From contig WOYV01000050.1 of NCBI GenBank assembly GCA_011620585.1, positions 1 through 64,000 on the forward strand: 64,000 nt of DNA, given 5' to 3'. Under the pieces are notes generated by a model. That model worked only from the letters and a program-made list of their open reading frames with translations. It did no database searches and was not told where the DNA came from. Source of the stretch: Draconibacterium sp. Its GTDB lineage: Bacteria > Bacteroidota > Bacteroidia > Bacteroidales > Prolixibacteraceae. Position 1 is the stretch's first letter. Each line of letters begins with the position of its first letter. The position numbers and the translations under genes are program-made. This document shows, piece by piece, positions 1-64,000 of the stretch.

Positions 1-2
1 AA

Positions 3-77
3 CGTGTTGCCATTTCAGAACTGGGAAAAATTATTGGCGGGCAGGTAAGTATGAAGAAATTGTTTGCAAAGATATAA
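3..77 (+). CDS. C-terminal tail of a truncated upstream CDS (...RVAISELGKIIGGQVSMKKLFAKI*)
   Basis: Open frame from the window edge to TAA at 75-77, followed directly by the GT gene; too short to identify. Confidence 0.4.
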   Translation, partial: RVAISELGKIIGGQVSMKKLFAKI

Positions 78-91
78 GACAAAATAAAAGG

Positions 92-1237
92 ATGAATATT
101 ACGATTGTCGGTTCCGCTCATCCACTAAGAGGAGGGCTTGCAACATATAATGAACGCTTAGCACGTGAATTAAGAAATGAGGGTGATGAGGTTAAAATTG
201 AAACTTTCAAACTTCAGTACCCATCCATATTATTTCCGGGGAAAACACAATTAAGCGACTCTCCAAAACCGAAAGATCTAAACATTGATATTTCTGTAAA
301 CTCAGTTAATCCTTTCAATTGGTTAAAAATTGGCCGTAAAATAAAAAAACAAGGACCAGACCTTATTATTATCAAATTTTGGATCCCATTTATGGCACCT
401 TGTTTTGGAACAATTGCCCGAATTGCCAAAAAGAATAAGAAAAGTAAAATTATCACGATAATCGATAATATTATTCCGCATGAAAAACGCCCCGGCGATT
501 TTCTCTTAAGTAAATATTTTGTAAACAGCATCGATGGGTTTATTTCCATGTCGAAAAGTGTTCAGGAAGATCTTTTAAAATTTGATAAAAACAAACCCAG
601 GGAATTAACTCCACATCCGTTATTTGATAACTTTGGTACAGTTTTGAGTAAAAAGGATGCGCTGGAAGCCTTAAAATTGGACATTGACTACAGATATATG
701 TTGTTTTTCGGCTTTATTCGTGATTATAAAGGCCTCGATATCTTATTAGATGCCTTATCAAATGATTGGTTTACGAAAAATAAAGTTAAGCTTATAGTGG
801 CCGGAGAATTTTATAACGACCCAGAAAAATATCATACAATCATCCAGGGGAAAAATCTTGGAGATAGGATAATAATGCATAACAATTTCATTTCAAACGA
901 AATGGTGAACCTTTATTTTAGTGCTGCAGAAATAGTTGTGCAACCCTATAAAACGGCGACACAAAGCGGGGTCACGCAAATTGGATATCATTTCAATAAA
1001 CCCATGCTTGTTACAAATGTAGGCGGGTTGGCAGAAATAATTCCCGACAAAAAAGTGGGATATGTTGTAGAGCCCAATGGAGAAGCAATAGCAGAAGCAT
1101 TAATTGATTTCTTTGAAAACGAAAGAAAGGCTGAATTTGAAAAAAACATTCTGGAAGAGAAGAAAAAATACTCGTGGGATAAAATGACACAGAAGATAAA
1201 ATCAGTATATCAAAAAATACTTGAAAATGATAATTAG
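92..1237 (+). CDS. Glycosyltransferase family 4 protein
   Basis: N-terminal GSAHPLRGGLATYNERLA and C-terminal GVTQIGYHFNKPMLVTNVGGLAE typical of GT-B glycosyltransferases. Confidence 0.85.
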   Translation: MNITIVGSAHPLRGGLATYNERLARELRNEGDEVKIETFKLQYPSILFPGKTQLSDSPKPKDLNIDISVNSVNPFNWLKIGRKIKKQGPDLIIIKFWIPFMAPCFGTIARIAKKNKKSKIITIIDNIIPHEKRPGDFLLSKYFVNSIDGFISMSKSVQEDLLKFDKNKPRELTPHPLFDNFGTVLSKKDALEALKLDIDYRYMLFFGFIRDYKGLDILLDALSNDWFTKNKVKLIVAGEFYNDPEKYHTIIQGKNLGDRIIMHNNFISNEMVNLYFSAAEIVVQPYKTATQSGVTQIGYHFNKPMLVTNVGGLAEIIPDKKVGYVVEPNGEAIAEALIDFFENERKAEFEKNILEEKKKYSWDKMTQKIKSVYQKILENDN

Positions 1238-2249
1238 AAGTAAAGCTCCTTTGAGAATAGGCTTGGCCGGTGGAGGATCAGATGTTTCGCCGTATTCCGA
1301 TCAGTACGGAGGAGCTATACTGAATGCTACTATTGATCTTTACGCCTACGCAACCATTGAACCCCGTTCTGATGATAAGATTGTTTTATATTCAGTGGAT
1401 AAGAAGGAACAATTGGTGTGTGACTCAGAAAAACACCTGGAAATAGATGGCATACTTGACCTGTTAAAAGGGATTTACAACCGTATTGTTAAAGATTTTT
1501 CTGAAAAACCATTATCGTTTACGCTTACAACATACGTGGAAGCGCCTCCGGGTTCAGGCCTCGGATCATCTTCAACACTGGTAACAACGATAATTGGTGC
1601 ATTTGTTGAATGGTTGAGACTGCCATTGGGAGAATATGACATTGCAAAGCTCGCCTATGATGTAGAACGTGTTGACCTTAAACAGGCAGGGGGAAAACAG
1701 GACCAGTACGCCGCTACTTTTGGTGGAGTAAATTACATGGAATTTTATGCCAACGACAAAGTAATTGTTAATCCCTTACGAATCAGAAACTCGGTTTTGA
1801 GTGAGTTATCGTATAATACAGTTTTGTATTTCACGGGCACCAGTCGCGATTCTTCACGGATAATAATGCAACAACAGCAAAGTGTTAACCAAAATGAGAC
1901 CGACAAAATTGAGGCAATGCATCAAATTAAAAAGCAGGCTGTTTTAATGAAAGAAGCAATGCTTAAAGGCGATTTAAACGAGATCGGCCCTATACTTGAT
2001 TTTGGTTGGCAAAATAAAAAAAATATGGCGACTGGAATTTCTTCGGGACTTATTGATACCATTTATGAAGCAGCGATGAAAGCTGGTTCAACAGGAGGAA
2101 AAGTTTCCGGTGCCGGAGGTGGGGGATTTATGTTCTTTTATTGCCCCGGGAATACCCGGTTTTCAGTTATAGAAACCTTGCTGACTTTTGGAGGACAAAT
2201 TAAAACCTTCAACTTTAGCAAGAACGGTCTAACCAGTTGGACAATTTAG
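1221..2249 (+). CDS. hddA: GHMP kinase, D-glycero-D-manno-heptose 7-phosphate kinase type
   Basis: GHMP motif PPGSGLGSSST, KVSGAGGGGFMFF; adjacent to gmhA/hddC/gmhB-type genes. Confidence 0.85.
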   Translation: MKMIIRSKAPLRIGLAGGGSDVSPYSDQYGGAILNATIDLYAYATIEPRSDDKIVLYSVDKKEQLVCDSEKHLEIDGILDLLKGIYNRIVKDFSEKPLSFTLTTYVEAPPGSGLGSSSTLVTTIIGAFVEWLRLPLGEYDIAKLAYDVERVDLKQAGGKQDQYAATFGGVNYMEFYANDKVIVNPLRIRNSVLSELSYNTVLYFTGTSRDSSRIIMQQQQSVNQNETDKIEAMHQIKKQAVLMKEAMLKGDLNEIGPILDFGWQNKKNMATGISSGLIDTIYEAAMKAGSTGGKVSGAGGGGFMFFYCPGNTRFSVIETLLTFGGQIKTFNFSKNGLTSWTI

Positions 2250-2261
2250 ATTAGAGAAGTT

Positions 2262-2834
2262 ATGATCAATCAGAGAATTAAGGAATCAATCAGGGTAAAG
2301 GAAAAATTGTTAAACGATGATATTTTACCCGACACCATAGCAAAAATTGCCGACGTAATTACTAAAACATACCAAAATAATGGCAAAGTTTATTTTTGCG
2401 GAAATGGAGGGAGTGCCGCTGATGCCCAACATTTGGCAGCCGAATTATCGGGAAGATTCTATTTCGACCGACCACCGCTTAATGCAGAAGCCTGTCATGT
2501 AAACACTTCGTTCCTCACCGCAGTCGCAAACGATTACGGTTATGAAATGGCGTATGCGCGATACATAAAGGCGGTTGGATCGGCAGGAGATATTCTTGTC
2601 GGTTTGTCAACATCCGGAAATTCAGTAAACATTCTCAATGCAATGGAAACGGCAAAAGAAATGGGATTGAAAACTGTTGCTTTTACCGGAGATAGTGGAG
2701 GTAAACTCAAAAACCTGGCTGATTATTTAATAAATGTTCCTTCCAATGATACGCCCAGAATACAGGAAGCTCATATTCTGGTTGGTCATATTATTTGTGA
2801 AATTGTAGAAAAAAATCTTTTTGGCGGTGATTAA
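2262..2834 (+). CDS. gmhA: SIS-domain phosphoheptose isomerase
   Basis: FCGNGGSAADAQHLAAELSGRF and STSGNSVNILNAM motifs. Confidence 0.9.
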   Translation: MINQRIKESIRVKEKLLNDDILPDTIAKIADVITKTYQNNGKVYFCGNGGSAADAQHLAAELSGRFYFDRPPLNAEACHVNTSFLTAVANDYGYEMAYARYIKAVGSAGDILVGLSTSGNSVNILNAMETAKEMGLKTVAFTGDSGGKLKNLADYLINVPSNDTPRIQEAHILVGHIICEIVEKNLFGGD

Positions 2835-3537
2835 AGAAGCGATCATATTGGCTGGAGGGTTGGGCACAAGACTCAGAAACATTGTTGCAGATATGCCCAA
2901 ACCTATGGCTCCTGTTGCCAAAAGACCTTTTTTAACATATCTTCTTGAATTTCTTAACTCTCAAGGAATAACCAAAGTTATTTTATCGGTTGGGTATAAA
3001 TATGAAGTAATTGAACAGTACTTTGGCAGTCAATATAAAAATATCAGCTTGCATTACTCTGTTGAAAAAGAACCTCTGGGAACTGGAGGTGCTATAAAAC
3101 TTGCGCTGAAGAAAGTAAGCGGCAATGAATTTTTCATCATTAACGGAGACTCATTTATCGATGTCAGGTTGGAGGATCTTTATTCCTTTTGTGTTGACAT
3201 GAAATCAGATTTTGCAATTGTACTAAAGGAAATGATCAATTTTAACCGTTACGGGACAGTTGAATTAGACGGACACGTTATCCATCGATTCAATGAAAAA
3301 AAACCAGTAAAAAAAGGGTGGATCAATTCCGGTGTTTATTTCCTTAAAAAGGATTTCTTCGAATCTTTTACTTTCCCAGAGAAATTTTCTTTCGAGAATG
3401 GATTTCTTGAGAAGTATTATTCTGAATATGATTATTTCGGATATATTAGTGACGGATATTTTATCGACATCGGCATTCCGGAAGATTTTGAAAGGGCACA
3501 AAAAGAATTACCCGCAAAAATAAATTTCACAGCATGA
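2821..3537 (+). CDS. hddC: Nucleotidyltransferase, heptose 1-phosphate guanylyltransferase type
   Basis: AIILAGGLGTRLRNIVADMPKPMAPVAKRPF; TTG start overlaps the gmhA end. Confidence 0.82.
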   Translation: MAVIKEAIILAGGLGTRLRNIVADMPKPMAPVAKRPFLTYLLEFLNSQGITKVILSVGYKYEVIEQYFGSQYKNISLHYSVEKEPLGTGGAIKLALKKVSGNEFFIINGDSFIDVRLEDLYSFCVDMKSDFAIVLKEMINFNRYGTVELDGHVIHRFNEKKPVKKGWINSGVYFLKKDFFESFTFPEKFSFENGFLEKYYSEYDYFGYISDGYFIDIGIPEDFERAQKELPAKINFTA

Positions 3538-3989
3538 CTCCTGCTCTTTTTTTGGATCGTGATGGTGTGGTAAATGTTGAAAAGAACTACGTTTACAAAG
3601 CAGAAGATATTGATTTTATTGAGCCAATCTTTAGCATTTGCCGAAATTATCAGCAAAAAGGATTTCAGATATTTATTATTACCAACCAGGCTGGCATTGC
3701 AAGAGGATATTACTCTGAAAATGATTTTCTTATTTTATCTGCCTGGATAGAAGCTGAATTTGAAAAAAGAGGAATTCGAATTAGTAAAACATATTTTTGT
3801 CCTCACCATCCCGATTATACAGGAGAGTGCATTTGCAGAAAACCAAACCCTGGAATGATCATGAAAGCTAAAGACGAATTTGACCTCGATTTGGAAAATT
3901 CAGTTTTGATTGGTGACAAAAAATCGGATATTGAAGCAGGGATAAATGCAGGGATAAAAAATAACTATTTTATTCACGAATTGATTTGA
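3534..3989 (+). CDS. gmhB: HAD-family heptose 1,7-bisphosphate phosphatase
   Basis: FLDRDGVVNVE, TNQAGIARGYY, CPHHPDYTGECICRKPNPGM, IGDKKSDIEAG. Confidence 0.88.
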   Translation: MTPALFLDRDGVVNVEKNYVYKAEDIDFIEPIFSICRNYQQKGFQIFIITNQAGIARGYYSENDFLILSAWIEAEFEKRGIRISKTYFCPHHPDYTGECICRKPNPGMIMKAKDEFDLDLENSVLIGDKKSDIEAGINAGIKNNYFIHELI

Positions 3990-4002
3990 TAATGGACTTA
4001 CG

Positions 4003-5289
4003 ATGAAAAAAGTACTCATTATAACATATTATTGGCCGCCAAGTGGAGGAGCAGGCGTTCAGCGTTGGGTGAAATTTGTTAAATACCTGACCCGCTTTGG
4101 ATTAGACCCAGTAATTCTTACCGTTGACCCAAACTACGCCTCTTATCCTCAAAAAGACGAAACACTTTGTAATGATATCCCAAGCAACGTCAGGATATAT
4201 TCAACCAAATCCTTTGAATTATATTCACTTTATAAAAAAATATCGTCTAACAAGGAAATTCCTTATGGCGGCTTTGTAAATACTAAGAAACTGGATCTGA
4301 AGGAAAAAATCATTCGTTTCATTAGAGGAAACTTTTTTCTTCCTGATCCCAGAAAAGGCTGGAATAATTTTGCTTATAAAAAGGCTAAAGAAATTATAAC
4401 AGAACTTGGTATTGATACTGTAATTACAACAAGTCCGCCTCATTCAACTCAATTAATCGGACTCAAATTAAAAAGAAATCTAAAAATTAATTGGGTAGCT
4501 GATCTACGTGACCCCTGGACAGATATATATTATTTTAGACAACTATATCCCACCTGGCTAGCAACTAAAATACAAAAACGTTATGAGCTGAAGGTATTCA
4601 GAAATTGTGACCGATTAATAACAGTTAGTGATGCTTTGATGAACCTTTTCATAAGTAAAGACAATTCCGTCTCACATAAAACGTATATCATACCAAATGG
4701 CTACGATCCGGATGACTTTAACATAAAAATACCCATCATTAAAAAAGACTTCATCAATATTTCTTATATCGGCACTATGTCAGACGATTATTATATTGAC
4801 GGGTTAATTGCTGGCATTCATAGGTTGGATAGTTCTTTAAAGAGCAACCTGAAAATAAGATTTGTTGGAGAAATGTCTGAAAAAATCTATGACTCATTTA
4901 ATCAGGCTGGGCTTGCTCCTCAGATTGAAAGAATTGGATATGTTAATCATAACAAGGCAATCGAATTCATGTTCTCTAGTGACATTTTGTTGTTAGTGAT
5001 TCCTAACATTGAAAATAACTCGGGCATATTAACAGGGAAACTGTATGAATATTTGGCTGTTAACCGGCCAATACTTTTAATTGGACCTGAACATGGGGAT
5101 GCTGCAAAAATTATTCAGGAAACAAAAAGTGGTTTGGTCTGCGATTATTTTGACGTCCCAAAAATAGCCCAAAGCATTCAAATACTCGCCAATCAGTCAA
5201 AGGAGAAAGAAATTAATGGGATACAAAACTCAAGTACACAAAAATACTCAAGAGAAGCACTGACCCGGGAATTATTAAAAATATTGTAA
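4003..5289 (+). CDS. Glycosyltransferase (GT4-like)
   Basis: ITYYWPPSGGAGVQRWVKF; C-terminal GKLYEYLAVNRPILLIGPEHGDAA. Confidence 0.8.
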   Translation: MKKVLIITYYWPPSGGAGVQRWVKFVKYLTRFGLDPVILTVDPNYASYPQKDETLCNDIPSNVRIYSTKSFELYSLYKKISSNKEIPYGGFVNTKKLDLKEKIIRFIRGNFFLPDPRKGWNNFAYKKAKEIITELGIDTVITTSPPHSTQLIGLKLKRNLKINWVADLRDPWTDIYYFRQLYPTWLATKIQKRYELKVFRNCDRLITVSDALMNLFISKDNSVSHKTYIIPNGYDPDDFNIKIPIIKKDFINISYIGTMSDDYYIDGLIAGIHRLDSSLKSNLKIRFVGEMSEKIYDSFNQAGLAPQIERIGYVNHNKAIEFMFSSDILLLVIPNIENNSGILTGKLYEYLAVNRPILLIGPEHGDAAKIIQETKSGLVCDYFDVPKIAQSIQILANQSKEKEINGIQNSSTQKYSREALTRELLKIL

Positions 5290-5297
5290 TTATCATT

Positions 5298-6236
5298 TCA
5301 TTTTAAAAACGGATGATAATCGCCTTTTAATCCTATTGGCTTGGTATTTCTAATTACATCTGTCAAAACAATGCTTTCCCGCGCATCGTCAATACCAAAA
5401 CCATTCCCATTCAGGATATTTTGGTAGGTTACAGTATGCAGATCGGTAAATCCACCACTAAATTCTACCTCATCGCCGTTCACGGTTATTGACCGGAAGG
5501 TTCTCATACCACGACTGGTGGCATATTCGGGCAGGTCGTTGGTATCCAAACTCAGGAACCACCGCACCCGCGCTTTTTCGAGTCGAAGAAAACCGGCCGC
5601 TTTATTCGCTTCGTAAGCATGCACAACGTTCTCCTGAACATCTCCGAATATCCAGGTCAACATATCAAAAAAGTGAATACCAATATTGGTTGCTACTCCG
5701 CCCGACTTCTGCACATCGCCTTTCCAGCTTTTGAAATACCACTTTCCACGCGTGGTAATATAGCTTAGATCAATGTCATACACTTTATCCGGATCGCTTT
5801 CATCAATTTTTTTTTTCAGATCAAGAATCGTTTTATGATAACGCAACTGAAGAACCGTGTAAACACGGTTGCCTGTTTCTGCTTCAATGTTTTTAATGAT
5901 ATGCATATCCTCGGGGTAGATTACCAAAGGCTTTTCGCAGATGGCATCGGCCCCATTACGCAAGGCAAAACGAATATGCGAAGGATGCATATAATTGGGC
6001 GTGCAAATGCTTACATAATCGATTGGCCTTCCTTGCATAGACAGGTCATCCATATATTTGTCGAAATTTTCGTGTTCCAGAAAAAACTCGGCTTCCGGGA
6101 AATAACTGTCGATACGTCCCATCACGTCAAAACGGTCGGTGGCACAAATCAATTGATTGCCGGTTTCCTTTATGGCTTTCATATGTCGGTCGGCAATATA
6201 ACCGGCAGCTCCTATCAATGCAAATCGTTTACTCAT
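5298..6236 (-). CDS. Gfo/Idh/MocA oxidoreductase, WbpB/WlbA-type UDP-GlcNAcA 3-dehydrogenase
   Basis: IGAAGYIADRHMKAI, CEKPL; adjacent to the other four ManNAc3NAcA pathway genes. Confidence 0.85.
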   Translation of the reverse strand: MSKRFALIGAAGYIADRHMKAIKETGNQLICATDRFDVMGRIDSYFPEAEFFLEHENFDKYMDDLSMQGRPIDYVSICTPNYMHPSHIRFALRNGADAICEKPLVIYPEDMHIIKNIEAETGNRVYTVLQLRYHKTILDLKKKIDESDPDKVYDIDLSYITTRGKWYFKSWKGDVQKSGGVATNIGIHFFDMLTWIFGDVQENVVHAYEANKAAGFLRLEKARVRWFLSLDTNDLPEYATSRGMRTFRSITVNGDEVEFSGGFTDLHTVTYQNILNGNGFGIDDARESIVLTDVIRNTKPIGLKGDYHPFLK

Positions 6237-6287
6237 ATTTTGAGATATTTTTGGGAAGTATCGAGTATCGCTCGATGATTTTAACCT

Positions 6288-7598
6288 TTATAATTTATAC
6301 ACGTTGTCCGATCCTTCTTTAATCACATTTCGGAGATCAACAACCAGCTTCGAATGTTCTTCGATAAAAGCACCGTCAAATACCGAATGGTTAGTAGTAA
6401 TAACAACACAATCGGCTGACATGAGTGTTTCTTTATCCAGCTTGAGGGATTTGAACGAATTTCCATTTTCTGTTGTGATTTCAGGAATATAGGGATCGTG
6501 ATAACTCACCACACCACCTTTTTTTGCAACAGTATCCATTATGGGTAGTGCAGGCGACTCGCGTTCATCATCGATATTTGGTTTATAAGCCACTCCCAGA
6601 AATAAGACTTTGCTCCCGTTCACCGCTTTCTTATGACGGTTCAGAGCGGTTGCTATCTTGATGTACATATAATGAGGCATTCTCATATTGATATGCCCGG
6701 CGGTATGGATCATACTCAGATCAAAATCAAATTTTTTGGCAATGTGTTCCAGGTAGAATGGGTCGAGAGGAATACAGTGGCCGCCAATTCCAGGGCCCGG
6801 ATAAAACGCCTGAAACCCGAAAGGTTTGGTTTTGGCGGCTTCAATCACTTCCCAAATATTAATATCCATTTTCCCGGCCAATAAAGCCAGTTCATTTATC
6901 AAACTGATATTTACCAAACGATAAGTATTTTCCAGAATCTTCACCATTTCGGCAACTCTTGGAGAACTTACCAGGTGAACGTTTTCGATGGCCATTTTAT
7001 AGATAGCTTCCCCTATTTCAAGCCCGTCCTGAGTAAGCGCTCCTAAAACCTTGGGTGTATTTTTTGTTTTATAATCACGATTTCCCGGATCAACACGCTC
7101 GGGAGAAAAGGCCAGCCAGAAATCCTCACCCTGCTTCAGGCCTGATTCCCGCTCAATGATCGGAAGCATAAAATCTTTAGTGGTGGTCGGATAGGTCGTG
7201 CTTTCCAGGCTAATAAAGGTTCCTTTTTTTAGGTTTTGCCCAATTGCGATACACGCCGACTCGATATAAGTCATATCCGGTTTCCGGAACCTGTCAAGCG
7301 GTGTTGGCACGCAAATCAGCACAGCATCACAGGCCTTTAACGTTGAAAAATCGGTAGTCGCCGTTAAATATCCCTTGCTGACAACATCTTTTAAATCTTC
7401 ATCTTCAATATCCCCGATATAGTTTTGCCCGGCATTCACTTTATTCACTTTGGGTTCCGATTTATCAAAACCAAGAACCTTGTTTTTCTCCTGTGCAAAA
7501 CTTACCGCCAGTGGAAGCCCTACATAGCCTAAGCCAACAACACCTAACAACAGTTCATTACGGGCTATTTTGTCTAATATGCTTTTTTTGTTACTCAT
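6288..7598 (-). CDS. Nucleotide sugar dehydrogenase (UDP-GlcNAc 6-dehydrogenase, WbpA type)
   Basis: GVVGLGYVGLPLAVSFA, PGPGIGGHCIPLDPFYL, VAYKPNIDDERESPAL. Confidence 0.9.
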   Translation of the reverse strand: MSNKKSILDKIARNELLLGVVGLGYVGLPLAVSFAQEKNKVLGFDKSEPKVNKVNAGQNYIGDIEDEDLKDVVSKGYLTATTDFSTLKACDAVLICVPTPLDRFRKPDMTYIESACIAIGQNLKKGTFISLESTTYPTTTKDFMLPIIERESGLKQGEDFWLAFSPERVDPGNRDYKTKNTPKVLGALTQDGLEIGEAIYKMAIENVHLVSSPRVAEMVKILENTYRLVNISLINELALLAGKMDINIWEVIEAAKTKPFGFQAFYPGPGIGGHCIPLDPFYLEHIAKKFDFDLSMIHTAGHINMRMPHYMYIKIATALNRHKKAVNGSKVLFLGVAYKPNIDDERESPALPIMDTVAKKGGVVSYHDPYIPEITTENGNSFKSLKLDKETLMSADCVVITTNHSVFDGAFIEEHSKLVVDLRNVIKEGSDNVYKL

Positions 7599-8166
7599 TT
7601 TCCAAAACTAAATAATTGCCTGCTAATTTATACTTTTCTCCGGTTTCCGGGCAAACCAAGTTTTCACCAAGAATCGCTCCGCTTCGGCTCACCCATCCTT
7701 TCCGACGGGCCGGAACCCCAACCATCAATGCAAAAGGCTTTACATCTTTGGTTACAACAGCCCCTGCGCCCACAAAACAATATTCCCCGAGGGTAACACC
7801 ACACACAATCGTAGCATTGGCCCCAATGGAAACACCTTTCTTAACCGAGGTGGTTTTAAACTCGTTTTTACGTTCCACGGCGCTGCGCGGGTTGATTACA
7901 TTGGTAAACACCATCGAAGGCCCCAGGAAAACATCATCTTCACAAACAACGCCTTCGTACAACGAAACATTGTTCTGAACCTTGACATTGCTTCCCAGCC
8001 TGACTTTGTTCCCCACAAACACATTTTGCCCCAGAATGCAGTTTTCTCCCAATTCAGCGGTTCCCATCACATGCGAAAAATGCCAGATTTTTGTGCCGGC
8101 ACCAATTCTGGCCCCTTCATCAATCACTGCTGTTTCGTGTGTGTAATATTCATTATTCATTCCCAT
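7591..8166 (-). CDS. Left-handed beta-helix N-acetyltransferase (WbpD/WlbB type)
   Basis: Hexapeptide repeats (IGAGTKIWHFSHVMGTAELGENCILGQNVFVG). Confidence 0.88.
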   Translation of the reverse strand: MGMNNEYYTHETAVIDEGARIGAGTKIWHFSHVMGTAELGENCILGQNVFVGNKVRLGSNVKVQNNVSLYEGVVCEDDVFLGPSMVFTNVINPRSAVERKNEFKTTSVKKGVSIGANATIVCGVTLGEYCFVGAGAVVTKDVKPFALMVGVPARRKGWVSRSGAILGENLVCPETGEKYKLAGNYLVLENE

Positions 8167-8180
8167 TTTTTCTTTGCGTC

Positions 8181-9314
8181 TTAGCGGCTTAGCGAGAGAT
8201 TAAAGAATTCTTTAATATTTTCTACTATATACTCCAACTGCTCCTCATCCAACTCGGTATGCATGGGCAGCGATAAAACCGATTTTACCAGCTTTTCGCT
8301 TACCGGGAAATCACCTTCTTTATAACGCAAAAACCGGTAGGCTTCCTGCAAGTGCAGCACTTCCGGGTAATACACCATGCTCGGGATCCCTTTTGCTTTC
8401 AGAAAATCCTGGAGTTCGTCTCTTTTCTCCACTTTCAGTGTATATTGATGAAAAGTATGCGTACTGTAGTCTACCCGCCCCGGGATTTGCAGTCCATCGA
8501 TACCAGCCAAATGCTGATCGTAATAGGCTGCTGCTTTTTGCCGGGCCGCAATGTGTTGGTCAAAGTATTTTAGTTTTACCTCCAAGATGGCCGCCTGCAT
8601 ACTGTCGAGACGCGAATTTACCCCAATTCGTTCGTACTGATATTTGGCTTTCATGCCGTGATTGGCAATCGAACGGATTACCGATGCCAGTCGATCATCT
8701 TTTGTAAAAAGAGCTCCGCCATCGCCAAAGGCGCCCAGGTTTTTCGACGGAAAAAACGAATTGCACCCGATATGCCCGATCGTCCCCGCCTTTTGTGTTG
8801 TTCCATTCTTAAAAATGTAATCCGTACCCAAAGCCTGGCAGGCATCTTCCACTATGTCCAAATTATATTTTTCAGCCAGTGCTCTGATTTCTTCCAGGTT
8901 CGCACACTGTCCAAAAAGATCTACCGGCAAAATTACCTTTGTTTTGGGCGTGATTAGTTTTTCAATTTGCGAAACATCCATATTAAAGGTTAGCGGATCA
9001 GCATCTGCAAAAACAGGTTTGAGTCCCATCAACACGGCCGTTTCCACCGTTGCCACAAAGGTAAAAGGCGTGGTAATTACCTCATCGCCGGGCTGAAGGT
9101 CAAGCGCCATAAACGCAATCTGAAGCGCGTCGGTCCCGTTGCCACAGGTAATTACATGCGAATTGAGGTAGGCCGCCAGTTTTTCTTCAAAATCGAGCAC
9201 CTTTCCGCTTTTTATAAAAAGAGTAGATTGTATGACTCCCTGAATGGCCACATCAATCTCTTCTTTCATGGTAAGGTACTGACCGTAAAGGTCGGACATG
9301 TGGATGGTTTGCAT
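8181..9314 (-). CDS. DegT/DnrJ/EryC1 aminotransferase (WbpE/WlbC type)
   Basis: VEDACQALG, SFFPSKNLGAFGDGGA PLP motif; operon context. Confidence 0.9.
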   Translation of the reverse strand: MQTIHMSDLYGQYLTMKEEIDVAIQGVIQSTLFIKSGKVLDFEEKLAAYLNSHVITCGNGTDALQIAFMALDLQPGDEVITTPFTFVATVETAVLMGLKPVFADADPLTFNMDVSQIEKLITPKTKVILPVDLFGQCANLEEIRALAEKYNLDIVEDACQALGTDYIFKNGTTQKAGTIGHIGCNSFFPSKNLGAFGDGGALFTKDDRLASVIRSIANHGMKAKYQYERIGVNSRLDSMQAAILEVKLKYFDQHIAARQKAAAYYDQHLAGIDGLQIPGRVDYSTHTFHQYTLKVEKRDELQDFLKAKGIPSMVYYPEVLHLQEAYRFLRYKEGDFPVSEKLVKSVLSLPMHTELDEEQLEYIVENIKEFFNLSLSR

Positions 9315-9323
9315 ATTTTCTTT

Positions 9324-10406
9324 CTAAACTAAGTTTTTCTTTAAATAGCTGGCAATTTTTTCTGCAGCATCTCCTTCACCATAAGGTTTTTCCCGATAAC
9401 TGCTATTGCTGGTGCTTACCTCATAAGCCTGTTGAAGGATACGTTCTTTGCTGGCTCCCACCATAAAATTATAATTCAGGTCCACGAGTTCTGTCCATTC
9501 GGTTTCATCGCGCGTGACCAGGCAATGTTTTTCAAAAAAGAAGGCTTCTTTTTGTACTCCTCCGCTATCTGAAATCACAAAACTACAGTATTTCAACAAT
9601 TCAATCATATCAAAGTACCCAACCGGGCTTATGGGTTGAAAATCCAGTCGTATCTTTTCTCTTTCCAGAATATTTCTGGTACGCGGATGAAGCGGTAAAA
9701 CAATCTGAAAATCCCGTGACAGCTCATTCAGTGCTTCTATAATCGCGCTCAACCTTCCCAAGTCATCAGTATTCTCCTGGCGGTGAAGCGTTGCCAATAC
9801 AAACGGCTTATTTTTTAGTCCCAGTTCCTTTATAAGACTCGATTTTTCGGCTGAAATCCGGCTGTAAAACTGGGCTACGTCGTACATAACATCGCCAACA
9901 TTTTCAATCTTGCACTTGAAATTTCCAAAACCTTCCCGGTGTAAGTTCTTTACTGCCGTTTCGGTAGGGCAAAACAAAAAATCAGAGATGCGGTCGGTAA
10001 GAATGCGGTTAATTTCTTCGGGCATATGCATGTTAAAGCTGCGTAACCCAGCTTCGACATGCGCCACCGGAATATGCAGCTTACTGGCCGCCAAAGCGCC
10101 CGCGATGGTGGAGTTGGTATCGCCAAATACCACTACCGCCGACGGTTTTTCCGTTAACAGTACTTTTTCTGTTTCTTCGAGCATCCGTCCGGTCATGGCG
10201 CCGTGTGACAAGGAATTGATCCCCAGGTTATATTTTGGCCGGGGAATTTCCATTTCCCTGAAGAATATTTCGGCCATGTTCTCATCGAAGTGCTGGCCCG
10301 TATGCACCAGTACTTCCTCCATTTCAAACTTCTTTAGCGCGCGGCTTAATGCTGCCGCTTTTACAAACTGTGGCCGGGCGCCTACTATGGTGAGTATCTT
10401 TAACAT
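9324..10406 (-). CDS. wecB: UDP-N-acetylglucosamine 2-epimerase family (WbpI/WlbD type)
   Basis: VGARPQFVKAA, GDTNSTIAGALAA, HVEAGLRSF, DSGGVQKEAFF. Confidence 0.9.
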   Translation of the reverse strand: MLKILTIVGARPQFVKAAALSRALKKFEMEEVLVHTGQHFDENMAEIFFREMEIPRPKYNLGINSLSHGAMTGRMLEETEKVLLTEKPSAVVVFGDTNSTIAGALAASKLHIPVAHVEAGLRSFNMHMPEEINRILTDRISDFLFCPTETAVKNLHREGFGNFKCKIENVGDVMYDVAQFYSRISAEKSSLIKELGLKNKPFVLATLHRQENTDDLGRLSAIIEALNELSRDFQIVLPLHPRTRNILEREKIRLDFQPISPVGYFDMIELLKYCSFVISDSGGVQKEAFFFEKHCLVTRDETEWTELVDLNYNFMVGASKERILQQAYEVSTSNSSYREKPYGEGDAAEKIASYLKKNLV

Positions 10407-10460
10407 GAATTATTACCTTTGCAGGACATCAAAAGTACAACATTTTTAATGTTTCCTTGA

Positions 10461-11489
10461 ATGAAAAAAAATATTCTGCTGGTTTATACAAATTTCTCCA
10501 CATTCGTAAAAACAGATTTTGATATCTTATCTGCCGAGCACCATGTTGAGAAGTATCAATACATGCCAGTAAAAGGACTTTATCGAAATGCTTTGGAATT
10601 TATTAAACAGTTTTTTTACCTGGCATTTCATATCTGGAAATTTAATGCAGTTTATATCTGGTTTGCTGACTACCACTCATTTCTTCCTGTTTTATTTGCC
10701 CAAATTTTTAGAAAACGATCATTTGTGGTAATTGGGGGGTATGATGTCGCCAGAATCAGGCACCTTAAATATGGAGTTTTCACCTCTAAACTAAGAGGTT
10801 TTTTTTCATTCTACTCCATGAATCATTGTGCTGTGAACTTAACTGTTTCCAAGTATGTTGACAGAAAAGTGAAATGGATAGCCCAAAAAGCAAATACTGA
10901 GTTAATTTATAATTGTGTTACACTTAATAAGAATGCTGCCAAGGAGGGAATAGAAAAAGAAAACCTAATTGTTACTGTTGGTATTATTGAAAAAGAACAG
11001 ACATTTTACATTAAAGGGATTGATACCTTTATTGACGTTGCCCGGCAACTCCCGCAATACCAATTTCTTGTTATTGGATTAAACTCAGAAAAGCTGGCAC
11101 ACTTATTAAATAATTTACCTGGTAATTTAATGATAAAAGGAAAGATAGATCATTCGGAACTTGTTACTTATTATCAAAAAGCAAAAATTTACTGTCAGTT
11201 ATCGCGATCCGAGTCTTTTGGCGTGGCTTTGGCCGAAGCCATGTATTTTGGATGCATACCAATCGTTACAAATGTTGGCGGGCTTCCAGAAATCGTCAAT
11301 AATGCAAGATTAGTAGTTAAACGGGATTCTAATCTGATAAGAATAACTATAGATAAGATTTTTAAAAAGGCGTTTGAACCTAACACAGATTTTCCTGAGA
11401 TAATTTATTCAAGATTTAGCCTTAAGCAAAGGTCATATTTTATTCACAAATTGATTGAGCAAATTTTTAAAAAAACATCTCAATTATGA
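10461..11489 (+). CDS. Glycosyltransferase family 4 protein
   Basis: C-terminal SRSESFGVALAEAMYFGCIPIVTNVGGLPEIV. Confidence 0.85.
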   Translation: MKKNILLVYTNFSTFVKTDFDILSAEHHVEKYQYMPVKGLYRNALEFIKQFFYLAFHIWKFNAVYIWFADYHSFLPVLFAQIFRKRSFVVIGGYDVARIRHLKYGVFTSKLRGFFSFYSMNHCAVNLTVSKYVDRKVKWIAQKANTELIYNCVTLNKNAAKEGIEKENLIVTVGIIEKEQTFYIKGIDTFIDVARQLPQYQFLVIGLNSEKLAHLLNNLPGNLMIKGKIDHSELVTYYQKAKIYCQLSRSESFGVALAEAMYFGCIPIVTNVGGLPEIVNNARLVVKRDSNLIRITIDKIFKKAFEPNTDFPEIIYSRFSLKQRSYFIHKLIEQIFKKTSQL

Positions 11490-11547
11490 GACAACAATGG
11501 ACCACGTTTAATCGCCAAAAAACAAATATTACCTATTGAAATATTAT

Positions 11548-12774
11548 ATGAAAAAGGTTTTAATTATTGCCTACTATTTTGTCCCCAATTCGGGAGCGGG
11601 AGTGCAACGTCCTTTAAAGTTTGCCAAATACCTCCCGGATTTCGGCTATACCCCCATTATTTGCTGCCCTAATGCAAAATTCATGCGAAACAAAAAGGAC
11701 GATTCTCTTTTAAAAGATATACCTCCCTCAGCAAAAGTTTACAATACTTTTCTACTTGACTTAAATTGGCTGTTTAAACTTCTTTATGGACTAAAGCTAC
11801 ATTCTCTCGTTAGATGGATAAATAATGTGCTTTTATTTCCCGCTTATCAGTTACAGTGGATTCCGTTTTTAAAAATAAAACTTGCGAAGATTTTTAGAAA
11901 GGAGCGCATTGATGCGGTTTTGATCACTGTCCCTCCTCATTCAAATCTAGTTATTTCAAAATGGATTAAGAAACGATACAATGTCCCTATTATTTTTGAT
12001 TTTAGAGATCCTTTCACTTTTAACCTTGAATTGAAAGATCAGAAAGCTATCGACAAACGATTTTTATTTGAAAAATCCATTTTGAATAATGCCGATTTTG
12101 TAGTTACGGTAACACAAACGATGAAGAAGAAGATGGAAGAAGGATTTAAGACTAAAAAAATAAGTGTTATTTCAAATGGCTATGACGCAGATGATTTTCC
12201 AATCAATGATAACCTAACGAAGAAAAAAAACAGCCCACTTACCATTTCATATATAGGCAAAACTTATGGAGAATATACTACCATGCCTTTTTTAGAGGCG
12301 TTGAACAATATTAAAAACAAGTTGAATGAAATTGAAGTTAGATACATTGGTAACTTTACCAAAAATGAGCTTGATTTCATATCGAACAATGCCCTGGAGC
12401 AAATTGTCAAACTAATCCCTTATTGCTCGCACGACGAGGCAATTGCATACAACCAGGAAAGCGACGTTTTATTACTGGTTATTGCCAACGATAAATGGAA
12501 ATATAATGTTACCGGAAAAATCTTTGAATATATTCGGTCGGGGAAACCTATTCTGGCAATTATCCCTGAAGATGGAGATGCTGCCAAAATTTTGAATGAA
12601 ACTGCTACTGCGAATCTAATTGTTTCACCATCGAAACTGAAAGCTAACCCAAAAATACTGTTATCTGCACTTAATCAAACTCTGAACTATAGCCCCAATG
12701 AGGATGCCATTGCCAAATACAGTAGAAAAGAACTTACTCGGGAATTAGCCCGAATAATTGATTCTCTTACGTAA
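11548..12774 (+). CDS. Glycosyltransferase, same family as 4003..5289
   Basis: KKVLIIAYYFVPNSGAGVQRPLKFAKYL; ATG at 11548 preferred over TTG at 11536. Confidence 0.8.
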   Translation: MKKVLIIAYYFVPNSGAGVQRPLKFAKYLPDFGYTPIICCPNAKFMRNKKDDSLLKDIPPSAKVYNTFLLDLNWLFKLLYGLKLHSLVRWINNVLLFPAYQLQWIPFLKIKLAKIFRKERIDAVLITVPPHSNLVISKWIKKRYNVPIIFDFRDPFTFNLELKDQKAIDKRFLFEKSILNNADFVVTVTQTMKKKMEEGFKTKKISVISNGYDADDFPINDNLTKKKNSPLTISYIGKTYGEYTTMPFLEALNNIKNKLNEIEVRYIGNFTKNELDFISNNALEQIVKLIPYCSHDEAIAYNQESDVLLLVIANDKWKYNVTGKIFEYIRSGKPILAIIPEDGDAAKILNETATANLIVSPSKLKANPKILLSALNQTLNYSPNEDAIAKYSRKELTRELARIIDSLT

Positions 12775-12825
12775 GAAGATAATGAAATTAAGATAAATCT
12801 TTTTAACAACAGTAACATAACCGCA

Positions 12826-13581
12826 ATGAAAAAAATTGTAAATCTAGATAGAAAGGAGATATGGGAAAATTATGACCCAAAAAACTCAATTACCCAAAAA
12901 ACAGTGATCATAAAGGAATATATCCCAACGGAGGTAGATACAATTATCGACGTTGGATGTGGAAACGGAATTATTACCAATCTTCTGAGTGAAGAATATG
13001 ATATAACCGGTGTTGACCTTTCTCCGATTGCTTTATCCTATGTAAAAGGTAAAAAAATTGTTTCCTCGTCTGATTCTATTCCTGTTGAGGACCAAAGTTT
13101 CGATATGGTATTCTCGAGTGAAATGCTGGAACATTTGCCGGATGAAGTGCTTTCAAAAACTGCATTGGAGTTCAAACGAATTGCCCATGAATATATTCTT
13201 ATCACCGTTCCGAACCATGAGCACCTGGCAACAAGTTACACAAAGTGCAGAAAATGTAGTTATGTATTTCACCCATACGGGCACTTACAGTCTTTCAGGC
13301 TAACTGATTTGGCAGATTTATTTTCCGACGACTTCGAACTTATAAAATCAGGAGCATACGGCGACAAAAAAAGATATTACAATCCAATTTTGTTATCAAT
13401 TAAGAATAATATGGCTGACAGGTGGTTTGATGTACAGTCAAGTGTTGTATGTCCCAACTGTAATAACGATCACTTCCCAAGAGAAAAGGGAAACCTCATC
13501 TCCAAAGCATGCAACCTGACGAACAGACTGATAGGAACCAAAAGAGAATACTGGTTATTTGCTCTATTCAAACGAAAATAG
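12826..13581 (+). CDS. Class I SAM-dependent methyltransferase with Cys-rich insert
   Basis: IDVGCGNGIITNLL, FSSEMLEHLPDE; CRKC and CPNC pairs in the C-terminal half. Confidence 0.85.
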   Translation: MKKIVNLDRKEIWENYDPKNSITQKTVIIKEYIPTEVDTIIDVGCGNGIITNLLSEEYDITGVDLSPIALSYVKGKKIVSSSDSIPVEDQSFDMVFSSEMLEHLPDEVLSKTALEFKRIAHEYILITVPNHEHLATSYTKCRKCSYVFHPYGHLQSFRLTDLADLFSDDFELIKSGAYGDKKRYYNPILLSIKNNMADRWFDVQSSVVCPNCNNDHFPREKGNLISKACNLTNRLIGTKREYWLFALFKRK

Positions 13582-13590
13582 TTATATCTG

Positions 13591-15066
13591 TCAAATATTA
13601 ATTCCTCTGAAAAACCGGTTAACCAAACCTTCCATATCTTCCGATATTTTCAGAAAATAAGTAAGAAAAAGATAGACAAGCGAAAAAACCGCACTTCGCA
13701 GTAAAATATCGGGAAATAAGGCGAGCTGAGGAACCAGAAACGATGCTCCCACAGAAAGGGCAAAGACAAGAACTACATACAGAAATTTACTGGTAAAAGG
13801 TTGCATTCCGAATTTTACTTTTACAAAAAGGAATTTCATAAGATTATTACATAAAAATGCCAGCGCAATAGCCGCAGCTGCTCCAACAATTCCCCAGGCC
13901 GGAATAAATACAAACATCAGTGCAGCCATTATACCAACTAGAATAAGTAATAACCACAGCGCCATTCGGTAGTGTTTTGAATAACTGATAATATGACCGT
14001 TTGCCCCGGTTGCCATATCAATTAAATACCCCAGTCCAATAAAGAAAATCACCCACTTACCATCCGCATAATCAGGCCCGAGGATCTCAAGAATATTGTC
14101 GATGTTGATCCAGATGCCGCCAAACAAAAAAGCGCCAATGATAAACTGGTTGATACAACTTTTACGGTAAATATCTTCTATCGTTTTAAGGTCGTTATTT
14201 TTAAAAGCATCGGCAATCAGCGTACCGGATATCCTTAGCAACGTGCGCGAAGGGATCACCACCAGTGTACCAAAATAAAAGGCAATGGTATACACCCCGG
14301 TGGCACTCAAGCCCATCACCTGGTTGATAATGATTTTATCGATCTGAAAAACGATACTGCCCCCAATTCCGGCTAAAATACTGTAAAGAGCCACACTGAA
14401 CATCTCGCGTTTTAATCTTTGATCCATAAAATTGAGCTGTGGCCTAAAGTTCAGTTCTTTCTTAAACAAAAGGTAAAAAAAGAGAAAAGCCCCTTTCAAA
14501 CTTATGGCTGCGGCATACGCCAAAATCAGGCTATGTGGGCTTAGCCACCCAATGATATAGAGTAACAGGACCAGCAGGATTAGAGCGCGTTGTACAAACT
14601 CGGTCAGCAATGCCCCTAAAACGGCATCGTACAACATTTTATTAAAACTATCAAGAAACGTAAAAAGAAGGGCCAGGAAGGTTAAAGGCACCAGCAGGTT
14701 TACATATTCGGCAAACAAAGCCGATTTTTCGAGGTTGCTCTCCACCAGCCAGGGCCTTATCAGCCAAAAGGTGATCAGAAACAACACAAACCCTGTAAGC
14801 ATGACCATAAAGGCGATAAATACAAAACCGTTGTGCCCCTTTTCCTTGTCGCGAAACCGCGGGAACAAACGCGCGGTAACGCCATGAAATCCCAGGGCGG
14901 AAAACTGCGCAAACAAGCCGGACCAGGCCAGCAGCAAAGCAAATAAACCTACAATTTCGGGGGTCAGGTAATTGGGATAAATATAGGCGGTGGTGATAAA
15001 ACCAATTATAACACCCATATATGACCAGATAGCGCCCTTAATAGATTGTTTGATGATGATTCCCAT
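13591..15066 (-). CDS. Polysaccharide flippase (Wzx/MATE-like)
   Basis: Many predicted TM helices; IKQSIKGAIWSYMGVIIGF N-terminus; polysaccharide context. Confidence 0.8.
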   Translation of the reverse strand: MGIIIKQSIKGAIWSYMGVIIGFITTAYIYPNYLTPEIVGLFALLLAWSGLFAQFSALGFHGVTARLFPRFRDKEKGHNGFVFIAFMVMLTGFVLFLITFWLIRPWLVESNLEKSALFAEYVNLLVPLTFLALLFTFLDSFNKMLYDAVLGALLTEFVQRALILLVLLLYIIGWLSPHSLILAYAAAISLKGAFLFFYLLFKKELNFRPQLNFMDQRLKREMFSVALYSILAGIGGSIVFQIDKIIINQVMGLSATGVYTIAFYFGTLVVIPSRTLLRISGTLIADAFKNNDLKTIEDIYRKSCINQFIIGAFLFGGIWINIDNILEILGPDYADGKWVIFFIGLGYLIDMATGANGHIISYSKHYRMALWLLLILVGIMAALMFVFIPAWGIVGAAAAIALAFLCNNLMKFLFVKVKFGMQPFTSKFLYVVLVFALSVGASFLVPQLALFPDILLRSAVFSLVYLFLTYFLKISEDMEGLVNRFFRGINI

Positions 15067-15169
15067 CCTCGCTGATTTTGCACCAAAAGTAACAAAACGA
15101 GCCTATTTTTAAACCAGTATCTTAAAAATGTAATAAAGCTGATGCCCACGCCCCTGCCGCAAGCCTTCC

Positions 15170-15230
15170 GGCCCGTGTGCTACCGCGATAGAAACCAGAC
15201 TTGGCCTGAGAACCGCTAAGCATTGTCGCG
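15170..15230. repeat. 61-bp direct repeat, copy 1
   Basis: Ungapped match to 15689-15749, 55/61 identical by eye. Confidence 0.9.
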
Positions 15231-15280
15231 TTTTCAACTGCAACGTCATGGCAAGGGGACGCAGTGAGCGGCGCCACCCC

Positions 15281-15541
15281 GTCCCTGTAGCCTTTTTTGC
15301 TGTCCTGTTGTACTTTTGGGGCTTCCTGTTGCTTTTTTGGCGTCCCTGTTACCTTTTTTGGCGTCCTGTTGCATTTTTTTTGAATCCTGTTACAATTTTT
15401 GCCGTCCTGTTAAACAGGAAGGGGCAAAAACCCAACTGGGAGGGTAAAACTCCAACAGGAAGGGCAAAAGGCGAACTGGGAGGGTCGGAAACCAACAGGG
15501 CGCCCCGTATGCTTACAGGACGCCCCGGAGTGCAACAGGAC
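15281..15541. repeat. Mirror-symmetric array: 7 forward + 7 inverted ~20-bp units around a central palindrome
   Basis: CTGT cores at 15285,15305,15326,15346,15366,15387,15407; inverted AAC(A/T)GGG-type cores at 15413,15434,15454,15474,15494,15514,15534; centre tcctgtt-a-aacagga at 15405-15419. Confidence 0.9.
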
Positions 15542-15545
15542 AGTG

Positions 15546-15780
15546 CTATTCAGTCACTTCACCCCCGTTTCCCCCTTTTTCCCGGTTTTGTTTTCTCCAG
15601 TAGTCGCTCGTATAGCCTTTCATGCGCTTGGCGTCGTTACGGAAAACGTATTTCCCGGCTTCGCGAATCTCGTCGACCAGCGCTTTCAGGCCCGTGCGCT
15701 ACCCACATAGAAACCAGACTTGGCCTGAGAACCACGAAGCATTGTCGCGGTTGCGGATTGCGCGGGACCGCAATTGACCA
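15546..15780 (-). pseudogene. Frameshifted coding remnant: (ATMLRGSQAKSGFYVGSARA)-fs-(LKALVDEIREAGKYVFRNDAKRMKGYTSDYWRKQNREKGGNGGEVTE*)
   Basis: Two minus-strand frames join into one coherent peptide if a single base is restored near 15689; family unknown. Confidence 0.55.
15689..15749. repeat. 61-bp direct repeat, copy 2
   Basis: See copy 1; 519 bp offset. Confidence 0.9.
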
Positions 15781-15984
15781 TTCATTCAGAATACACAGGC
15801 AGCGGACGCGATGAGCTATGTTGTAAAATGGGAGGCCGGTGTCCGCTGCCGGGTAGCGCTTGTTTGATTTATGTACCATCGCCGGCTTTCAGGTATCATT
15901 TTTATGCCGATGGTATAGCACAAAAGTATTGCCATGCCCGTTTCAATGGCTATATTTGCCTTACAATCAAATACCCGTGTCCCA

Positions 15985-18492
15985 ATGAAGAAAAAATTAG
16001 TTCGTTACATTCTTCCGGTAATTCTTTTATTTATTACCTCTTCAATTTATTTTCTTCCGGTTCTCGAAGGAAAAGTCGTGCAACAATCCGATATTGTACA
16101 CTTTAGGGGTATGTCGAAATCGATGGTCGATTTTCGGCAGGAAACAGGCAAAGAAGCTCTTTGGACTGATGCTATGTTTAGTGGAATGCCCGGGTATTTA
16201 ATATCTACAGTATTCAAAGGCAATCTCTCAAAAGAAATAATCGATTTTGTACTTAAAATTCCTCGTCCGGTTAGTTATCATTTGCTTTTTTTAAGCTTGT
16301 TTTATCTGATGTGTATATTACTCGGGATGAACCCATGGTTGAGTTTTGCAGGAGCGCTGGCTTATGGATTTACCTCTTTCTTTTTTGTAATTTTTGAAGC
16401 CGGACACAATACAAAAGCACAAACAATTACCTATATCTCGTTGTTAATTGCGGGCATTCTTTTGGCTTATAAAAACAAACGTCTGGTCGGGGCACTGTTA
16501 AGTACGCTGTCCCTTTCGTGGATGATTGCCGCCAACCACCTGCAAATGACCTATTATGCAGGAATCCTGGTGCTGATTATTGCCATCGTGTATTTTATTT
16601 ATGCGGTTCGCGAAAAAACCGTGGTTGGTTTTCTAAAAAGCTCGGGTGTGCTGGCCGCTGCCGCCCTGCTCGCTGTAGGAATGAACCTCTCGACGCTCTG
16701 GCCCATTTATGAATACAGCAAAGAAACCATTCGCGGCAAATCGGAACTAACCAGCGATTTACATAAAAAATCGGATGGCCTGGACAGGGATTATATCCTG
16801 GAATACAGTTACGATGTGGGCGAAGCGCTGACGGCCTTTATTCCCCGGCTAAAGGGCGGAAGCATGAGGGAACCGCTGGGCGAGAAATCGCATGTATATG
16901 AACTGTTGGCCCGCGGGCAAAACAAGCAAAATGCATTGCAGATTGCCAATAGCCTGCCGCTGTACTGGGGAAGTCAGCCCATTGCCGGTGGGCCGTTTTA
17001 TTTCGGAGCGGTTTTGTGCTTCCTGTTTGTCTTTGGCTTGTTTATCGTGAAAGGAAAAGACAAATGGTGGATAGTAGCGGCTGTGATTGTTTCGTTTGCG
17101 CTTTCGTTGGGAAAATATTTCCCTTCGCTTTCGAACCTGATGATCGACTATTTCCCGCTTTACAATAAGTTCAGGGACGTAAAAAATATAATTGTTATAC
17201 AGGAATTTGCCATGGCGGTTATGGGCGTACTTGCCGTACATGCGGTATACAAGCGTGAAGTAAGTGATAAACAATTTAATAAGGCTTTGCTGTACTCTTT
17301 TGCCATTGCCGGAGGTTTGGCACTGATTGTTGCGGCGATTCCGGGTATTGCCGGAAGTTTTGCCGCAGCCTCTGATGCCCGCCTGGGACAGGCCGGCTGG
17401 CCCGAACAGCTAATTGACGCCTTGCATGCCGACCGGAAAATGGTGGCGCAAACCGATGCTTTCCGGACTTTTGTTTTCGTGGCGCTGGCTGCAGGAGCGC
17501 TCTGGGCATTCTGGAAAAAGAAACTGAAAGCGCAGTATGCCCTTGTTTTATGGGTGGTCTTGATTTTGGCAGATATGTGGCCTACCAACAAACGTTATCT
17601 GAATAGCGACATTTTTGTGAGTCCCCGCAAAATGGAAAATCCGTATACGATGTCGAAAGCCGACGAAGCCATTCTTCAGGATAAATCACTTTCATACCGG
17701 GTATTAAACCTTACCGTTAATCCGTTTACCGATGCCTCCACTTCGTACTTTCATCAATCGATAGGGGGTTATCATGCCGCCAAGTTCAAAAAGTACCAGG
17801 AGTTGATCGACTTTCAGATCAGTCCTGAGATTCAGAAAATAGCCGGTACGTTAAACAAAGGATTGGGCCCGGATCAAATCGGCGATCTTTTCAACAACGC
17901 ACCTGTGTTAAAAATGCTCAATACCAAATACCTGATCATCAACCCCAACGGCGCCCCGGTAAGAGACCCGGCGCCACTTGGCAATGCCTGGCTGGTGGAT
18001 GACTATGAAATTGTGGAAAATGCCGATGCGGAAATTGATGCGTTAACAGGATTTAATCCTGCAGGGAAAGCGGTTATCGACAAGCGCTTTGAACATTACG
18101 TTTCGGGCAAAACCTATCAGAAAAACGGGAGCATTAAGCTGGAAGTCAGCGACCCGAATTATTTGAAGTATAACTTCGATTCAGACGAAGAGCAATTGGC
18201 CGTGTTCTCAGAGATCTATTACGACAAGGGCTGGGATGCCTTTATTGACGGAGTGAAAGCGCCCTATTTCAGGGCAAACTATGTGCTGAGAGCGATGTCG
18301 GTTCCGGCCGGGAAACACACCATTGAATTTAAATTTGAACCCCGCTCCTATTTTACGGGGAACAAGATATCGTATATCAGCTCGATTGCCTTTGTTTTAC
18401 TGGCATTGGCTTACCTGGGAATGTATTTAAAAAACAGCAGGGGAATTTCAGGTACTAAACACAAAGAAGAACATGCATCAAAGACATCATGA
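15985..18492 (+). CDS. YfhO-like multi-pass membrane protein (glycosyltransferase-like)
   Basis: Many TM helices; VVQQSDIVHFRGMSKSMVDFRQETG N-terminus typical of Bacteroidota YfhO-like proteins; ATG at 15985 preferred. Confidence 0.8.
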   Translation: MKKKLVRYILPVILLFITSSIYFLPVLEGKVVQQSDIVHFRGMSKSMVDFRQETGKEALWTDAMFSGMPGYLISTVFKGNLSKEIIDFVLKIPRPVSYHLLFLSLFYLMCILLGMNPWLSFAGALAYGFTSFFFVIFEAGHNTKAQTITYISLLIAGILLAYKNKRLVGALLSTLSLSWMIAANHLQMTYYAGILVLIIAIVYFIYAVREKTVVGFLKSSGVLAAAALLAVGMNLSTLWPIYEYSKETIRGKSELTSDLHKKSDGLDRDYILEYSYDVGEALTAFIPRLKGGSMREPLGEKSHVYELLARGQNKQNALQIANSLPLYWGSQPIAGGPFYFGAVLCFLFVFGLFIVKGKDKWWIVAAVIVSFALSLGKYFPSLSNLMIDYFPLYNKFRDVKNIIVIQEFAMAVMGVLAVHAVYKREVSDKQFNKALLYSFAIAGGLALIVAAIPGIAGSFAAASDARLGQAGWPEQLIDALHADRKMVAQTDAFRTFVFVALAAGALWAFWKKKLKAQYALVLWVVLILADMWPTNKRYLNSDIFVSPRKMENPYTMSKADEAILQDKSLSYRVLNLTVNPFTDASTSYFHQSIGGYHAAKFKKYQELIDFQISPEIQKIAGTLNKGLGPDQIGDLFNNAPVLKMLNTKYLIINPNGAPVRDPAPLGNAWLVDDYEIVENADAEIDALTGFNPAGKAVIDKRFEHYVSGKTYQKNGSIKLEVSDPNYLKYNFDSDEEQLAVFSEIYYDKGWDAFIDGVKAPYFRANYVLRAMSVPAGKHTIEFKFEPRSYFTGNKISYISSIAFVLLALAYLGMYLKNSRGISGTKHKEEHASKTS

Positions 18493-19255
18493 TAAGTGGC
18501 AATACTTTAATGAACAGGCCCATACGTCAAAAAAATATGTAATCCCCTACATTGAAAAACATCGCAAGATCACGCAGGAAACCACGGTTCTTGAGATCGG
18601 GTGTGGCGAGGGGGGAAACCTGGTTCCGTTTATGGATTTGGGGTGCAAAATTACCGGGATTGATTTATCCACCGGGAAAATTAAGAAGGGAATTGAGTTT
18701 TTTGCGAATCATCCCAACCGTAAGAACCTGGCATTAATCGCGGACAACATTTATAACCGGAAAGATTTGGGAAAATTTGATGTAATCATCCTCCGCGATG
18801 TAATAGAACACATCCCGGATCAGCATTTTTTTATGGGGTATTTCAAATCTTTTTTCTACGCTGAAAGTGTTGTTTATTTTGGATTTCCGCCCTGGCAAAA
18901 TCCCTTTGGCGGGCATCAGCAAATGTGCCATAGCCGGATTCTTTCTCAATTACCTTATTTTCATCTGCTACCCGTACCACTTTACAATGGAGTACTAAAG
19001 CTGTTTGGAGAACCGGAATCCAGAATCAAAGATCTTTTGGAAATAAAGAAAACCGGGATATCGATTGAGCGTTTTGAGTCGACGTACAGGAACAACGGAT
19101 TTGAGGCTTTGGATAAAACCCTCTTCCTGATCAACCCAAATTATGAGGTAAAGTTCAGGTTGAAACCCCGGCAACAAATCAAAGCAATTGGCGCAATTCC
19201 CTGGTTAAGGAACTATTTTACCACTTGTGCTTATTATCTCTTAAAAAGCAAATAA
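18473..19255 (+). CDS. Class I SAM-dependent methyltransferase
   Basis: VLEIGCGEGGNLVPF, DVIILRDVIEHIPD. Confidence 0.85.
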   Translation: MHQRHHDKWQYFNEQAHTSKKYVIPYIEKHRKITQETTVLEIGCGEGGNLVPFMDLGCKITGIDLSTGKIKKGIEFFANHPNRKNLALIADNIYNRKDLGKFDVIILRDVIEHIPDQHFFMGYFKSFFYAESVVYFGFPPWQNPFGGHQQMCHSRILSQLPYFHLLPVPLYNGVLKLFGEPESRIKDLLEIKKTGISIERFESTYRNNGFEALDKTLFLINPNYEVKFRLKPRQQIKAIGAIPWLRNYFTTCAYYLLKSK

Positions 19256-19270
19256 CCGGGAAGACAAAGA

Positions 19271-19299
19271 AAAGGCTGTCCTACTGACAGCCTTTTTAA
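19271..19299 (+). terminator. Rho-independent terminator
   Basis: aaaggctgtc-ctact-gacagcctttttaa, 10-bp stem plus T tract. Confidence 0.75.
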
Positions 19300-19503
19300 C
19301 CTAAACCAACTAAACCTAATAAACCACAGATTACCAGAATGGTAACCTGGATTATCTTTAATATTTTTACTTAAAATAAAAGATCGTTTAACAGGCCAAA
19401 GATAGGATTTTTTTTTGCGTTGAAAAACCAAGTTCAAAATTATAACACAACAAGTTATAAACCGTTTGTTTCATTAGCTTTGTTTCTGAGAATAAGCATT
19501 GCT

Positions 19504-21006
19504 ATGAAGAAGTTTTTAGTATTTATTGCCCTTTTATTTTTGCCCGGTTATTTTGTGGGCGCACAACCCAAGTATGAATTCAGGGCTGTTTGGGTAGCTA
19601 CGGTTGCCAATATCGACTGGCCTTCGAAACCAGGCTTATCGGCTGAAGTTCAAAAGAAGGAAGCTATTCAGATACTGGAGATGCACAAAAAGTTGGGGAT
19701 GAATGCGATAATCTTTCAGATACGTCCGTCAGCCGATGCTTTTTATACCTCTTTGCTCGAACCCTGGTCGCGTTATCTTACCGGAAAACAAGGACTTGCC
19801 CCCGAACCTTTTTACGATCCGCTAATTTTCTGGATAGAAGAAGCACACAAAAGAGGGATGGAGTTGCATGCCTGGCTTAATCCATATCGTGTGGCACAAA
19901 GTACCACCGAAGAATTATCGGTGAAACACATTGCTTTTCAGCATCCCGACTGGATTTTAGTTTATGGCAATAAATTGTATTTCGATCCCGGTATTCCCGA
20001 AACCCGCTTGTTTATTGCCGATGTTGTTAAGGATATTGTAAGTCGTTACGACGTGGATGCCATCCACATGGACGATTACTTTTACCCGTATCCGACGAGC
20101 GAAGCTTTTCCCGACACAGCCTCTTTTCGTTTATACAACCGTGGATTTCTCCCCGAAAATATTGCCGACTGGCGCCGCGAAAATGTTGACATTACAATTG
20201 AAATGATTAACGATACGATTAAATCACTAAAACCATGGGTGAAATTTGGGATCAGTCCGTTTGGCGTATGGCGGAATATTGCCGATGATCCGGATGGATC
20301 GGATACAAAAGCCGGGGCAACAAACTACGACGATTTGTATGCCAACATTATAAAATGGCAGGAAAAAGGTTGGATCGATTACTGTTTGCCACAATTGTAC
20401 TGGAATATTGGGCACCCCGCTGCCGACTTTGAAAAGCTCGCCTATTGGTGGCAGGAACATTCTTATCAGCGGGCAATGTATATTGGGCAAGCGCCATATA
20501 AAGTGGACCCCAATTCGGAAACACCCGGGTGGCGCGGGCCGGATCAGTTGCCAAAGCAGGTCCATTTGCTTCGATCAATTCCTGAAATTACCGGCTCAGC
20601 TTATTTCAGTGCGCGAAGTTTTAAAAATAACCTGCTTGGTTTTCAGGATAGCTTAAAAAACAATTTATATAAAACCCCGGCAATCGTTCCTCCTATGTCC
20701 TGGATTGATGCTACACCACCTGCCCCGCTCGCGAAACTTAAAAAATCGGGTAAAAAAGTAAAGTGGGAAAGCATTCGAACACCTTTAGAAATGGATAAAC
20801 CCTGGCAGTTTGTGGTGTACTTAAACGAAGTGGGCGACACTTTCGGCCCTCAAAACCCACGGTTTATTTTTACTGTCCAAAAAGAACAACAACTTAAATT
20901 CGAACGGATTAACCGTAAAAAGAAACGCTACGAAGTTCGGATCTCGGTTTTAGACCGTCTGAATAATGAAAGTAAGTTAAGCGTACCCGTACAAATTAAA
21001 TTATGA
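19504..21006 (+). CDS. Glycosyl hydrolase-like 10 (GHL10/COG1649) protein, secreted
   Basis: FRAVWVATVANIDWPS, DAIHMDDYFYPYP; signal peptide from ATG 19504. Confidence 0.88.
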   Translation: MKKFLVFIALLFLPGYFVGAQPKYEFRAVWVATVANIDWPSKPGLSAEVQKKEAIQILEMHKKLGMNAIIFQIRPSADAFYTSLLEPWSRYLTGKQGLAPEPFYDPLIFWIEEAHKRGMELHAWLNPYRVAQSTTEELSVKHIAFQHPDWILVYGNKLYFDPGIPETRLFIADVVKDIVSRYDVDAIHMDDYFYPYPTSEAFPDTASFRLYNRGFLPENIADWRRENVDITIEMINDTIKSLKPWVKFGISPFGVWRNIADDPDGSDTKAGATNYDDLYANIIKWQEKGWIDYCLPQLYWNIGHPAADFEKLAYWWQEHSYQRAMYIGQAPYKVDPNSETPGWRGPDQLPKQVHLLRSIPEITGSAYFSARSFKNNLLGFQDSLKNNLYKTPAIVPPMSWIDATPPAPLAKLKKSGKKVKWESIRTPLEMDKPWQFVVYLNEVGDTFGPQNPRFIFTVQKEQQLKFERINRKKKRYEVRISVLDRLNNESKLSVPVQIKL

Positions 21007-22880
21007 TGAGGACTTTTCTATTCCAACTTGTTCTAATTTTTTCGATATTTCAGTGCCAGGCTCAGCAGGTTATTCGCGTTAATCAGCTTGGGTACCTGCC
21101 AAATTCGGTTAAAGTCGCCGTATTTCTATCTGATAGACAGGCAGATCATTCAACATTTCAGCTTTGCGATTCTCACAACAACAAAGTGATTTTTGAAGGA
21201 CAACCCAAAGTTAAAGAAGCCAGTAACTGGGGTATGGAATCGGCATTCAGGCTTGATTTCTCGAATATTGAAACTCCTGGCGAGTATTACATACAAGCGG
21301 GCGATGTGCGGTCTCCGGCATTCCGAATCGGTTACAATGTTTATGAAGGCACGGCCGATTTTATTCTGAACTACCTGCGGCAGCAACGATGTGGTTACAA
21401 CCCGTATTTAAAGGATTCGTGCCATACACACGACGGGGTAATCGTGGACCATCCCACGCGTTCGGGGCAGAAGATCGATGTGACAGGTGGCTGGCACGAT
21501 GCGTCTGACTATTTGCAATATTCCACAACCTCTGTAAATACAGTGTTTCAATTGATGTTTGCTTACCAAAATTTCCCCGAAGTTTATAGCGATCGGTTCG
21601 ACGAAAACGGAATTTCAGGCACAAATCGGCTTCCTGATATTTTGGATGAAATTAACCGGGGACTCGAATGGATGTTAAAAATGAATCCGGCGCCTGGGGA
21701 AATGTACAATCAGATTGCCGATGACCGCGATCATATTGGATTCAGGCTCCCCAATAAAGACGAGGCTGATTATGGATTTGGGAAATACCGCCCGGTGTAT
21801 TTTGTTACCGGGAACCCGCAGGGACTGGCTCAGCATAAAAACGAATCAACCGGGGTTTCTTCAATTGCCGGAAAATTTGCTTCGGCTTTTGCTTTGGGGG
21901 CCGGGATTTTTAAAGAAAGCGATCCACACAGGGCAACGCTTTTTCAACAAAAGGCGCTGGAGGCATGGACTTTTGCGCTGTCAGACATCGGTTTTTGCCA
22001 AACGGCCTGCAATGTTTCGCCCTATTTTTACGAGGAGAGAAATTTCGCTGACGATCTGGAACTGGCGGCTGCAAGTCTTTATGAGTTGACCGGAGAAAGG
22101 GATTTTCTGAGTGAAGCAAAAAAGTGGGGAAAAGAGGAACTGGTTTCTCCATGGATCAGGGATAACGGGGCACGACATTACGAATCGTACCCATTTATAA
22201 ACCTGGGGCATTATTATTTAATTCACAACCATGAGCAGGATTTCGCAGATTTCTACCGGCAAGGGCTCGACTCGTTATATTCACGCGGAAAAGATGATCC
22301 GTTTTTAAATAGCTTGCCGTTTATCTGGTGCTCGAACAACCTGCTTGTGGCAGCACTAACCCAGGCTCATTTGTACCGGGTAACAACCGGCGATCTTCGC
22401 TACGAAGAAATGGAAGCTGCACTCCGCGACTGGTTATTTGGTTGTAATCCGTGGGGAACGGCAATGATTTGTGGCTTGCCCGGCGTTAATGACTCTCCGC
22501 TGGCCCCTCATTCTTCTTATACGGTTTTGTTAAAGGAACCAACGTATGGAGGACTGGTTGATGGGCCTGTTTACAACACAATTTACCAAAGTCTGATTGG
22601 CATTTCATTAAGCGGGGAGGATGAATATGCGGCATTTAATAAAGGGAAGGCTGTTTATCACGATGATGTTGGTGATTACTCGACAAACGAACCTACACTG
22701 GATGGAACGGCGAGTTTGAGTTACATTCTTGCTGCACTTCAAACCGAAGGCAGGAAGCAAGCTACAACACAAAATAATTTTAAAAAGGACGATCAGGGCG
22801 CAATAATACGAATGAATCAGGATGAAAAAACGATCTATCTGACGTTTACCGCACTTCGGAAGAGTTGGAAAAGCAGGTAA
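21003..22880 (+). CDS. Glycoside hydrolase family 9 (CelD_N + GH9) with scrambled C-terminus
   Basis: IRVNQLGYLPNSVKVAVF, GGWHDASDYLQYS, WLFGCNPWGTAMICGLPG, DYSTNEPTLDGTASL. Confidence 0.9.
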   Translation: MMRTFLFQLVLIFSIFQCQAQQVIRVNQLGYLPNSVKVAVFLSDRQADHSTFQLCDSHNNKVIFEGQPKVKEASNWGMESAFRLDFSNIETPGEYYIQAGDVRSPAFRIGYNVYEGTADFILNYLRQQRCGYNPYLKDSCHTHDGVIVDHPTRSGQKIDVTGGWHDASDYLQYSTTSVNTVFQLMFAYQNFPEVYSDRFDENGISGTNRLPDILDEINRGLEWMLKMNPAPGEMYNQIADDRDHIGFRLPNKDEADYGFGKYRPVYFVTGNPQGLAQHKNESTGVSSIAGKFASAFALGAGIFKESDPHRATLFQQKALEAWTFALSDIGFCQTACNVSPYFYEERNFADDLELAAASLYELTGERDFLSEAKKWGKEELVSPWIRDNGARHYESYPFINLGHYYLIHNHEQDFADFYRQGLDSLYSRGKDDPFLNSLPFIWCSNNLLVAALTQAHLYRVTTGDLRYEEMEAALRDWLFGCNPWGTAMICGLPGVNDSPLAPHSSYTVLLKEPTYGGLVDGPVYNTIYQSLIGISLSGEDEYAAFNKGKAVYHDDVGDYSTNEPTLDGTASLSYILAALQTEGRKQATTQNNFKKDDQGAIIRMNQDEKTIYLTFTALRKSWKSR

Positions 22881-23035
22881 AAGAATTGGAGCAAACGAAG
22901 GGTTTGAATGGGGCCATTTTGTTAATTCACCCCGGTACCAGCCCCGAACGCAAAGATAAATTCTACCTGAAACTGGAGGACCTGATTCATCATTTCAGCG
23001 CCAAAGGATATTCTTTTAAATCATTTTCTGATTAA
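22859..23035 (+). pseudogene. C-terminal remnant of a polysaccharide deacetylase domain
   Basis: Frame-shifted continuation EELEKQVKELEQTKGLNGAILLIHPGTSPERKDKFYLKLEDLIHHFSAKGYSFKSFSD*. Confidence 0.75.
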
Positions 23036-23430
23036 CCCGGCGCCAGAATATTAAAAGGATACCAGGGAAGATTCCGTAAAATCCAAAACAGGATGACGAC
23101 CACAAATATTACCCACGGCGTATATTTCATATAAAACAAGTTTGGGAGCTTCCAGCCAAACCAGGTATTCAAAAAAGAATGTGAATAATGATAAAGGATA
23201 AGCAGGGCGGCAGGCAAGAACAAAAAATTATAACTCACTACTCCTGCAAAATCGAGATGGAGTAAACTGTGTATGGCCCGCTGCGAACCACACCCCGGAC
23301 AGTAAGCGCCTGTTAATGAATGAAAGGCACATTTCGGAAACAGTTCGTGCTGCCGGGGATCGAGTACAAAAAAAAGAACTGCCACTCCTAAAATAATGGG
23401 TAGCAGTATCCAGTTGAGTATTTTCTTCAT
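23032..23430 (-). CDS. DUF2752 family membrane protein
   Basis: HSLTGAYCPGCGSQRAIHSLLH motif. Confidence 0.85.
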   Translation of the reverse strand: MKKILNWILLPIILGVAVLFFVLDPRQHELFPKCAFHSLTGAYCPGCGSQRAIHSLLHLDFAGVVSYNFLFLPAALLILYHYSHSFLNTWFGWKLPNLFYMKYTPWVIFVVVILFWILRNLPWYPFNILAPG

Positions 23431-23441
23431 GTATTAATTGC

Positions 23442-23729
23442 TCAAAAATTGCCCAGCGACAGGCCTGCAATTACGCCTAAAAAGGATAATAAGGTGAGTA
23501 TGCCAATCCATGCAAAACCAACCGCAAATGAAATCCAGGCCCATAACCTGGCATTTTTACTCGAATTTAATGCGCCAGCCTGATCTCCGGCGTTCCATTT
23601 CGAATTTACCTGGGCTGCGAAAATTATGGCAACAATTCCAAAAATCTTTCCGCAAAAAATGGTAACCAAAATTGCAAAAACGAGATAATTCGGCGGAGGC
23701 GCTTGTGGTTGAGTTATTTGTTCGTTCAT
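23442..23729 (-). CDS. CD225/dispanin-family small membrane protein
   Basis: NYLVFAILVTIFCGKIFGIVAIIFAAQVNSKWNAGDQAGALNSSKNARLWAWIS. Confidence 0.8.
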   Translation of the reverse strand: MNEQITQPQAPPPNYLVFAILVTIFCGKIFGIVAIIFAAQVNSKWNAGDQAGALNSSKNARLWAWISFAVGFAWIGILTLLSFLGVIAGLSLGNF

Positions 23730-24073
23730 AATTGAGGTATTAATTGGTTCAATAAATTAGGCAATTACCAAATTTAGCGTAACTAATTTTAAAATGAAAT
23801 AGATAGCGGGTTTTCCTTAACTACTATAATCTAAAAATCAAAATAGGAATTAGTTGTTCAATTGTCAATTCGAAGAACGAAGTTTTTTCTTAGGTTTTAA
23901 ATTTTGGTGAAATGTTGTCAGCCGACCCACATACTGTATGTTTTTTTTACCAATAGCAACCGTTGAATTGCTGATAATTGATTGCATTAACAACTTCTTA
24001 ACAAATTCGGATTAAACCAATAAAAGATCAAGCAGTCTTTTATGTGTACAGGTGCAATGAAAACTATTAAACA

Positions 24074-26554
24074 ATGTCGGAAAACATGAAAATGATTATC
24101 TCTTTAATGCTATTTATTTTAGTTGTATTGAATTACAATATTGCGAACGCCGAAGGAAATCCGGATTCCGACGATGACAGAAAAGGAAAAATAAGGGGCG
24201 TTATTTTAGATAAGGCAACATCGCAACCCATGGAATTTGCCAACGTGGCGATTTATAACGAAGCGGATTCGAGTCTCATAACCGGCACGATCACAGACGA
24301 GCAAGGGAAGTTTGAAATTACGGGAGTAATCTATGGCGATTATTATCTGGAGGCAAATTTTATGGGTTTCGATAAATCCACAATCCCCGATATCGAATTA
24401 AACAGTGAAAACAAAGCTTACGATGTTGGAACCATCGATTTGAGCCCTGCGGCAGTAGCGCTCGGCGAAATAAACGTGGTAGCCGACAAAGCCCCGGTAG
24501 AATACAAACTCGATAAAAAAGTGGTAAATGTTAGCCAGGTGATTAGCGCCGTTGGCGGAACTGCCGTGGATGTTCTGGAAAATACACCCTCGGTGCAGGT
24601 CGATATCGAAGGAAATGTGTCGCTGCGCGGTTCGTCCAATTTTACGGTGCTAATCGATGGCCGGCCAAGCGTATTAAGCGGAAGCGATGCATTACGCCAG
24701 ATTCCTTCTTCAGCCATCGAAAATATCGAGATTATTACCAATCCGTCCGCCAAATACGAACCCGACGGTACAGCCGGGATCATTAACCTGGTCATGAAGA
24801 AAAACTCGATGGATGGTTTGAATGGAATTGTGAATGCCAGCGCAGGCGCCGGTGATAAATACCGGGGCGATTTTATGCTCAATTATCGTTTCGGGAAAGT
24901 GAACATTTTTGCAGGCGCCGACTGGTCGGACGAAACCAACTACGGGAAAATGTTTTCAAATCGCGAAACGTATTACAACGACACCACCGGGTTTCTAAAC
25001 ATGGAAGGTTCGCGTAACTTTATACGAGGTGGACATACTATAAAGGGAGGCGCCGATTTTTACCTCAGCAAAGTAAGCACGCTTACTGTTTCGGGCGAAA
25101 CCGGCCAGGCAACACGAGGTAACACCGGTGGAGGAAGTACCGAGAATTACACGATACCGGCTTCAGATCATGTATATTCGGTAACTGAAGAAACTTCGGA
25201 CCGTGTGAACGATTTTTATTCGCTGAACTCCAACTTCCAGCATAAATTCAACGATAAAGGGCACATGATCGAAGCTTCGGCTTTTTACAAGAATGAAAAT
25301 GGTACCGATAACGAAATTGAAGGAGAGTTGCAGGCCGATCCGAATTTTAACCCAACCAACGATTATCTTTCACGGGTTTCGTCGCTGGAAACAGATAAGG
25401 AACAAGAGTTTCGCTTTAAATTAGATTATACCTATCCGTTCAGCGAAACCGGACGATTGGAAGCCGGACTTCAGAGCCGGATTGAAGATGAAACCGACAA
25501 GATGGAATTCAGGGATTATGATTCGGGCAGCGATTCGTGGATTATAAATGATGAATTCACCAGCTCCACCGATTTCCGTCGCGATATACATGCGGTGTAC
25601 ACAACATTTAGCAATAAGTGGGGAAAACTCGAATACATGGGGGGTTTACGTGGCGAATTAACACTACGCGAAATCATGAACTCGAAAGCCGATGAAGCCT
25701 CAAAACTAAATCGCTTCGATTTGTTTCCTACGGTACATATTTCTTATCCATTTGCCGAAACCATGGAATTTACAACAAGTTATAGCCGTAGGATAAATAG
25801 ACCGAATGGCCGCGACCTCGACCCGATGCCCAACTATTTTAACCGCTACACCATCCGTTACGGGAACCCGGACCTGGAACCTGAATACACCAATTCGTAT
25901 GAAATTGGAATGATGAAACGCTTTGGTGCGGGGCATACCTTTATTTCTGCCGATTTATTCCGAAGAGTGACCAATAATAAAATAGATCGTACCGAAGCGC
26001 TGGGCGACGATGGAATCTTTTATCTGTACACCGATAACTTTGATAAAGATTATTCAACCGGCGTGGAAGTGACAGGAAACATAAGCGTAAAAAATTGGCT
26101 GATTGTAAATGCGAATGTAAACATGTTCAACTACCGGATTACCGGCGATTTAAATGGTGAGTCGATCGACCGTGAAAGTACCAACTGGGGTGGCCGGCTA
26201 AATACAACTTTTAAATTTAGCGAGAATTCACGTTTGCAGTTAACAGGATTTTTCCGGGGACCATCGGTAACGGCGCAGGGAAATTCAAAAGCCATGTTCT
26301 TCTCGAATTTTTCGTACCGTCACGAATTTTTGGATAACAAGCTTTCGGCAACACTCAGTTTACGCGATCCTTTTGGAACCGGCAAATTTAGCCGCGAGAG
26401 CTCGGGCGACAATTTTTCCAGTCAGTTTACCTGGGAGCGGGAACCTCGCGTGGTTTTCGTGACCTTAAGTTACAGAATCAACAATTTTAAAGAAGACAGA
26501 AATACTAACCGCGGCGATGGCGGCGGCATGAATATGGATGGAGGAGAAATGTAA
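24074..26554 (+). CDS. TonB-dependent receptor / outer-membrane beta-barrel protein with carboxypeptidase-like N-terminal domain
   Basis: GVILDKATSQPMEFANVAIYN, plug domain, GLQSRIEDE... barrel; OMP_b-brl_3-like. Confidence 0.88.
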   Translation: MSENMKMIISLMLFILVVLNYNIANAEGNPDSDDDRKGKIRGVILDKATSQPMEFANVAIYNEADSSLITGTITDEQGKFEITGVIYGDYYLEANFMGFDKSTIPDIELNSENKAYDVGTIDLSPAAVALGEINVVADKAPVEYKLDKKVVNVSQVISAVGGTAVDVLENTPSVQVDIEGNVSLRGSSNFTVLIDGRPSVLSGSDALRQIPSSAIENIEIITNPSAKYEPDGTAGIINLVMKKNSMDGLNGIVNASAGAGDKYRGDFMLNYRFGKVNIFAGADWSDETNYGKMFSNRETYYNDTTGFLNMEGSRNFIRGGHTIKGGADFYLSKVSTLTVSGETGQATRGNTGGGSTENYTIPASDHVYSVTEETSDRVNDFYSLNSNFQHKFNDKGHMIEASAFYKNENGTDNEIEGELQADPNFNPTNDYLSRVSSLETDKEQEFRFKLDYTYPFSETGRLEAGLQSRIEDETDKMEFRDYDSGSDSWIINDEFTSSTDFRRDIHAVYTTFSNKWGKLEYMGGLRGELTLREIMNSKADEASKLNRFDLFPTVHISYPFAETMEFTTSYSRRINRPNGRDLDPMPNYFNRYTIRYGNPDLEPEYTNSYEIGMMKRFGAGHTFISADLFRRVTNNKIDRTEALGDDGIFYLYTDNFDKDYSTGVEVTGNISVKNWLIVNANVNMFNYRITGDLNGESIDRESTNWGGRLNTTFKFSENSRLQLTGFFRGPSVTAQGNSKAMFFSNFSYRHEFLDNKLSATLSLRDPFGTGKFSRESSGDNFSSQFTWEREPRVVFVTLSYRINNFKEDRNTNRGDGGGMNMDGGEM

Positions 26555-26674
26555 AATAATACGTCGTATAAAATGAAAATGCCGTTCATCGTTTGATGGG
26601 TGGCATTTTGTTTTTAAGAACATTGATCCGATAAGTGACAGTATTTTAGAGTCTTGCATATTGTAGTGATTGTT

Positions 26675-26734
26675 AAAACTGAAAATTTAGTCTAATAACT
26701 GAAAAAACAGTTGCAAAACTGAAAAATCCGTTGT
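26675..26734. promoter_or_regulatory. Three 20-bp iterons with ACTGAAAA cores; possible BlaI operator
   Basis: ACTGAAAA at 26678, 26698, 26718; inverted repeat CAGTT-gcaa-AACTG at 26708-26721. Confidence 0.5.
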
Positions 26735-26759
26735 AGGTTTGTTGTCACATTGAAAAACT

Positions 26760-26826
26760 GTCATTTCGATCTCGCCTAAGACGAGGGAGAAATCTGTTAG
26801 AGGTTCCTCCCTTTGTTCAGAATGAC
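26760..26826. repeat. REP-like element with GTCATTTCGA terminus
   Basis: gtcatttcga...gaaatct...cagaatgac; shares ends with 29836-29872 and 60396-60475. Confidence 0.65.
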
Positions 26827-26832
26827 ATAAAA

Positions 26833-27201
26833 ATGAAAACAATGAAACGACTCACGCGGAAAGAAGAAGAACTGATGAAAATCCTCTGGAAGATGGAAAA
26901 AGCCTTTGTAAAAGACATCGTGGAAGAATATCCCGATCCGAAACCGCATTACAACACCATTTCGTCGCTGGTGCGTTTGCTGCAAGACAAAGGTGTGATC
27001 GGCTACAAACAGTACGGGAACACTTACCAATATTTTCCATTGATGACGAAAGAAGAATACCGTCAAACGTTTATGAAACAGGTGGTAAGCGATTATTTCG
27101 ATAATTCGGTGAAAAGCGCCGTGGCCTTTTTTGTAAAAGAAAAAGATTTGTCGGATGCCGAAATCGAAGAGTTGATCAAATTGATCAGGGAGGGTAAATA
27201 A
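26833..27201 (+). CDS. BlaI/MecI/CopY family transcriptional regulator
   Basis: LTRKEEELMKILWKMEKAFVKDIVEEYPDPKPHYNTISSLVRLLQDKGVI. Confidence 0.92.
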   Translation: MKTMKRLTRKEEELMKILWKMEKAFVKDIVEEYPDPKPHYNTISSLVRLLQDKGVIGYKQYGNTYQYFPLMTKEEYRQTFMKQVVSDYFDNSVKSAVAFFVKEKDLSDAEIEELIKLIREGK

Positions 27202-29810
27202 TGGAAAGTTTTCTGCTTTATATCGGAAAGGCAGCTTTGGCGGCCGGTGCGTTTTATTTGCTGTACCTGGCTTTGTTCCAGCGCCAGAAACATTTTTTGT
27301 TTAACCGCATTTACCTGCCGGTTTCGCTGGCGTTGAGTTTCCTGATCCCGCTGATCACTTTTACCAGCATTCGGTACATCGAAACAACCCCGGTTTCGTA
27401 CAATGGGTTTGCCTATCTCGGCGAAACCACACAACAGGTTATTGAACCTGCCATTCAGTTTCAATGGTTTCATTACGCAATCGGGATTTACCTGCTTGGT
27501 ATTTTTGGCTTTTTATCGTACCTGGTTCTTGGACATGCCAAGGCCATCGCCATTGTCAGGAAAAGCCGCTTGCAAAAACTTTTTAACGAAAAAGTAAATG
27601 TAACCTTTCGCGATGTACACCCCTTTTCGTTCTTCAACAAAATTGTGCTTTCCGAAAAAACGCTCGATAATCCCAATTTACCGATGATCGTGCAGCACGA
27701 AGCCATTCACGTTCGCGGAAAACACACGCTCGATATTCTTTTTTCCGAGATATTATTTCTCTTTCAGTGGTTTAACCCTTTTGTGTGGCTGCTAAAAGAC
27801 GCCATAAAAAACAACCTCGAATTTTTAACCGATGATGAGCTGACCCGAACCAACGACGCGCAACAGTACCAACTGGCCATGGTTGGACTGGCACACAAAC
27901 AAGGCGTGGCGCCGTTCCTGACAGCCATGAACGGCTCACAACTTAAAAACCGAATTATTATGATGAAAAAGAAAACAGAAAACAAGTACGCACTGCTTAA
28001 ACAACTGGTAGCGCTCCCGCTCCTGGCTATATTGGTCATGGGTTTGTCGAACAGGGAAGTGAAAACTGAAATTGTTCCGGCCGAAAAACAATTCTCAATT
28101 GTGGTTGATGGAAAGAAAATTCCACTTAACGATCCGGCATTTCAAAATCTCGATTTCTCCCAAAAAATCGATGGGTATGAAATCATGCTCGCACTTGGAA
28201 TTGAAGATAAAGTATTGTCGAACGGGATGAACATTGGAGACAAAGAATCTGAAATAGCTTATTATATCCACACTTCGGATTATGTTTCGGGAAGTAATCC
28301 CGAATTCGATAAACTCATTTCGCAATCTGCTGAACTGAATAAGGAAGATGCTCCGAAAAAAACATTTCACGCGGTTGATGGTAAAATTTTGAGTGAAGAA
28401 GAAGCAAAGGAACTGGATGGAAAACAATTTGAGTCGGCGGTAATATTGTTGGGTGATGACGCCGTGGAAAAATATGGCGAAGAGGCCAGGAAAGCTTCAG
28501 CGCTTGATTTAAAAACAGGAGAACCAAAGGTAAAAGTTTCTGCCAGCGAGGCTGTTAAAGAATTCTCAGTCAAAGGCAAAATCACGGATTTAAATGGCGA
28601 TCCAATATCAGGAGCCGCTGTTTTGATTAACGGAACAACGGTTGGAACCATCACCGACACGAACGGCGACTACCTGATTAAACTTGACAATAAAAACGAA
28701 ACCCTGGTGTTTGTTATGTCTGGATTCGAAAAGCAGGAAATAAGTGTACAGGGTAAAAATGTAATCAATGTGCAACTCAATACTGTTGACCAACCGAAAG
28801 AAGGGAGCATTCAAATCAGGCCATCGGATGTACCGGAAGGGCCGTATGCAGATAAATCAGGACACGGTGTTGCCATTCGTTTGAACAGCCCTTCCCAAAA
28901 CGAACCTCTTTATATTGTTGATGGTATCCCGGTTCAGGATATTAAAGCAATTGACCCGGATAACATTGAAAAAATAAACGTTTTGAAGGGAGTACAAGCG
29001 GCAGCCATTTATGGAACAAGGGGAGAGGCAAATGGGGTAATAGAAATAGCTACTAAGAAAAAAAGTACCGAAGTAAAAGAGCAACCTCTTTATGTATTGG
29101 ATGGGAAGGTAGTTCAAAATGTTGACTATCTTAATCCCGATGGAATTGAATCGATTGATGTTTTGAAAGTAGAATCGGCTACTGCTGTGTATGGCGAAAA
29201 GGGGAAAAACGGAGTTGTAGTGATTACAACAAAAGCCATGGCTGAACTAAACAAAGCAGAGCCATTGATTATTCTGGATGGAGAAAAAACAAAGATAGAT
29301 ATTAGCAGCATCAACCCGGAAGAAATCGCCTCCATCTCGGTTTTTAAAGATGCAGAAGCCATCAAAAAATATGGAGAAGATGGCAAAAATGGCGTAATTC
29401 TGATCAGGACAAAAGACTACAAAATCACTTCCGAAACTGAACTTCGCAAGTTTATTGCACAACAAATTGTTTATCCTGAAGAAGCGCGCATAAAAGGAGA
29501 AGAAGGAATAGTCCAGGGTTTCATGAAATTTGGAAAAGAGAACAAGGCAGTTGCAATTAATAGTTTTACCAAGAAAGAAAACAAGATGGTATCCATTCAT
29601 AATTATGCGCAAAAGGATATCATTAATTTGGATGACGTTGTTGTAGTTGGTCATACCGAAAACGATGCACAATTCTCTTCGAAGAATGAAGTAGAAATGC
29701 CCGATCTTACACTTGAATTAAAACGGGTTTTAGAGATGCTTCCACCAGTTGAAATTCCCGAATTCAAAGGGAAAGCGGTTGGAGTATCGGTGAAATTTGT
29801 ACTTCAGTAA
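27201..29810 (+). CDS. M56 (BlaR1-like) metallopeptidase with CarboxypepD_reg, TonB-plug-like modules and TonB C-like tail
   Basis: N-terminal TM domain, HEAIH zinc motif, FSVKGKITDLNGDPISGAAVLINGTTVGT, repeated (I/V)(V/L)DG...I(N/D)VLK..YG..G.NGV(I/V). Confidence 0.9.
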   Translation: MESFLLYIGKAALAAGAFYLLYLALFQRQKHFLFNRIYLPVSLALSFLIPLITFTSIRYIETTPVSYNGFAYLGETTQQVIEPAIQFQWFHYAIGIYLLGIFGFLSYLVLGHAKAIAIVRKSRLQKLFNEKVNVTFRDVHPFSFFNKIVLSEKTLDNPNLPMIVQHEAIHVRGKHTLDILFSEILFLFQWFNPFVWLLKDAIKNNLEFLTDDELTRTNDAQQYQLAMVGLAHKQGVAPFLTAMNGSQLKNRIIMMKKKTENKYALLKQLVALPLLAILVMGLSNREVKTEIVPAEKQFSIVVDGKKIPLNDPAFQNLDFSQKIDGYEIMLALGIEDKVLSNGMNIGDKESEIAYYIHTSDYVSGSNPEFDKLISQSAELNKEDAPKKTFHAVDGKILSEEEAKELDGKQFESAVILLGDDAVEKYGEEARKASALDLKTGEPKVKVSASEAVKEFSVKGKITDLNGDPISGAAVLINGTTVGTITDTNGDYLIKLDNKNETLVFVMSGFEKQEISVQGKNVINVQLNTVDQPKEGSIQIRPSDVPEGPYADKSGHGVAIRLNSPSQNEPLYIVDGIPVQDIKAIDPDNIEKINVLKGVQAAAIYGTRGEANGVIEIATKKKSTEVKEQPLYVLDGKVVQNVDYLNPDGIESIDVLKVESATAVYGEKGKNGVVVITTKAMAELNKAEPLIILDGEKTKIDISSINPEEIASISVFKDAEAIKKYGEDGKNGVILIRTKDYKITSETELRKFIAQQIVYPEEARIKGEEGIVQGFMKFGKENKAVAINSFTKKENKMVSIHNYAQKDIINLDDVVVVGHTENDAQFSSKNEVEMPDLTLELKRVLEMLPPVEIPEFKGKAVGVSVKFVLQ

Positions 29811-29835
29811 ACAGAAATTTATTATTCTGGGAAAC

Positions 29836-29872
29836 AGATTTTTCCCCCGATATCCATCGGGATCGAAATGAC
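29836..29872. repeat. REP-like half element (same family as 60396-60475)
   Basis: agatttttcccccgatatccatcgggatcgaaatgac closely matches the reverse complement of 60396-60432. Confidence 0.6.
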
Positions 29873-29912
29873 AATTAAATTGAAATTTAGAAGGGTTTGT
29901 TTGTTTTTCACT

Positions 29913-29994
29913 CCGTCAACCCGAACCTGATTCAGGTTCTTCATTCAAATGCATATCAATTTGAATAGATTCTGAACTAAATTCAGGATGACGG
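29913..29994. repeat. Inverted-repeat element, second family (ccgtca...tgacgg)
   Basis: ccgtcaacccgaacctgattcaggttct ... agattctgaactaaattcaggatgacgg. Confidence 0.6.
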
Positions 29995-30020
29995 TTTTAA
30001 ACTGTCTTTTTAGTAAAAAA

Positions 30021-30060
30021 GATGGCATCCGTATCTGAAACTTCTCAAACGGATGCCATC
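30021..30060 (-). terminator. Terminator hairpin downstream of GH97
   Basis: 12-bp stem gatggcatccgt/acggatgccatc, T tract on the minus strand. Confidence 0.7.
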
Positions 30061-30092
30061 CTTTCTTACAGCCTGGGGCTCGTGGCTTGAAG

Positions 30093-32042
30093 CTATTTCC
30101 TGGTAATAACAGCTACCCAGCCTCCACCCGGTGCCATGTTAACTTTTACGGTTGAGTTTGCTGTTACATCCAGGGTTTCCTGCGCAAAATCGGCCGCATG
30201 TTTGGCAGCGTTCACACCGTCTTTCCAGATTTTCATAGTGTAAGTCCCTTCTCCCAGGAAATCGAGTTCCAGGTCGAGTGAGCGCGGGTCCCAGTCGGTC
30301 ATGGCGCCCATGTACCAGGTGTTGCCCGAGCGACGGGCCACGGCAATGTAATCGCTTACTTTGGCATCCAGCACTTTTGTGTCGTCCCACACCGTTGGGA
30401 CCACTGAAAGGAATTCCATGCACCCGGGTTCGCGGTAGTAGTTCGACGGATTGTCGGCGAGCATTTGCAATGGGCTTTCAAAAACCACGTACATTCCCAG
30501 TTGATGGCAGCGGGTTCCCTGGCTCATTGGTTCGGTGAAAACCGGGTTGAAATTCGTTTTTGTTTTATTGATCATTGAACCGGGAGTAAAATCCATCGGT
30601 CCGGCCACCATACGAATAAACGGTAAAGTCAGATCGTGCTCCGGATCGGGCAGGTTCGACCATTTGGCATTTTCAAGGCCCTTCACTCCTTCGAAAGAAA
30701 TTACGTTCGGATAAGCACGATCTAATCCGGATGGTTTGTAGGCACCGTGGTAATCCACCAATAATTCCCGCTTAGCGCATTCGAGTGCACAGCGTTCATA
30801 AAAGTTAACCATCCACTGGTCGTCGCGCTGCATAAAGTCAACCTTAATTCCTTTTACACCCCATTTCTGAAATTGGTCAAGCGCTTCGGTAAGTTTATCA
30901 TCGAGCGATTTCCAGACCACCCAAAGAATAATGTCAACGTTCTTTTGTTTGCCATAATCAACCAGTTCCTGAATATTAATTTCATCCACCACGTTCAGAA
31001 CATCACCAAGGTGATACCAGCCTTCATCAAGGATGATGTAATCGAGCCCGTATTTCGAAGCAAAATCGATGTAATATTTGTAGGTGGCGTTGTTTACTCC
31101 CGATTCAAAATCAACCCCATAAATGTTATTGGCATTCCACCAGTCCCAGGCAACTTTACCGGGTTTAATCCAGTCGGTATTTTCAATTTTCTGCCTGGGA
31201 GCCAGTTTGTAGATCAGGTTCGATTGCACCAGGCCGGCATCGTTTTCAGTAATCAACATCACGCGCCACGGAAAAACGCGTGGGCCGCTGCACTGGGCAA
31301 TATAATCGGCCGTTTCCACCGGTTTAACATCGCGGTCGTTCATTGCTCGTTCCTTTAAAACCACAGGGGCAAATTTACCCACCAAAGCAAAGGGATCATT
31401 GTCGCAGCCACGCAAATACATTCCTGCGTAATCCATCAAACCCGATTCCGAAATATAGACTTTTACACTTCCACCGCCATCAACGAGCATCCCGGTCGAA
31501 CAAAAACGATCGCTACCCACGTTCGACAATTTTTCACGCAAGTATTCACGTTCCTGGTGAGTCATCATACTTTCTTCTTCGGGAAACCAAATGTTGCGGT
31601 CAGCCGGGAAAGCAAAAGTTATCACTTCATTTTTCACTTTGTAATCGCCTTTCAAATCCGAAACCCAGCGGTAGGCCACTCCTTCGTCGTAGGCTTTGAA
31701 TTCAAGCGAATGATCTTTGAAAGAAAGAGTCAACTGGTTATATTCGTCGATGATTGCTTCGTTTTTACGTTGAACAACAGGATGCAATTCCTGTGAAACC
31801 GAAGTGGTTTTGGCTTTTTTTACTTTTTCATTGTTTCCCCAAACGCTTCCGTCGGTGAGTTCCATTGCAATTTCGGAAGGAGCCACGATCCCGGTTCCAT
31901 TCAGAGTTACAGAATAAGTGGCGACTTCGTTTATTGAAATGGTGACGCTAAGTTTTCCCGAAGGCGACGTAAGCTGGTAATCTTTTGCCGAAAGGCCACT
32001 AAAAAAAAGTACAGTAACAAGTAGTAAGATAAACTTCTTCAT
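30093..32042 (-). CDS. Glycoside hydrolase family 97 (SusB-like)
   Basis: YQLTSPSGKLSVTISINE, TDWIKPGKVAWDWWNANNIYGVDFESGVNNATYKYYIDFASKYGLDYIILDEGWY. Confidence 0.92.
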   Translation of the reverse strand: MKKFILLLVTVLFFSGLSAKDYQLTSPSGKLSVTISINEVATYSVTLNGTGIVAPSEIAMELTDGSVWGNNEKVKKAKTTSVSQELHPVVQRKNEAIIDEYNQLTLSFKDHSLEFKAYDEGVAYRWVSDLKGDYKVKNEVITFAFPADRNIWFPEEESMMTHQEREYLREKLSNVGSDRFCSTGMLVDGGGSVKVYISESGLMDYAGMYLRGCDNDPFALVGKFAPVVLKERAMNDRDVKPVETADYIAQCSGPRVFPWRVMLITENDAGLVQSNLIYKLAPRQKIENTDWIKPGKVAWDWWNANNIYGVDFESGVNNATYKYYIDFASKYGLDYIILDEGWYHLGDVLNVVDEINIQELVDYGKQKNVDIILWVVWKSLDDKLTEALDQFQKWGVKGIKVDFMQRDDQWMVNFYERCALECAKRELLVDYHGAYKPSGLDRAYPNVISFEGVKGLENAKWSNLPDPEHDLTLPFIRMVAGPMDFTPGSMINKTKTNFNPVFTEPMSQGTRCHQLGMYVVFESPLQMLADNPSNYYREPGCMEFLSVVPTVWDDTKVLDAKVSDYIAVARRSGNTWYMGAMTDWDPRSLDLELDFLGEGTYTMKIWKDGVNAAKHAADFAQETLDVTANSTVKVNMAPGGGWVAVITRK

Positions 32043-32174
32043 TTTATGCGGTTTATGCCGGATTCCTTTTAAAATAGATTGATCCGGGTTGGTTTTTACT
32101 AATTTGAATGAAAAATTTGTAGCTGCAAAATACTGAATTTATCCCTATCTTCGGGTAAACTTAATACCGTAATC

Positions 32175-32906
32175 ATGCAAAAAATACTTATACTTTTTAT
32201 TGCGATGTTTTTTACGCTTGCACAAACATCGGCCAGCGAGTTCGAAAAAGATGTTTTTCAGACTTCGGGAGGAGAATTGGCGATCACTTTTATTGGTCAC
32301 GGTACACTGATGATGGAGTTCAATGGCAAAGTCATTCACATCGACCCGGTTTCGATGTTTGCTGATTATACTACTTTACCCAAAGCCGATCTTATTTTAA
32401 TCACGCACGAACACGGCGATCACCTCGACGCCAAAACGCTGGACCTTATCAAAAAGCCCGATACAAAAACTGTTCTCACCAAAACCTGCAACGAAAAATA
32501 CCAGGGAACGGATGTGATGGAGAATGGCGACACCAAAGTTTTCGGCGAAATTACAGTGGAAGCAGTGCCGGCTTACAACATCAAGAATACCCGCCCCGAT
32601 GGTGCTCCTTTTCACCCAAAAGGACAAGGAAATGGTTATGTGGCCCGTTTCGGAGATATGAAAGTTTATGTGGCCGGCGATACCGAAAATGTTCCTGAAA
32701 TGGCAAATCTAAAAGACATTGATATTGCTTTTTTACCGATGAATCTTCCGTACACCATGACACCGGCCATGTGTGCCAATGCAGCGCTCATATTCCGCCC
32801 AAAAATTTTGTACCCGTATCATTTTGGCGAAACAGATACCAGCGAATTGGTAAAACTACTAAAAGATACTACTGGAATTGAAGTTAGAATCCGGAAACTG
32901 GGATAG
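32175..32906 (+). CDS. MBL-fold metallo-hydrolase (UlaG-like)
   Basis: ITHEHGDHLDAKTLDLI, VYVAGDTENVPEM, YPYHFGETD. Confidence 0.88.
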   Translation: MQKILILFIAMFFTLAQTSASEFEKDVFQTSGGELAITFIGHGTLMMEFNGKVIHIDPVSMFADYTTLPKADLILITHEHGDHLDAKTLDLIKKPDTKTVLTKTCNEKYQGTDVMENGDTKVFGEITVEAVPAYNIKNTRPDGAPFHPKGQGNGYVARFGDMKVYVAGDTENVPEMANLKDIDIAFLPMNLPYTMTPAMCANAALIFRPKILYPYHFGETDTSELVKLLKDTTGIEVRIRKLG

Positions 32907-33032
32907 AATAACCCCTGCTATTTATATTTAAGAGTTGGCATGTACAAGAAATTTTTGCAATAAATTATTTCAGGAATTCGTGATATAATTTGCCCAACTT
33001 TTTTTAACCGGAACGTATTCAAACCTATAGGC

Positions 33033-33239
33033 TTATCCATTAGTTTTCCTACATCCCCGAGATACACAATATGAAGTAGCGGTGATTCCAATTACTGCAA
33101 AGGCGATAAGGAATGCATAAAAGATATTTTCTGATAGATTTACACAACATGACAGGAAACCCAGAAAGAGAGTGGCAAAGAATCCTAATATTCCCCAAAG
33201 GCCTAAGTTGTAACAAATTAAAACAAGTAACTTTTTCAT
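33033..33239 (-). CDS. Small hypothetical membrane protein
   Basis: 68-aa ORF with two hydrophobic stretches, no overlapping gene. Confidence 0.45.
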   Translation of the reverse strand: MKKLLVLICYNLGLWGILGFFATLFLGFLSCCVNLSENIFYAFLIAFAVIGITATSYCVSRGCRKTNG

Positions 33240-33429
33240 AATTTTAGGTATTTAAATGATTTATTTTCTTTGTACAAAAGTATACGATGAAAATGCACAA
33301 ATGTTCGTAATTATATATAATTTGTTTCGAACTTATTTGTGATATTTAAAGGATTATGAAAAATGAAGGCCACGTCAGGATGTGATATATATCACGACAA
33401 GTTGGCTTGCAACCAGAAATATTAGTAAA

Positions 33430-33860
33430 ATGGGAATTAAGAAAGAGAGTTGTCTGAACTGTACCATAAAATCAAGTATTGTTTCTATTTTGAACGAGGA
33501 CGAACTGGACGAACTTGAAAAGGGATGTTTGCAAACTGAGTTTCGGCGTGGCGAACTGATTTTTAAAGAAGGTTCGCCGGCGAATCATATCATATACCTA
33601 CGTGAAGGCTTTGTTAAACTGAGTAAACAAGGCCAGGGAGGCTGGCAGATACACTACTTTATTTTAGAGACCAGGTTTACGATGAAAATCCATTCAATTT
33701 AAATATAACTAAGATGGAGCTGGCCTCCTTTTGGAACTTCGCGTGAAAGTGTTACCCGTCTTTTTAAAGGAATTTCAGGATACAGGAATTATCTCTGTTG
33801 AGAAAAATACGATCAATTGTTGACGAAGTTAAGTTGGCGGAGATAAAACGAAAAGGGTAA
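33430..33860 (+). pseudogene. Degraded Crp/Fnr-family transcriptional regulator
   Basis: Intact cNMP-binding N-terminus, central deletion, then RLADTLLYFRDQVYDENPFNLNITKMELASF / FGTSRESVTRLFK / KEFQDTGIISVEKNTI / IVDEVKLAEIKRKG* in shifting frames. Confidence 0.8.
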
Positions 33861-33893
33861 AAAGACACTTCGTTTGTGTCTTTTTACCCTTTT
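33851..33893. terminator. Bidirectional terminator hairpin
   Basis: Perfect 18-bp stem aaaagggtaaaaagacac/gtgtctttttaccctttt, 7-nt loop, between convergent units. Confidence 0.85.
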
Positions 33894-33895
33894 TG

Positions 33896-34429
33896 TTAGT
33901 TCGTTAATAAGGTGTTGTCTGGCCGGATTAAATTAACAGTCTCTAAATGAAGTTCTGGATTATCAATAATCGAATTGAAGTCATTTACATCCACTTCTTT
34001 TCTGGCCACAAAATCGGCAGGTAAAACGGCCACCCTGAAAATTTGGTCCAGTGTTTCTGCGGGTAAAAGGTCATCCTCAGGAACTGTGAATTCTAAAAAT
34101 ATCTGGAAATCAGAAGATGTATAATCGTAGTTATATTGAATTATTCCTTCAGGCAGTACCACTGTCTGTGGAAGCAATCTCCATACATCAAGTCCATTTG
34201 CCTGTTCCCACAGAATATATACCAAAACCACATCGGTGTCATAAACCACTATATTACTGGGATAAGTGTTGTAAATTTTATAACCGTTGGGAGAAGTAAA
34301 ATCACCTTGAACCTCGAATACTGAACCTATAAATGTATCTCCATCCATTCCGGGAGGACCCGCTGGTCCTTCGCAAGCTCCTAATAATAAAGCTATTGCG
34401 ATTATCAAAATGCCTGTTGGTTTTCTCAT
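33896..34429 (-). CDS. Lipoprotein with short collagen-like GPAGPPG motif
   Basis: MRKPTGILIIAIALLLGACEGPAGPPGMDGDTF, lipobox LLGAC. Confidence 0.7.
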   Translation of the reverse strand: MRKPTGILIIAIALLLGACEGPAGPPGMDGDTFIGSVFEVQGDFTSPNGYKIYNTYPSNIVVYDTDVVLVYILWEQANGLDVWRLLPQTVVLPEGIIQYNYDYTSSDFQIFLEFTVPEDDLLPAETLDQIFRVAVLPADFVARKEVDVNDFNSIIDNPELHLETVNLIRPDNTLLTN

Positions 34430-34493
34430 GTTTCTGTAATTTTAGTTATTAATTGTTGTCTTTATCTCTATTTTATCAAGTATGGTGCCAAAA

Positions 34494-34520
34494 AAACCTC
34501 CGGCGTTTAACCGAAGGTTT
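34494..34520 (-). terminator. Terminator downstream of the Gfo/Idh/MocA gene
   Basis: Minus strand aaaccttcggttaaacgccggaggttttttt. Confidence 0.5.
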
Positions 34521-34545
34521 CTGGCTTTATCATAAATTATAAACT

Positions 34546-35901
34546 CTATTCTTCTGATCCGGGAACCGGAACTTTTGCATCGGCAATGTATCCAATGTTT
34601 CCCATTATAAATGTTTCCGGGCCTAATTTTAAGTCCGAATTCATCATTTCGTCCCAGGTAACTTCTTTTCCGGTGTAGGCCGAAACACGTCCCATTATCG
34701 CGGTCATTACCGAATTGGCAGTAGCTTCAGCCTCATTAAACGGAATGTTCTGACGGATGCAGGTAATCAGGTCTTTGTGTTCCTGAACGTACGGACTTGT
34801 TTCATGATCTTCGAAAGCAAAAAGCTGATTTCCGTTTAGATCAGTAATGGTCGAAGTTCCACCTTGAGCGGTAAACGATTTTCCTTTGGTTCCGTGGAAA
34901 ATTTCGTTAACGGCATTATCGCAACCATTTATCTGACGACACATACTTAGTACCTGTCTTCCATCGTCGAGTTCGTAGCGTACAGAAAAATTATCGTACT
35001 GATCGCCTGTTTTGCGACGTTGGCGTGAGCCAAAACCCAGCGCTTTTACCGGATGTTTCCCAAAAAACCAGTTTGCTACGTCGATATTGTGAACATGTTG
35101 CTCTACAATGTGGTCGCCCGAAAGCCAGCACCAGTTCACCCAGTCACGGATCATCCATTCCATTTCACTCCAGGTCGGGTCGTTCTCGCGGTACCAAAGC
35201 TGGTTTTGATTCCAGTATACTTCGGCCGTGCTAATTTTCCCGATGGCATTGTTAGCCAGTTCTTTGTAAACGCTAATGTATTTGTGCTGATGGCGGCGTT
35301 GTGTTCCGGTCACCACTTTTAGTCCCTGGCTGTCGGCCATTTTAGCGGCTGCCAATACCTGGCGTATCCCGGCCGGATCAACCGCCACAGGTTTTTCCAT
35401 AAACACGTGTTTGCGTGCTTTTACTGCAGCCTGAAAATGCTCGGGCCTGAATTTTGGCGGAGTGGCAAGAATAACAATGTCAACGCCTGAGTCAATCACT
35501 TTTTCGAAGGCGTCAAAACCAACAAAGCAGTTTTCAGCAGGCACTTCCACGCCGCGTTCGTTTTTTATCATTTCCCGGCAACTGTCGATTCGATCCTGGA
35601 AAACATCGCCAAGAGCAGTTACTGTGACGGTGGAACCTCCGGCTTCGAGAAAATTAACAGCAGCACCCGAACCGCGTCCGCCGCAACCAATTACCCCTGC
35701 TTTCAAAACCGGTCCATCCGGCACCTGGTCAAGCAGGGGAGGAAACACATACTCGCGTGGCTGCCAGTCGAAACTACCGCCGCCTTGCGACGATCCCCCG
35801 GCCGAACATGAAGTCAGTGGACCAATTCCAAACGCTCCGGCTGCTCCAACTACTGCAGCGCCACCTAAAAATTTTCTTCTGGAAAAATTATTTTCATTCA
35901 T
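34546..35901 (-). CDS. Gfo/Idh/MocA-family oxidoreductase with Tat signal
   Basis: NNFSRRKFLGGAAVVGAAGAFGIGPLTSC; GCGGRGSGAAVNF, MEKPVAVDPAG; internal ATG at 35901 places Tat signal at the N-terminus. Confidence 0.88.
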   Translation of the reverse strand: MNENNFSRRKFLGGAAVVGAAGAFGIGPLTSCSAGGSSQGGGSFDWQPREYVFPPLLDQVPDGPVLKAGVIGCGGRGSGAAVNFLEAGGSTVTVTALGDVFQDRIDSCREMIKNERGVEVPAENCFVGFDAFEKVIDSGVDIVILATPPKFRPEHFQAAVKARKHVFMEKPVAVDPAGIRQVLAAAKMADSQGLKVVTGTQRRHQHKYISVYKELANNAIGKISTAEVYWNQNQLWYRENDPTWSEMEWMIRDWVNWCWLSGDHIVEQHVHNIDVANWFFGKHPVKALGFGSRQRRKTGDQYDNFSVRYELDDGRQVLSMCRQINGCDNAVNEIFHGTKGKSFTAQGGTSTITDLNGNQLFAFEDHETSPYVQEHKDLITCIRQNIPFNEAEATANSVMTAIMGRVSAYTGKEVTWDEMMNSDLKLGPETFIMGNIGYIADAKVPVPGSEE

Positions 35902-35941
35902 AATATCAGTATTTTGGTTTAGTTCAACGCTATCAAAGGTA

Positions 35942-37474
35942 CTATTTTTTACCCGTTTTTTCATCGAATTCACAGACTACGCGAAAGCTGATAAAGTTAC
36001 AATCGGATAACCACCAGATACTTTTTGGAATTTGCGGATCGGTTTTCAACCAGGCCACACTTTGTGTATGGTCGCGGGCCGCGCTCCTCACATCGCCGGC
36101 ATCGCTTTTAAACGAACCTCCGCGGATTACGCGTTCTTCACCCGTCACCGGTCCTTTCGGGTCCTGTGCCCCTTCAGGCAAATTTTTGTAAGCTTCTTCC
36201 GAATACCAGTCGCTGCAATATTCGGCGGCATTTCCCAGCATGTTTTTCAACCCGAATGGATTGGCATCAACCTGGTCGGGTGTTCCGGTTTTCAAATCGC
36301 TGTTTTTCTCGTATATGACGTATTGATTAATCAGGTTGCTGCTTTTACCGAATAACTTCCCGATAAATTTTTTCTTCTTAAAATCACCCGGGTTGCCTTC
36401 AAAGAAATAAGGAGATTCGGTTCCTCCGCGGGCTGCATATTCCCATTCGGCTTCGGTGGGCAAACGATAGGTTTTCCCTGTAACCTGAGATAACCACTGG
36501 CAATAGGTTTCGGCCGAATGATAACTCATGGTGATGGCAGGCCGCTGGCCGAGTCCCCAGTTTTGGTCGGGTTGTCCGTACGGAGGTGTTGGTCCTGAAA
36601 TGGCATCCACATCGGCATTTGTGCGGCTTCCTTCGGTATCGGTACTTCTGCCTTCGGCTGCAGTGGCGGTGTAGAAAGCCAGGTATTCGTCCCAGGTAAC
36701 TTCCACTTCGGCCATAAAAAACGGACTGAGTGAAACACTCTTTTGCGGTCCTTCGTCTGCATCGCGAAGCGATTCTGTTTCAGGACTTCCCATTTTGAAA
36801 CTTCCACCCGGAATCGCTTTCATATCGAACGAAATGGTGGTTCCGGGAACGGTTTCCGTGAAACTTGTGAGCGATTCAACCAAGGCAGGTTTCTCAAATT
36901 TATCCTGGTTTTTTGACCCGGTGCTTCCGAATTCAACATTTTTGGCATGCAATGCGTTCGGATCGTAATGTCCAACGTTTAGGTGGCAGTTAATACACCT
37001 CAATTCTTCTTCGTGCTGTGTGTAATAAAGGTGGGCATCCTGTCCTTTTTCGTTTAGGGTCAACGGGAAAAGATTGGCATGACATTTTAAGCACGAAGCT
37101 TTAAATACGTGGCGCTGTGCCTGCTCAAGACTTGATTTGGCTTCCCAGTTAAAATCAGCCGAATCTTTAAAAACCAAGCCGTAAAAGTCGCGGGCCGAGG
37201 CTTTTATTTTCTCTTTTAAATAACCTTGTCCTTTTGGCGGTAAATGACAGTCGGCACAACCAATATGAATTCCAACCCGGGTATTGTAATGAACTGAAAG
37301 TTTCCACGAATCGGTAGCTTGAGGGTGTACATGACACATTTCGCAGGATTCGGGAGTGGAAGTAGTTTCAACAAGTTTGTTTGAGTAAATACTGACAAAG
37401 ATGCCAAGTATAAAGCCGATAAAAATAATGAGCAGTAATTTTTGCCTGAGATAGTTGGTAAGACGGCGAATCAT
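35942..37474 (-). CDS. Tetraheme NapC/NirT-like cytochrome c fused to a SUMF1/FGE-type domain
   Basis: CEMCH, CADCH, CLKCH, CINCH motifs after one TM helix; then IPGGSFKMGSPETE, RLPTEAEWEYAARGG, NAAEYCSDWY, VIRGGSF. Confidence 0.85.
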   Translation of the reverse strand: MIRRLTNYLRQKLLLIIFIGFILGIFVSIYSNKLVETTSTPESCEMCHVHPQATDSWKLSVHYNTRVGIHIGCADCHLPPKGQGYLKEKIKASARDFYGLVFKDSADFNWEAKSSLEQAQRHVFKASCLKCHANLFPLTLNEKGQDAHLYYTQHEEELRCINCHLNVGHYDPNALHAKNVEFGSTGSKNQDKFEKPALVESLTSFTETVPGTTISFDMKAIPGGSFKMGSPETESLRDADEGPQKSVSLSPFFMAEVEVTWDEYLAFYTATAAEGRSTDTEGSRTNADVDAISGPTPPYGQPDQNWGLGQRPAITMSYHSAETYCQWLSQVTGKTYRLPTEAEWEYAARGGTESPYFFEGNPGDFKKKKFIGKLFGKSSNLINQYVIYEKNSDLKTGTPDQVDANPFGLKNMLGNAAEYCSDWYSEEAYKNLPEGAQDPKGPVTGEERVIRGGSFKSDAGDVRSAARDHTQSVAWLKTDPQIPKSIWWLSDCNFISFRVVCEFDEKTGKK

Positions 37475-37805
37475 AAGCAGAGATCGGTTATATTATGTTA
37501 TCAGTTCAATAAAGTTGGTTTCAAAATTAAAAAAATATTGATGTGTTTTACACGAAAGTGTTGAAGAATAACCATCACAAAGAAGTCGGGTTGATTTAAT
37601 AACAAAAGGTTGTCCCGGACGCGACAACCTTTGAGAAATCTGTAGGAATACAAGAGAGATTAAAGGAAATATGTTATGCGCAAGTTAGATAACAATTTCC
37701 GAAACCGGGTTATATGAAGATTATCTGAGCATTAAGACTTTGTTAATCTGAGGCGGGTATATTAATTTAGTTTTAAGAAGCAGGCATTTTTTTGTAACTT
37801 TTGAT

Positions 37806-38507
37806 GTGGAAAAGATCAAACAAGGAGTGTCGGATGTGCTGGAATTACTATTTCCTTCGTTGTGCATTACCTGTGGCGAGCGGCTAATTTCGCAGGAAAA
37901 ACATATTTGTTTCGATTGCTGGAACGATTTGCCGGTCACAAACTTTCACGCCGATCCATCGAACAAAGTGGCACAGCTTTTTTGGGGGCGAACACAATTG
38001 GAAAATGCAACTGCCTTTTTTTCGTACAAAAAAGGGAGCAGATATCAGCAACTCATTCATTTCATTAAATATAAAGGTTTAAAAGAGCTCGGTTTTGAGA
38101 CCGGGCAGCGTTTTGGTTTTGCTTTGAATGACAGCGAATCTTTTTCATCTGTCGATATTATCGTGCCGGTACCTTTACATCCCAAAAAAGAAAAAATCCG
38201 TGGTTATAACCAATGTCTTTGGATAGCCCGGGGAATGAGTCAGTCGATGCAAAAAGAACTTTCGGATAATAACCTTTTTCGGAATATTTACACCACAACA
38301 CAAACCCGGAAGAACCGTTTCGAGCGCTGGCAAAATGTTGAAGGAATTTTTGGGGTACACCAACCCGACGAGTTTGAAGGGAAACATATTTTATTGGTGG
38401 ACGATGTGGTAACCACCGGATCGACTCTTGAAGCCTGTGCTTATCAAATACTACAAATTCCGGGCGCCCGGGCAAGCATTGCCACGCTTGCGTTTGCCGA
38501 CATTTAA
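37806..38507 (+). CDS. comF: ComF-family phosphoribosyltransferase
   Basis: CxxC zinc motif at the N-terminus, HILLVDDVVTTGSTLEAC. Confidence 0.9.
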   Translation: MEKIKQGVSDVLELLFPSLCITCGERLISQEKHICFDCWNDLPVTNFHADPSNKVAQLFWGRTQLENATAFFSYKKGSRYQQLIHFIKYKGLKELGFETGQRFGFALNDSESFSSVDIIVPVPLHPKKEKIRGYNQCLWIARGMSQSMQKELSDNNLFRNIYTTTQTRKNRFERWQNVEGIFGVHQPDEFEGKHILLVDDVVTTGSTLEACAYQILQIPGARASIATLAFADI

Positions 38508-38634
38508 AATGTTCTGTATAAACTGCTTATCTGTCTTCCCGAATTCAAATAAATTTCATGGATTTATAAACAATAGGTTTATCCAGGTGTTATTCAGTTT
38601 AGAAAAGGAAAATACATCTTAAAATTCGATTATA

Positions 38635-39687
38635 ATGAAACAACTTCTTTTGATTTTTCTGGTTATGGCCGGCTTGAGTGCTTGTAACCAGAAAGCAACT
38701 AAAAATGAGGAACAATCCAATGTAAAGTACTACCGTCAATTGCTGTTTAGCGAAACTCCGTGGGACCTTGAACGTGGCTCCCATGAAATTACGGCCAATG
38801 AGGCGGAAAGCTTAAATAACTACAAATTTACCTGGAATGATGATGGAAAACTGGCATCTGTTGAATTTAACAGGAACGGTGTTTTGCTTGGATATTCAAA
38901 TCTTCGTGCAGCAAAAGTTACTTACACTTACGAAGGGAATAAACAAATCAAACGCTTCTTCGATGAGGAAGGCAAGCAGATTGGCAGCAACGGGGCTTTT
39001 ACGTTTGAATATACGCTTGACGGTGCCGGAATGAGAACAGCCATGCGTTTCCTTGACGAAGCAGGCAACCCGGTGGAAAACGGCAACAAAATCAGTAACT
39101 ATGTTTGGTCCAAAATGGATGATGGCATGATCCGGGAACTGCGTTATAACCTGGCTGGAGAGGAAACCATTATGAACCCTTTCTGCCCGTTTTACGAGCT
39201 TCGCTTTTCGTACGATCCGAACGGATATGTAACCCGAATGGCTAATTACGACGACGACACCTTGTACGATTGTACTGCTGAGAATTGTGGAGAAATTGGT
39301 GTTTCCTACTTTCAGTTTAAAAACAACCCGCATGGCGATTTATTAAGCTTTGCCGTACACAGTTCCAGTGGTCAGCTTTCGAACTTATACTGGGGATGGG
39401 CAAAACGCCTGAACACTTTCGACGAAAATGGAAATACCGTGGAAACAAAAATATATGATCAGGATGATGAATTACTGAGTGGCAAAGCTGGGGTACCTGT
39501 TACTAAAAATGAGTACGACGAGCATGGAGCCCTTGTAAAAAGCATGTCGATGGATGCCGATGGCAACCTGATGAACAACGCCAGCAACGGTGTTGCCGTG
39601 GTAGAATACAAATACGACGATAAGGGAAAAAGAACAGAATCCCTGCGTTTTGATAAAGACATGAATCCAGTGGAGAATAACGGATAA
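38635..39687 (+). CDS. Hypothetical lipoprotein with EYxYDxxG-type repeats
   Basis: MKQLLLIFLVMAGLSAC lipobox; repeated Y(T/S)(D/N)(E/D)xGxx units. Confidence 0.7.
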   Translation: MKQLLLIFLVMAGLSACNQKATKNEEQSNVKYYRQLLFSETPWDLERGSHEITANEAESLNNYKFTWNDDGKLASVEFNRNGVLLGYSNLRAAKVTYTYEGNKQIKRFFDEEGKQIGSNGAFTFEYTLDGAGMRTAMRFLDEAGNPVENGNKISNYVWSKMDDGMIRELRYNLAGEETIMNPFCPFYELRFSYDPNGYVTRMANYDDDTLYDCTAENCGEIGVSYFQFKNNPHGDLLSFAVHSSSGQLSNLYWGWAKRLNTFDENGNTVETKIYDQDDELLSGKAGVPVTKNEYDEHGALVKSMSMDADGNLMNNASNGVAVVEYKYDDKGKRTESLRFDKDMNPVENNG

Positions 39688-39704
39688 TTATCAGTTTAAG
39701 AAAG

Positions 39705-40751
39705 ATGATTCAACGAAATTTGATTTTACACTTACTAAGTGTTATTCTGCTGTTTGTAATGATTTCCTGTTCGGGAAACCAGCAAAACGCAAAGCAGGAA
39801 ACCAAGGCGGTTAAAGAAACCAGCGAACCGAAAGTTGAGATCAACAACGAAGCTAAAGCCTTGTTAAGTGCGCTCAACGAAATGGGAGATTATGTCAACA
39901 GCCGAAACTTCCCGTCGCTCATAAAAGCCTCAACGGTATACGACGAACTTGATGGAAATATACTGGTAATTGATTTGCGATCGGAAGATTTATATGCAGA
40001 AGGGCACATAAAAAATGCCGTGAACGTTGACTTTTCTGATTTGCCTTCCTATTTTGCCAACGACATTGATCCCGCAAAATACGATAAAATCATTTTAACA
40101 TGTTATGCAGGGCAAATGTCCAGTTATTCGACCTCTTTGCTACGGCTTGCAGGCTACAACAATGTGTTTGCCATGAAATGGGGAATGAGTAGCTGGAACA
40201 AATATTTTGCTAAAGATTTTTGGCTTGATGTGGTATCATCAGAGTTTCAGGAAAAGCTGGATACATTAGGGAATGAAGCAGGGGATATAGGTGATTTCCC
40301 CAAAATGAATAGCGGTAAAACGACAGGCAGCGAAATTCTGAAGACACGGATCGATTCCCTATTTGCGCAGGGTATGCGTGCGGCAATCATCCATGCAGAT
40401 GAAGTGTTTGAAGATCCATCAACTTATTACGTGATTAATTACGATCGGAAAGACAAATACGAATCGGGCCATATTCCGGGTGCGGTGCGTTATAAACCGG
40501 GAGCAACTTTAGGAATTGTTTCGGAAATGCAGACCATTCCAACTGATAAAACCGTGGTAATTTATTGCAATACAGGTCAGAATTCGGCTTTTGCAACTGC
40601 ATATTTACGTTTGTTTGGTTACTCCGCAAAATCGCTATTATATGGGAACAACTCATTTATGTACGATCGGATGAAGCAGGAACAGGACAGTTTATCATGG
40701 ATCCCGTTCACCGGGGCAGAAATTCATGATTACCCGTATGTGAAAAATTAA
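39705..40751 (+). CDS. Tandem rhodanese-domain lipoprotein
   Basis: LVIDLRSEDLYAEGHIKNAVNVDF..LTCYAGQMSS and YVINYDRKDKYESGHIPGAV..VIYCNTGQNS. Confidence 0.88.
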   Translation: MIQRNLILHLLSVILLFVMISCSGNQQNAKQETKAVKETSEPKVEINNEAKALLSALNEMGDYVNSRNFPSLIKASTVYDELDGNILVIDLRSEDLYAEGHIKNAVNVDFSDLPSYFANDIDPAKYDKIILTCYAGQMSSYSTSLLRLAGYNNVFAMKWGMSSWNKYFAKDFWLDVVSSEFQEKLDTLGNEAGDIGDFPKMNSGKTTGSEILKTRIDSLFAQGMRAAIIHADEVFEDPSTYYVINYDRKDKYESGHIPGAVRYKPGATLGIVSEMQTIPTDKTVVIYCNTGQNSAFATAYLRLFGYSAKSLLYGNNSFMYDRMKQEQDSLSWIPFTGAEIHDYPYVKN

Positions 40752-40765
40752 GGAAACATTTTGTG

Positions 40766-40830
40766 AAAGAAAGGTGCCCCAGTTTGGATAGTAAGTGTAA
40801 ATGCTGTCCCTAAACAAGGCACCTTTCTTT
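40766..40830. terminator. Long-loop hairpin, possible terminator
   Basis: Perfect 13-bp stem aaagaaaggtgcc/ggcacctttcttt with 39-nt loop after the rhodanese gene. Confidence 0.5.
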
Positions 40831-40903
40831 ATTGCTTGCCGGCATGGAAAGAAATAGAACATCTTTTGCAGTTCTTTGTTTTTCTTGAAAACAATAAATC
40901 GAC

Positions 40904-41329
40904 ATGGAATTTAAGATCAGCCCGTATTTCCCCGGAATTCGTCCGAACGTGACTCTGCCAACCCATCAAATGTTCCATTTGCTGGGAGAAGATGGCATGC
41001 GGAAAATGGTGAGCGACCATTACGATCTGATTGTTCAAAGCCCGATCAAAGATCTTTTCCCAAAGAATCCGGTTGCGCTGGAAAAAGCCAAAGAACATTC
41101 ATCTGATTTTTTTATCCAGATTTGCGGGGGGCCCGATTATTTTAATCAAAATCGCGGGATGCCACAGTTGAACCGACGCCATCGTCCGTTTCCCATTTCT
41201 GCCGAAGGCCGGATAGAATGGTTAAAATGTTACCAGCAGGTACTGGAAAAGCTCGATCTCCCCAATGAAGTAAAGCAATCGTTCTGGAATTATCTCGATG
41301 TATTTTCGAAGTGGATGGTGAACACTTAA
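40904..41329 (+). CDS. Truncated hemoglobin-like globin
   Basis: HQMFHLLGEDGMRKMVSDHYDLI...FFIQICGGPDYFNQNRGMPQLNRRHRPFPI. Confidence 0.8.
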   Translation: MEFKISPYFPGIRPNVTLPTHQMFHLLGEDGMRKMVSDHYDLIVQSPIKDLFPKNPVALEKAKEHSSDFFIQICGGPDYFNQNRGMPQLNRRHRPFPISAEGRIEWLKCYQQVLEKLDLPNEVKQSFWNYLDVFSKWMVNT

Positions 41330-41345
41330 TTTTTATGTCAACATT

Positions 41346-41927
41346 TTACCCGGGTTCTTTTTTACCCCATTCAAAAGAGGCAAGGTCGAACCCGGCGAGG
41401 TTTAACACCCTGTCGATCACGGTTTCTGCTGCTTGTTCAATTGTTTTGGGTTTGCTGTAAAACGAAGGTGTGGCGGGGCAAATTATGGCACCGGCCATGG
41501 TTAGGGTTTTCATATTTTCAAGATGGATCAGATTATAAGGCGTTTCACGCGGCACCACGATTAGTTTTCGGCGTTCTTTCAACATTACATCAGCTGCGCG
41601 CGTAACCAGATCGTCAGATACTCCGTTGGCGATCCGCCCCAAAGCTCCCATCGAGCACGGACAAATAATCATCGTGTCGTATTTCGATGAGCCCGATGCA
41701 AAAGGCGCATAAAAATCGTCTTTTTCGAACACGCGAAAAGGATACACCAATACAATTTCTTCATCTAGTTCGTATTTCCAGATATCAAGCGCATTCGTCG
41801 AAAATACAACGCCCACTTCATCCACCTGATCTTTTAGTTCGCGAAGTTTCTCAAACAAAATGCTGGCATACACCGAACCGCTTGCACCGGTAACCGCCAC
41901 TACTATTTTCCGCTTTTTATTTTCCAT
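41346..41927 (-). CDS. ubiX: UbiX-type flavin prenyltransferase
   Basis: VVAVTGASGSVYASILFEKL, CPCSMGALGRIANGVSDDLVTRAADVMLKERRKLIVVPRETP. Confidence 0.9.
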   Translation of the reverse strand: MENKKRKIVVAVTGASGSVYASILFEKLRELKDQVDEVGVVFSTNALDIWKYELDEEIVLVYPFRVFEKDDFYAPFASGSSKYDTMIICPCSMGALGRIANGVSDDLVTRAADVMLKERRKLIVVPRETPYNLIHLENMKTLTMAGAIICPATPSFYSKPKTIEQAAETVIDRVLNLAGFDLASFEWGKKEPG

Positions 41928-41935
41928 GATTTATT

Positions 41936-42550
41936 TTACAGACGATAATAGAACGCCAGGGAGATCACATTGTTGAACTGGTTGTTGTGCCAGTAATAAT
42001 TGGTTCCTTCAGGTTTGTTTCGAACAGGCACAACCGAAAGGGCAAAACGAAGATCGAGCGAAAGCCGTTCAAGAAAATCGAACTGAAAGCCCACAAATGG
42101 TTGCAGGTCGAATGTTTTAAACGGATGCTGGTCTTCCTTTGGAAATTCCCCGTAACTGTTTAATTCTTTTGAATGTATCAATACTCCGGGAGTGATTCCT
42201 CCGATGACCCTACTTCTGTCGTTGGCCCTGAAACCCATAAAAATGGGAATATCGATGTAGCCTAATCGCATTATATATTTGTCAACATCAGGTTGTTTGG
42301 GATCGTATTTTCTTCTCGATCCTTTTTGCGAATATTTTATTTCCATCCCGGCAACTATGGCGGGTGCAATATCGGTTTGCACATAAATGCCAGCAAGGAT
42401 CCCCGCTTTGTTATACCCCTTAAAGTTGTCTCCTTCCACCTGCGAGGCGTTAAACCCGGCGATCAAGCCTGCATCGAAGCGCTGCGCATAAACGGCAGTT
42501 ACTGTGAGTAATATTGAAATGATAAGTAAAATTCGTTTCATACATGCCAA
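41936..42550 (-). CDS. PorT-like outer membrane beta-barrel protein
   Basis: RFDAGLIAGFNASQVEGDNFKGYNKAGILAGIYV with signal peptide. Confidence 0.8.
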   Translation of the reverse strand: MACMKRILLIISILLTVTAVYAQRFDAGLIAGFNASQVEGDNFKGYNKAGILAGIYVQTDIAPAIVAGMEIKYSQKGSRRKYDPKQPDVDKYIMRLGYIDIPIFMGFRANDRSRVIGGITPGVLIHSKELNSYGEFPKEDQHPFKTFDLQPFVGFQFDFLERLSLDLRFALSVVPVRNKPEGTNYYWHNNQFNNVISLAFYYRL

Positions 42551-42551
42551 T

Positions 42552-43262
42552 TTACATCATTTTTTCGAGTTCTTTTTGCAAGATTTCCATTCCTTTTCCG
42601 GCCTTTTCTTTCATATAAACCACATTTTCCTGCAACACCGACGGACGGTTTGGGTCGATCACAAAAACCGGTGTTCCTTTTTTAACGTAATTTACTAATC
42701 CGGCAGCAGGATAAACAGCCAGCGAAGTACCGATAACTACCAAAATGTCCGCTTTTTCTACGATGCCGATTGCATTTGGGATTTCGGGTACGGCTTCGCC
42801 AAACCAAACAATATGCGGCCGTAACTGGCTTCCTTTTTCGCACAAATCCCCCGGATTGAGCGCCCAGTGATCAAGTTCGTACACCAGAAAAGAATCGACG
42901 GTACTGCGGGCTTTCATCAATTCGCCATGAAGATGCAAAACTTTGGAGCTTCCGGCGCGTTCGTGCAGGTTATCCACATTTTGGGTAATCACTTCTACAT
43001 CGAAATTTTTTTCCAGATCGGCAATCGCCAGATGCCCCGCATTTGGTTTGGCTTGCATCAGTTGTTTGCGGCGCTCGTTATAAAAGCGGAGTACCAGTTC
43101 CGGATTGCGTTGCCAGGCTTCGGGAGTAGCTACTTCGTTAATGTCGTAACTTTCCCACAATCCACCCATTTCACGAAAAGTTTTCAGCCCGCTTTCCTGG
43201 CTCATCCCGGCGCCGGAAAGAAACACCAGTTTTTTCTTCATCTCTAATTGATTTGTACTCAC
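42552..43262 (-). CDS. cobB: Sir2-type NAD-dependent protein deacylase
   Basis: LSGAGMSQESGLKTFRE, TQNVDNLHERAG, HLHGEL, RPHIVWFGEAVP. Confidence 0.92.
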   Translation of the reverse strand: MSTNQLEMKKKLVFLSGAGMSQESGLKTFREMGGLWESYDINEVATPEAWQRNPELVLRFYNERRKQLMQAKPNAGHLAIADLEKNFDVEVITQNVDNLHERAGSSKVLHLHGELMKARSTVDSFLVYELDHWALNPGDLCEKGSQLRPHIVWFGEAVPEIPNAIGIVEKADILVVIGTSLAVYPAAGLVNYVKKGTPVFVIDPNRPSVLQENVVYMKEKAGKGMEILQKELEKMM

Positions 43263-43337
43263 TGCAATTTAGAAGTTTTGTTTTAAAAAAAAGGAATATG
43301 CAAAGTGTTTCATTCTATTTCTGATATTTTTGCAGGA

Positions 43338-45278
43338 ATGATCGATCATGCTACCATCGAACGAATTTTAGACACCGCAGAAATTGTGGATGTGGTTTCC
43401 GATTTTGTGACGCTTCGCAAACGCGGGGTAAACATGTTGGGGCTCTGTCCGTTCCATAACGAAAAAACACCATCATTTACGGTTTCTCCGGCCAAAGGAA
43501 TTTTTAAATGCTTTGGTTGCGGGAAAGGTGGCAACTCGGTGAATTTCATCATGGAACACGAAAACCTGACCTATCCCGAGGCTTTGAAATGGCTGGCAAA
43601 AAAATACAGCATCGATGTGGTTGAGGAGGAGGAGTCGGAAGAACAGAAGCAACTAAAAGACGAACGTGAAAGTTTGATGATCGTTTCGGGTTTTGCACAA
43701 AAATATTTCACGCGTTATTTATGGGAGGAAAACGAAGGGCGGACCATTGGCCTTAGTTATTTTCGCGAACGTAGTTTTCGTGACGATATTCTGAAAAAGT
43801 TTGAGGTAGGTTTTGCCCCCGATGGAAAAACACCTTTTACCGACGCGGCCCAAAAACAAGGCTATAAAATTGACTACCTCGAGAAAACAGGCCTCACCAT
43901 AAAACGCGATGACTGGCTGCGCGACCGTTTTGCGGGGCGTGTAATTTTTCCGATTCACAACCTTGCAGGACGGGTGATTGCTTTTGGTGGCCGTATTTTA
44001 AAAGACGACAAAACCGTTGCCAAATATCTGAACTCGCCTGAATCGGAGATTTATCACAAAAGTAAAGTCTTGTACGGCATTTATCAGGCTAAGCGCGAAA
44101 TTTCAAAAGTTGATAAATGCTACCTTGTTGAAGGTTACACCGATGTACTTTCGATGAACCAGGCAGGAATTGAAAACGTGGCGTCGTCGTCGGGAACGGC
44201 GCTTACGGTTGAACAGATCAGGATGGTGCGGAGGTTCACGCCCAATATTACAATAATTTACGACGGCGATGCAGCGGGAATCAAGGCTTCGCTGCGAGGA
44301 ATTGACCTGGTGCTGGAAGAAGGGATGAACGTAAAAGTTTTGTTGCTGCCCAATGGCGAAGATCCCGATTCGTTTGCGAAGAAAATGGGTGCCAGCGCAT
44401 TCCTCGATTTTATTCAGAAAAACGAAACCGACTTTATACGTTTTAAAACCCAACTTCTGCTAAACGAAACCGAAAACGATCCCGTGGCCAAAGCCAAACT
44501 GATAACAGATATTATTCGTTCGGTCGCGGTCATCCCGGAAAGTATCACCCGATCGGTTTATATCAAGGAATGCAGCCGCCTGCTCGATGTTAGCGAAGAG
44601 GTTTTGTACGCCGAAGTTCGAAAGCAAAAGTGGAAACAAAACGAAGATTTTAAAAAGCGGGAGGAAAGAGTGAAGCCGGTGCAGGCAAAACCACAGATTG
44701 TTGAAACCGCAGTTCATAAAACCGATCTTTCGATCGTCGACATCGAGTTTTTGCGTTTTCTTTTAAAACACTGCAACCGGACCATTGTAATGAAAGACAA
44801 AGAAACCCGTGAAGAATATGAAATACTGGTAAAAGATATGATGATCGGGGAGATTGAAGCGGATAATTTAATTTCGGAAAATCCACTGTTCCGAAAAATT
44901 TTCGACGATGTGGCCAACAATCTCGAGAACGAAGAGTTTGATCCGTGGAAACATTTTGTATATCATCCGAGCGGCGATGTAAGCCGGCTGGCAACCGATC
45001 TGCTTTCGGATAAATATATCGAAAGCAAACGCTGGACCAAGGCCGGGGCGTTTACCGAGAAAGAGGAGGATATTTTAGATGTGCTCATTCCTCGAATCAT
45101 TAGCGAATATAAACTCAGCAAAGTAAAACTGATGTTGTCGGAGATTGAAAAAGCAATTGATGAGGCATCGGCCGCCAACGATTTCGACCGTGTAATCCAC
45201 GAACAATCGGTTTACATGAACCTGAAAAGGGTAGAAAAAGAATTGTCGAAAGTTTTAGGACAGCGAACGATAAATTGA
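43338..45278 (+). CDS. dnaG: DNA primase
   Basis: CPFHNEKTPSFTVSPAKGIFKCFGCGKGG zinc finger; VEGYTDVLSMNQAGIENVASSSGTALT TOPRIM. Confidence 0.95.
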   Translation: MIDHATIERILDTAEIVDVVSDFVTLRKRGVNMLGLCPFHNEKTPSFTVSPAKGIFKCFGCGKGGNSVNFIMEHENLTYPEALKWLAKKYSIDVVEEEESEEQKQLKDERESLMIVSGFAQKYFTRYLWEENEGRTIGLSYFRERSFRDDILKKFEVGFAPDGKTPFTDAAQKQGYKIDYLEKTGLTIKRDDWLRDRFAGRVIFPIHNLAGRVIAFGGRILKDDKTVAKYLNSPESEIYHKSKVLYGIYQAKREISKVDKCYLVEGYTDVLSMNQAGIENVASSSGTALTVEQIRMVRRFTPNITIIYDGDAAGIKASLRGIDLVLEEGMNVKVLLLPNGEDPDSFAKKMGASAFLDFIQKNETDFIRFKTQLLLNETENDPVAKAKLITDIIRSVAVIPESITRSVYIKECSRLLDVSEEVLYAEVRKQKWKQNEDFKKREERVKPVQAKPQIVETAVHKTDLSIVDIEFLRFLLKHCNRTIVMKDKETREEYEILVKDMMIGEIEADNLISENPLFRKIFDDVANNLENEEFDPWKHFVYHPSGDVSRLATDLLSDKYIESKRWTKAGAFTEKEEDILDVLIPRIISEYKLSKVKLMLSEIEKAIDEASAANDFDRVIHEQSVYMNLKRVEKELSKVLGQRTIN

Positions 45279-45285
45279 ACGGATC

Positions 45286-45768
45286 ATGCGAACATATTTT
45301 TTACAAAACAGGGAAGAAATTAACGAAGTGATCAGGGCTTGTAAAACCTGCTATTTAGCCATGTCGATTAATGATCAGCCCTACGTTTTGCCCATGAATT
45401 TTGCACTCGAAGACGATGTAGTGATCCTGCATTCGGCACAGGAAGGAAAAATGTGGGAAACCATTTTAAAAAACCCGCAGGTGAGTATTAACTGGACTCT
45501 TGGGGAAGATCTGGCATGGCAGGATGTGCAAGTGGGTTGTAGTTACAGGGTAAAATCGAAATCGGTAGTGGTTGAGGGTAAGGTTGAATTAGTAGAGGAC
45601 TTCGATGAGAAATATCGTTGCCTGCAGCTTGTAATGGCTCAATACAGCAATCGCGAATTTAAATTTAACGAGCCTGCGGTTCGAAATGTAGGCGTCATAA
45701 AAGTACATATCGAAAATATAAGCGGGAAATTATTTGGCGCAAAAGCGATTACTCCCTGGAACAGTTAA
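45286..45768 (+). CDS. Pyridoxamine 5'-phosphate oxidase-like (NimA-like) FMN protein
   Basis: CYLAMSINDQPYVLPMNFALEDDVVILHSAQEGKMWETI. Confidence 0.8.
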   Translation: MRTYFLQNREEINEVIRACKTCYLAMSINDQPYVLPMNFALEDDVVILHSAQEGKMWETILKNPQVSINWTLGEDLAWQDVQVGCSYRVKSKSVVVEGKVELVEDFDEKYRCLQLVMAQYSNREFKFNEPAVRNVGVIKVHIENISGKLFGAKAITPWNS

Positions 45769-45780
45769 ATAATAAAACAT

Positions 45781-46803
45781 ATGATATTTGTAACAGGCGG
45801 TACAGGACTGGTAGGATCGCATTTATTACTTGAGCTTTGTAAAAGCGGCAGACAGGTGAAAGCATTAAAACGCGAAAGCAGCCTGCTGGACCAGGTACTG
45901 ACAATATTCTCGTATTACACTGATAATGCAAAGCAATTGTTCGACTCTATTGAATGGGTGGATGGGGATATTCTGGATTATTTCTCGCTTGAGCAACTTT
46001 TACAGGGTGTTACCGACATTTATCATTGTGCAGCCATTGTTTCGTTTGATAAAAAGGATCGGGACAGGATGATCTCGAACAATGTGGAAGGAACCTCAAA
46101 TTTGGTGAATGCTGCCATCGAAAACAACGTCAAAAAAATATGCCATGTAAGTTCTATTGCTGCTCTGGGCCGTTTGCAGGGAGGTCGGCTGGTTACCGAA
46201 GAAACCAATTGGGTTCCTACAAAGAAGAACTCAGCTTACTCCGAAAGCAAATTCTTTTCGGAAGCTGAAATCTGGAGAGGGATTGAGGAAGGCCTCGACG
46301 CTGTGATCGTAAATCCTTCGATAATCATAGGTCCCGGGAATTGGGAAAGCAGCAGTCCACGCATTTTTAAAACCGTGCATGAGGGGTTAAAATTCTATAC
46401 CCGGGGGGTAACCGGTTACGTGGATGTTAACGACGTTGTAAAAGCTATGGTTTCTCTGATGGATGAAGGTAATTTCGAAAAATGCAAAAACCAACGTTAT
46501 TTGTTGAATGCCGAAAACCTGAGTTACGAAGAAATATTTAATCAGATTGCAGATGCTATGTCAAAACCCGCGCCATCGGTTTATGCATCCTCTTTTATGG
46601 TAAGTGTTGCCTGGCGTCTTTTAGCTATCGGAAGTTTGTTTAGCAGAAAAACACCTGCAATTACAAAGGAAGTTGCCGCCGGCAGCTCGGAAGTGAATCG
46701 TTTTGACGGATCGAAAATTGAAAATGCCTTAAATTTCAGGTACACTCCGATCTCAGAATCGATTATTAAGACAGCCCGATATTTTAAGAATGGTATAGAA
46801 TAA
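45781..46803 (+). CDS. NAD-dependent epimerase/dehydratase (extended SDR)
   Basis: FVTGGTGLVGSHLLLEL, HVSSIAALG, YSESKFFSE. Confidence 0.9.
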   Translation: MIFVTGGTGLVGSHLLLELCKSGRQVKALKRESSLLDQVLTIFSYYTDNAKQLFDSIEWVDGDILDYFSLEQLLQGVTDIYHCAAIVSFDKKDRDRMISNNVEGTSNLVNAAIENNVKKICHVSSIAALGRLQGGRLVTEETNWVPTKKNSAYSESKFFSEAEIWRGIEEGLDAVIVNPSIIIGPGNWESSSPRIFKTVHEGLKFYTRGVTGYVDVNDVVKAMVSLMDEGNFEKCKNQRYLLNAENLSYEEIFNQIADAMSKPAPSVYASSFMVSVAWRLLAIGSLFSRKTPAITKEVAAGSSEVNRFDGSKIENALNFRYTPISESIIKTARYFKNGIE

Positions 46804-46809
46804 AAAAGA

Positions 46810-46837
46810 GCAGGTAAATTACCTGCCCTTAATTTTT
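46810..46837 (+). terminator. Rho-independent terminator
   Basis: gcaggtaa-a-ttacctgc followed by aattttt. Confidence 0.6.
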
Positions 46838-47299
46838 TACGTCCTGTTCTTTTATCCTCCGATATGAAATGCCCTTTCAGGCATCCGGTCCGATAACCGG
46901 TTAATTTCAATCAAAATGGTATAGTTCACTAACAATAAGTAGTCTCTATTTTCCCCCTTTTCAAACGAACGCTTTCGCTCACAGGAAAAGGGGCAACTCT
47001 TGTTCAAAAAGCTGCCCATAAAAAAAACAAAAAGATAAAAAATAAGGGTTTGTCCTTCAAAGTAACAAGTCTTTGTGGAGATTTCCAAATTTTTCTTACA
47101 AAAAATTATGTAACATAAGAACTAAGGCGAAGGGTGTAAGCATCTGTTAACTATTGATTTATCGTTTTTTCCACTATGGACAGAACTGTATTTCGCTTGT
47201 TTCGAACGAAGACTGAGTTGAAAAGAGTGATTTCATTTCGTTGAAAATTTTAACAATTGCTTACTTTAATTTTAGCTTTGTTGCTGAAACAATTTATAA

Positions 47300-47923
47300 A
47301 TGAAAGCAGATCTGACTGGCATTCGAAACATCATTTTTGATTTAGGGAATGTAATACTGAACCTCGATTTTAATGCCTCGATTCAGGCATTCCAGGCACT
47401 TGGACCTGATAAAGCGATGTTGGACCGTAAACTGGCATATGCCGATCCGGTATTTTACCAGCTCGAGATCGGTGAAATCAGTCCTGAGACATTTCGCAAA
47501 CGTTTGCGGCAAATTCTGAAAAGCCCGGAAGCCAGTGATCAGCAAATTGATGATGCATGGTATGCTATGATTCGGGATATTCCTGCCACGCGGGTAAAGA
47601 CGCTGCTGCAACTGGGTAACAAATACAGGCTGTTTTTATTTAGCAATACCAACGCAATTCATATCGGGCGTTTGTTGCCGGAGTTTAGAAAAGAAAATGG
47701 TATTGATTTTCCGTCCCTGTTCGAAAAGGTTTTTTATTCTCATGAAATACAGGCGCGAAAACCTGATTTGGAAGCTTTTCGAAAAGTGGTCGAACTTGCC
47801 GGTGTTATTCCCAGCGAAACATTTTTTATCGATGATCTCGAAAAAAATATTTTGGCAGCCAAAGAAGCCGGTCTCCGAACACTTTGGTTAAAAGAAGAAA
47901 TGGAACTGTCGGAACTATTTTAG
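47300..47923 (+). CDS. HAD-IA family hydrolase
   Basis: IIFDLGNVILNLD, FSNTNAIH, FIDDLEKNILAAKEAG. Confidence 0.88.
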   Translation: MKADLTGIRNIIFDLGNVILNLDFNASIQAFQALGPDKAMLDRKLAYADPVFYQLEIGEISPETFRKRLRQILKSPEASDQQIDDAWYAMIRDIPATRVKTLLQLGNKYRLFLFSNTNAIHIGRLLPEFRKENGIDFPSLFEKVFYSHEIQARKPDLEAFRKVVELAGVIPSETFFIDDLEKNILAAKEAGLRTLWLKEEMELSELF

Positions 47924-49141
47924 TATTCTGATGTCTTTAACCCGGATATCTTTAACTGGCCTCCACCGTTTGTCGGTCTCCACTTTGGCTATTTTGTCAA
48001 CCACTTCCATTCCCGAAACCACCTGTCCAAAAATAGTGTACGAACCATCGAGATGTGGCGCTCCGCCAACTGATTTGTAAACCTGTCGTTGTTCTTTCGA
48101 AAACGTATAATTGTTCTGAGTTTCCAAATCATCCAGTTCGTTATCAAAATATTTTCTGCCCGAAACAATGTAAAACTGCGAACCGTCGGAGCGGCGGCGT
48201 TCGTTGGCGGTGTCCGGTTTACGTGGCGACCCGATCATTCCACGTTTGTGATACAACCCGTCCACAACGTGAGCGGGGATGGTGTAACCGGGGCCTTTCC
48301 ACCCCACATTGTCGCCCGGCCTGGCGTAGCGTGTGTCGGCGGCTCCACTCTGGATTCCGAAATCGGCGATCACCCGGTGAATCAACAGGCTGTCGTAAAA
48401 ATCCTCCTTCACCAACCGAATAAAATTATCGCGGTATCCAGGGGTTTCGTTAAATAATTTAATGGTAATATTTCCATAGCCGGTTTCGATTACCAAGCCT
48501 TTGATCTTCATATTTTCGGCAGCAACTTTCGAATTTGCCGAAATTTTCAAGGTTTCCAGCAATTCGGGCTCCCCTTTTTTATTTTTAAGCATTTCAGAAA
48601 TGTAAAACGAAGGGGTGGCAAAACTTTGTTCCTCGTAATCCACTACTGCAGAAAATGCCACTCCGATTGCCTTTTTATTCGACACAAAAATCGGTGAGCC
48701 AAACTGCGACGAACGAATTCGGTTGGTAAGGCGATAAAGATTAATGCCTTTAACATTGGCCAGGTTGAGAACTTTGCCGGTAAAAAGCTGGGTGGTTTTG
48801 GATGTTTTTGGGGCAATGTACATGGTTTTGGCCGAACGTGGGATTTCTCCTTCTACCAGCACAATTGGTTCACGTTTTACACTATCGACTTCCAAAATGA
48901 TTAGATCGTTGATTCGGTCGAATGCTACAAAACGAGTGGCGGAATAAGTTTTATTTCCATCCAATGGCTGGATTTTAACTTCGGTTGCCTGGTTGACCAG
49001 TGAATATTTAGTAACCAGCAAATTCGCACCTACAAAAAACCCCTGTCCTTTTTCGAGTATTCTGCCGTTGTCATACGACTCGATCTTAGCTACCGAAGCC
49101 AGCATTTGTTCCCATTCGTCGATCTGATTTTCAGTGTTCAC
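47915..49141 (-). CDS. Trypsin-like (degenerate) domain fused to cyclophilin PPIase; true start probably upstream but frameshifted
   Basis: GQGFFVGANLLVTKYSLVNQ..FDRINDLIILEVD..QFGSPIFVSNKKAIGVAFS, then GYGNITIKLFNETPGYRDNFIRLV...GSQFYIVSG. Confidence 0.82.
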   Translation of the reverse strand: MNTENQIDEWEQMLASVAKIESYDNGRILEKGQGFFVGANLLVTKYSLVNQATEVKIQPLDGNKTYSATRFVAFDRINDLIILEVDSVKREPIVLVEGEIPRSAKTMYIAPKTSKTTQLFTGKVLNLANVKGINLYRLTNRIRSSQFGSPIFVSNKKAIGVAFSAVVDYEEQSFATPSFYISEMLKNKKGEPELLETLKISANSKVAAENMKIKGLVIETGYGNITIKLFNETPGYRDNFIRLVKEDFYDSLLIHRVIADFGIQSGAADTRYARPGDNVGWKGPGYTIPAHVVDGLYHKRGMIGSPRKPDTANERRRSDGSQFYIVSGRKYFDNELDDLETQNNYTFSKEQRQVYKSVGGAPHLDGSYTIFGQVVSGMEVVDKIAKVETDKRWRPVKDIRVKDIRILK

Positions 49142-49247
49142 AGGGCTTACCGACTTTGTATTTTTAGCAGCATTTTCTGTTTTTTGTTTTCGCCGTCACA
49201 CGAAAACAAAACCATTCCCAAGAATAATATGCAAACAAAATTTAGTT

Positions 49248-50057
49248 TCATTGGATCACTTTCACATGAATAACAACATTGGTGAAGGGACGGTTGTTTT
49301 CATCGGTTTTTAAGGCTGCAATTTTATCGATCACATCAAAACCTGAAATGCATTCGCCAAAAATGGTATATTTTCCATCGAGGTCGGGGTAGCCGCCAAC
49401 AGTGGTATATGCTTCGCGTTGCGCTTCGCTGAATGTCAATACGTCGGGTTCAAGCGTGTAGTCGGTTTCTATTTCGTTTTTAACCTGCTCTGCAAGTACC
49501 CGGAACTCCTTTACTTTCTTCTCATCTTTTAGTTTTTTAAGTTCATTGCGAACTTCTTCTGTCATGTGTTTCTGAACGATCTTATTCCGTATCGGACGGT
49601 TCACGGCCAACTCCATGGTATCAAGGGCCCCCGCGGTAAAAACACTTCCTTTAACGATGTAAAACTGAGAGATATCGGATTGTTTAAAAGGGTTGACTTC
49701 GTCGGGTTGGCGGGGTGCACACAACACCCCTTTCTTATGAAAATAGTGCGGAATAATTTCGTCATCAACGGTTTTGTCGGGATCGCCATAACCAATTCGT
49801 TTTCCGGGCGGCGCATTCCGGCTGCTTTTCGATCCTCCCTGTATTAAAAAGTCCTGAATCACCCGATAAAAAAGTGTTCCGTCGTAATATCCTTCGTTCA
49901 CGAGTTGAATAAAAGCATCGCGGTGTTTTGGCGTGTCGTCGTACAATCTGAACTGCATAGTGCCGAGGTTAGTAGAGACTTCCACAACCCTTGATTGGGC
50001 ATTCACCCTAAAAACCGAAAAGACAGATAAAAGAAATACGATAAAAATTTTGGACAT
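49248..50057 (-). CDS. Cyclophilin-type peptidylprolyl isomerase
   Basis: LGTMQFRLYDDTPKHRDAFIQLV, FYRVIQDFLIQGG, SQFYIVKGSVFT, FGECISGFDVIDKIA. Confidence 0.92.
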   Translation of the reverse strand: MSKIFIVFLLSVFSVFRVNAQSRVVEVSTNLGTMQFRLYDDTPKHRDAFIQLVNEGYYDGTLFYRVIQDFLIQGGSKSSRNAPPGKRIGYGDPDKTVDDEIIPHYFHKKGVLCAPRQPDEVNPFKQSDISQFYIVKGSVFTAGALDTMELAVNRPIRNKIVQKHMTEEVRNELKKLKDEKKVKEFRVLAEQVKNEIETDYTLEPDVLTFSEAQREAYTTVGGYPDLDGKYTIFGECISGFDVIDKIAALKTDENNRPFTNVVIHVKVIQ

Positions 50058-50060
50058 AAG

Positions 50061-50879
50061 CTATTTAATCACCTCCATTTCCATTTTTATATCATTTAGT
50101 GGGCGGTTGTTTTTATCGGTTTCGGCCGCTGCAATTTTATCGATTACATCGAATCCTTCCACCACTTCGCCAAACACAGTGTATTCGCCATCGAGCGAAG
50201 GATAACCCCCAACCGTTGTATATGCTTCGCGTTGTTCAGGAGTGAAAGCTATCGTCTCGTGAGTTGCCCACAAACTATCGGCCTGGGCACGAATTTCGGC
50301 TACCAGAACATTAAATCCATCCAGGTCGTTATTTTTTTTGCATTCGTTCAGTTCGTTAGCTGCCGCATCAAATTTCGTTTTGTAGAACTCGTTACGGGAC
50401 CGGTTGTTCAACGCCATTTCCATTGTATCGAGCGCACCTGCTGTCATAACTGCTCCCTGTACGATGTAAAACTGCGAACCGCTCGATCGTTTTTCGGGGT
50501 TCGATGGGCCTCCTGTACGAGCTGCTGCCAGCGCTCCCTTTTTATGAAAATATTTTGGTACAAATTCAGCAGGAATAGTGTATCCAACATTCCCCGAACC
50601 CAAACGTGCACCTGGCTGTGCGTTTTTCGAATCGGGATCGCCGCCCTGTATCATGAAGTTCTCCATCACACGATGAAAAAGCAGGCCGTTGTAAAAACCT
50701 TCATTTACCAGTTTGATGAAATTTTTTTGGTGCCCGGGTGTTTCATCGTAAAGTTTTAGTTTAATGTTGCCAAACTCAGTCTTTAACAAAACCAGCGTAT
50801 CTCCTCCTTTTTCGGCACGACCGCACGAAATCCCGATCCCGGTTAAAACGATTAACAATAAAGCAAGAAACTTCTTCAT
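50061..50879 (-). CDS. Cyclophilin-type peptidylprolyl isomerase, lipoprotein
   Basis: LLIVLTGIGISC lipobox; FHRVMENFMIQGGDP, SGSQFYIVQG. Confidence 0.93.
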   Translation of the reverse strand: MKKFLALLLIVLTGIGISCGRAEKGGDTLVLLKTEFGNIKLKLYDETPGHQKNFIKLVNEGFYNGLLFHRVMENFMIQGGDPDSKNAQPGARLGSGNVGYTIPAEFVPKYFHKKGALAAARTGGPSNPEKRSSGSQFYIVQGAVMTAGALDTMEMALNNRSRNEFYKTKFDAAANELNECKKNNDLDGFNVLVAEIRAQADSLWATHETIAFTPEQREAYTTVGGYPSLDGEYTVFGEVVEGFDVIDKIAAAETDKNNRPLNDIKMEMEVIK

Positions 50880-50936
50880 CTGAAATTATTTTGTTTAAAT
50901 TCAACCAACATTCAATTTTTCTGTAAAGATAAAAAG

Positions 50937-51863
50937 ATGAACAAAACTGCCTCAATTCTTCTTGTTTTCATCCTTTTTTTTTCGTGTAACGGTACTGATC
51001 GAAAAAACACGGCACAACAAACGGACCCTGCTTCAACCATCATTGTTGATGGAGAAAAGTATATTTCACAATTACCTGCCGCACTTACCGAGATTTCAGG
51101 GTTACTCATCTGGGATAATCTATTTTGGGGTTTTAACGACAGTGGAGGGGACGAAAAACTGTTGGGTTTTGATCGGGAGGGAGTCATTCAGAGAACCCTA
51201 AAAATTAAAAATTCGGATAACCACGACTGGGAATCGATCACGCAAGATGATGCTTTTATTTATGTCGGAGATTTTGGCAATAACAGGGGGAACCGCGAAG
51301 ATTTGTGCGTGTACAAAATCGCAAAAGACCTGGTTGGGAAAGGGGAAGAATCAGAAGTGGGAGCCATCAGGATCGATTATAACTATGCGTCGCAAGATGA
51401 ATTTTCTTTTGGTTTGAATTCCACGCCTTTTGATTGCGAAGCAATGGTTGAATTTAATGGAAACCTCTATTTGTTTTCAAAAAACTGGCAAACTCACACT
51501 ACCCAAATGTACAAGTTGTCAACTGCGGAAGGTAATTATCAGCTTGCACCGATCGATTCATTTAATGTAAATCTTCTGGTTACCGGAGCCGATGTCAATC
51601 CAGGAAAGAACAAGTTGGCTTTAATTGGTTATCTCGATTACAAAACTTACATGTGGGTATTTTCTGATTTCGAAGGCGATAATTTCTTTGGTGGAAAGAG
51701 CACATATTTTCATCTCAAAAATCTCGACGGAGCACAAACCGAAGGAATTTGTTTCCTAAATGATGAAACGGTTTTGATTTCGTGTGAGGATACTAAAACC
51801 GTTCCACAACAGGTTTTCCGTGTCGATCTTAAAAACGTTAAAAATGGAACACTTTCGAATTAG
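50937..51863 (+). CDS. Hypothetical lipoprotein, beta-propeller-like
   Basis: SILLVFILFFSC lipobox; FGFNDSGGDEKLLGFDREG, WESITQDDAFIYVGDFGNN. Confidence 0.7.
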   Translation: MNKTASILLVFILFFSCNGTDRKNTAQQTDPASTIIVDGEKYISQLPAALTEISGLLIWDNLFWGFNDSGGDEKLLGFDREGVIQRTLKIKNSDNHDWESITQDDAFIYVGDFGNNRGNREDLCVYKIAKDLVGKGEESEVGAIRIDYNYASQDEFSFGLNSTPFDCEAMVEFNGNLYLFSKNWQTHTTQMYKLSTAEGNYQLAPIDSFNVNLLVTGADVNPGKNKLALIGYLDYKTYMWVFSDFEGDNFFGGKSTYFHLKNLDGAQTEGICFLNDETVLISCEDTKTVPQQVFRVDLKNVKNGTLSN

Positions 51864-52380
51864 CGATAAAATCAGGCTTGAGCGGATCAAGCTTTCAATG
51901 GCGCCGCTTATTTTTGAAACTATTGGCCGCGACCGAAAATATCTCCGGGAATGGCTTCCTTTTGTGGATAGTATTCAAAACGTGGAAGATACCGGGGCCT
52001 TCATCCGCAGTATGGTAGCCGGGAGTAATAATCGTGACGATATTTACTGTATTTGGTATAACGAAGAATTTGCAGGTTTGATAGGATTTAAAGATACCGA
52101 CTACGTGAACCACAAAACTGAAATTGGTTATTGGTTAGCCGAAAAAATGCAACACAATGGAATTATTGTATCGTGTGTTGAGGTTTTGGTTCACCATGCT
52201 TTTAAGAAGCTGGGGATGAACCGCATTCAAATAAAAGTAGCCGAAAAAAATTCGAAAAGCGAAGCCATTCCACAAAAGCTTCATTTCCAGTTTGAAGGGG
52301 TTGAGCGAGCCGGCGAACGCCATCGGAATAAATATCTTAACCTGAAAATTTACAGCTTACTGGCCAGCGACCGTTATTAA
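51844..52380 (+). CDS. GNAT N-acetyltransferase (RimL-like)
   Basis: EHFRISDKIRLERI..EIGYWLAEKMQHNGIIVSCVEVLVHHAFKKLGMNRIQIKVAEKNSKSEAI; ATG at 51844. Confidence 0.9.
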   Translation: MEHFRISDKIRLERIKLSMAPLIFETIGRDRKYLREWLPFVDSIQNVEDTGAFIRSMVAGSNNRDDIYCIWYNEEFAGLIGFKDTDYVNHKTEIGYWLAEKMQHNGIIVSCVEVLVHHAFKKLGMNRIQIKVAEKNSKSEAIPQKLHFQFEGVERAGERHRNKYLNLKIYSLLASDRY

Positions 52381-52523
52381 TGGAGAATACAAAAAACCGT
52401 TTTGTGTTTAAAAAGTATACAAATGGTTAAAAATGGATTTATTGGGATTGAAAATCCGTATATGTCGTTGTAATTTCTTAATTTTGACCCAAATCTTCAT
52501 TTGTTCGAATTTATACGGAAAAC

Positions 52524-52790
52524 ATGAAAGTAGAAGTACTGGAAGAAAAATCAATCAGAAGAAACCTGTACAGGGTGCTTCGCAAGACAGGCGTTACGAA
52601 GGAGAGTATCTGTTTAAACGCTTCTTTCATTGAAGATCTGCATTTTGATAAAATCGACTGGAGTATTTTTACATATTACCTTGAACGCATTTTTGATATT
52701 TCGGTGAAAGATGAAGAATTAAACAAATTCGGAAACGTAAACGATACTTTGCATTATTTGCGCGGGGAGTTGCTTTACCTCTGTAATTGA
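52524..52790 (+). CDS. Acyl-carrier-protein-like protein lacking the attachment serine
   Basis: FIEDLHFDKIDWSIFTYYLERIFDISVKDEELNKFGNVNDTLHYL matches ACP helices II-IV with DSL replaced by DKI. Confidence 0.6.
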   Translation: MKVEVLEEKSIRRNLYRVLRKTGVTKESICLNASFIEDLHFDKIDWSIFTYYLERIFDISVKDEELNKFGNVNDTLHYLRGELLYLCN

Positions 52791-52891
52791 TTAACCTATT
52801 TCAACGATAGAAATGGGGCTCAAAAGTAGGGCCCTATTTTTTTGAACAATTTTGAGGCTGGCGTGTAATGTTGGTATTAATCTTAAATATT

Positions 52892-53707
52892 ATGGATAAA
52901 ATAGAAAACCTTTCAGAACAACTTTACAACATTGTAGTTGTATATGGTCCAAAGTTAGTAGGCGCCATAATCACCCTCATCATTGGTATGTGGATCATAT
53001 CAATAATTAGATCAACATTAAGAAAGCGATTCGAAAAACGAAATGTAGATACATCGCTTCGTGGCTTCCTAAACAGCATGATTGGGATTGTATTGAAAAT
53101 GATGTTGTGGATTAGTGTGATTGGAATGATGGGTGTGCAAATGACCTCATTTATTGCCATTTTGGGTGCGGCAGGTTTGGCTGTTGGGATGGCGCTTTCC
53201 GGTACTTTGCAGAATTTTGCAGGTGGTGTAATTATCCTGCTTTTTAAACCGTTTAAAGTAGGCGATTATATCGACGCACAGGGACATGCCGGGACTGTGA
53301 GCGAGATTCAAATTTTCAACACCATCCTGAAAACGCCGGATAATAAAACGATCATCATTCCAAACGGGGGGCTTTCAACCGGATCGATGACCAATTACTC
53401 GACTGAGCAGCAACGACGCGTTGATTTTACGTTTGGAATTGCTTATGGCGATGATGTGGAAAAGGCGAAACAAGTGCTGATGAAGCTGATTAAAGCTGAT
53501 GAACGTATTTTGAATGAACCGGCTGAACCGTTTATTGCAGTGAGTGAACTTGCAAACAGCTCCGTGAACCTGGTTGTGAGAGTTTGGGCTAATGCATCCA
53601 GCTACTGGGGAATTTATTTCGATATGCACGAAAAAGTATACAAGACTTTTGCAAAAGAAGGGTTACAGATTCCGTTTCCGCAAATGGATGTACATCTTCA
53701 GAAATAA
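52892..53707 (+). CDS. mscS: Small-conductance mechanosensitive channel
   Basis: GAAGLAVGMALSGTLQNFAGGVIILLFKPFKVGDYI. Confidence 0.92.
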   Translation: MDKIENLSEQLYNIVVVYGPKLVGAIITLIIGMWIISIIRSTLRKRFEKRNVDTSLRGFLNSMIGIVLKMMLWISVIGMMGVQMTSFIAILGAAGLAVGMALSGTLQNFAGGVIILLFKPFKVGDYIDAQGHAGTVSEIQIFNTILKTPDNKTIIIPNGGLSTGSMTNYSTEQQRRVDFTFGIAYGDDVEKAKQVLMKLIKADERILNEPAEPFIAVSELANSSVNLVVRVWANASSYWGIYFDMHEKVYKTFAKEGLQIPFPQMDVHLQK

Positions 53708-53729
53708 ATTAAAGAAAATACTCAGCAAG

Positions 53730-53766
53730 AGGCTGTTGGATTCTTTAAGAACAGCCTTTTCTTTTT
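53730..53766 (+). terminator. Rho-independent terminator
   Basis: aggctgtt...aacagccttttcttttt. Confidence 0.7.
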
Positions 53767-53929
53767 CGTGGGGTTGCCGGTAAATAAATGGAAAACCAGA
53801 ATATCTGCAGAGAAATCGTGCCGGGATTTATTCAGGTAACAATTTTGAATTAAATTTGTGGGTTCAAAAATTGGGGCAGTTTACTGCAACATTTTTCGAC
53901 TTTAGGAAAACAAGAAATTACAGAATGCC

Positions 53930-54334
53930 ATGAAAGTTTTACTCGGAATTATTTTATTGTTTGGATTTGTTGTTGCCATGGCAACGTGGATCGGCAATAA
54001 GTTCTCGCGAAAAAACAAGGAGTTGGAGCCGGAAGAGGAGGATAACTTTCAGATTCCGACTGGCTGTTGCGGGGCGCATGAAGTGTGCGATTTCGAAGAA
54101 ATGCTACAGAATCCAAACGAGATAATTTATTTTGAAGATGAAGATCTGGATCGTTTCAAAGATATTCCTGCCAATGGATACAACGATGCGCAGATAGATG
54201 AGTTCCGCGATGTTTTGTACACATTGAAAGACGACGAAATAAGAATTTGGTTGTTGAGCATCGAACGCCGCCAGATTCAATTGCCGGTCATACTTCGCCA
54301 GGAAGCACTTTTTATGGTTGCAGAAGCGTCCTGA
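53930..54334 (+). CDS. Hypothetical membrane-anchored protein with GCCGxHEVC motif
   Basis: N-terminal TM helix; PTGCCGAHEVCDFEEML. Confidence 0.65.
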   Translation: MKVLLGIILLFGFVVAMATWIGNKFSRKNKELEPEEEDNFQIPTGCCGAHEVCDFEEMLQNPNEIIYFEDEDLDRFKDIPANGYNDAQIDEFRDVLYTLKDDEIRIWLLSIERRQIQLPVILRQEALFMVAEAS

Positions 54335-54342
54335 TTTCTGGC

Positions 54343-54549
54343 TCAAATTAGCTTTATTTTTTCTCCCATTACTTCAATCACATCACCTGAAATAAGTTTG
54401 GCTCTTTTCCGAAGTTCGGTTTCTCCGTTTCGCAGTACTTCTCCTTCTTCCACCATAATCCTGGCATGTCCGCCAGTTTCGGCAATCCGAAGCAGTTTGA
54501 GAAGTTTCACCAGTTCGATGTATTCTTCATTGAGTTTAAATTCGCGCAT
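54343..54549 (-). CDS. S4 RNA-binding domain protein (YbcJ-like)
   Basis: EYIELVKLLKLLRIAETGGHARIMVEEGEVLRNGETELRKRAKLISGDVIEV. Confidence 0.85.
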   Translation of the reverse strand: MREFKLNEEYIELVKLLKLLRIAETGGHARIMVEEGEVLRNGETELRKRAKLISGDVIEVMGEKIKLI

Positions 54550-55631
54550 CAGGGTCCTATTTTTGATTTAATAGTTTCAGGAATGGCGTCTTTGTGAACC
54601 ATGATTGCAATGGTTTTTAAGCGCACGTAGTCTTCTGTCATGTGAAGATAGCCCCCGTAATCGTTGCTTTCGGCACTCCACGAATTTTTTGTGTAGAAAC
54701 AATTTCTGCCAGCCGAATCTTTCGAAAGTCCAACCAGGTGCATCAGGTGATCGTCGGTGGTACTCCGGTCGAAAAAGGTTTGCTGGCGCAGCTCCTGGCC
54801 AACTTTCCCGATTTGCTTTTCCGGCACATCGGCTTTGCCTTTTTTATGGGTAAATGTTTTCTCGCTGGTATCGCCGTCCCACGCTACCGTAAATCCGTTG
54901 TTTAATGCATAATTCATCACTTCTATAAGCTCGTCAATCGGGAGGTTGTAGTACAGTTCGTGCGCCCAGTTATCCGGAACTTCCAGAACAAATGGTTTGT
55001 AAAACGGATGATGTGCATAGGAAGTCAATTCCACGTAATCATCAGGATTAAGTTCAAAATGAGCGCGCAATTCTATGGGAGTTACTTTTCCATTGTCGGT
55101 TTGTATTTTCTTAGGAAGTTTGCCAAGGTGCTTATTCAGAATGGGTTGTAGCGATGAAACATCGGAGGCGTCGAAGTTTTCCTTTTTCTTGTTTAAGCCC
55201 TGAACTTCCGGTTCGAGTTCGGCAACTAAATCGCGATGGTTGTATTTCCCATCAATCTTTTCGCCGGGGAATTCGTCGAAAGTTGACAAACCTTTTTCGC
55301 GCAATACGTTCAGTACGTCGTGTGCCTGGCCACCTTGCCCGAAATTATTGTTTCCCTGGAAAAGCAAATATTGTCCAGCTTTATTCAGGTAGCCATAGTA
55401 CACAAAAAACATTTCCGAAAGTTTGGTTTCGGGGAACCCTTTGCGCATAATTTCCGATTCCAGGAAGCTGGTGGTGGTAAAACTCCAGCAGGTCCCGGTA
55501 CTTCCCTGGTTGGTAACCGGTGTGTGTGCAATTTCTTTAATAATGGTGAACTGTTCTTTGTCTTCTTGTGCAAGAAGTGTTGCCGACAACAATATCAGGA
55601 CAGTAAACAGTGTCGTATACTTCATCTTCAT
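54549..55631 (-). CDS. C1 family cysteine peptidase (bleomycin hydrolase-like)
   Basis: TPVTNQGSTGTCWSFTTTSFLESE, DDHLMHLVG, FYTKNSW. Confidence 0.88.
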   Translation of the reverse strand: MKMKYTTLFTVLILLSATLLAQEDKEQFTIIKEIAHTPVTNQGSTGTCWSFTTTSFLESEIMRKGFPETKLSEMFFVYYGYLNKAGQYLLFQGNNNFGQGGQAHDVLNVLREKGLSTFDEFPGEKIDGKYNHRDLVAELEPEVQGLNKKKENFDASDVSSLQPILNKHLGKLPKKIQTDNGKVTPIELRAHFELNPDDYVELTSYAHHPFYKPFVLEVPDNWAHELYYNLPIDELIEVMNYALNNGFTVAWDGDTSEKTFTHKKGKADVPEKQIGKVGQELRQQTFFDRSTTDDHLMHLVGLSKDSAGRNCFYTKNSWSAESNDYGGYLHMTEDYVRLKTIAIMVHKDAIPETIKSKIGP

Positions 55632-55981
55632 TTTAAATTTTTATATTCTTCTTGTACCTTTTTGGGTAAGCTTTTCAAAATCAGTTCGTACGATTCATCG
55701 ATTAATTCCTGTAAAACAGCAGGAGGAACTGTTCCATCCAGTTCGATGGTGTTCCAATGTTGTTTATTCATATGGTCCCCCGGAATGATAGAGTTATAGT
55801 GTGTGCGCAGTTCTGCATTCTTTTCGGGGTCGTTTTTTAATGCAATACGGAAATCATCGAGACTTAGTAAACAAAACATTTTGTTCATCATTTTGAATAC
55901 CAGGGTTGTCTCATCGAAAGGAAAGCTTTCGGTAACTGCTTTTTTTGTGATGCAATATTCGCGTATTTCTTCAATATTCAT
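55628..55981 (-). CDS. MmcQ/YjbR family protein
   Basis: REYCITKKAVTESFPFDETTLVFKMMNKMFCL. Confidence 0.88.
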   Translation of the reverse strand: MNIEEIREYCITKKAVTESFPFDETTLVFKMMNKMFCLLSLDDFRIALKNDPEKNAELRTHYNSIIPGDHMNKQHWNTIELDGTVPPAVLQELIDESYELILKSLPKKVQEEYKNLK

Positions 55982-56057
55982 ATATATCTTTCAGAAAGCC
56001 TAAAAATAGTGGATTCGGGAAGAATTACAAATTACCGGGACAGAATTTGGTTCCGGT

Positions 56058-56420
56058 TTACATGGTTGGGTAAAAGGCATCTTTGAAATGCTCAAGTTCG
56101 AACTTTTCGTTCACGAAAATAACCGTAATCACATCAAAACGGGTGTCAACATCCATTTCCTTCTCAATCAGATAAGCGTCGGTGGCTTCCACAATTCTTT
56201 TAATTTTTGTATTCGTTACTGCTTCCGATGGATGTTCGTAACGCAAGCCGTTTCTCGATTTTACCTCTACAACCACCAACTCTTCCTTGTCTTTGGCAAC
56301 AATATCGAGTTCGAGATGACCGTGGTACCAGTTGTGTTCCAGTATTTGATAGCCCAGTTTTACCAGGTGATCGATTGCCAGTCTTTCTGCTATTTCTCCA
56401 AGTTCGCGGGTCGAAACCAT
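56058..56420 (-). CDS. YraN family (UPF0102) nuclease-like protein
   Basis: GEIAERLAIDHLVKLGYQILEHNWYHGHLELDIVAKDKEELVVVEVKSRNG. Confidence 0.92.
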   Translation of the reverse strand: MVSTRELGEIAERLAIDHLVKLGYQILEHNWYHGHLELDIVAKDKEELVVVEVKSRNGLRYEHPSEAVTNTKIKRIVEATDAYLIEKEMDVDTRFDVITVIFVNEKFELEHFKDAFYPTM

Positions 56421-56452
56421 TTTATTTCAAGATATTGAGTTCTGTATTCAAC

Positions 56453-57358
56453 TTATAAAAGTGTCAACTTTGCCTGTTCAACTGTTACTTCCAGTTCCCA
56501 CTCGGTGCCAAACATTAATGCCAGATTTTTTTTGTCGTGGCCGGCCGGAAAACCAAAGCACACCGGATACGGGTAATCGCTCAACACATCGGCAATTATT
56601 TCGTGCACACTCATCCCAAAAGGCGATTCATTGTCTTTCATGTCGGTAAAATCACCGAGGATCAGTCCGGCCAGGTTATCGAGTCTTCCACTCAGTTTTA
56701 GTTGATGGATCATCCGGTCGGTATGATACAGAAATTCGTCGATGTCTTCCAGGAACAGGATTTTCCCATCGGTATCCAGATCATAAAAAGTGCCTTGCAG
56801 GCTGGTAATAATAGATAGATTTCCGCCGACCAACTCTGCCTTCGCTTTTCCGGGTTGATTGTATTCCGGGCATTTTACAGCGTATTGAATTTTTTCACCG
56901 GTCAATAGTTTCATCAACGATTCCAGATTTTCGCTGGCATCTCCGCTTTCATCAAAAAAGTAGCGTGGCATAGCCCCGTGAATGGTCGGGACCTGGTACT
57001 GGTTAATACAGGCATGTAATATCGTAATATCGCTAAAACCAACCAGCCATTTGGGTTTCTCAAGGAAGTTGAGAAAGTTTAGCTGATCGACGATACGAAC
57101 AGTCCCGTAACCTCCGCGAGAACATAAAATCGCGCTGCAATCGTCATCGTCGAGTGCGGTTTGAAGATCTTCCAGCCGCTGTGCATCGGTTCCTGCAAAC
57201 TGGAAATGCTGGTCGAAAACATGTTTCCCGAGTTCAACCCGGTAACCTTTTGCACGAAACCATTCGACAGCCGGGAGTACGTGGTTTTCAGCAATTTTTC
57301 CGGCCGGAGAAACAATCCGGATTTTGTCGCCGGGTTTTATGGGTGATGGTTGAATCAT
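56453..57358 (-). CDS. LD-carboxypeptidase (peptidase S66)
   Basis: IKPGDKIRIVSPAG, ILCSRGGYGTVRIVDQLNF, FSDITILHACINQ; ATG at 57358. Confidence 0.9.
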   Translation of the reverse strand: MIQPSPIKPGDKIRIVSPAGKIAENHVLPAVEWFRAKGYRVELGKHVFDQHFQFAGTDAQRLEDLQTALDDDDCSAILCSRGGYGTVRIVDQLNFLNFLEKPKWLVGFSDITILHACINQYQVPTIHGAMPRYFFDESGDASENLESLMKLLTGEKIQYAVKCPEYNQPGKAKAELVGGNLSIITSLQGTFYDLDTDGKILFLEDIDEFLYHTDRMIHQLKLSGRLDNLAGLILGDFTDMKDNESPFGMSVHEIIADVLSDYPYPVCFGFPAGHDKKNLALMFGTEWELEVTVEQAKLTLL

Positions 57359-57462
57359 TTTTTTAAGTCTGAATTTCGAAGCACAAAGTTGGAAGATAAA
57401 ACCAAACTTAGTGTGTTTCAATTATTACATTCAAATTTACAGCGAAAAGATAAGAAATTTAT

Positions 57463-58116
57463 TTATCTGGCCAGTATCCCGAATAATTCTTCTACATCGT
57501 TAGCGAAAAGGTCGGGATTAGCGTTCCGGAGTTCTACTTTTTTGCCAAAACCATATCCAACGGCCACGGTCGACAGTCCGTTTTCTTTTCCTCCCTCGAT
57601 ATCAAAAAGCGTGTCGCCCACCATTACTATGTCTTTAGTAGGAGTGATTTTCCTGGCGCTTAACAAGTCGCTGATAATTTGGGTTTTGGTTGCTTTGTTA
57701 CCGCCGTAATCGGCGCCCTTTAACTGCAGAATATATTTGTCCATTTCAAAGTATTCCATAATCTGCACCGCATATTTTTCCAGTTTCGAAGTGGCGATAT
57801 ACATTTTCTTTCCCAACTGGTCGAGTTCGGCAATCATTTCGGGCACGCCGTTGTACGGGACATTCTGGCGCCAGCCGTTTTCGCCGTAATATTCCCTGAA
57901 ATATTCCACGGCAAGTTTGGTGTCTCGTTCGTTTAGTCCAAAAAGCTGGCTAAAACCCCATTGCAGGGGCGGCCCGATAAAGCCATCGAGCAGGTTTTCG
58001 GGATAATCGTCGATATGCATTTTATCGAGTGAATACTTTAATGAGTTGATGATTCCCTGCGTATTATCTGTAAGTGTACCATCTAGGTCGAAGATAATAT
58101 GTGTGAATTGTGCCAT
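57463..58116 (-). CDS. HAD hydrolase, phosphoglycolate-phosphatase-like
   Basis: HIIFDLDGTLTDNTQGI, VGDTLFDIEGGKENG; ATG at 58116. Confidence 0.88.
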   Translation of the reverse strand: MAQFTHIIFDLDGTLTDNTQGIINSLKYSLDKMHIDDYPENLLDGFIGPPLQWGFSQLFGLNERDTKLAVEYFREYYGENGWRQNVPYNGVPEMIAELDQLGKKMYIATSKLEKYAVQIMEYFEMDKYILQLKGADYGGNKATKTQIISDLLSARKITPTKDIVMVGDTLFDIEGGKENGLSTVAVGYGFGKKVELRNANPDLFANDVEELFGILAR

Positions 58117-58274
58117 AAGATGAAAATAATGCAAAAGAAACACATAATATTCTCAATATCAAAAAACAGAATCAGACAAAATTGCTGAATCATTACAACA
58201 ACAAAACCTGCTAAGAAAAGGTTTGTAATTGAAAGTTTGCGTTTTGGAAGCACAAAATGGTTCCTCTTTTTATT

Positions 58275-58282
58275 TATCTTTG
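58275..58282 (+). promoter_or_regulatory. Possible Bacteroidota -7 element (TATCTTTG) for metG
   Basis: TAnnTTTG consensus 42 bp upstream of metG ATG; no clear -33 TTTG at the right spacing. Confidence 0.35.
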
Positions 58283-58323
58283 CAGCCCTAAATTGTATTT
58301 CAGAAAAATCAAAATATTTCAGA

Positions 58324-60390
58324 ATGAGCAAGTTTAAACGTACACTGATAACTACTGCCTTGCCTTATGCAAACGGACCAATTCATATCGGGCACCTTGC
58401 CGGCGTTTATGTCCCAGCCGATATTTATGCCCGTTATTTACGCCTGAAAAATGAAGATGTAATTATGATTGGCGGTTCGGATGAACATGGAGTGCCAATT
58501 ACACTGAAGGCTAAAAATGAAGGGGTGACTCCTCAGGATATTGTGGATCGTTACCATGGAATCATCAAGAACTCATTCGAAAAATTCGGTATCTCGTTTG
58601 ACGTGTATTCACGAACCAGCTCGAAAATCCATCACGAAACGGCTTCTGAAATATTCCGCAAATTATATGATACCGGAAAACTGATTGAACGTACAACGGA
58701 ACAATATTTCGACGAAGAGAACCAACAGTTCCTGGCCGACCGCTACATTATCGGCACCTGCCCAAAATGTGGTTTCGAAAGGGCTTACGGCGACCAATGC
58801 GAAAGCTGTGGTACTTCACTGAGCCCGACAGAACTCATCAATCCGACTTCAACAATTAGCGGAAACCCGCCGGTTTTAAAAGAAACCAAACACTGGTATC
58901 TTCCTTTAAATGACTACGAACCCTGGCTGGTGGAATGGATACTGGAAGGCCACAAAGAATGGAAACCAAATGTTTACGGGCAGGTAAAATCGTGGATCGA
59001 CAATGGGTTGCAACCACGTGCCGTTACCCGCGACCTCGACTGGGGCGTGCCCGTTCCGGTAGAAGGTACCGAAGGAAAAGTATTATATGTTTGGTTTGAT
59101 GCCCCGATTGGATATATTTCTGCTACTAAAGAACTTTTTAATACACTCTCCCCCTCGGGGAGAGATGGAGAGGGGCTTTGGGAAACGTACTGGAAAGATC
59201 CCGAAACGCGGATGCTGCATTTTATCGGGAAAGACAACATCGTTTTTCACTGTATTATTTTCCCTAGTATGCTGAAAGCCGAAGGAACCTACAACCTGCC
59301 CGATAATGTGCCGGCCAACGAATTCCTGAACCTCGAAGGCGATAAAATTTCCACTTCACGAAATTGGGCAGTCTGGTTGCACGAGTACCTCGAAGATTTT
59401 CCGGGAAAAGAAGACGTGTTGAAATACGTGCTTACTGCCAATGCCCCCGAAACCAAAGACAACGATTTTACCTGGAAAGATTTCCAGACGCGGAATAACA
59501 GTGAACTGGTGGCAATTCTCGGAAACTTTGTGAACCGTGCACTTGTGCTGGCACAGAAATATTATGAAGGTGTTGTTCCGGAACGTGGAGAACTCAGCGA
59601 CTACGACAAGGAAACGCTGGCCGCCATTTCAACTATAAAAGGCGAAGTAGAGAAAAGCATCGATAATTTCCGTATTCGCGAATCGTTGAAAAACGCGATG
59701 GATTTGGCTCGTTTGGGAAACAAATACCTTGCCGACGAAGAGCCCTGGAAGGTGGTAAAAACCGATCCTGAACGCGTGAAAACTATCATGAATATTTGTT
59801 TGCAGATTACGGCCAACCTTACAATTTGTCTCGAACCTTTTCTTCCGTTTAGCATGGAAAAACTACGTGGTTTCCTGAATTTCGAAAAAATGGATTGGGA
59901 AATGTTTGGGAATACCGAATTATTGCCGGTTGGTCATAAGGTAAATACGCCCGAACTCTTGTTCGAAAAAATTGAAGACGCTACCATTGAAGCACAGATT
60001 CAGAAACTGCTTGATACCAAAAAAGCCAACGAAATTGCCGGAGCCAAAGCCACTCCTGCAAAAGAAAACATTGAATACGACGAATTTGCCAAAATGGATA
60101 TTCGGGCAGGAACCGTGATTGAATGCGAAAAAGTAGCAAAAACCAAAAAGCTGTTGAAACTTAAAATCGATACCGGAATCGATCAACGAACAGTTGTTTC
60201 AGGAATCGCCGAGTATTATGAACCCGAAAATCTGATTGGGAAACAGGTTTCGGTTTTGGTGAACCTCGCTCCAAAACAATTACGCGGTATCGAATCGCAG
60301 GGAATGATCCTGTGTGCAGAAAACGCCGATGGTTCGCTGTCGATTGTTTCGCCGGATGTTGTGGTTAAAAACGGATCGGAAATTAAATAG
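58324..60390 (+). CDS. metG: Methionyl-tRNA synthetase with C-terminal tRNA-binding domain
   Basis: [60 protein letters not shown]. Confidence 0.96.
59146..59164. repeat. Palindrome inside metG (ctctcccc-ctc-ggggagag)
   Basis: Perfect 8-bp arms, 3-nt loop, encodes part of [13 protein letters not shown]. Confidence 0.6.
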
Positions 60391-60395
60391 GGTCT

Positions 60396-60475
60396 GTCAT
60401 TTCGATCCCGGTGAATATCGGGGGAGAAATCTCTCTCTTTTAAACAGATTTCTCCTCCTTATTCGTCGAAATGAC
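60396..60475. repeat. REP/MITE-like element with nested inverted repeats
   Basis: Outer gtcatttcga/tcgaaatgac; inner gagaaatct/agatttctc. Confidence 0.8.
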
Positions 60476-60535
60476 TATTAGAATAAATTAAAAAATTATA
60501 TTTAAACCGTTTCTGTACGCAGAGGCGGTTTTTTA

Positions 60536-61048
60536 TTAAACGATAACGATGACCAAAATCAGCATTATCAGCAACATAAAAATAATAAACTGGTTTCGGA
60601 CAAAGAGACCGAGCAGGATAAGTACCTCCACTTCGTCGTTGATCGGAGAGGAGAGTTCGATGGTTCCCTTGTCTTTGGTAATAAACTCGTGCGAGGTATA
60701 TTGAATGATTTCGGAGCCATTAAATTTCCAGGCCCAGCGCGATTGCCAGAAGTTTTTTATTACGAGTTCGAAACGTTTTCCGTTGATCAGCACATCGCTG
60801 CGTGTATTAAAAAAGTTGATCATTATGGTGCCAAGCAATGCCTGGCTGTTGGAGTCGTAAATTTCGAGTTTCGAGAGAAAATATTCTCTTGTCAGGGTAA
60901 AGAGTTTTCCGTTAATCATGGCCTGTGCCTGCGATCCAAAAGCGCTGTCCCAGTGAATGCTGCCTATTTTTTCTGTTCCTTGAAAAATCTCCAGTTTCGA
61001 TTTGAAGATATCGTTTGTCCAACTCAGTTTTTCCATCTCACTCTTCAA
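60536..61048 (-). CDS. Hypothetical protein, C-terminal TM helix
   Basis: 170-aa ORF, WDSAFGSQAQAMINGKLFTLTREYFLSKLEIYDSNSQALLGTI. Confidence 0.65.
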   Translation of the reverse strand: MKSEMEKLSWTNDIFKSKLEIFQGTEKIGSIHWDSAFGSQAQAMINGKLFTLTREYFLSKLEIYDSNSQALLGTIMINFFNTRSDVLINGKRFELVIKNFWQSRWAWKFNGSEIIQYTSHEFITKDKGTIELSSPINDEVEVLILLGLFVRNQFIIFMLLIMLILVIVIV

Positions 61049-61200
61049 TTTCCGATTTGCAATTTATGAAAATTAGAATGAATAAATACCTCAGAATCTT
61101 TATCCCACGGGCTTTTTAGATTAATTAACAATTCGCCCGGTACTGAATTTGGCAGGGCGCTATTCTATATCAGTTAATAAAGAGTTTTAAAAGAAGAGGC

Positions 61201-62079
61201 TTAGCCAAGATATTTCCTGAATTCGCGATAATCTTTAACGGTTTTTACATTGCGGGGTAACGCAGGCCCGAGGTGTTGTACCTGGTAACCGGTTATAAAA
61301 ATCTTTTGTTTCTGGAAACAAGCCTTTAACCCTACAAGGTAATTTTCGAGGTCGGACCTGGTAATTGAGTTACTAAAAGCGGTGAACACAACATCGATGT
61401 GTTTTTGCCGGTTAATGATTACCAGGTCGTCGAACGGGACTGATTGACCCAGGTAAAAGGTATTGAATCCAATTTTACGGGCGATAAATGCATAAAAAAG
61501 AAGGCTTATTTCGTGGAGTTCGTTTTCGGGGAGGAAAAACAACATGGAAGGTTTTGCTTTTTGTGAAATTGGGAGTCGGTCGATGGCGGCGATCAATTTT
61601 TGTCGGAATAAATTGGTTACAAAATGTTCCTGAGCAGGAAACAAGGTGCCTACCTGCCAATAGGTGCCCACACGTTCGAATAACTCAAAGAAAATGCTAA
61701 AACAGGCTTCCTCGAAATCATATTTTTCGATAATCTCGTTCAGCAATTCTTCCATCCCTATCGTATCGAGATCAACCATTAAAAGCATGAAACGCTCGAT
61801 GTAATCCGAATCCGAATCTTTTGTTTGGGTAAGTGCCAGTACTAATTCGCGAATGCTCTCGTCGTTCCTGGATGCAATTTTTGAAATTTTGTAGCCATTT
61901 CGTGTAAGCAGCGAAATGTTTAGTAATCGTTTTAAATCGTTGTCGTTGTATGTACGTATGTTGGTATCCGTACGGTCGGGATTTAATAAAGCATATCGTT
62001 TTTCCCAAATACGAATGGTATGCATCTTTATTCCCGACAACACTTCGAGGTCTTTTATCGAATATCCCGTTTGTTTCAT
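61201..62079 (-). CDS. MerR-family regulator with CarH-like cobalamin-binding region
   Basis: YSIKDLEVLSGIKMHTIRIWEKRYALLNPDRTDTNIRTYND; W-x9-EH (WQVGTLFPAQEH); ELHEIS. Confidence 0.88.
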   Translation of the reverse strand: MKQTGYSIKDLEVLSGIKMHTIRIWEKRYALLNPDRTDTNIRTYNDNDLKRLLNISLLTRNGYKISKIASRNDESIRELVLALTQTKDSDSDYIERFMLLMVDLDTIGMEELLNEIIEKYDFEEACFSIFFELFERVGTYWQVGTLFPAQEHFVTNLFRQKLIAAIDRLPISQKAKPSMLFFLPENELHEISLLFYAFIARKIGFNTFYLGQSVPFDDLVIINRQKHIDVVFTAFSNSITRSDLENYLVGLKACFQKQKIFITGYQVQHLGPALPRNVKTVKDYREFRKYLG

Positions 62080-62376
62080 CCTGCTTTAATTCGTCCGGTT
62101 TTAGTAAAAAAGGAATAACTTGTTCAATGTAATAGGTGCGAAATTAGACACAAATTGTCAATTTCCTAAAATATCCATTTGAATTCTTTTCTCAATCTGG
62201 CTAAAAATAAAAGGATTCCGCGTGGAACCCTCTTATTTTATTATTGTCATAGCGTAATTCCTATTCCGGATTGGATGATTCTTTTCTTAACATTCGTCAA
62301 AAACCAACAAGTTTCAGGTTCTCAATCAGCTAAAAGCCTTAATTTTGCCACACGATTTTCAAAAACAACTTTCAAC

Positions 62377-64000
62377 ATGGCAGAAAAAGAAGCAAAGCTT
62401 TTCGCTGATTTTAAACCTGTTACTACAGATGAGTGGGAAGCTAAAATTATTGCCGATTTAAAAGGCAAAGACTACGAACGCGCACTGGTATGGAAAACTT
62501 TCGAAGGATTTGGCGTGCGTCCGTATTACCGTCAGGAAAACCTAGCCGGGAAAGAGTACCTGGAAAGTTTGCCGGGTGAATTTCCATTCGTTCGGGGAAA
62601 CAATAAAACCAGTAATGACTGGTTAATCCGTCAAAACATTTTTGTAAACAATTTCGAAGAAGCCAACAAAAAAGCGCTAACCATTTTGGGAAAAGGCGTT
62701 ACGTCGTTGGGGTTTTTATTCAGCGATTGCTGTTCGGTGACTCCTGAAAACCTTGCCACGCTGCTCAAGGACATTTGTCTTGAAGCTGCCGAGGTAAACC
62801 TGGTTTGTTCGACCGACGAATGCAATTGTTCCGAACTTTTTGTCGATTATGTTTTGGCCGGAAAGTGGGAAAACAAAAATGTAGTGGCGTCCACTGCCAT
62901 CGACCCGATTGGTACTTTTGTGCTGAAAGGCGTGATTGCAGACGATGCTATTTCGAAACTAAAGCCTGTGATTGAAAAAGCCAAAGCTGTTCCGAATTTC
63001 CGAACCGTCGCGGTTCACGGAAAATTTTTCGCCAACAGTGGTTCATCGATCGTTCAGGAGCTTGCATTCTCGCTGGCACAGGGTGCCGAGTACCTCTCTC
63101 AACTTACTGAAGCCGGTGTTTCAATTGACGATTTTGCAAAAGCAATTAAATTCAACCTGGGAGTTGGAAACAACTACTTCATGGAAATTGCCAAATTGCG
63201 TGCCGGTCGTCTACTATGGTCGAAAATTGTGGAAGCTTACGGACCTGGTTGTAAATGTGCCGCAAAAATGATCATCCACAGCGAAACCAACCGTTTCAAT
63301 CTCACCATTTACGATCCTTATGTAAATATGCTGCGTACCCAAACCGAAGCCATGTCGGCTGTGTTGGGTGGAGCGCACTCAGTAACCGTTCTTCCGTTTA
63401 ACGCGGTGTACGAAGAAACTACCGAGTTCTCGGAACGAATTGCACGCAACCAGCAGATTTTACTGAAAGAAGAATCGCATCTCGATAAGATTGCCGATCC
63501 TTCTGCCGGTTCGTACTACATCGAAAGCCTGACTGGATCAATTGCCGACCAGGCCTGGAAATTGTTCCTCGAAGTTCAGGGGAAAGGTGGTTTTATTGCG
63601 GCTTTCAAAGAAGGTTTTATTCAATCTGAGATAAATGCAATGGCTGCCGAACGCAACAAACGTTATGCCCAGCGCCGCGAAAATATTTTAGGGACCAACC
63701 AGTTCCCAAATTTCAATGAACAACTGAAAGCCGGTTTCGACGGATCCCTTTTTGAAGCGATCGACCTCACCGAAGCAGGCGCTACCGTGGAAACATTAAA
63801 ACCGTACCGTGGTTCGCAGGCTTTTGAAGCTTTACGTTACACTACCGATATGTACTCGCTAAAAGTAAAACGTCCGGTGGCGTTTATGCTTACCATTGGA
63901 AACCTTGCTTTCCGCAAGGCACGCGCACAGTTTAGCTGTAACTTTTTTGCAGTAGCCGGTTTTACTGTAATCGACAACAATGGGTTCAAAACTGCCGATG
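62377..64000 (+). CDS. mutA: Methylmalonyl-CoA mutase small subunit, truncated by window edge
   Basis: Open frame from ATG 62377 (missing from ORF track, no stop in window): IADPSAGSYYIESLT, RTQTEAMSAVLGGAHSVTVLPFN. Confidence 0.9.
   Translation, partial: MAEKEAKLFADFKPVTTDEWEAKIIADLKGKDYERALVWKTFEGFGVRPYYRQENLAGKEYLESLPGEFPFVRGNNKTSNDWLIRQNIFVNNFEEANKKALTILGKGVTSLGFLFSDCCSVTPENLATLLKDICLEAAEVNLVCSTDECNCSELFVDYVLAGKWENKNVVASTAIDPIGTFVLKGVIADDAISKLKPVIEKAKAVPNFRTVAVHGKFFANSGSSIVQELAFSLAQGAEYLSQLTEAGVSIDDFAKAIKFNLGVGNNYFMEIAKLRAGRLLWSKIVEAYGPGCKCAAKMIIHSETNRFNLTIYDPYVNMLRTQTEAMSAVLGGAHSVTVLPFNAVYEETTEFSERIARNQQILLKEESHLDKIADPSAGSYYIESLTGSIADQAWKLFLEVQGKGGFIAAFKEGFIQSEINAMAAERNKRYAQRRENILGTNQFPNFNEQLKAGFDGSLFEAIDLTEAGATVETLKPYRGSQAFEALRYTTDMYSLKVKRPVAFMLTIGNLAFRKARAQFSCNFFAVAGFTVIDNNGFKTAD

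Follow-up and report, generated by a model that had tools for sequence, protein, structure and literature searches.

The mirrored repeat array in the window (the whole 64,000-nucleotide stretch of Draconibacterium sp. DNA analyzed here) is probably the orphaned DNA-target half of a gene/array module, whose gene has been truncated. Gene and array are linked across the phylum Bacteroidota, the array keeps a fixed pitch while its word is free to differ, and the word co-varies with the C-terminal tail of the encoded protein. We found no earlier description of this module: neither a curated family nor a paper that we found covers it, and literature searches of open-licence papers returned no account of it.

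A mirrored array beside a truncated gene

The array lies in the gap between a divergent flippase gene and yfhO, as the first-pass annotation had placed it, and Pfam assigned both flanking genes. The features of the region are as follows.

13591-15066, minus strand: Polysacc_synt flippase (Pfam)
15163..15233, plus strand: left copy of a 71-bp direct repeat, 87% identical to the right copy
15284-15541: whole array, 14 cores (7 left and 7 inverted right) at 20-21 bp pitch
15284..15411, plus strand: left arm, 7 CCTGT(T/A) words at 20-21 bp pitch, spacers T-rich
15405..15419, no strand: center, TCCTGTT-A-AACAGGA, or CCTG-N5-CAGG (word, 5 nt, inverted word)
15413..15541, minus strand: right arm, 7 inverted words, mostly AACAGG with two AACTGG, at 20-21 bp pitch
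15496..15527, minus strand: terminator-like hairpin from gene-proximal array units 2 and 3
15546-15689, minus strand: 3' gene remnant, the last ~47 codons and stop of a ~246-aa family gene
15682..15752, plus strand: right copy of the 71-bp direct repeat, overlapping the truncation point of the gene remnant
15934-18492, plus strand: YfhO (Pfam)

The CCTG starts in the left arm fall at 15284, 15304, 15325, 15345, 15365, 15386 and 15406, with spacings from the center outward of 20, 21, 20, 20, 21 and 20 bp. The inverted AACAGGA/AACTGGGA cores of the right arm lie at 15413, 15434, 15454, 15474, 15494, 15514 and 15534 (spacings from the center outward 21, 20, 20, 20, 20 and 20 bp). The first-pass annotation had recognized the 7+7 mirrored layout at this pitch and the central palindrome, and both held up, as did its view that the window array is not coding; its core positions were exact for the right arm and 1 bp too high for the left arm. 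All 14 units chain in mirrored register in the real block, compared to at most 3 in 2000 dinucleotide shuffles of the region and at most 2 elsewhere in the window. The search of its own genome and relatives proposed in that annotation found the three-unit CCTGYW pattern only at the window array in the own assembly (six overlapping matches, compared to none with the reversed control) and a kindred array in 14 of 41 genomes, all of the same genus.

The right arm adjoins the gene remnant. Neither this remnant nor the 71-bp repeat appeared in the first-pass annotation, and the link of the array to a gene lay beyond its reach. The truncated end of the remnant falls at the 71-bp repeat, the two copies of which bracket the array together with the remnant. 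As a genome-wide element the repeat was rejected, the assembly holding just the two window copies. With its tail YWRKQNREKGG, the remnant belongs to the N type, which is paired with ACAGG arrays. An intact N-type reader was not found in the own assembly. Besides the window remnant, the genome has an intact family member on contig C66, whose array is TCCTGC, and also two PQLLE-family relatives that score 238 and 177 bits, above the NF052641 cut-off.

The gene/array module in Prolixibacteraceae

In several relatives, the array begins a few bases 3' of the stop codon of an intact ~246-codon gene. The array-bearing organisms belong to the Prolixibacteraceae (Draconibacterium, Maribellus, Sunxiuqinia and others). 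The pitch of the mirrored CAGG-clade arrays was 20 or 21 bp, with a mean of 20.36, and that of the TGCGAG/CTCGCA and ACGAG/CTCGT arrays was exactly 21. Mirror symmetry and the 5-nt center were kept across the words CCTGT/ACAGG, CCTGC/GCAGG, TGCGAG/CTCGCA, ACGAG/CTCGT and CGAG/CTCG; many other family members have direct arrays that lack mirror symmetry. Within an array, the units share the word and diverge in the spacers.

A strong terminator-like hairpin soon past the stop codon was present in 48% of 58 members, compared to 0.5% of shuffles, and about half of the 58 have no clear terminator ahead of the array. In the CAGG clade the hairpin is formed by array units 2 and 3, so that most of the array would fall outside the gene's transcript. 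The T run of the hairpin is degraded in the window and intact in relatives. One could read the mirrored array as a structured RNA, either a long hairpin that terminates or stabilizes the mRNA or a regulatory RNA. Both strands do fold better than shuffles (z = -5.7 and -4.8), and the hairpin made by the gene-proximal units 2 and 3 also speaks for an RNA. However, spacers opposite each other in register matched at 0.41, compared to 0.376 for other pairs, a slight excess barely above random; the hairpin and its T run come before the center, and a hairpin needs no fixed 21-bp pitch. Because of this weak opposite-spacer match, the many direct, unmirrored arrays and the 0 Rfam matches up to E=1, we consider an RNA role distinctly unlikely.

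A phylum-wide family with a two-turn pitch

Searches with NF052641 and with profiles built in this analysis recovered homologues. In profile comparisons with hhalign, groups A4 and A5 matched at E=1e-13, A3 and A5 at E=4e-7, and A3 and A4 at E=1e-4; judged by this similarity, the family groups share ancestry as one superfamily with PQLLE (NF052641). A member of the window subfamily scored 19.9 bits against the NF052641 cut-off of 80, which places it outside PQLLE itself.

The strongest period near the gene, within the 14-60 bp range, was 21 or 42 bp in 45 of 55 Bacteroidota loci, compared to 2 of 14 FN3-only control loci from the same search, and there weakly. The same held for 19 of 27 loci that were retrieved once the pattern was known, and TRF reported a 21/42-type array in 40 of the 55. 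Among distant homologues with gene coordinates, a slightly smaller set, the array was upstream of the gene in 34 of 35 detectable cases and downstream in 1. Array unit sequences are unrelated between loci, even between paralogues within one genome. As a control for 21-bp repeats, a random 400 kb of one family-bearing genome held four long arrays; two of these adjoin ~240-aa ORFs, which may be undetected family members. At L140:17617-18552 and L149:17338-18491, 42-bp arrays of alternating palindromes (e.g. CCAGAGCTCTGG, CTTCTTAAAAGAAG) lie beside ~240-aa ORFs that escaped the family profiles and are possibly more divergent members.

Tandem units that change in number would also be produced by replication slippage, which would make the array a neutral minisatellite. 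We regard this as extremely improbable: words that stay conserved while spacers differ within an array are the reverse of slippage homogenization, a single gene family keeps one pitch across unrelated words, and words are conserved between species.

The family protein is ~230-250 aa long, and its AlphaFold2 model is all-helical and confident (mean pLDDT 89, pTM 0.68). Searches of PDB and viral folds with this model gave no match at E < 0.001, and we found no known DNA-binding fold in it. Sequence searches of Pfam, PHROGs and PDB with the protein returned no family and no function, and plasmid and phage collections returned no match. All-against-all blastp of the family loci revealed no conserved neighbors within flanks of 1.5-4 kb.

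The word varies with the C-terminal tail

Residue 235 was N in 9 of 9 members with ACAGG arrays, H in 5 of 6 with GCAGG and R in 4 of 4 with GGAAAG. Among 193 protein columns scanned in 19 interspersed members, column 235 was the best predictor of the word (z=11.4), and the top seven columns all lie within the C-terminal tail; these z values are not probabilities, since the word classes used for the scan and the tree were assigned by eye and the members are related. The distribution of words over the protein tree requires 22 changes, compared to a minimum of 8. Two held-out members followed their tails. The nearest relative of L203 is of N type, its own tail is H, and its array is GCAGG, as the tail predicts; the nearest relative of L219 has ACAGG, its own tail is FWKRKNSRK, and its array is TACTCG, again as predicted. 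L205 to L207, which lie outside the column scan, likewise agree with the tail prediction. Tails of the GGAAAG type on separate branches of the tree use different synonymous codons, and the match between residue 235 and the word holds even where tails have diverged at most other positions. That the word varies from gene to gene with the protein tail suggests that each protein reads its own array.

Joint exchange of tail and array

Along the gene body, L154 is the closest match to L023; starting ~60-90 nt ahead of the stop codon and continuing across the array, the closest match to L023 is the H-type L152. Across members, array spacers track word class and gene bodies do not. The breakpoint and the spacers together show that tail and array have moved together, exchanged as one cassette, most clearly in this one case. 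Such co-movement is expected of a matched reader and target; adjacency alone could also produce it, and this linkage could be the source of part of the tail/word association.

Taken further, recombination within the gene might swap the last codons and the array together with the protein having no need to read the word, the array working by way of a different host protein or being inactive. The breakpoint right before the tail in L023 (relative to L154 and L152) fits such swapping, as do spacers that follow word class when gene bodies do not, and arrays that survive in genomes with no detectable intact gene. We nevertheless think it unlikely that linkage explains the whole pattern: residue 235 is matched in otherwise diverged tails, with differing codons and on separate branches, and words outlast spacers.

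Arrays without a gene

A gene-less array lies upstream of ileS (named by eye from the start of its sequence) at one site in four species. Between species, the words of the ileS arrays are 98-100% identical and the spacers 77-90%, with flanks mostly lower (words versus spacers, Fisher p 0.003 to 6e-5). In two of these genomes we detected no N-type reader: none of any type in G005, and only one of another type in G014. G004 holds six dispersed gene-less arrays (L253-L258), three of them 85-91% alike, and just a gene fragment of the window's subfamily. Arrays can thus multiply without the gene, as G004 indicates. Gene-less ACAGG arrays keep intact words in G004 and G005, where no intact family reader was detected, and in G014, where none of the right type was; candidate explanations are recent gene loss, an overlooked reader or an activity independent of the gene.

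The six G004 arrays, the three close copies among them and the solo arrays at several sites would also suit mobile or satellite DNA, with the array as a spreading non-autonomous repeat and the gene as its occasional cargo or helper; one PQLLE-type relative, in addition, adjoins REP-like hairpins. This reading is very unlikely in our view. The family protein has no transposase match and its loci no conserved neighbors, the ileS arrays occupy one site common to four species, and plasmids and phages gave no match.

A proposed reader and its address

We favor a reading, somewhat better than evenly supported by the sequence comparisons, in which the window block is the target half of the module and the family protein would use its tail to bind the arrays as double-stranded DNA. 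Tail-mediated binding, with assembly along one helix face, is proposed from co-variation, pitch and selection. Among the three possibilities raised in the first-pass annotation, a protein-binding array is the one now favored, because of the fixed two-turn pitch, the conservation of words while spacers drift, the tail/word co-variation and the terminator-like hairpin that precedes most of the array; the long hairpin RNA lost ground, and for a recombination or replication site we found no evidence, although the arrays do disperse.

In the proposed mechanism, the basic C-terminal tail would contact the word in double-stranded DNA, and at one word position Asn would pair with A and His with G. The two-turn pitch would align many protein copies on one face of the helix, and on mirrored arrays the copies would line both sides of the central dyad. 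The resulting nucleoprotein complex would form at the family protein's own gene, with the differing words of paralogues keeping their complexes apart. Its candidate roles are autoregulation, DNA folding or anchoring, and defence. More tentatively, and with a little less than even confidence, Bacteroidota chromosomes may carry mutually orthogonal sets of protein/array addresses, in which a short C-terminal arm, a simple residue code and cassette swaps would give rise to new addresses.

If this is true, the module is widespread, is described in no curated family or paper that we found, joins a gene to its target and would account for one kind of Bacteroidota intergenic repeat with a two-turn pitch, and evolution has already changed the DNA word of a protein by a few residues. 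The natural pairs N235/ACAGG and H235/GCAGG, in proteins that are ~90% identical, make the recognition code testable. The Draconibacterium orientale protein (tail YWRKIHRKQ) and its ~90% identical D. mangrovi relative (tail YWRKQNRKK) differ in this way.

Relation to known systems

Plasmid iterons are short sequence-specific words spaced about two helical turns apart beside their cognate Rep gene, and the words differ between related systems. The module likewise has two-turn words next to a gene that differ between relatives. It departs from iterons in that no similarity to Rep or winged-helix proteins was found for the family protein, plasmids gave no match and words switch as tail-and-array cassettes. 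An iteron/Rep replicon is not supported: no Rep initiator domain was found beside the array by Pfam or PDB fold matching.

In ParR/parC and omega/parS, multiple direct or inverted iterons seed nucleoprotein assembly, at a site upstream or downstream of the operon (PMC5016525). The module, too, has multiple direct or inverted words upstream or downstream of its gene. Unlike ParR/parC, it has no conserved neighbor such as an NTPase, and its all-helical ~245-aa protein has no structural match. Partition of the ParR/parC type was set aside, since no NTPase-like neighbor family recurs among the family loci within 1.5-4 kb flanks. By analogy, the module resembles iteron and centromere arrays in its apparent working principle, and the membership tests made for each placed it outside both.

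TAACTGA heptamer repeats are described as heptamers arranged head to tail ahead of numerous unrelated genes, in Beggiatoaceae, Cyanobacteria and some Bacteroidetes (PMC4679880). They share with the array an intergenic position and 7-nt words but are not reported to be associated with a single protein family or with spacing at two helical turns (PMC4679880).

In a type III toxin-antitoxin system, a repeat RNA binds and inhibits the protein encoded beside it; the family protein of the module has no Pfam match.

PQLLE (NF052641) proteins are homologous to those of the module, and the own-genome members have upstream sequence with a ~21-bp pitch, clear in one and weak by eye in the other. The window subfamily differs in its downstream array and basic tail and in scoring far below the PQLLE cut-off. 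A REP/RAYT element, defined by a Y1 transposase and short terminal palindromes, was rejected: the family protein has no transposase match, and REP-like hairpins lie beside some PQLLE-type members only. At one own-genome locus (L040, contig C112), the PQLLE-type gene is followed by a REP-like hairpin and then by an ORF that resembles an IS200/RAYT transposase, a likeness without Pfam support. The same PQLLE-type gene adjoins the C-terminal part of a Cas9-like protein (Pfam RuvC_III, E=2e-19).
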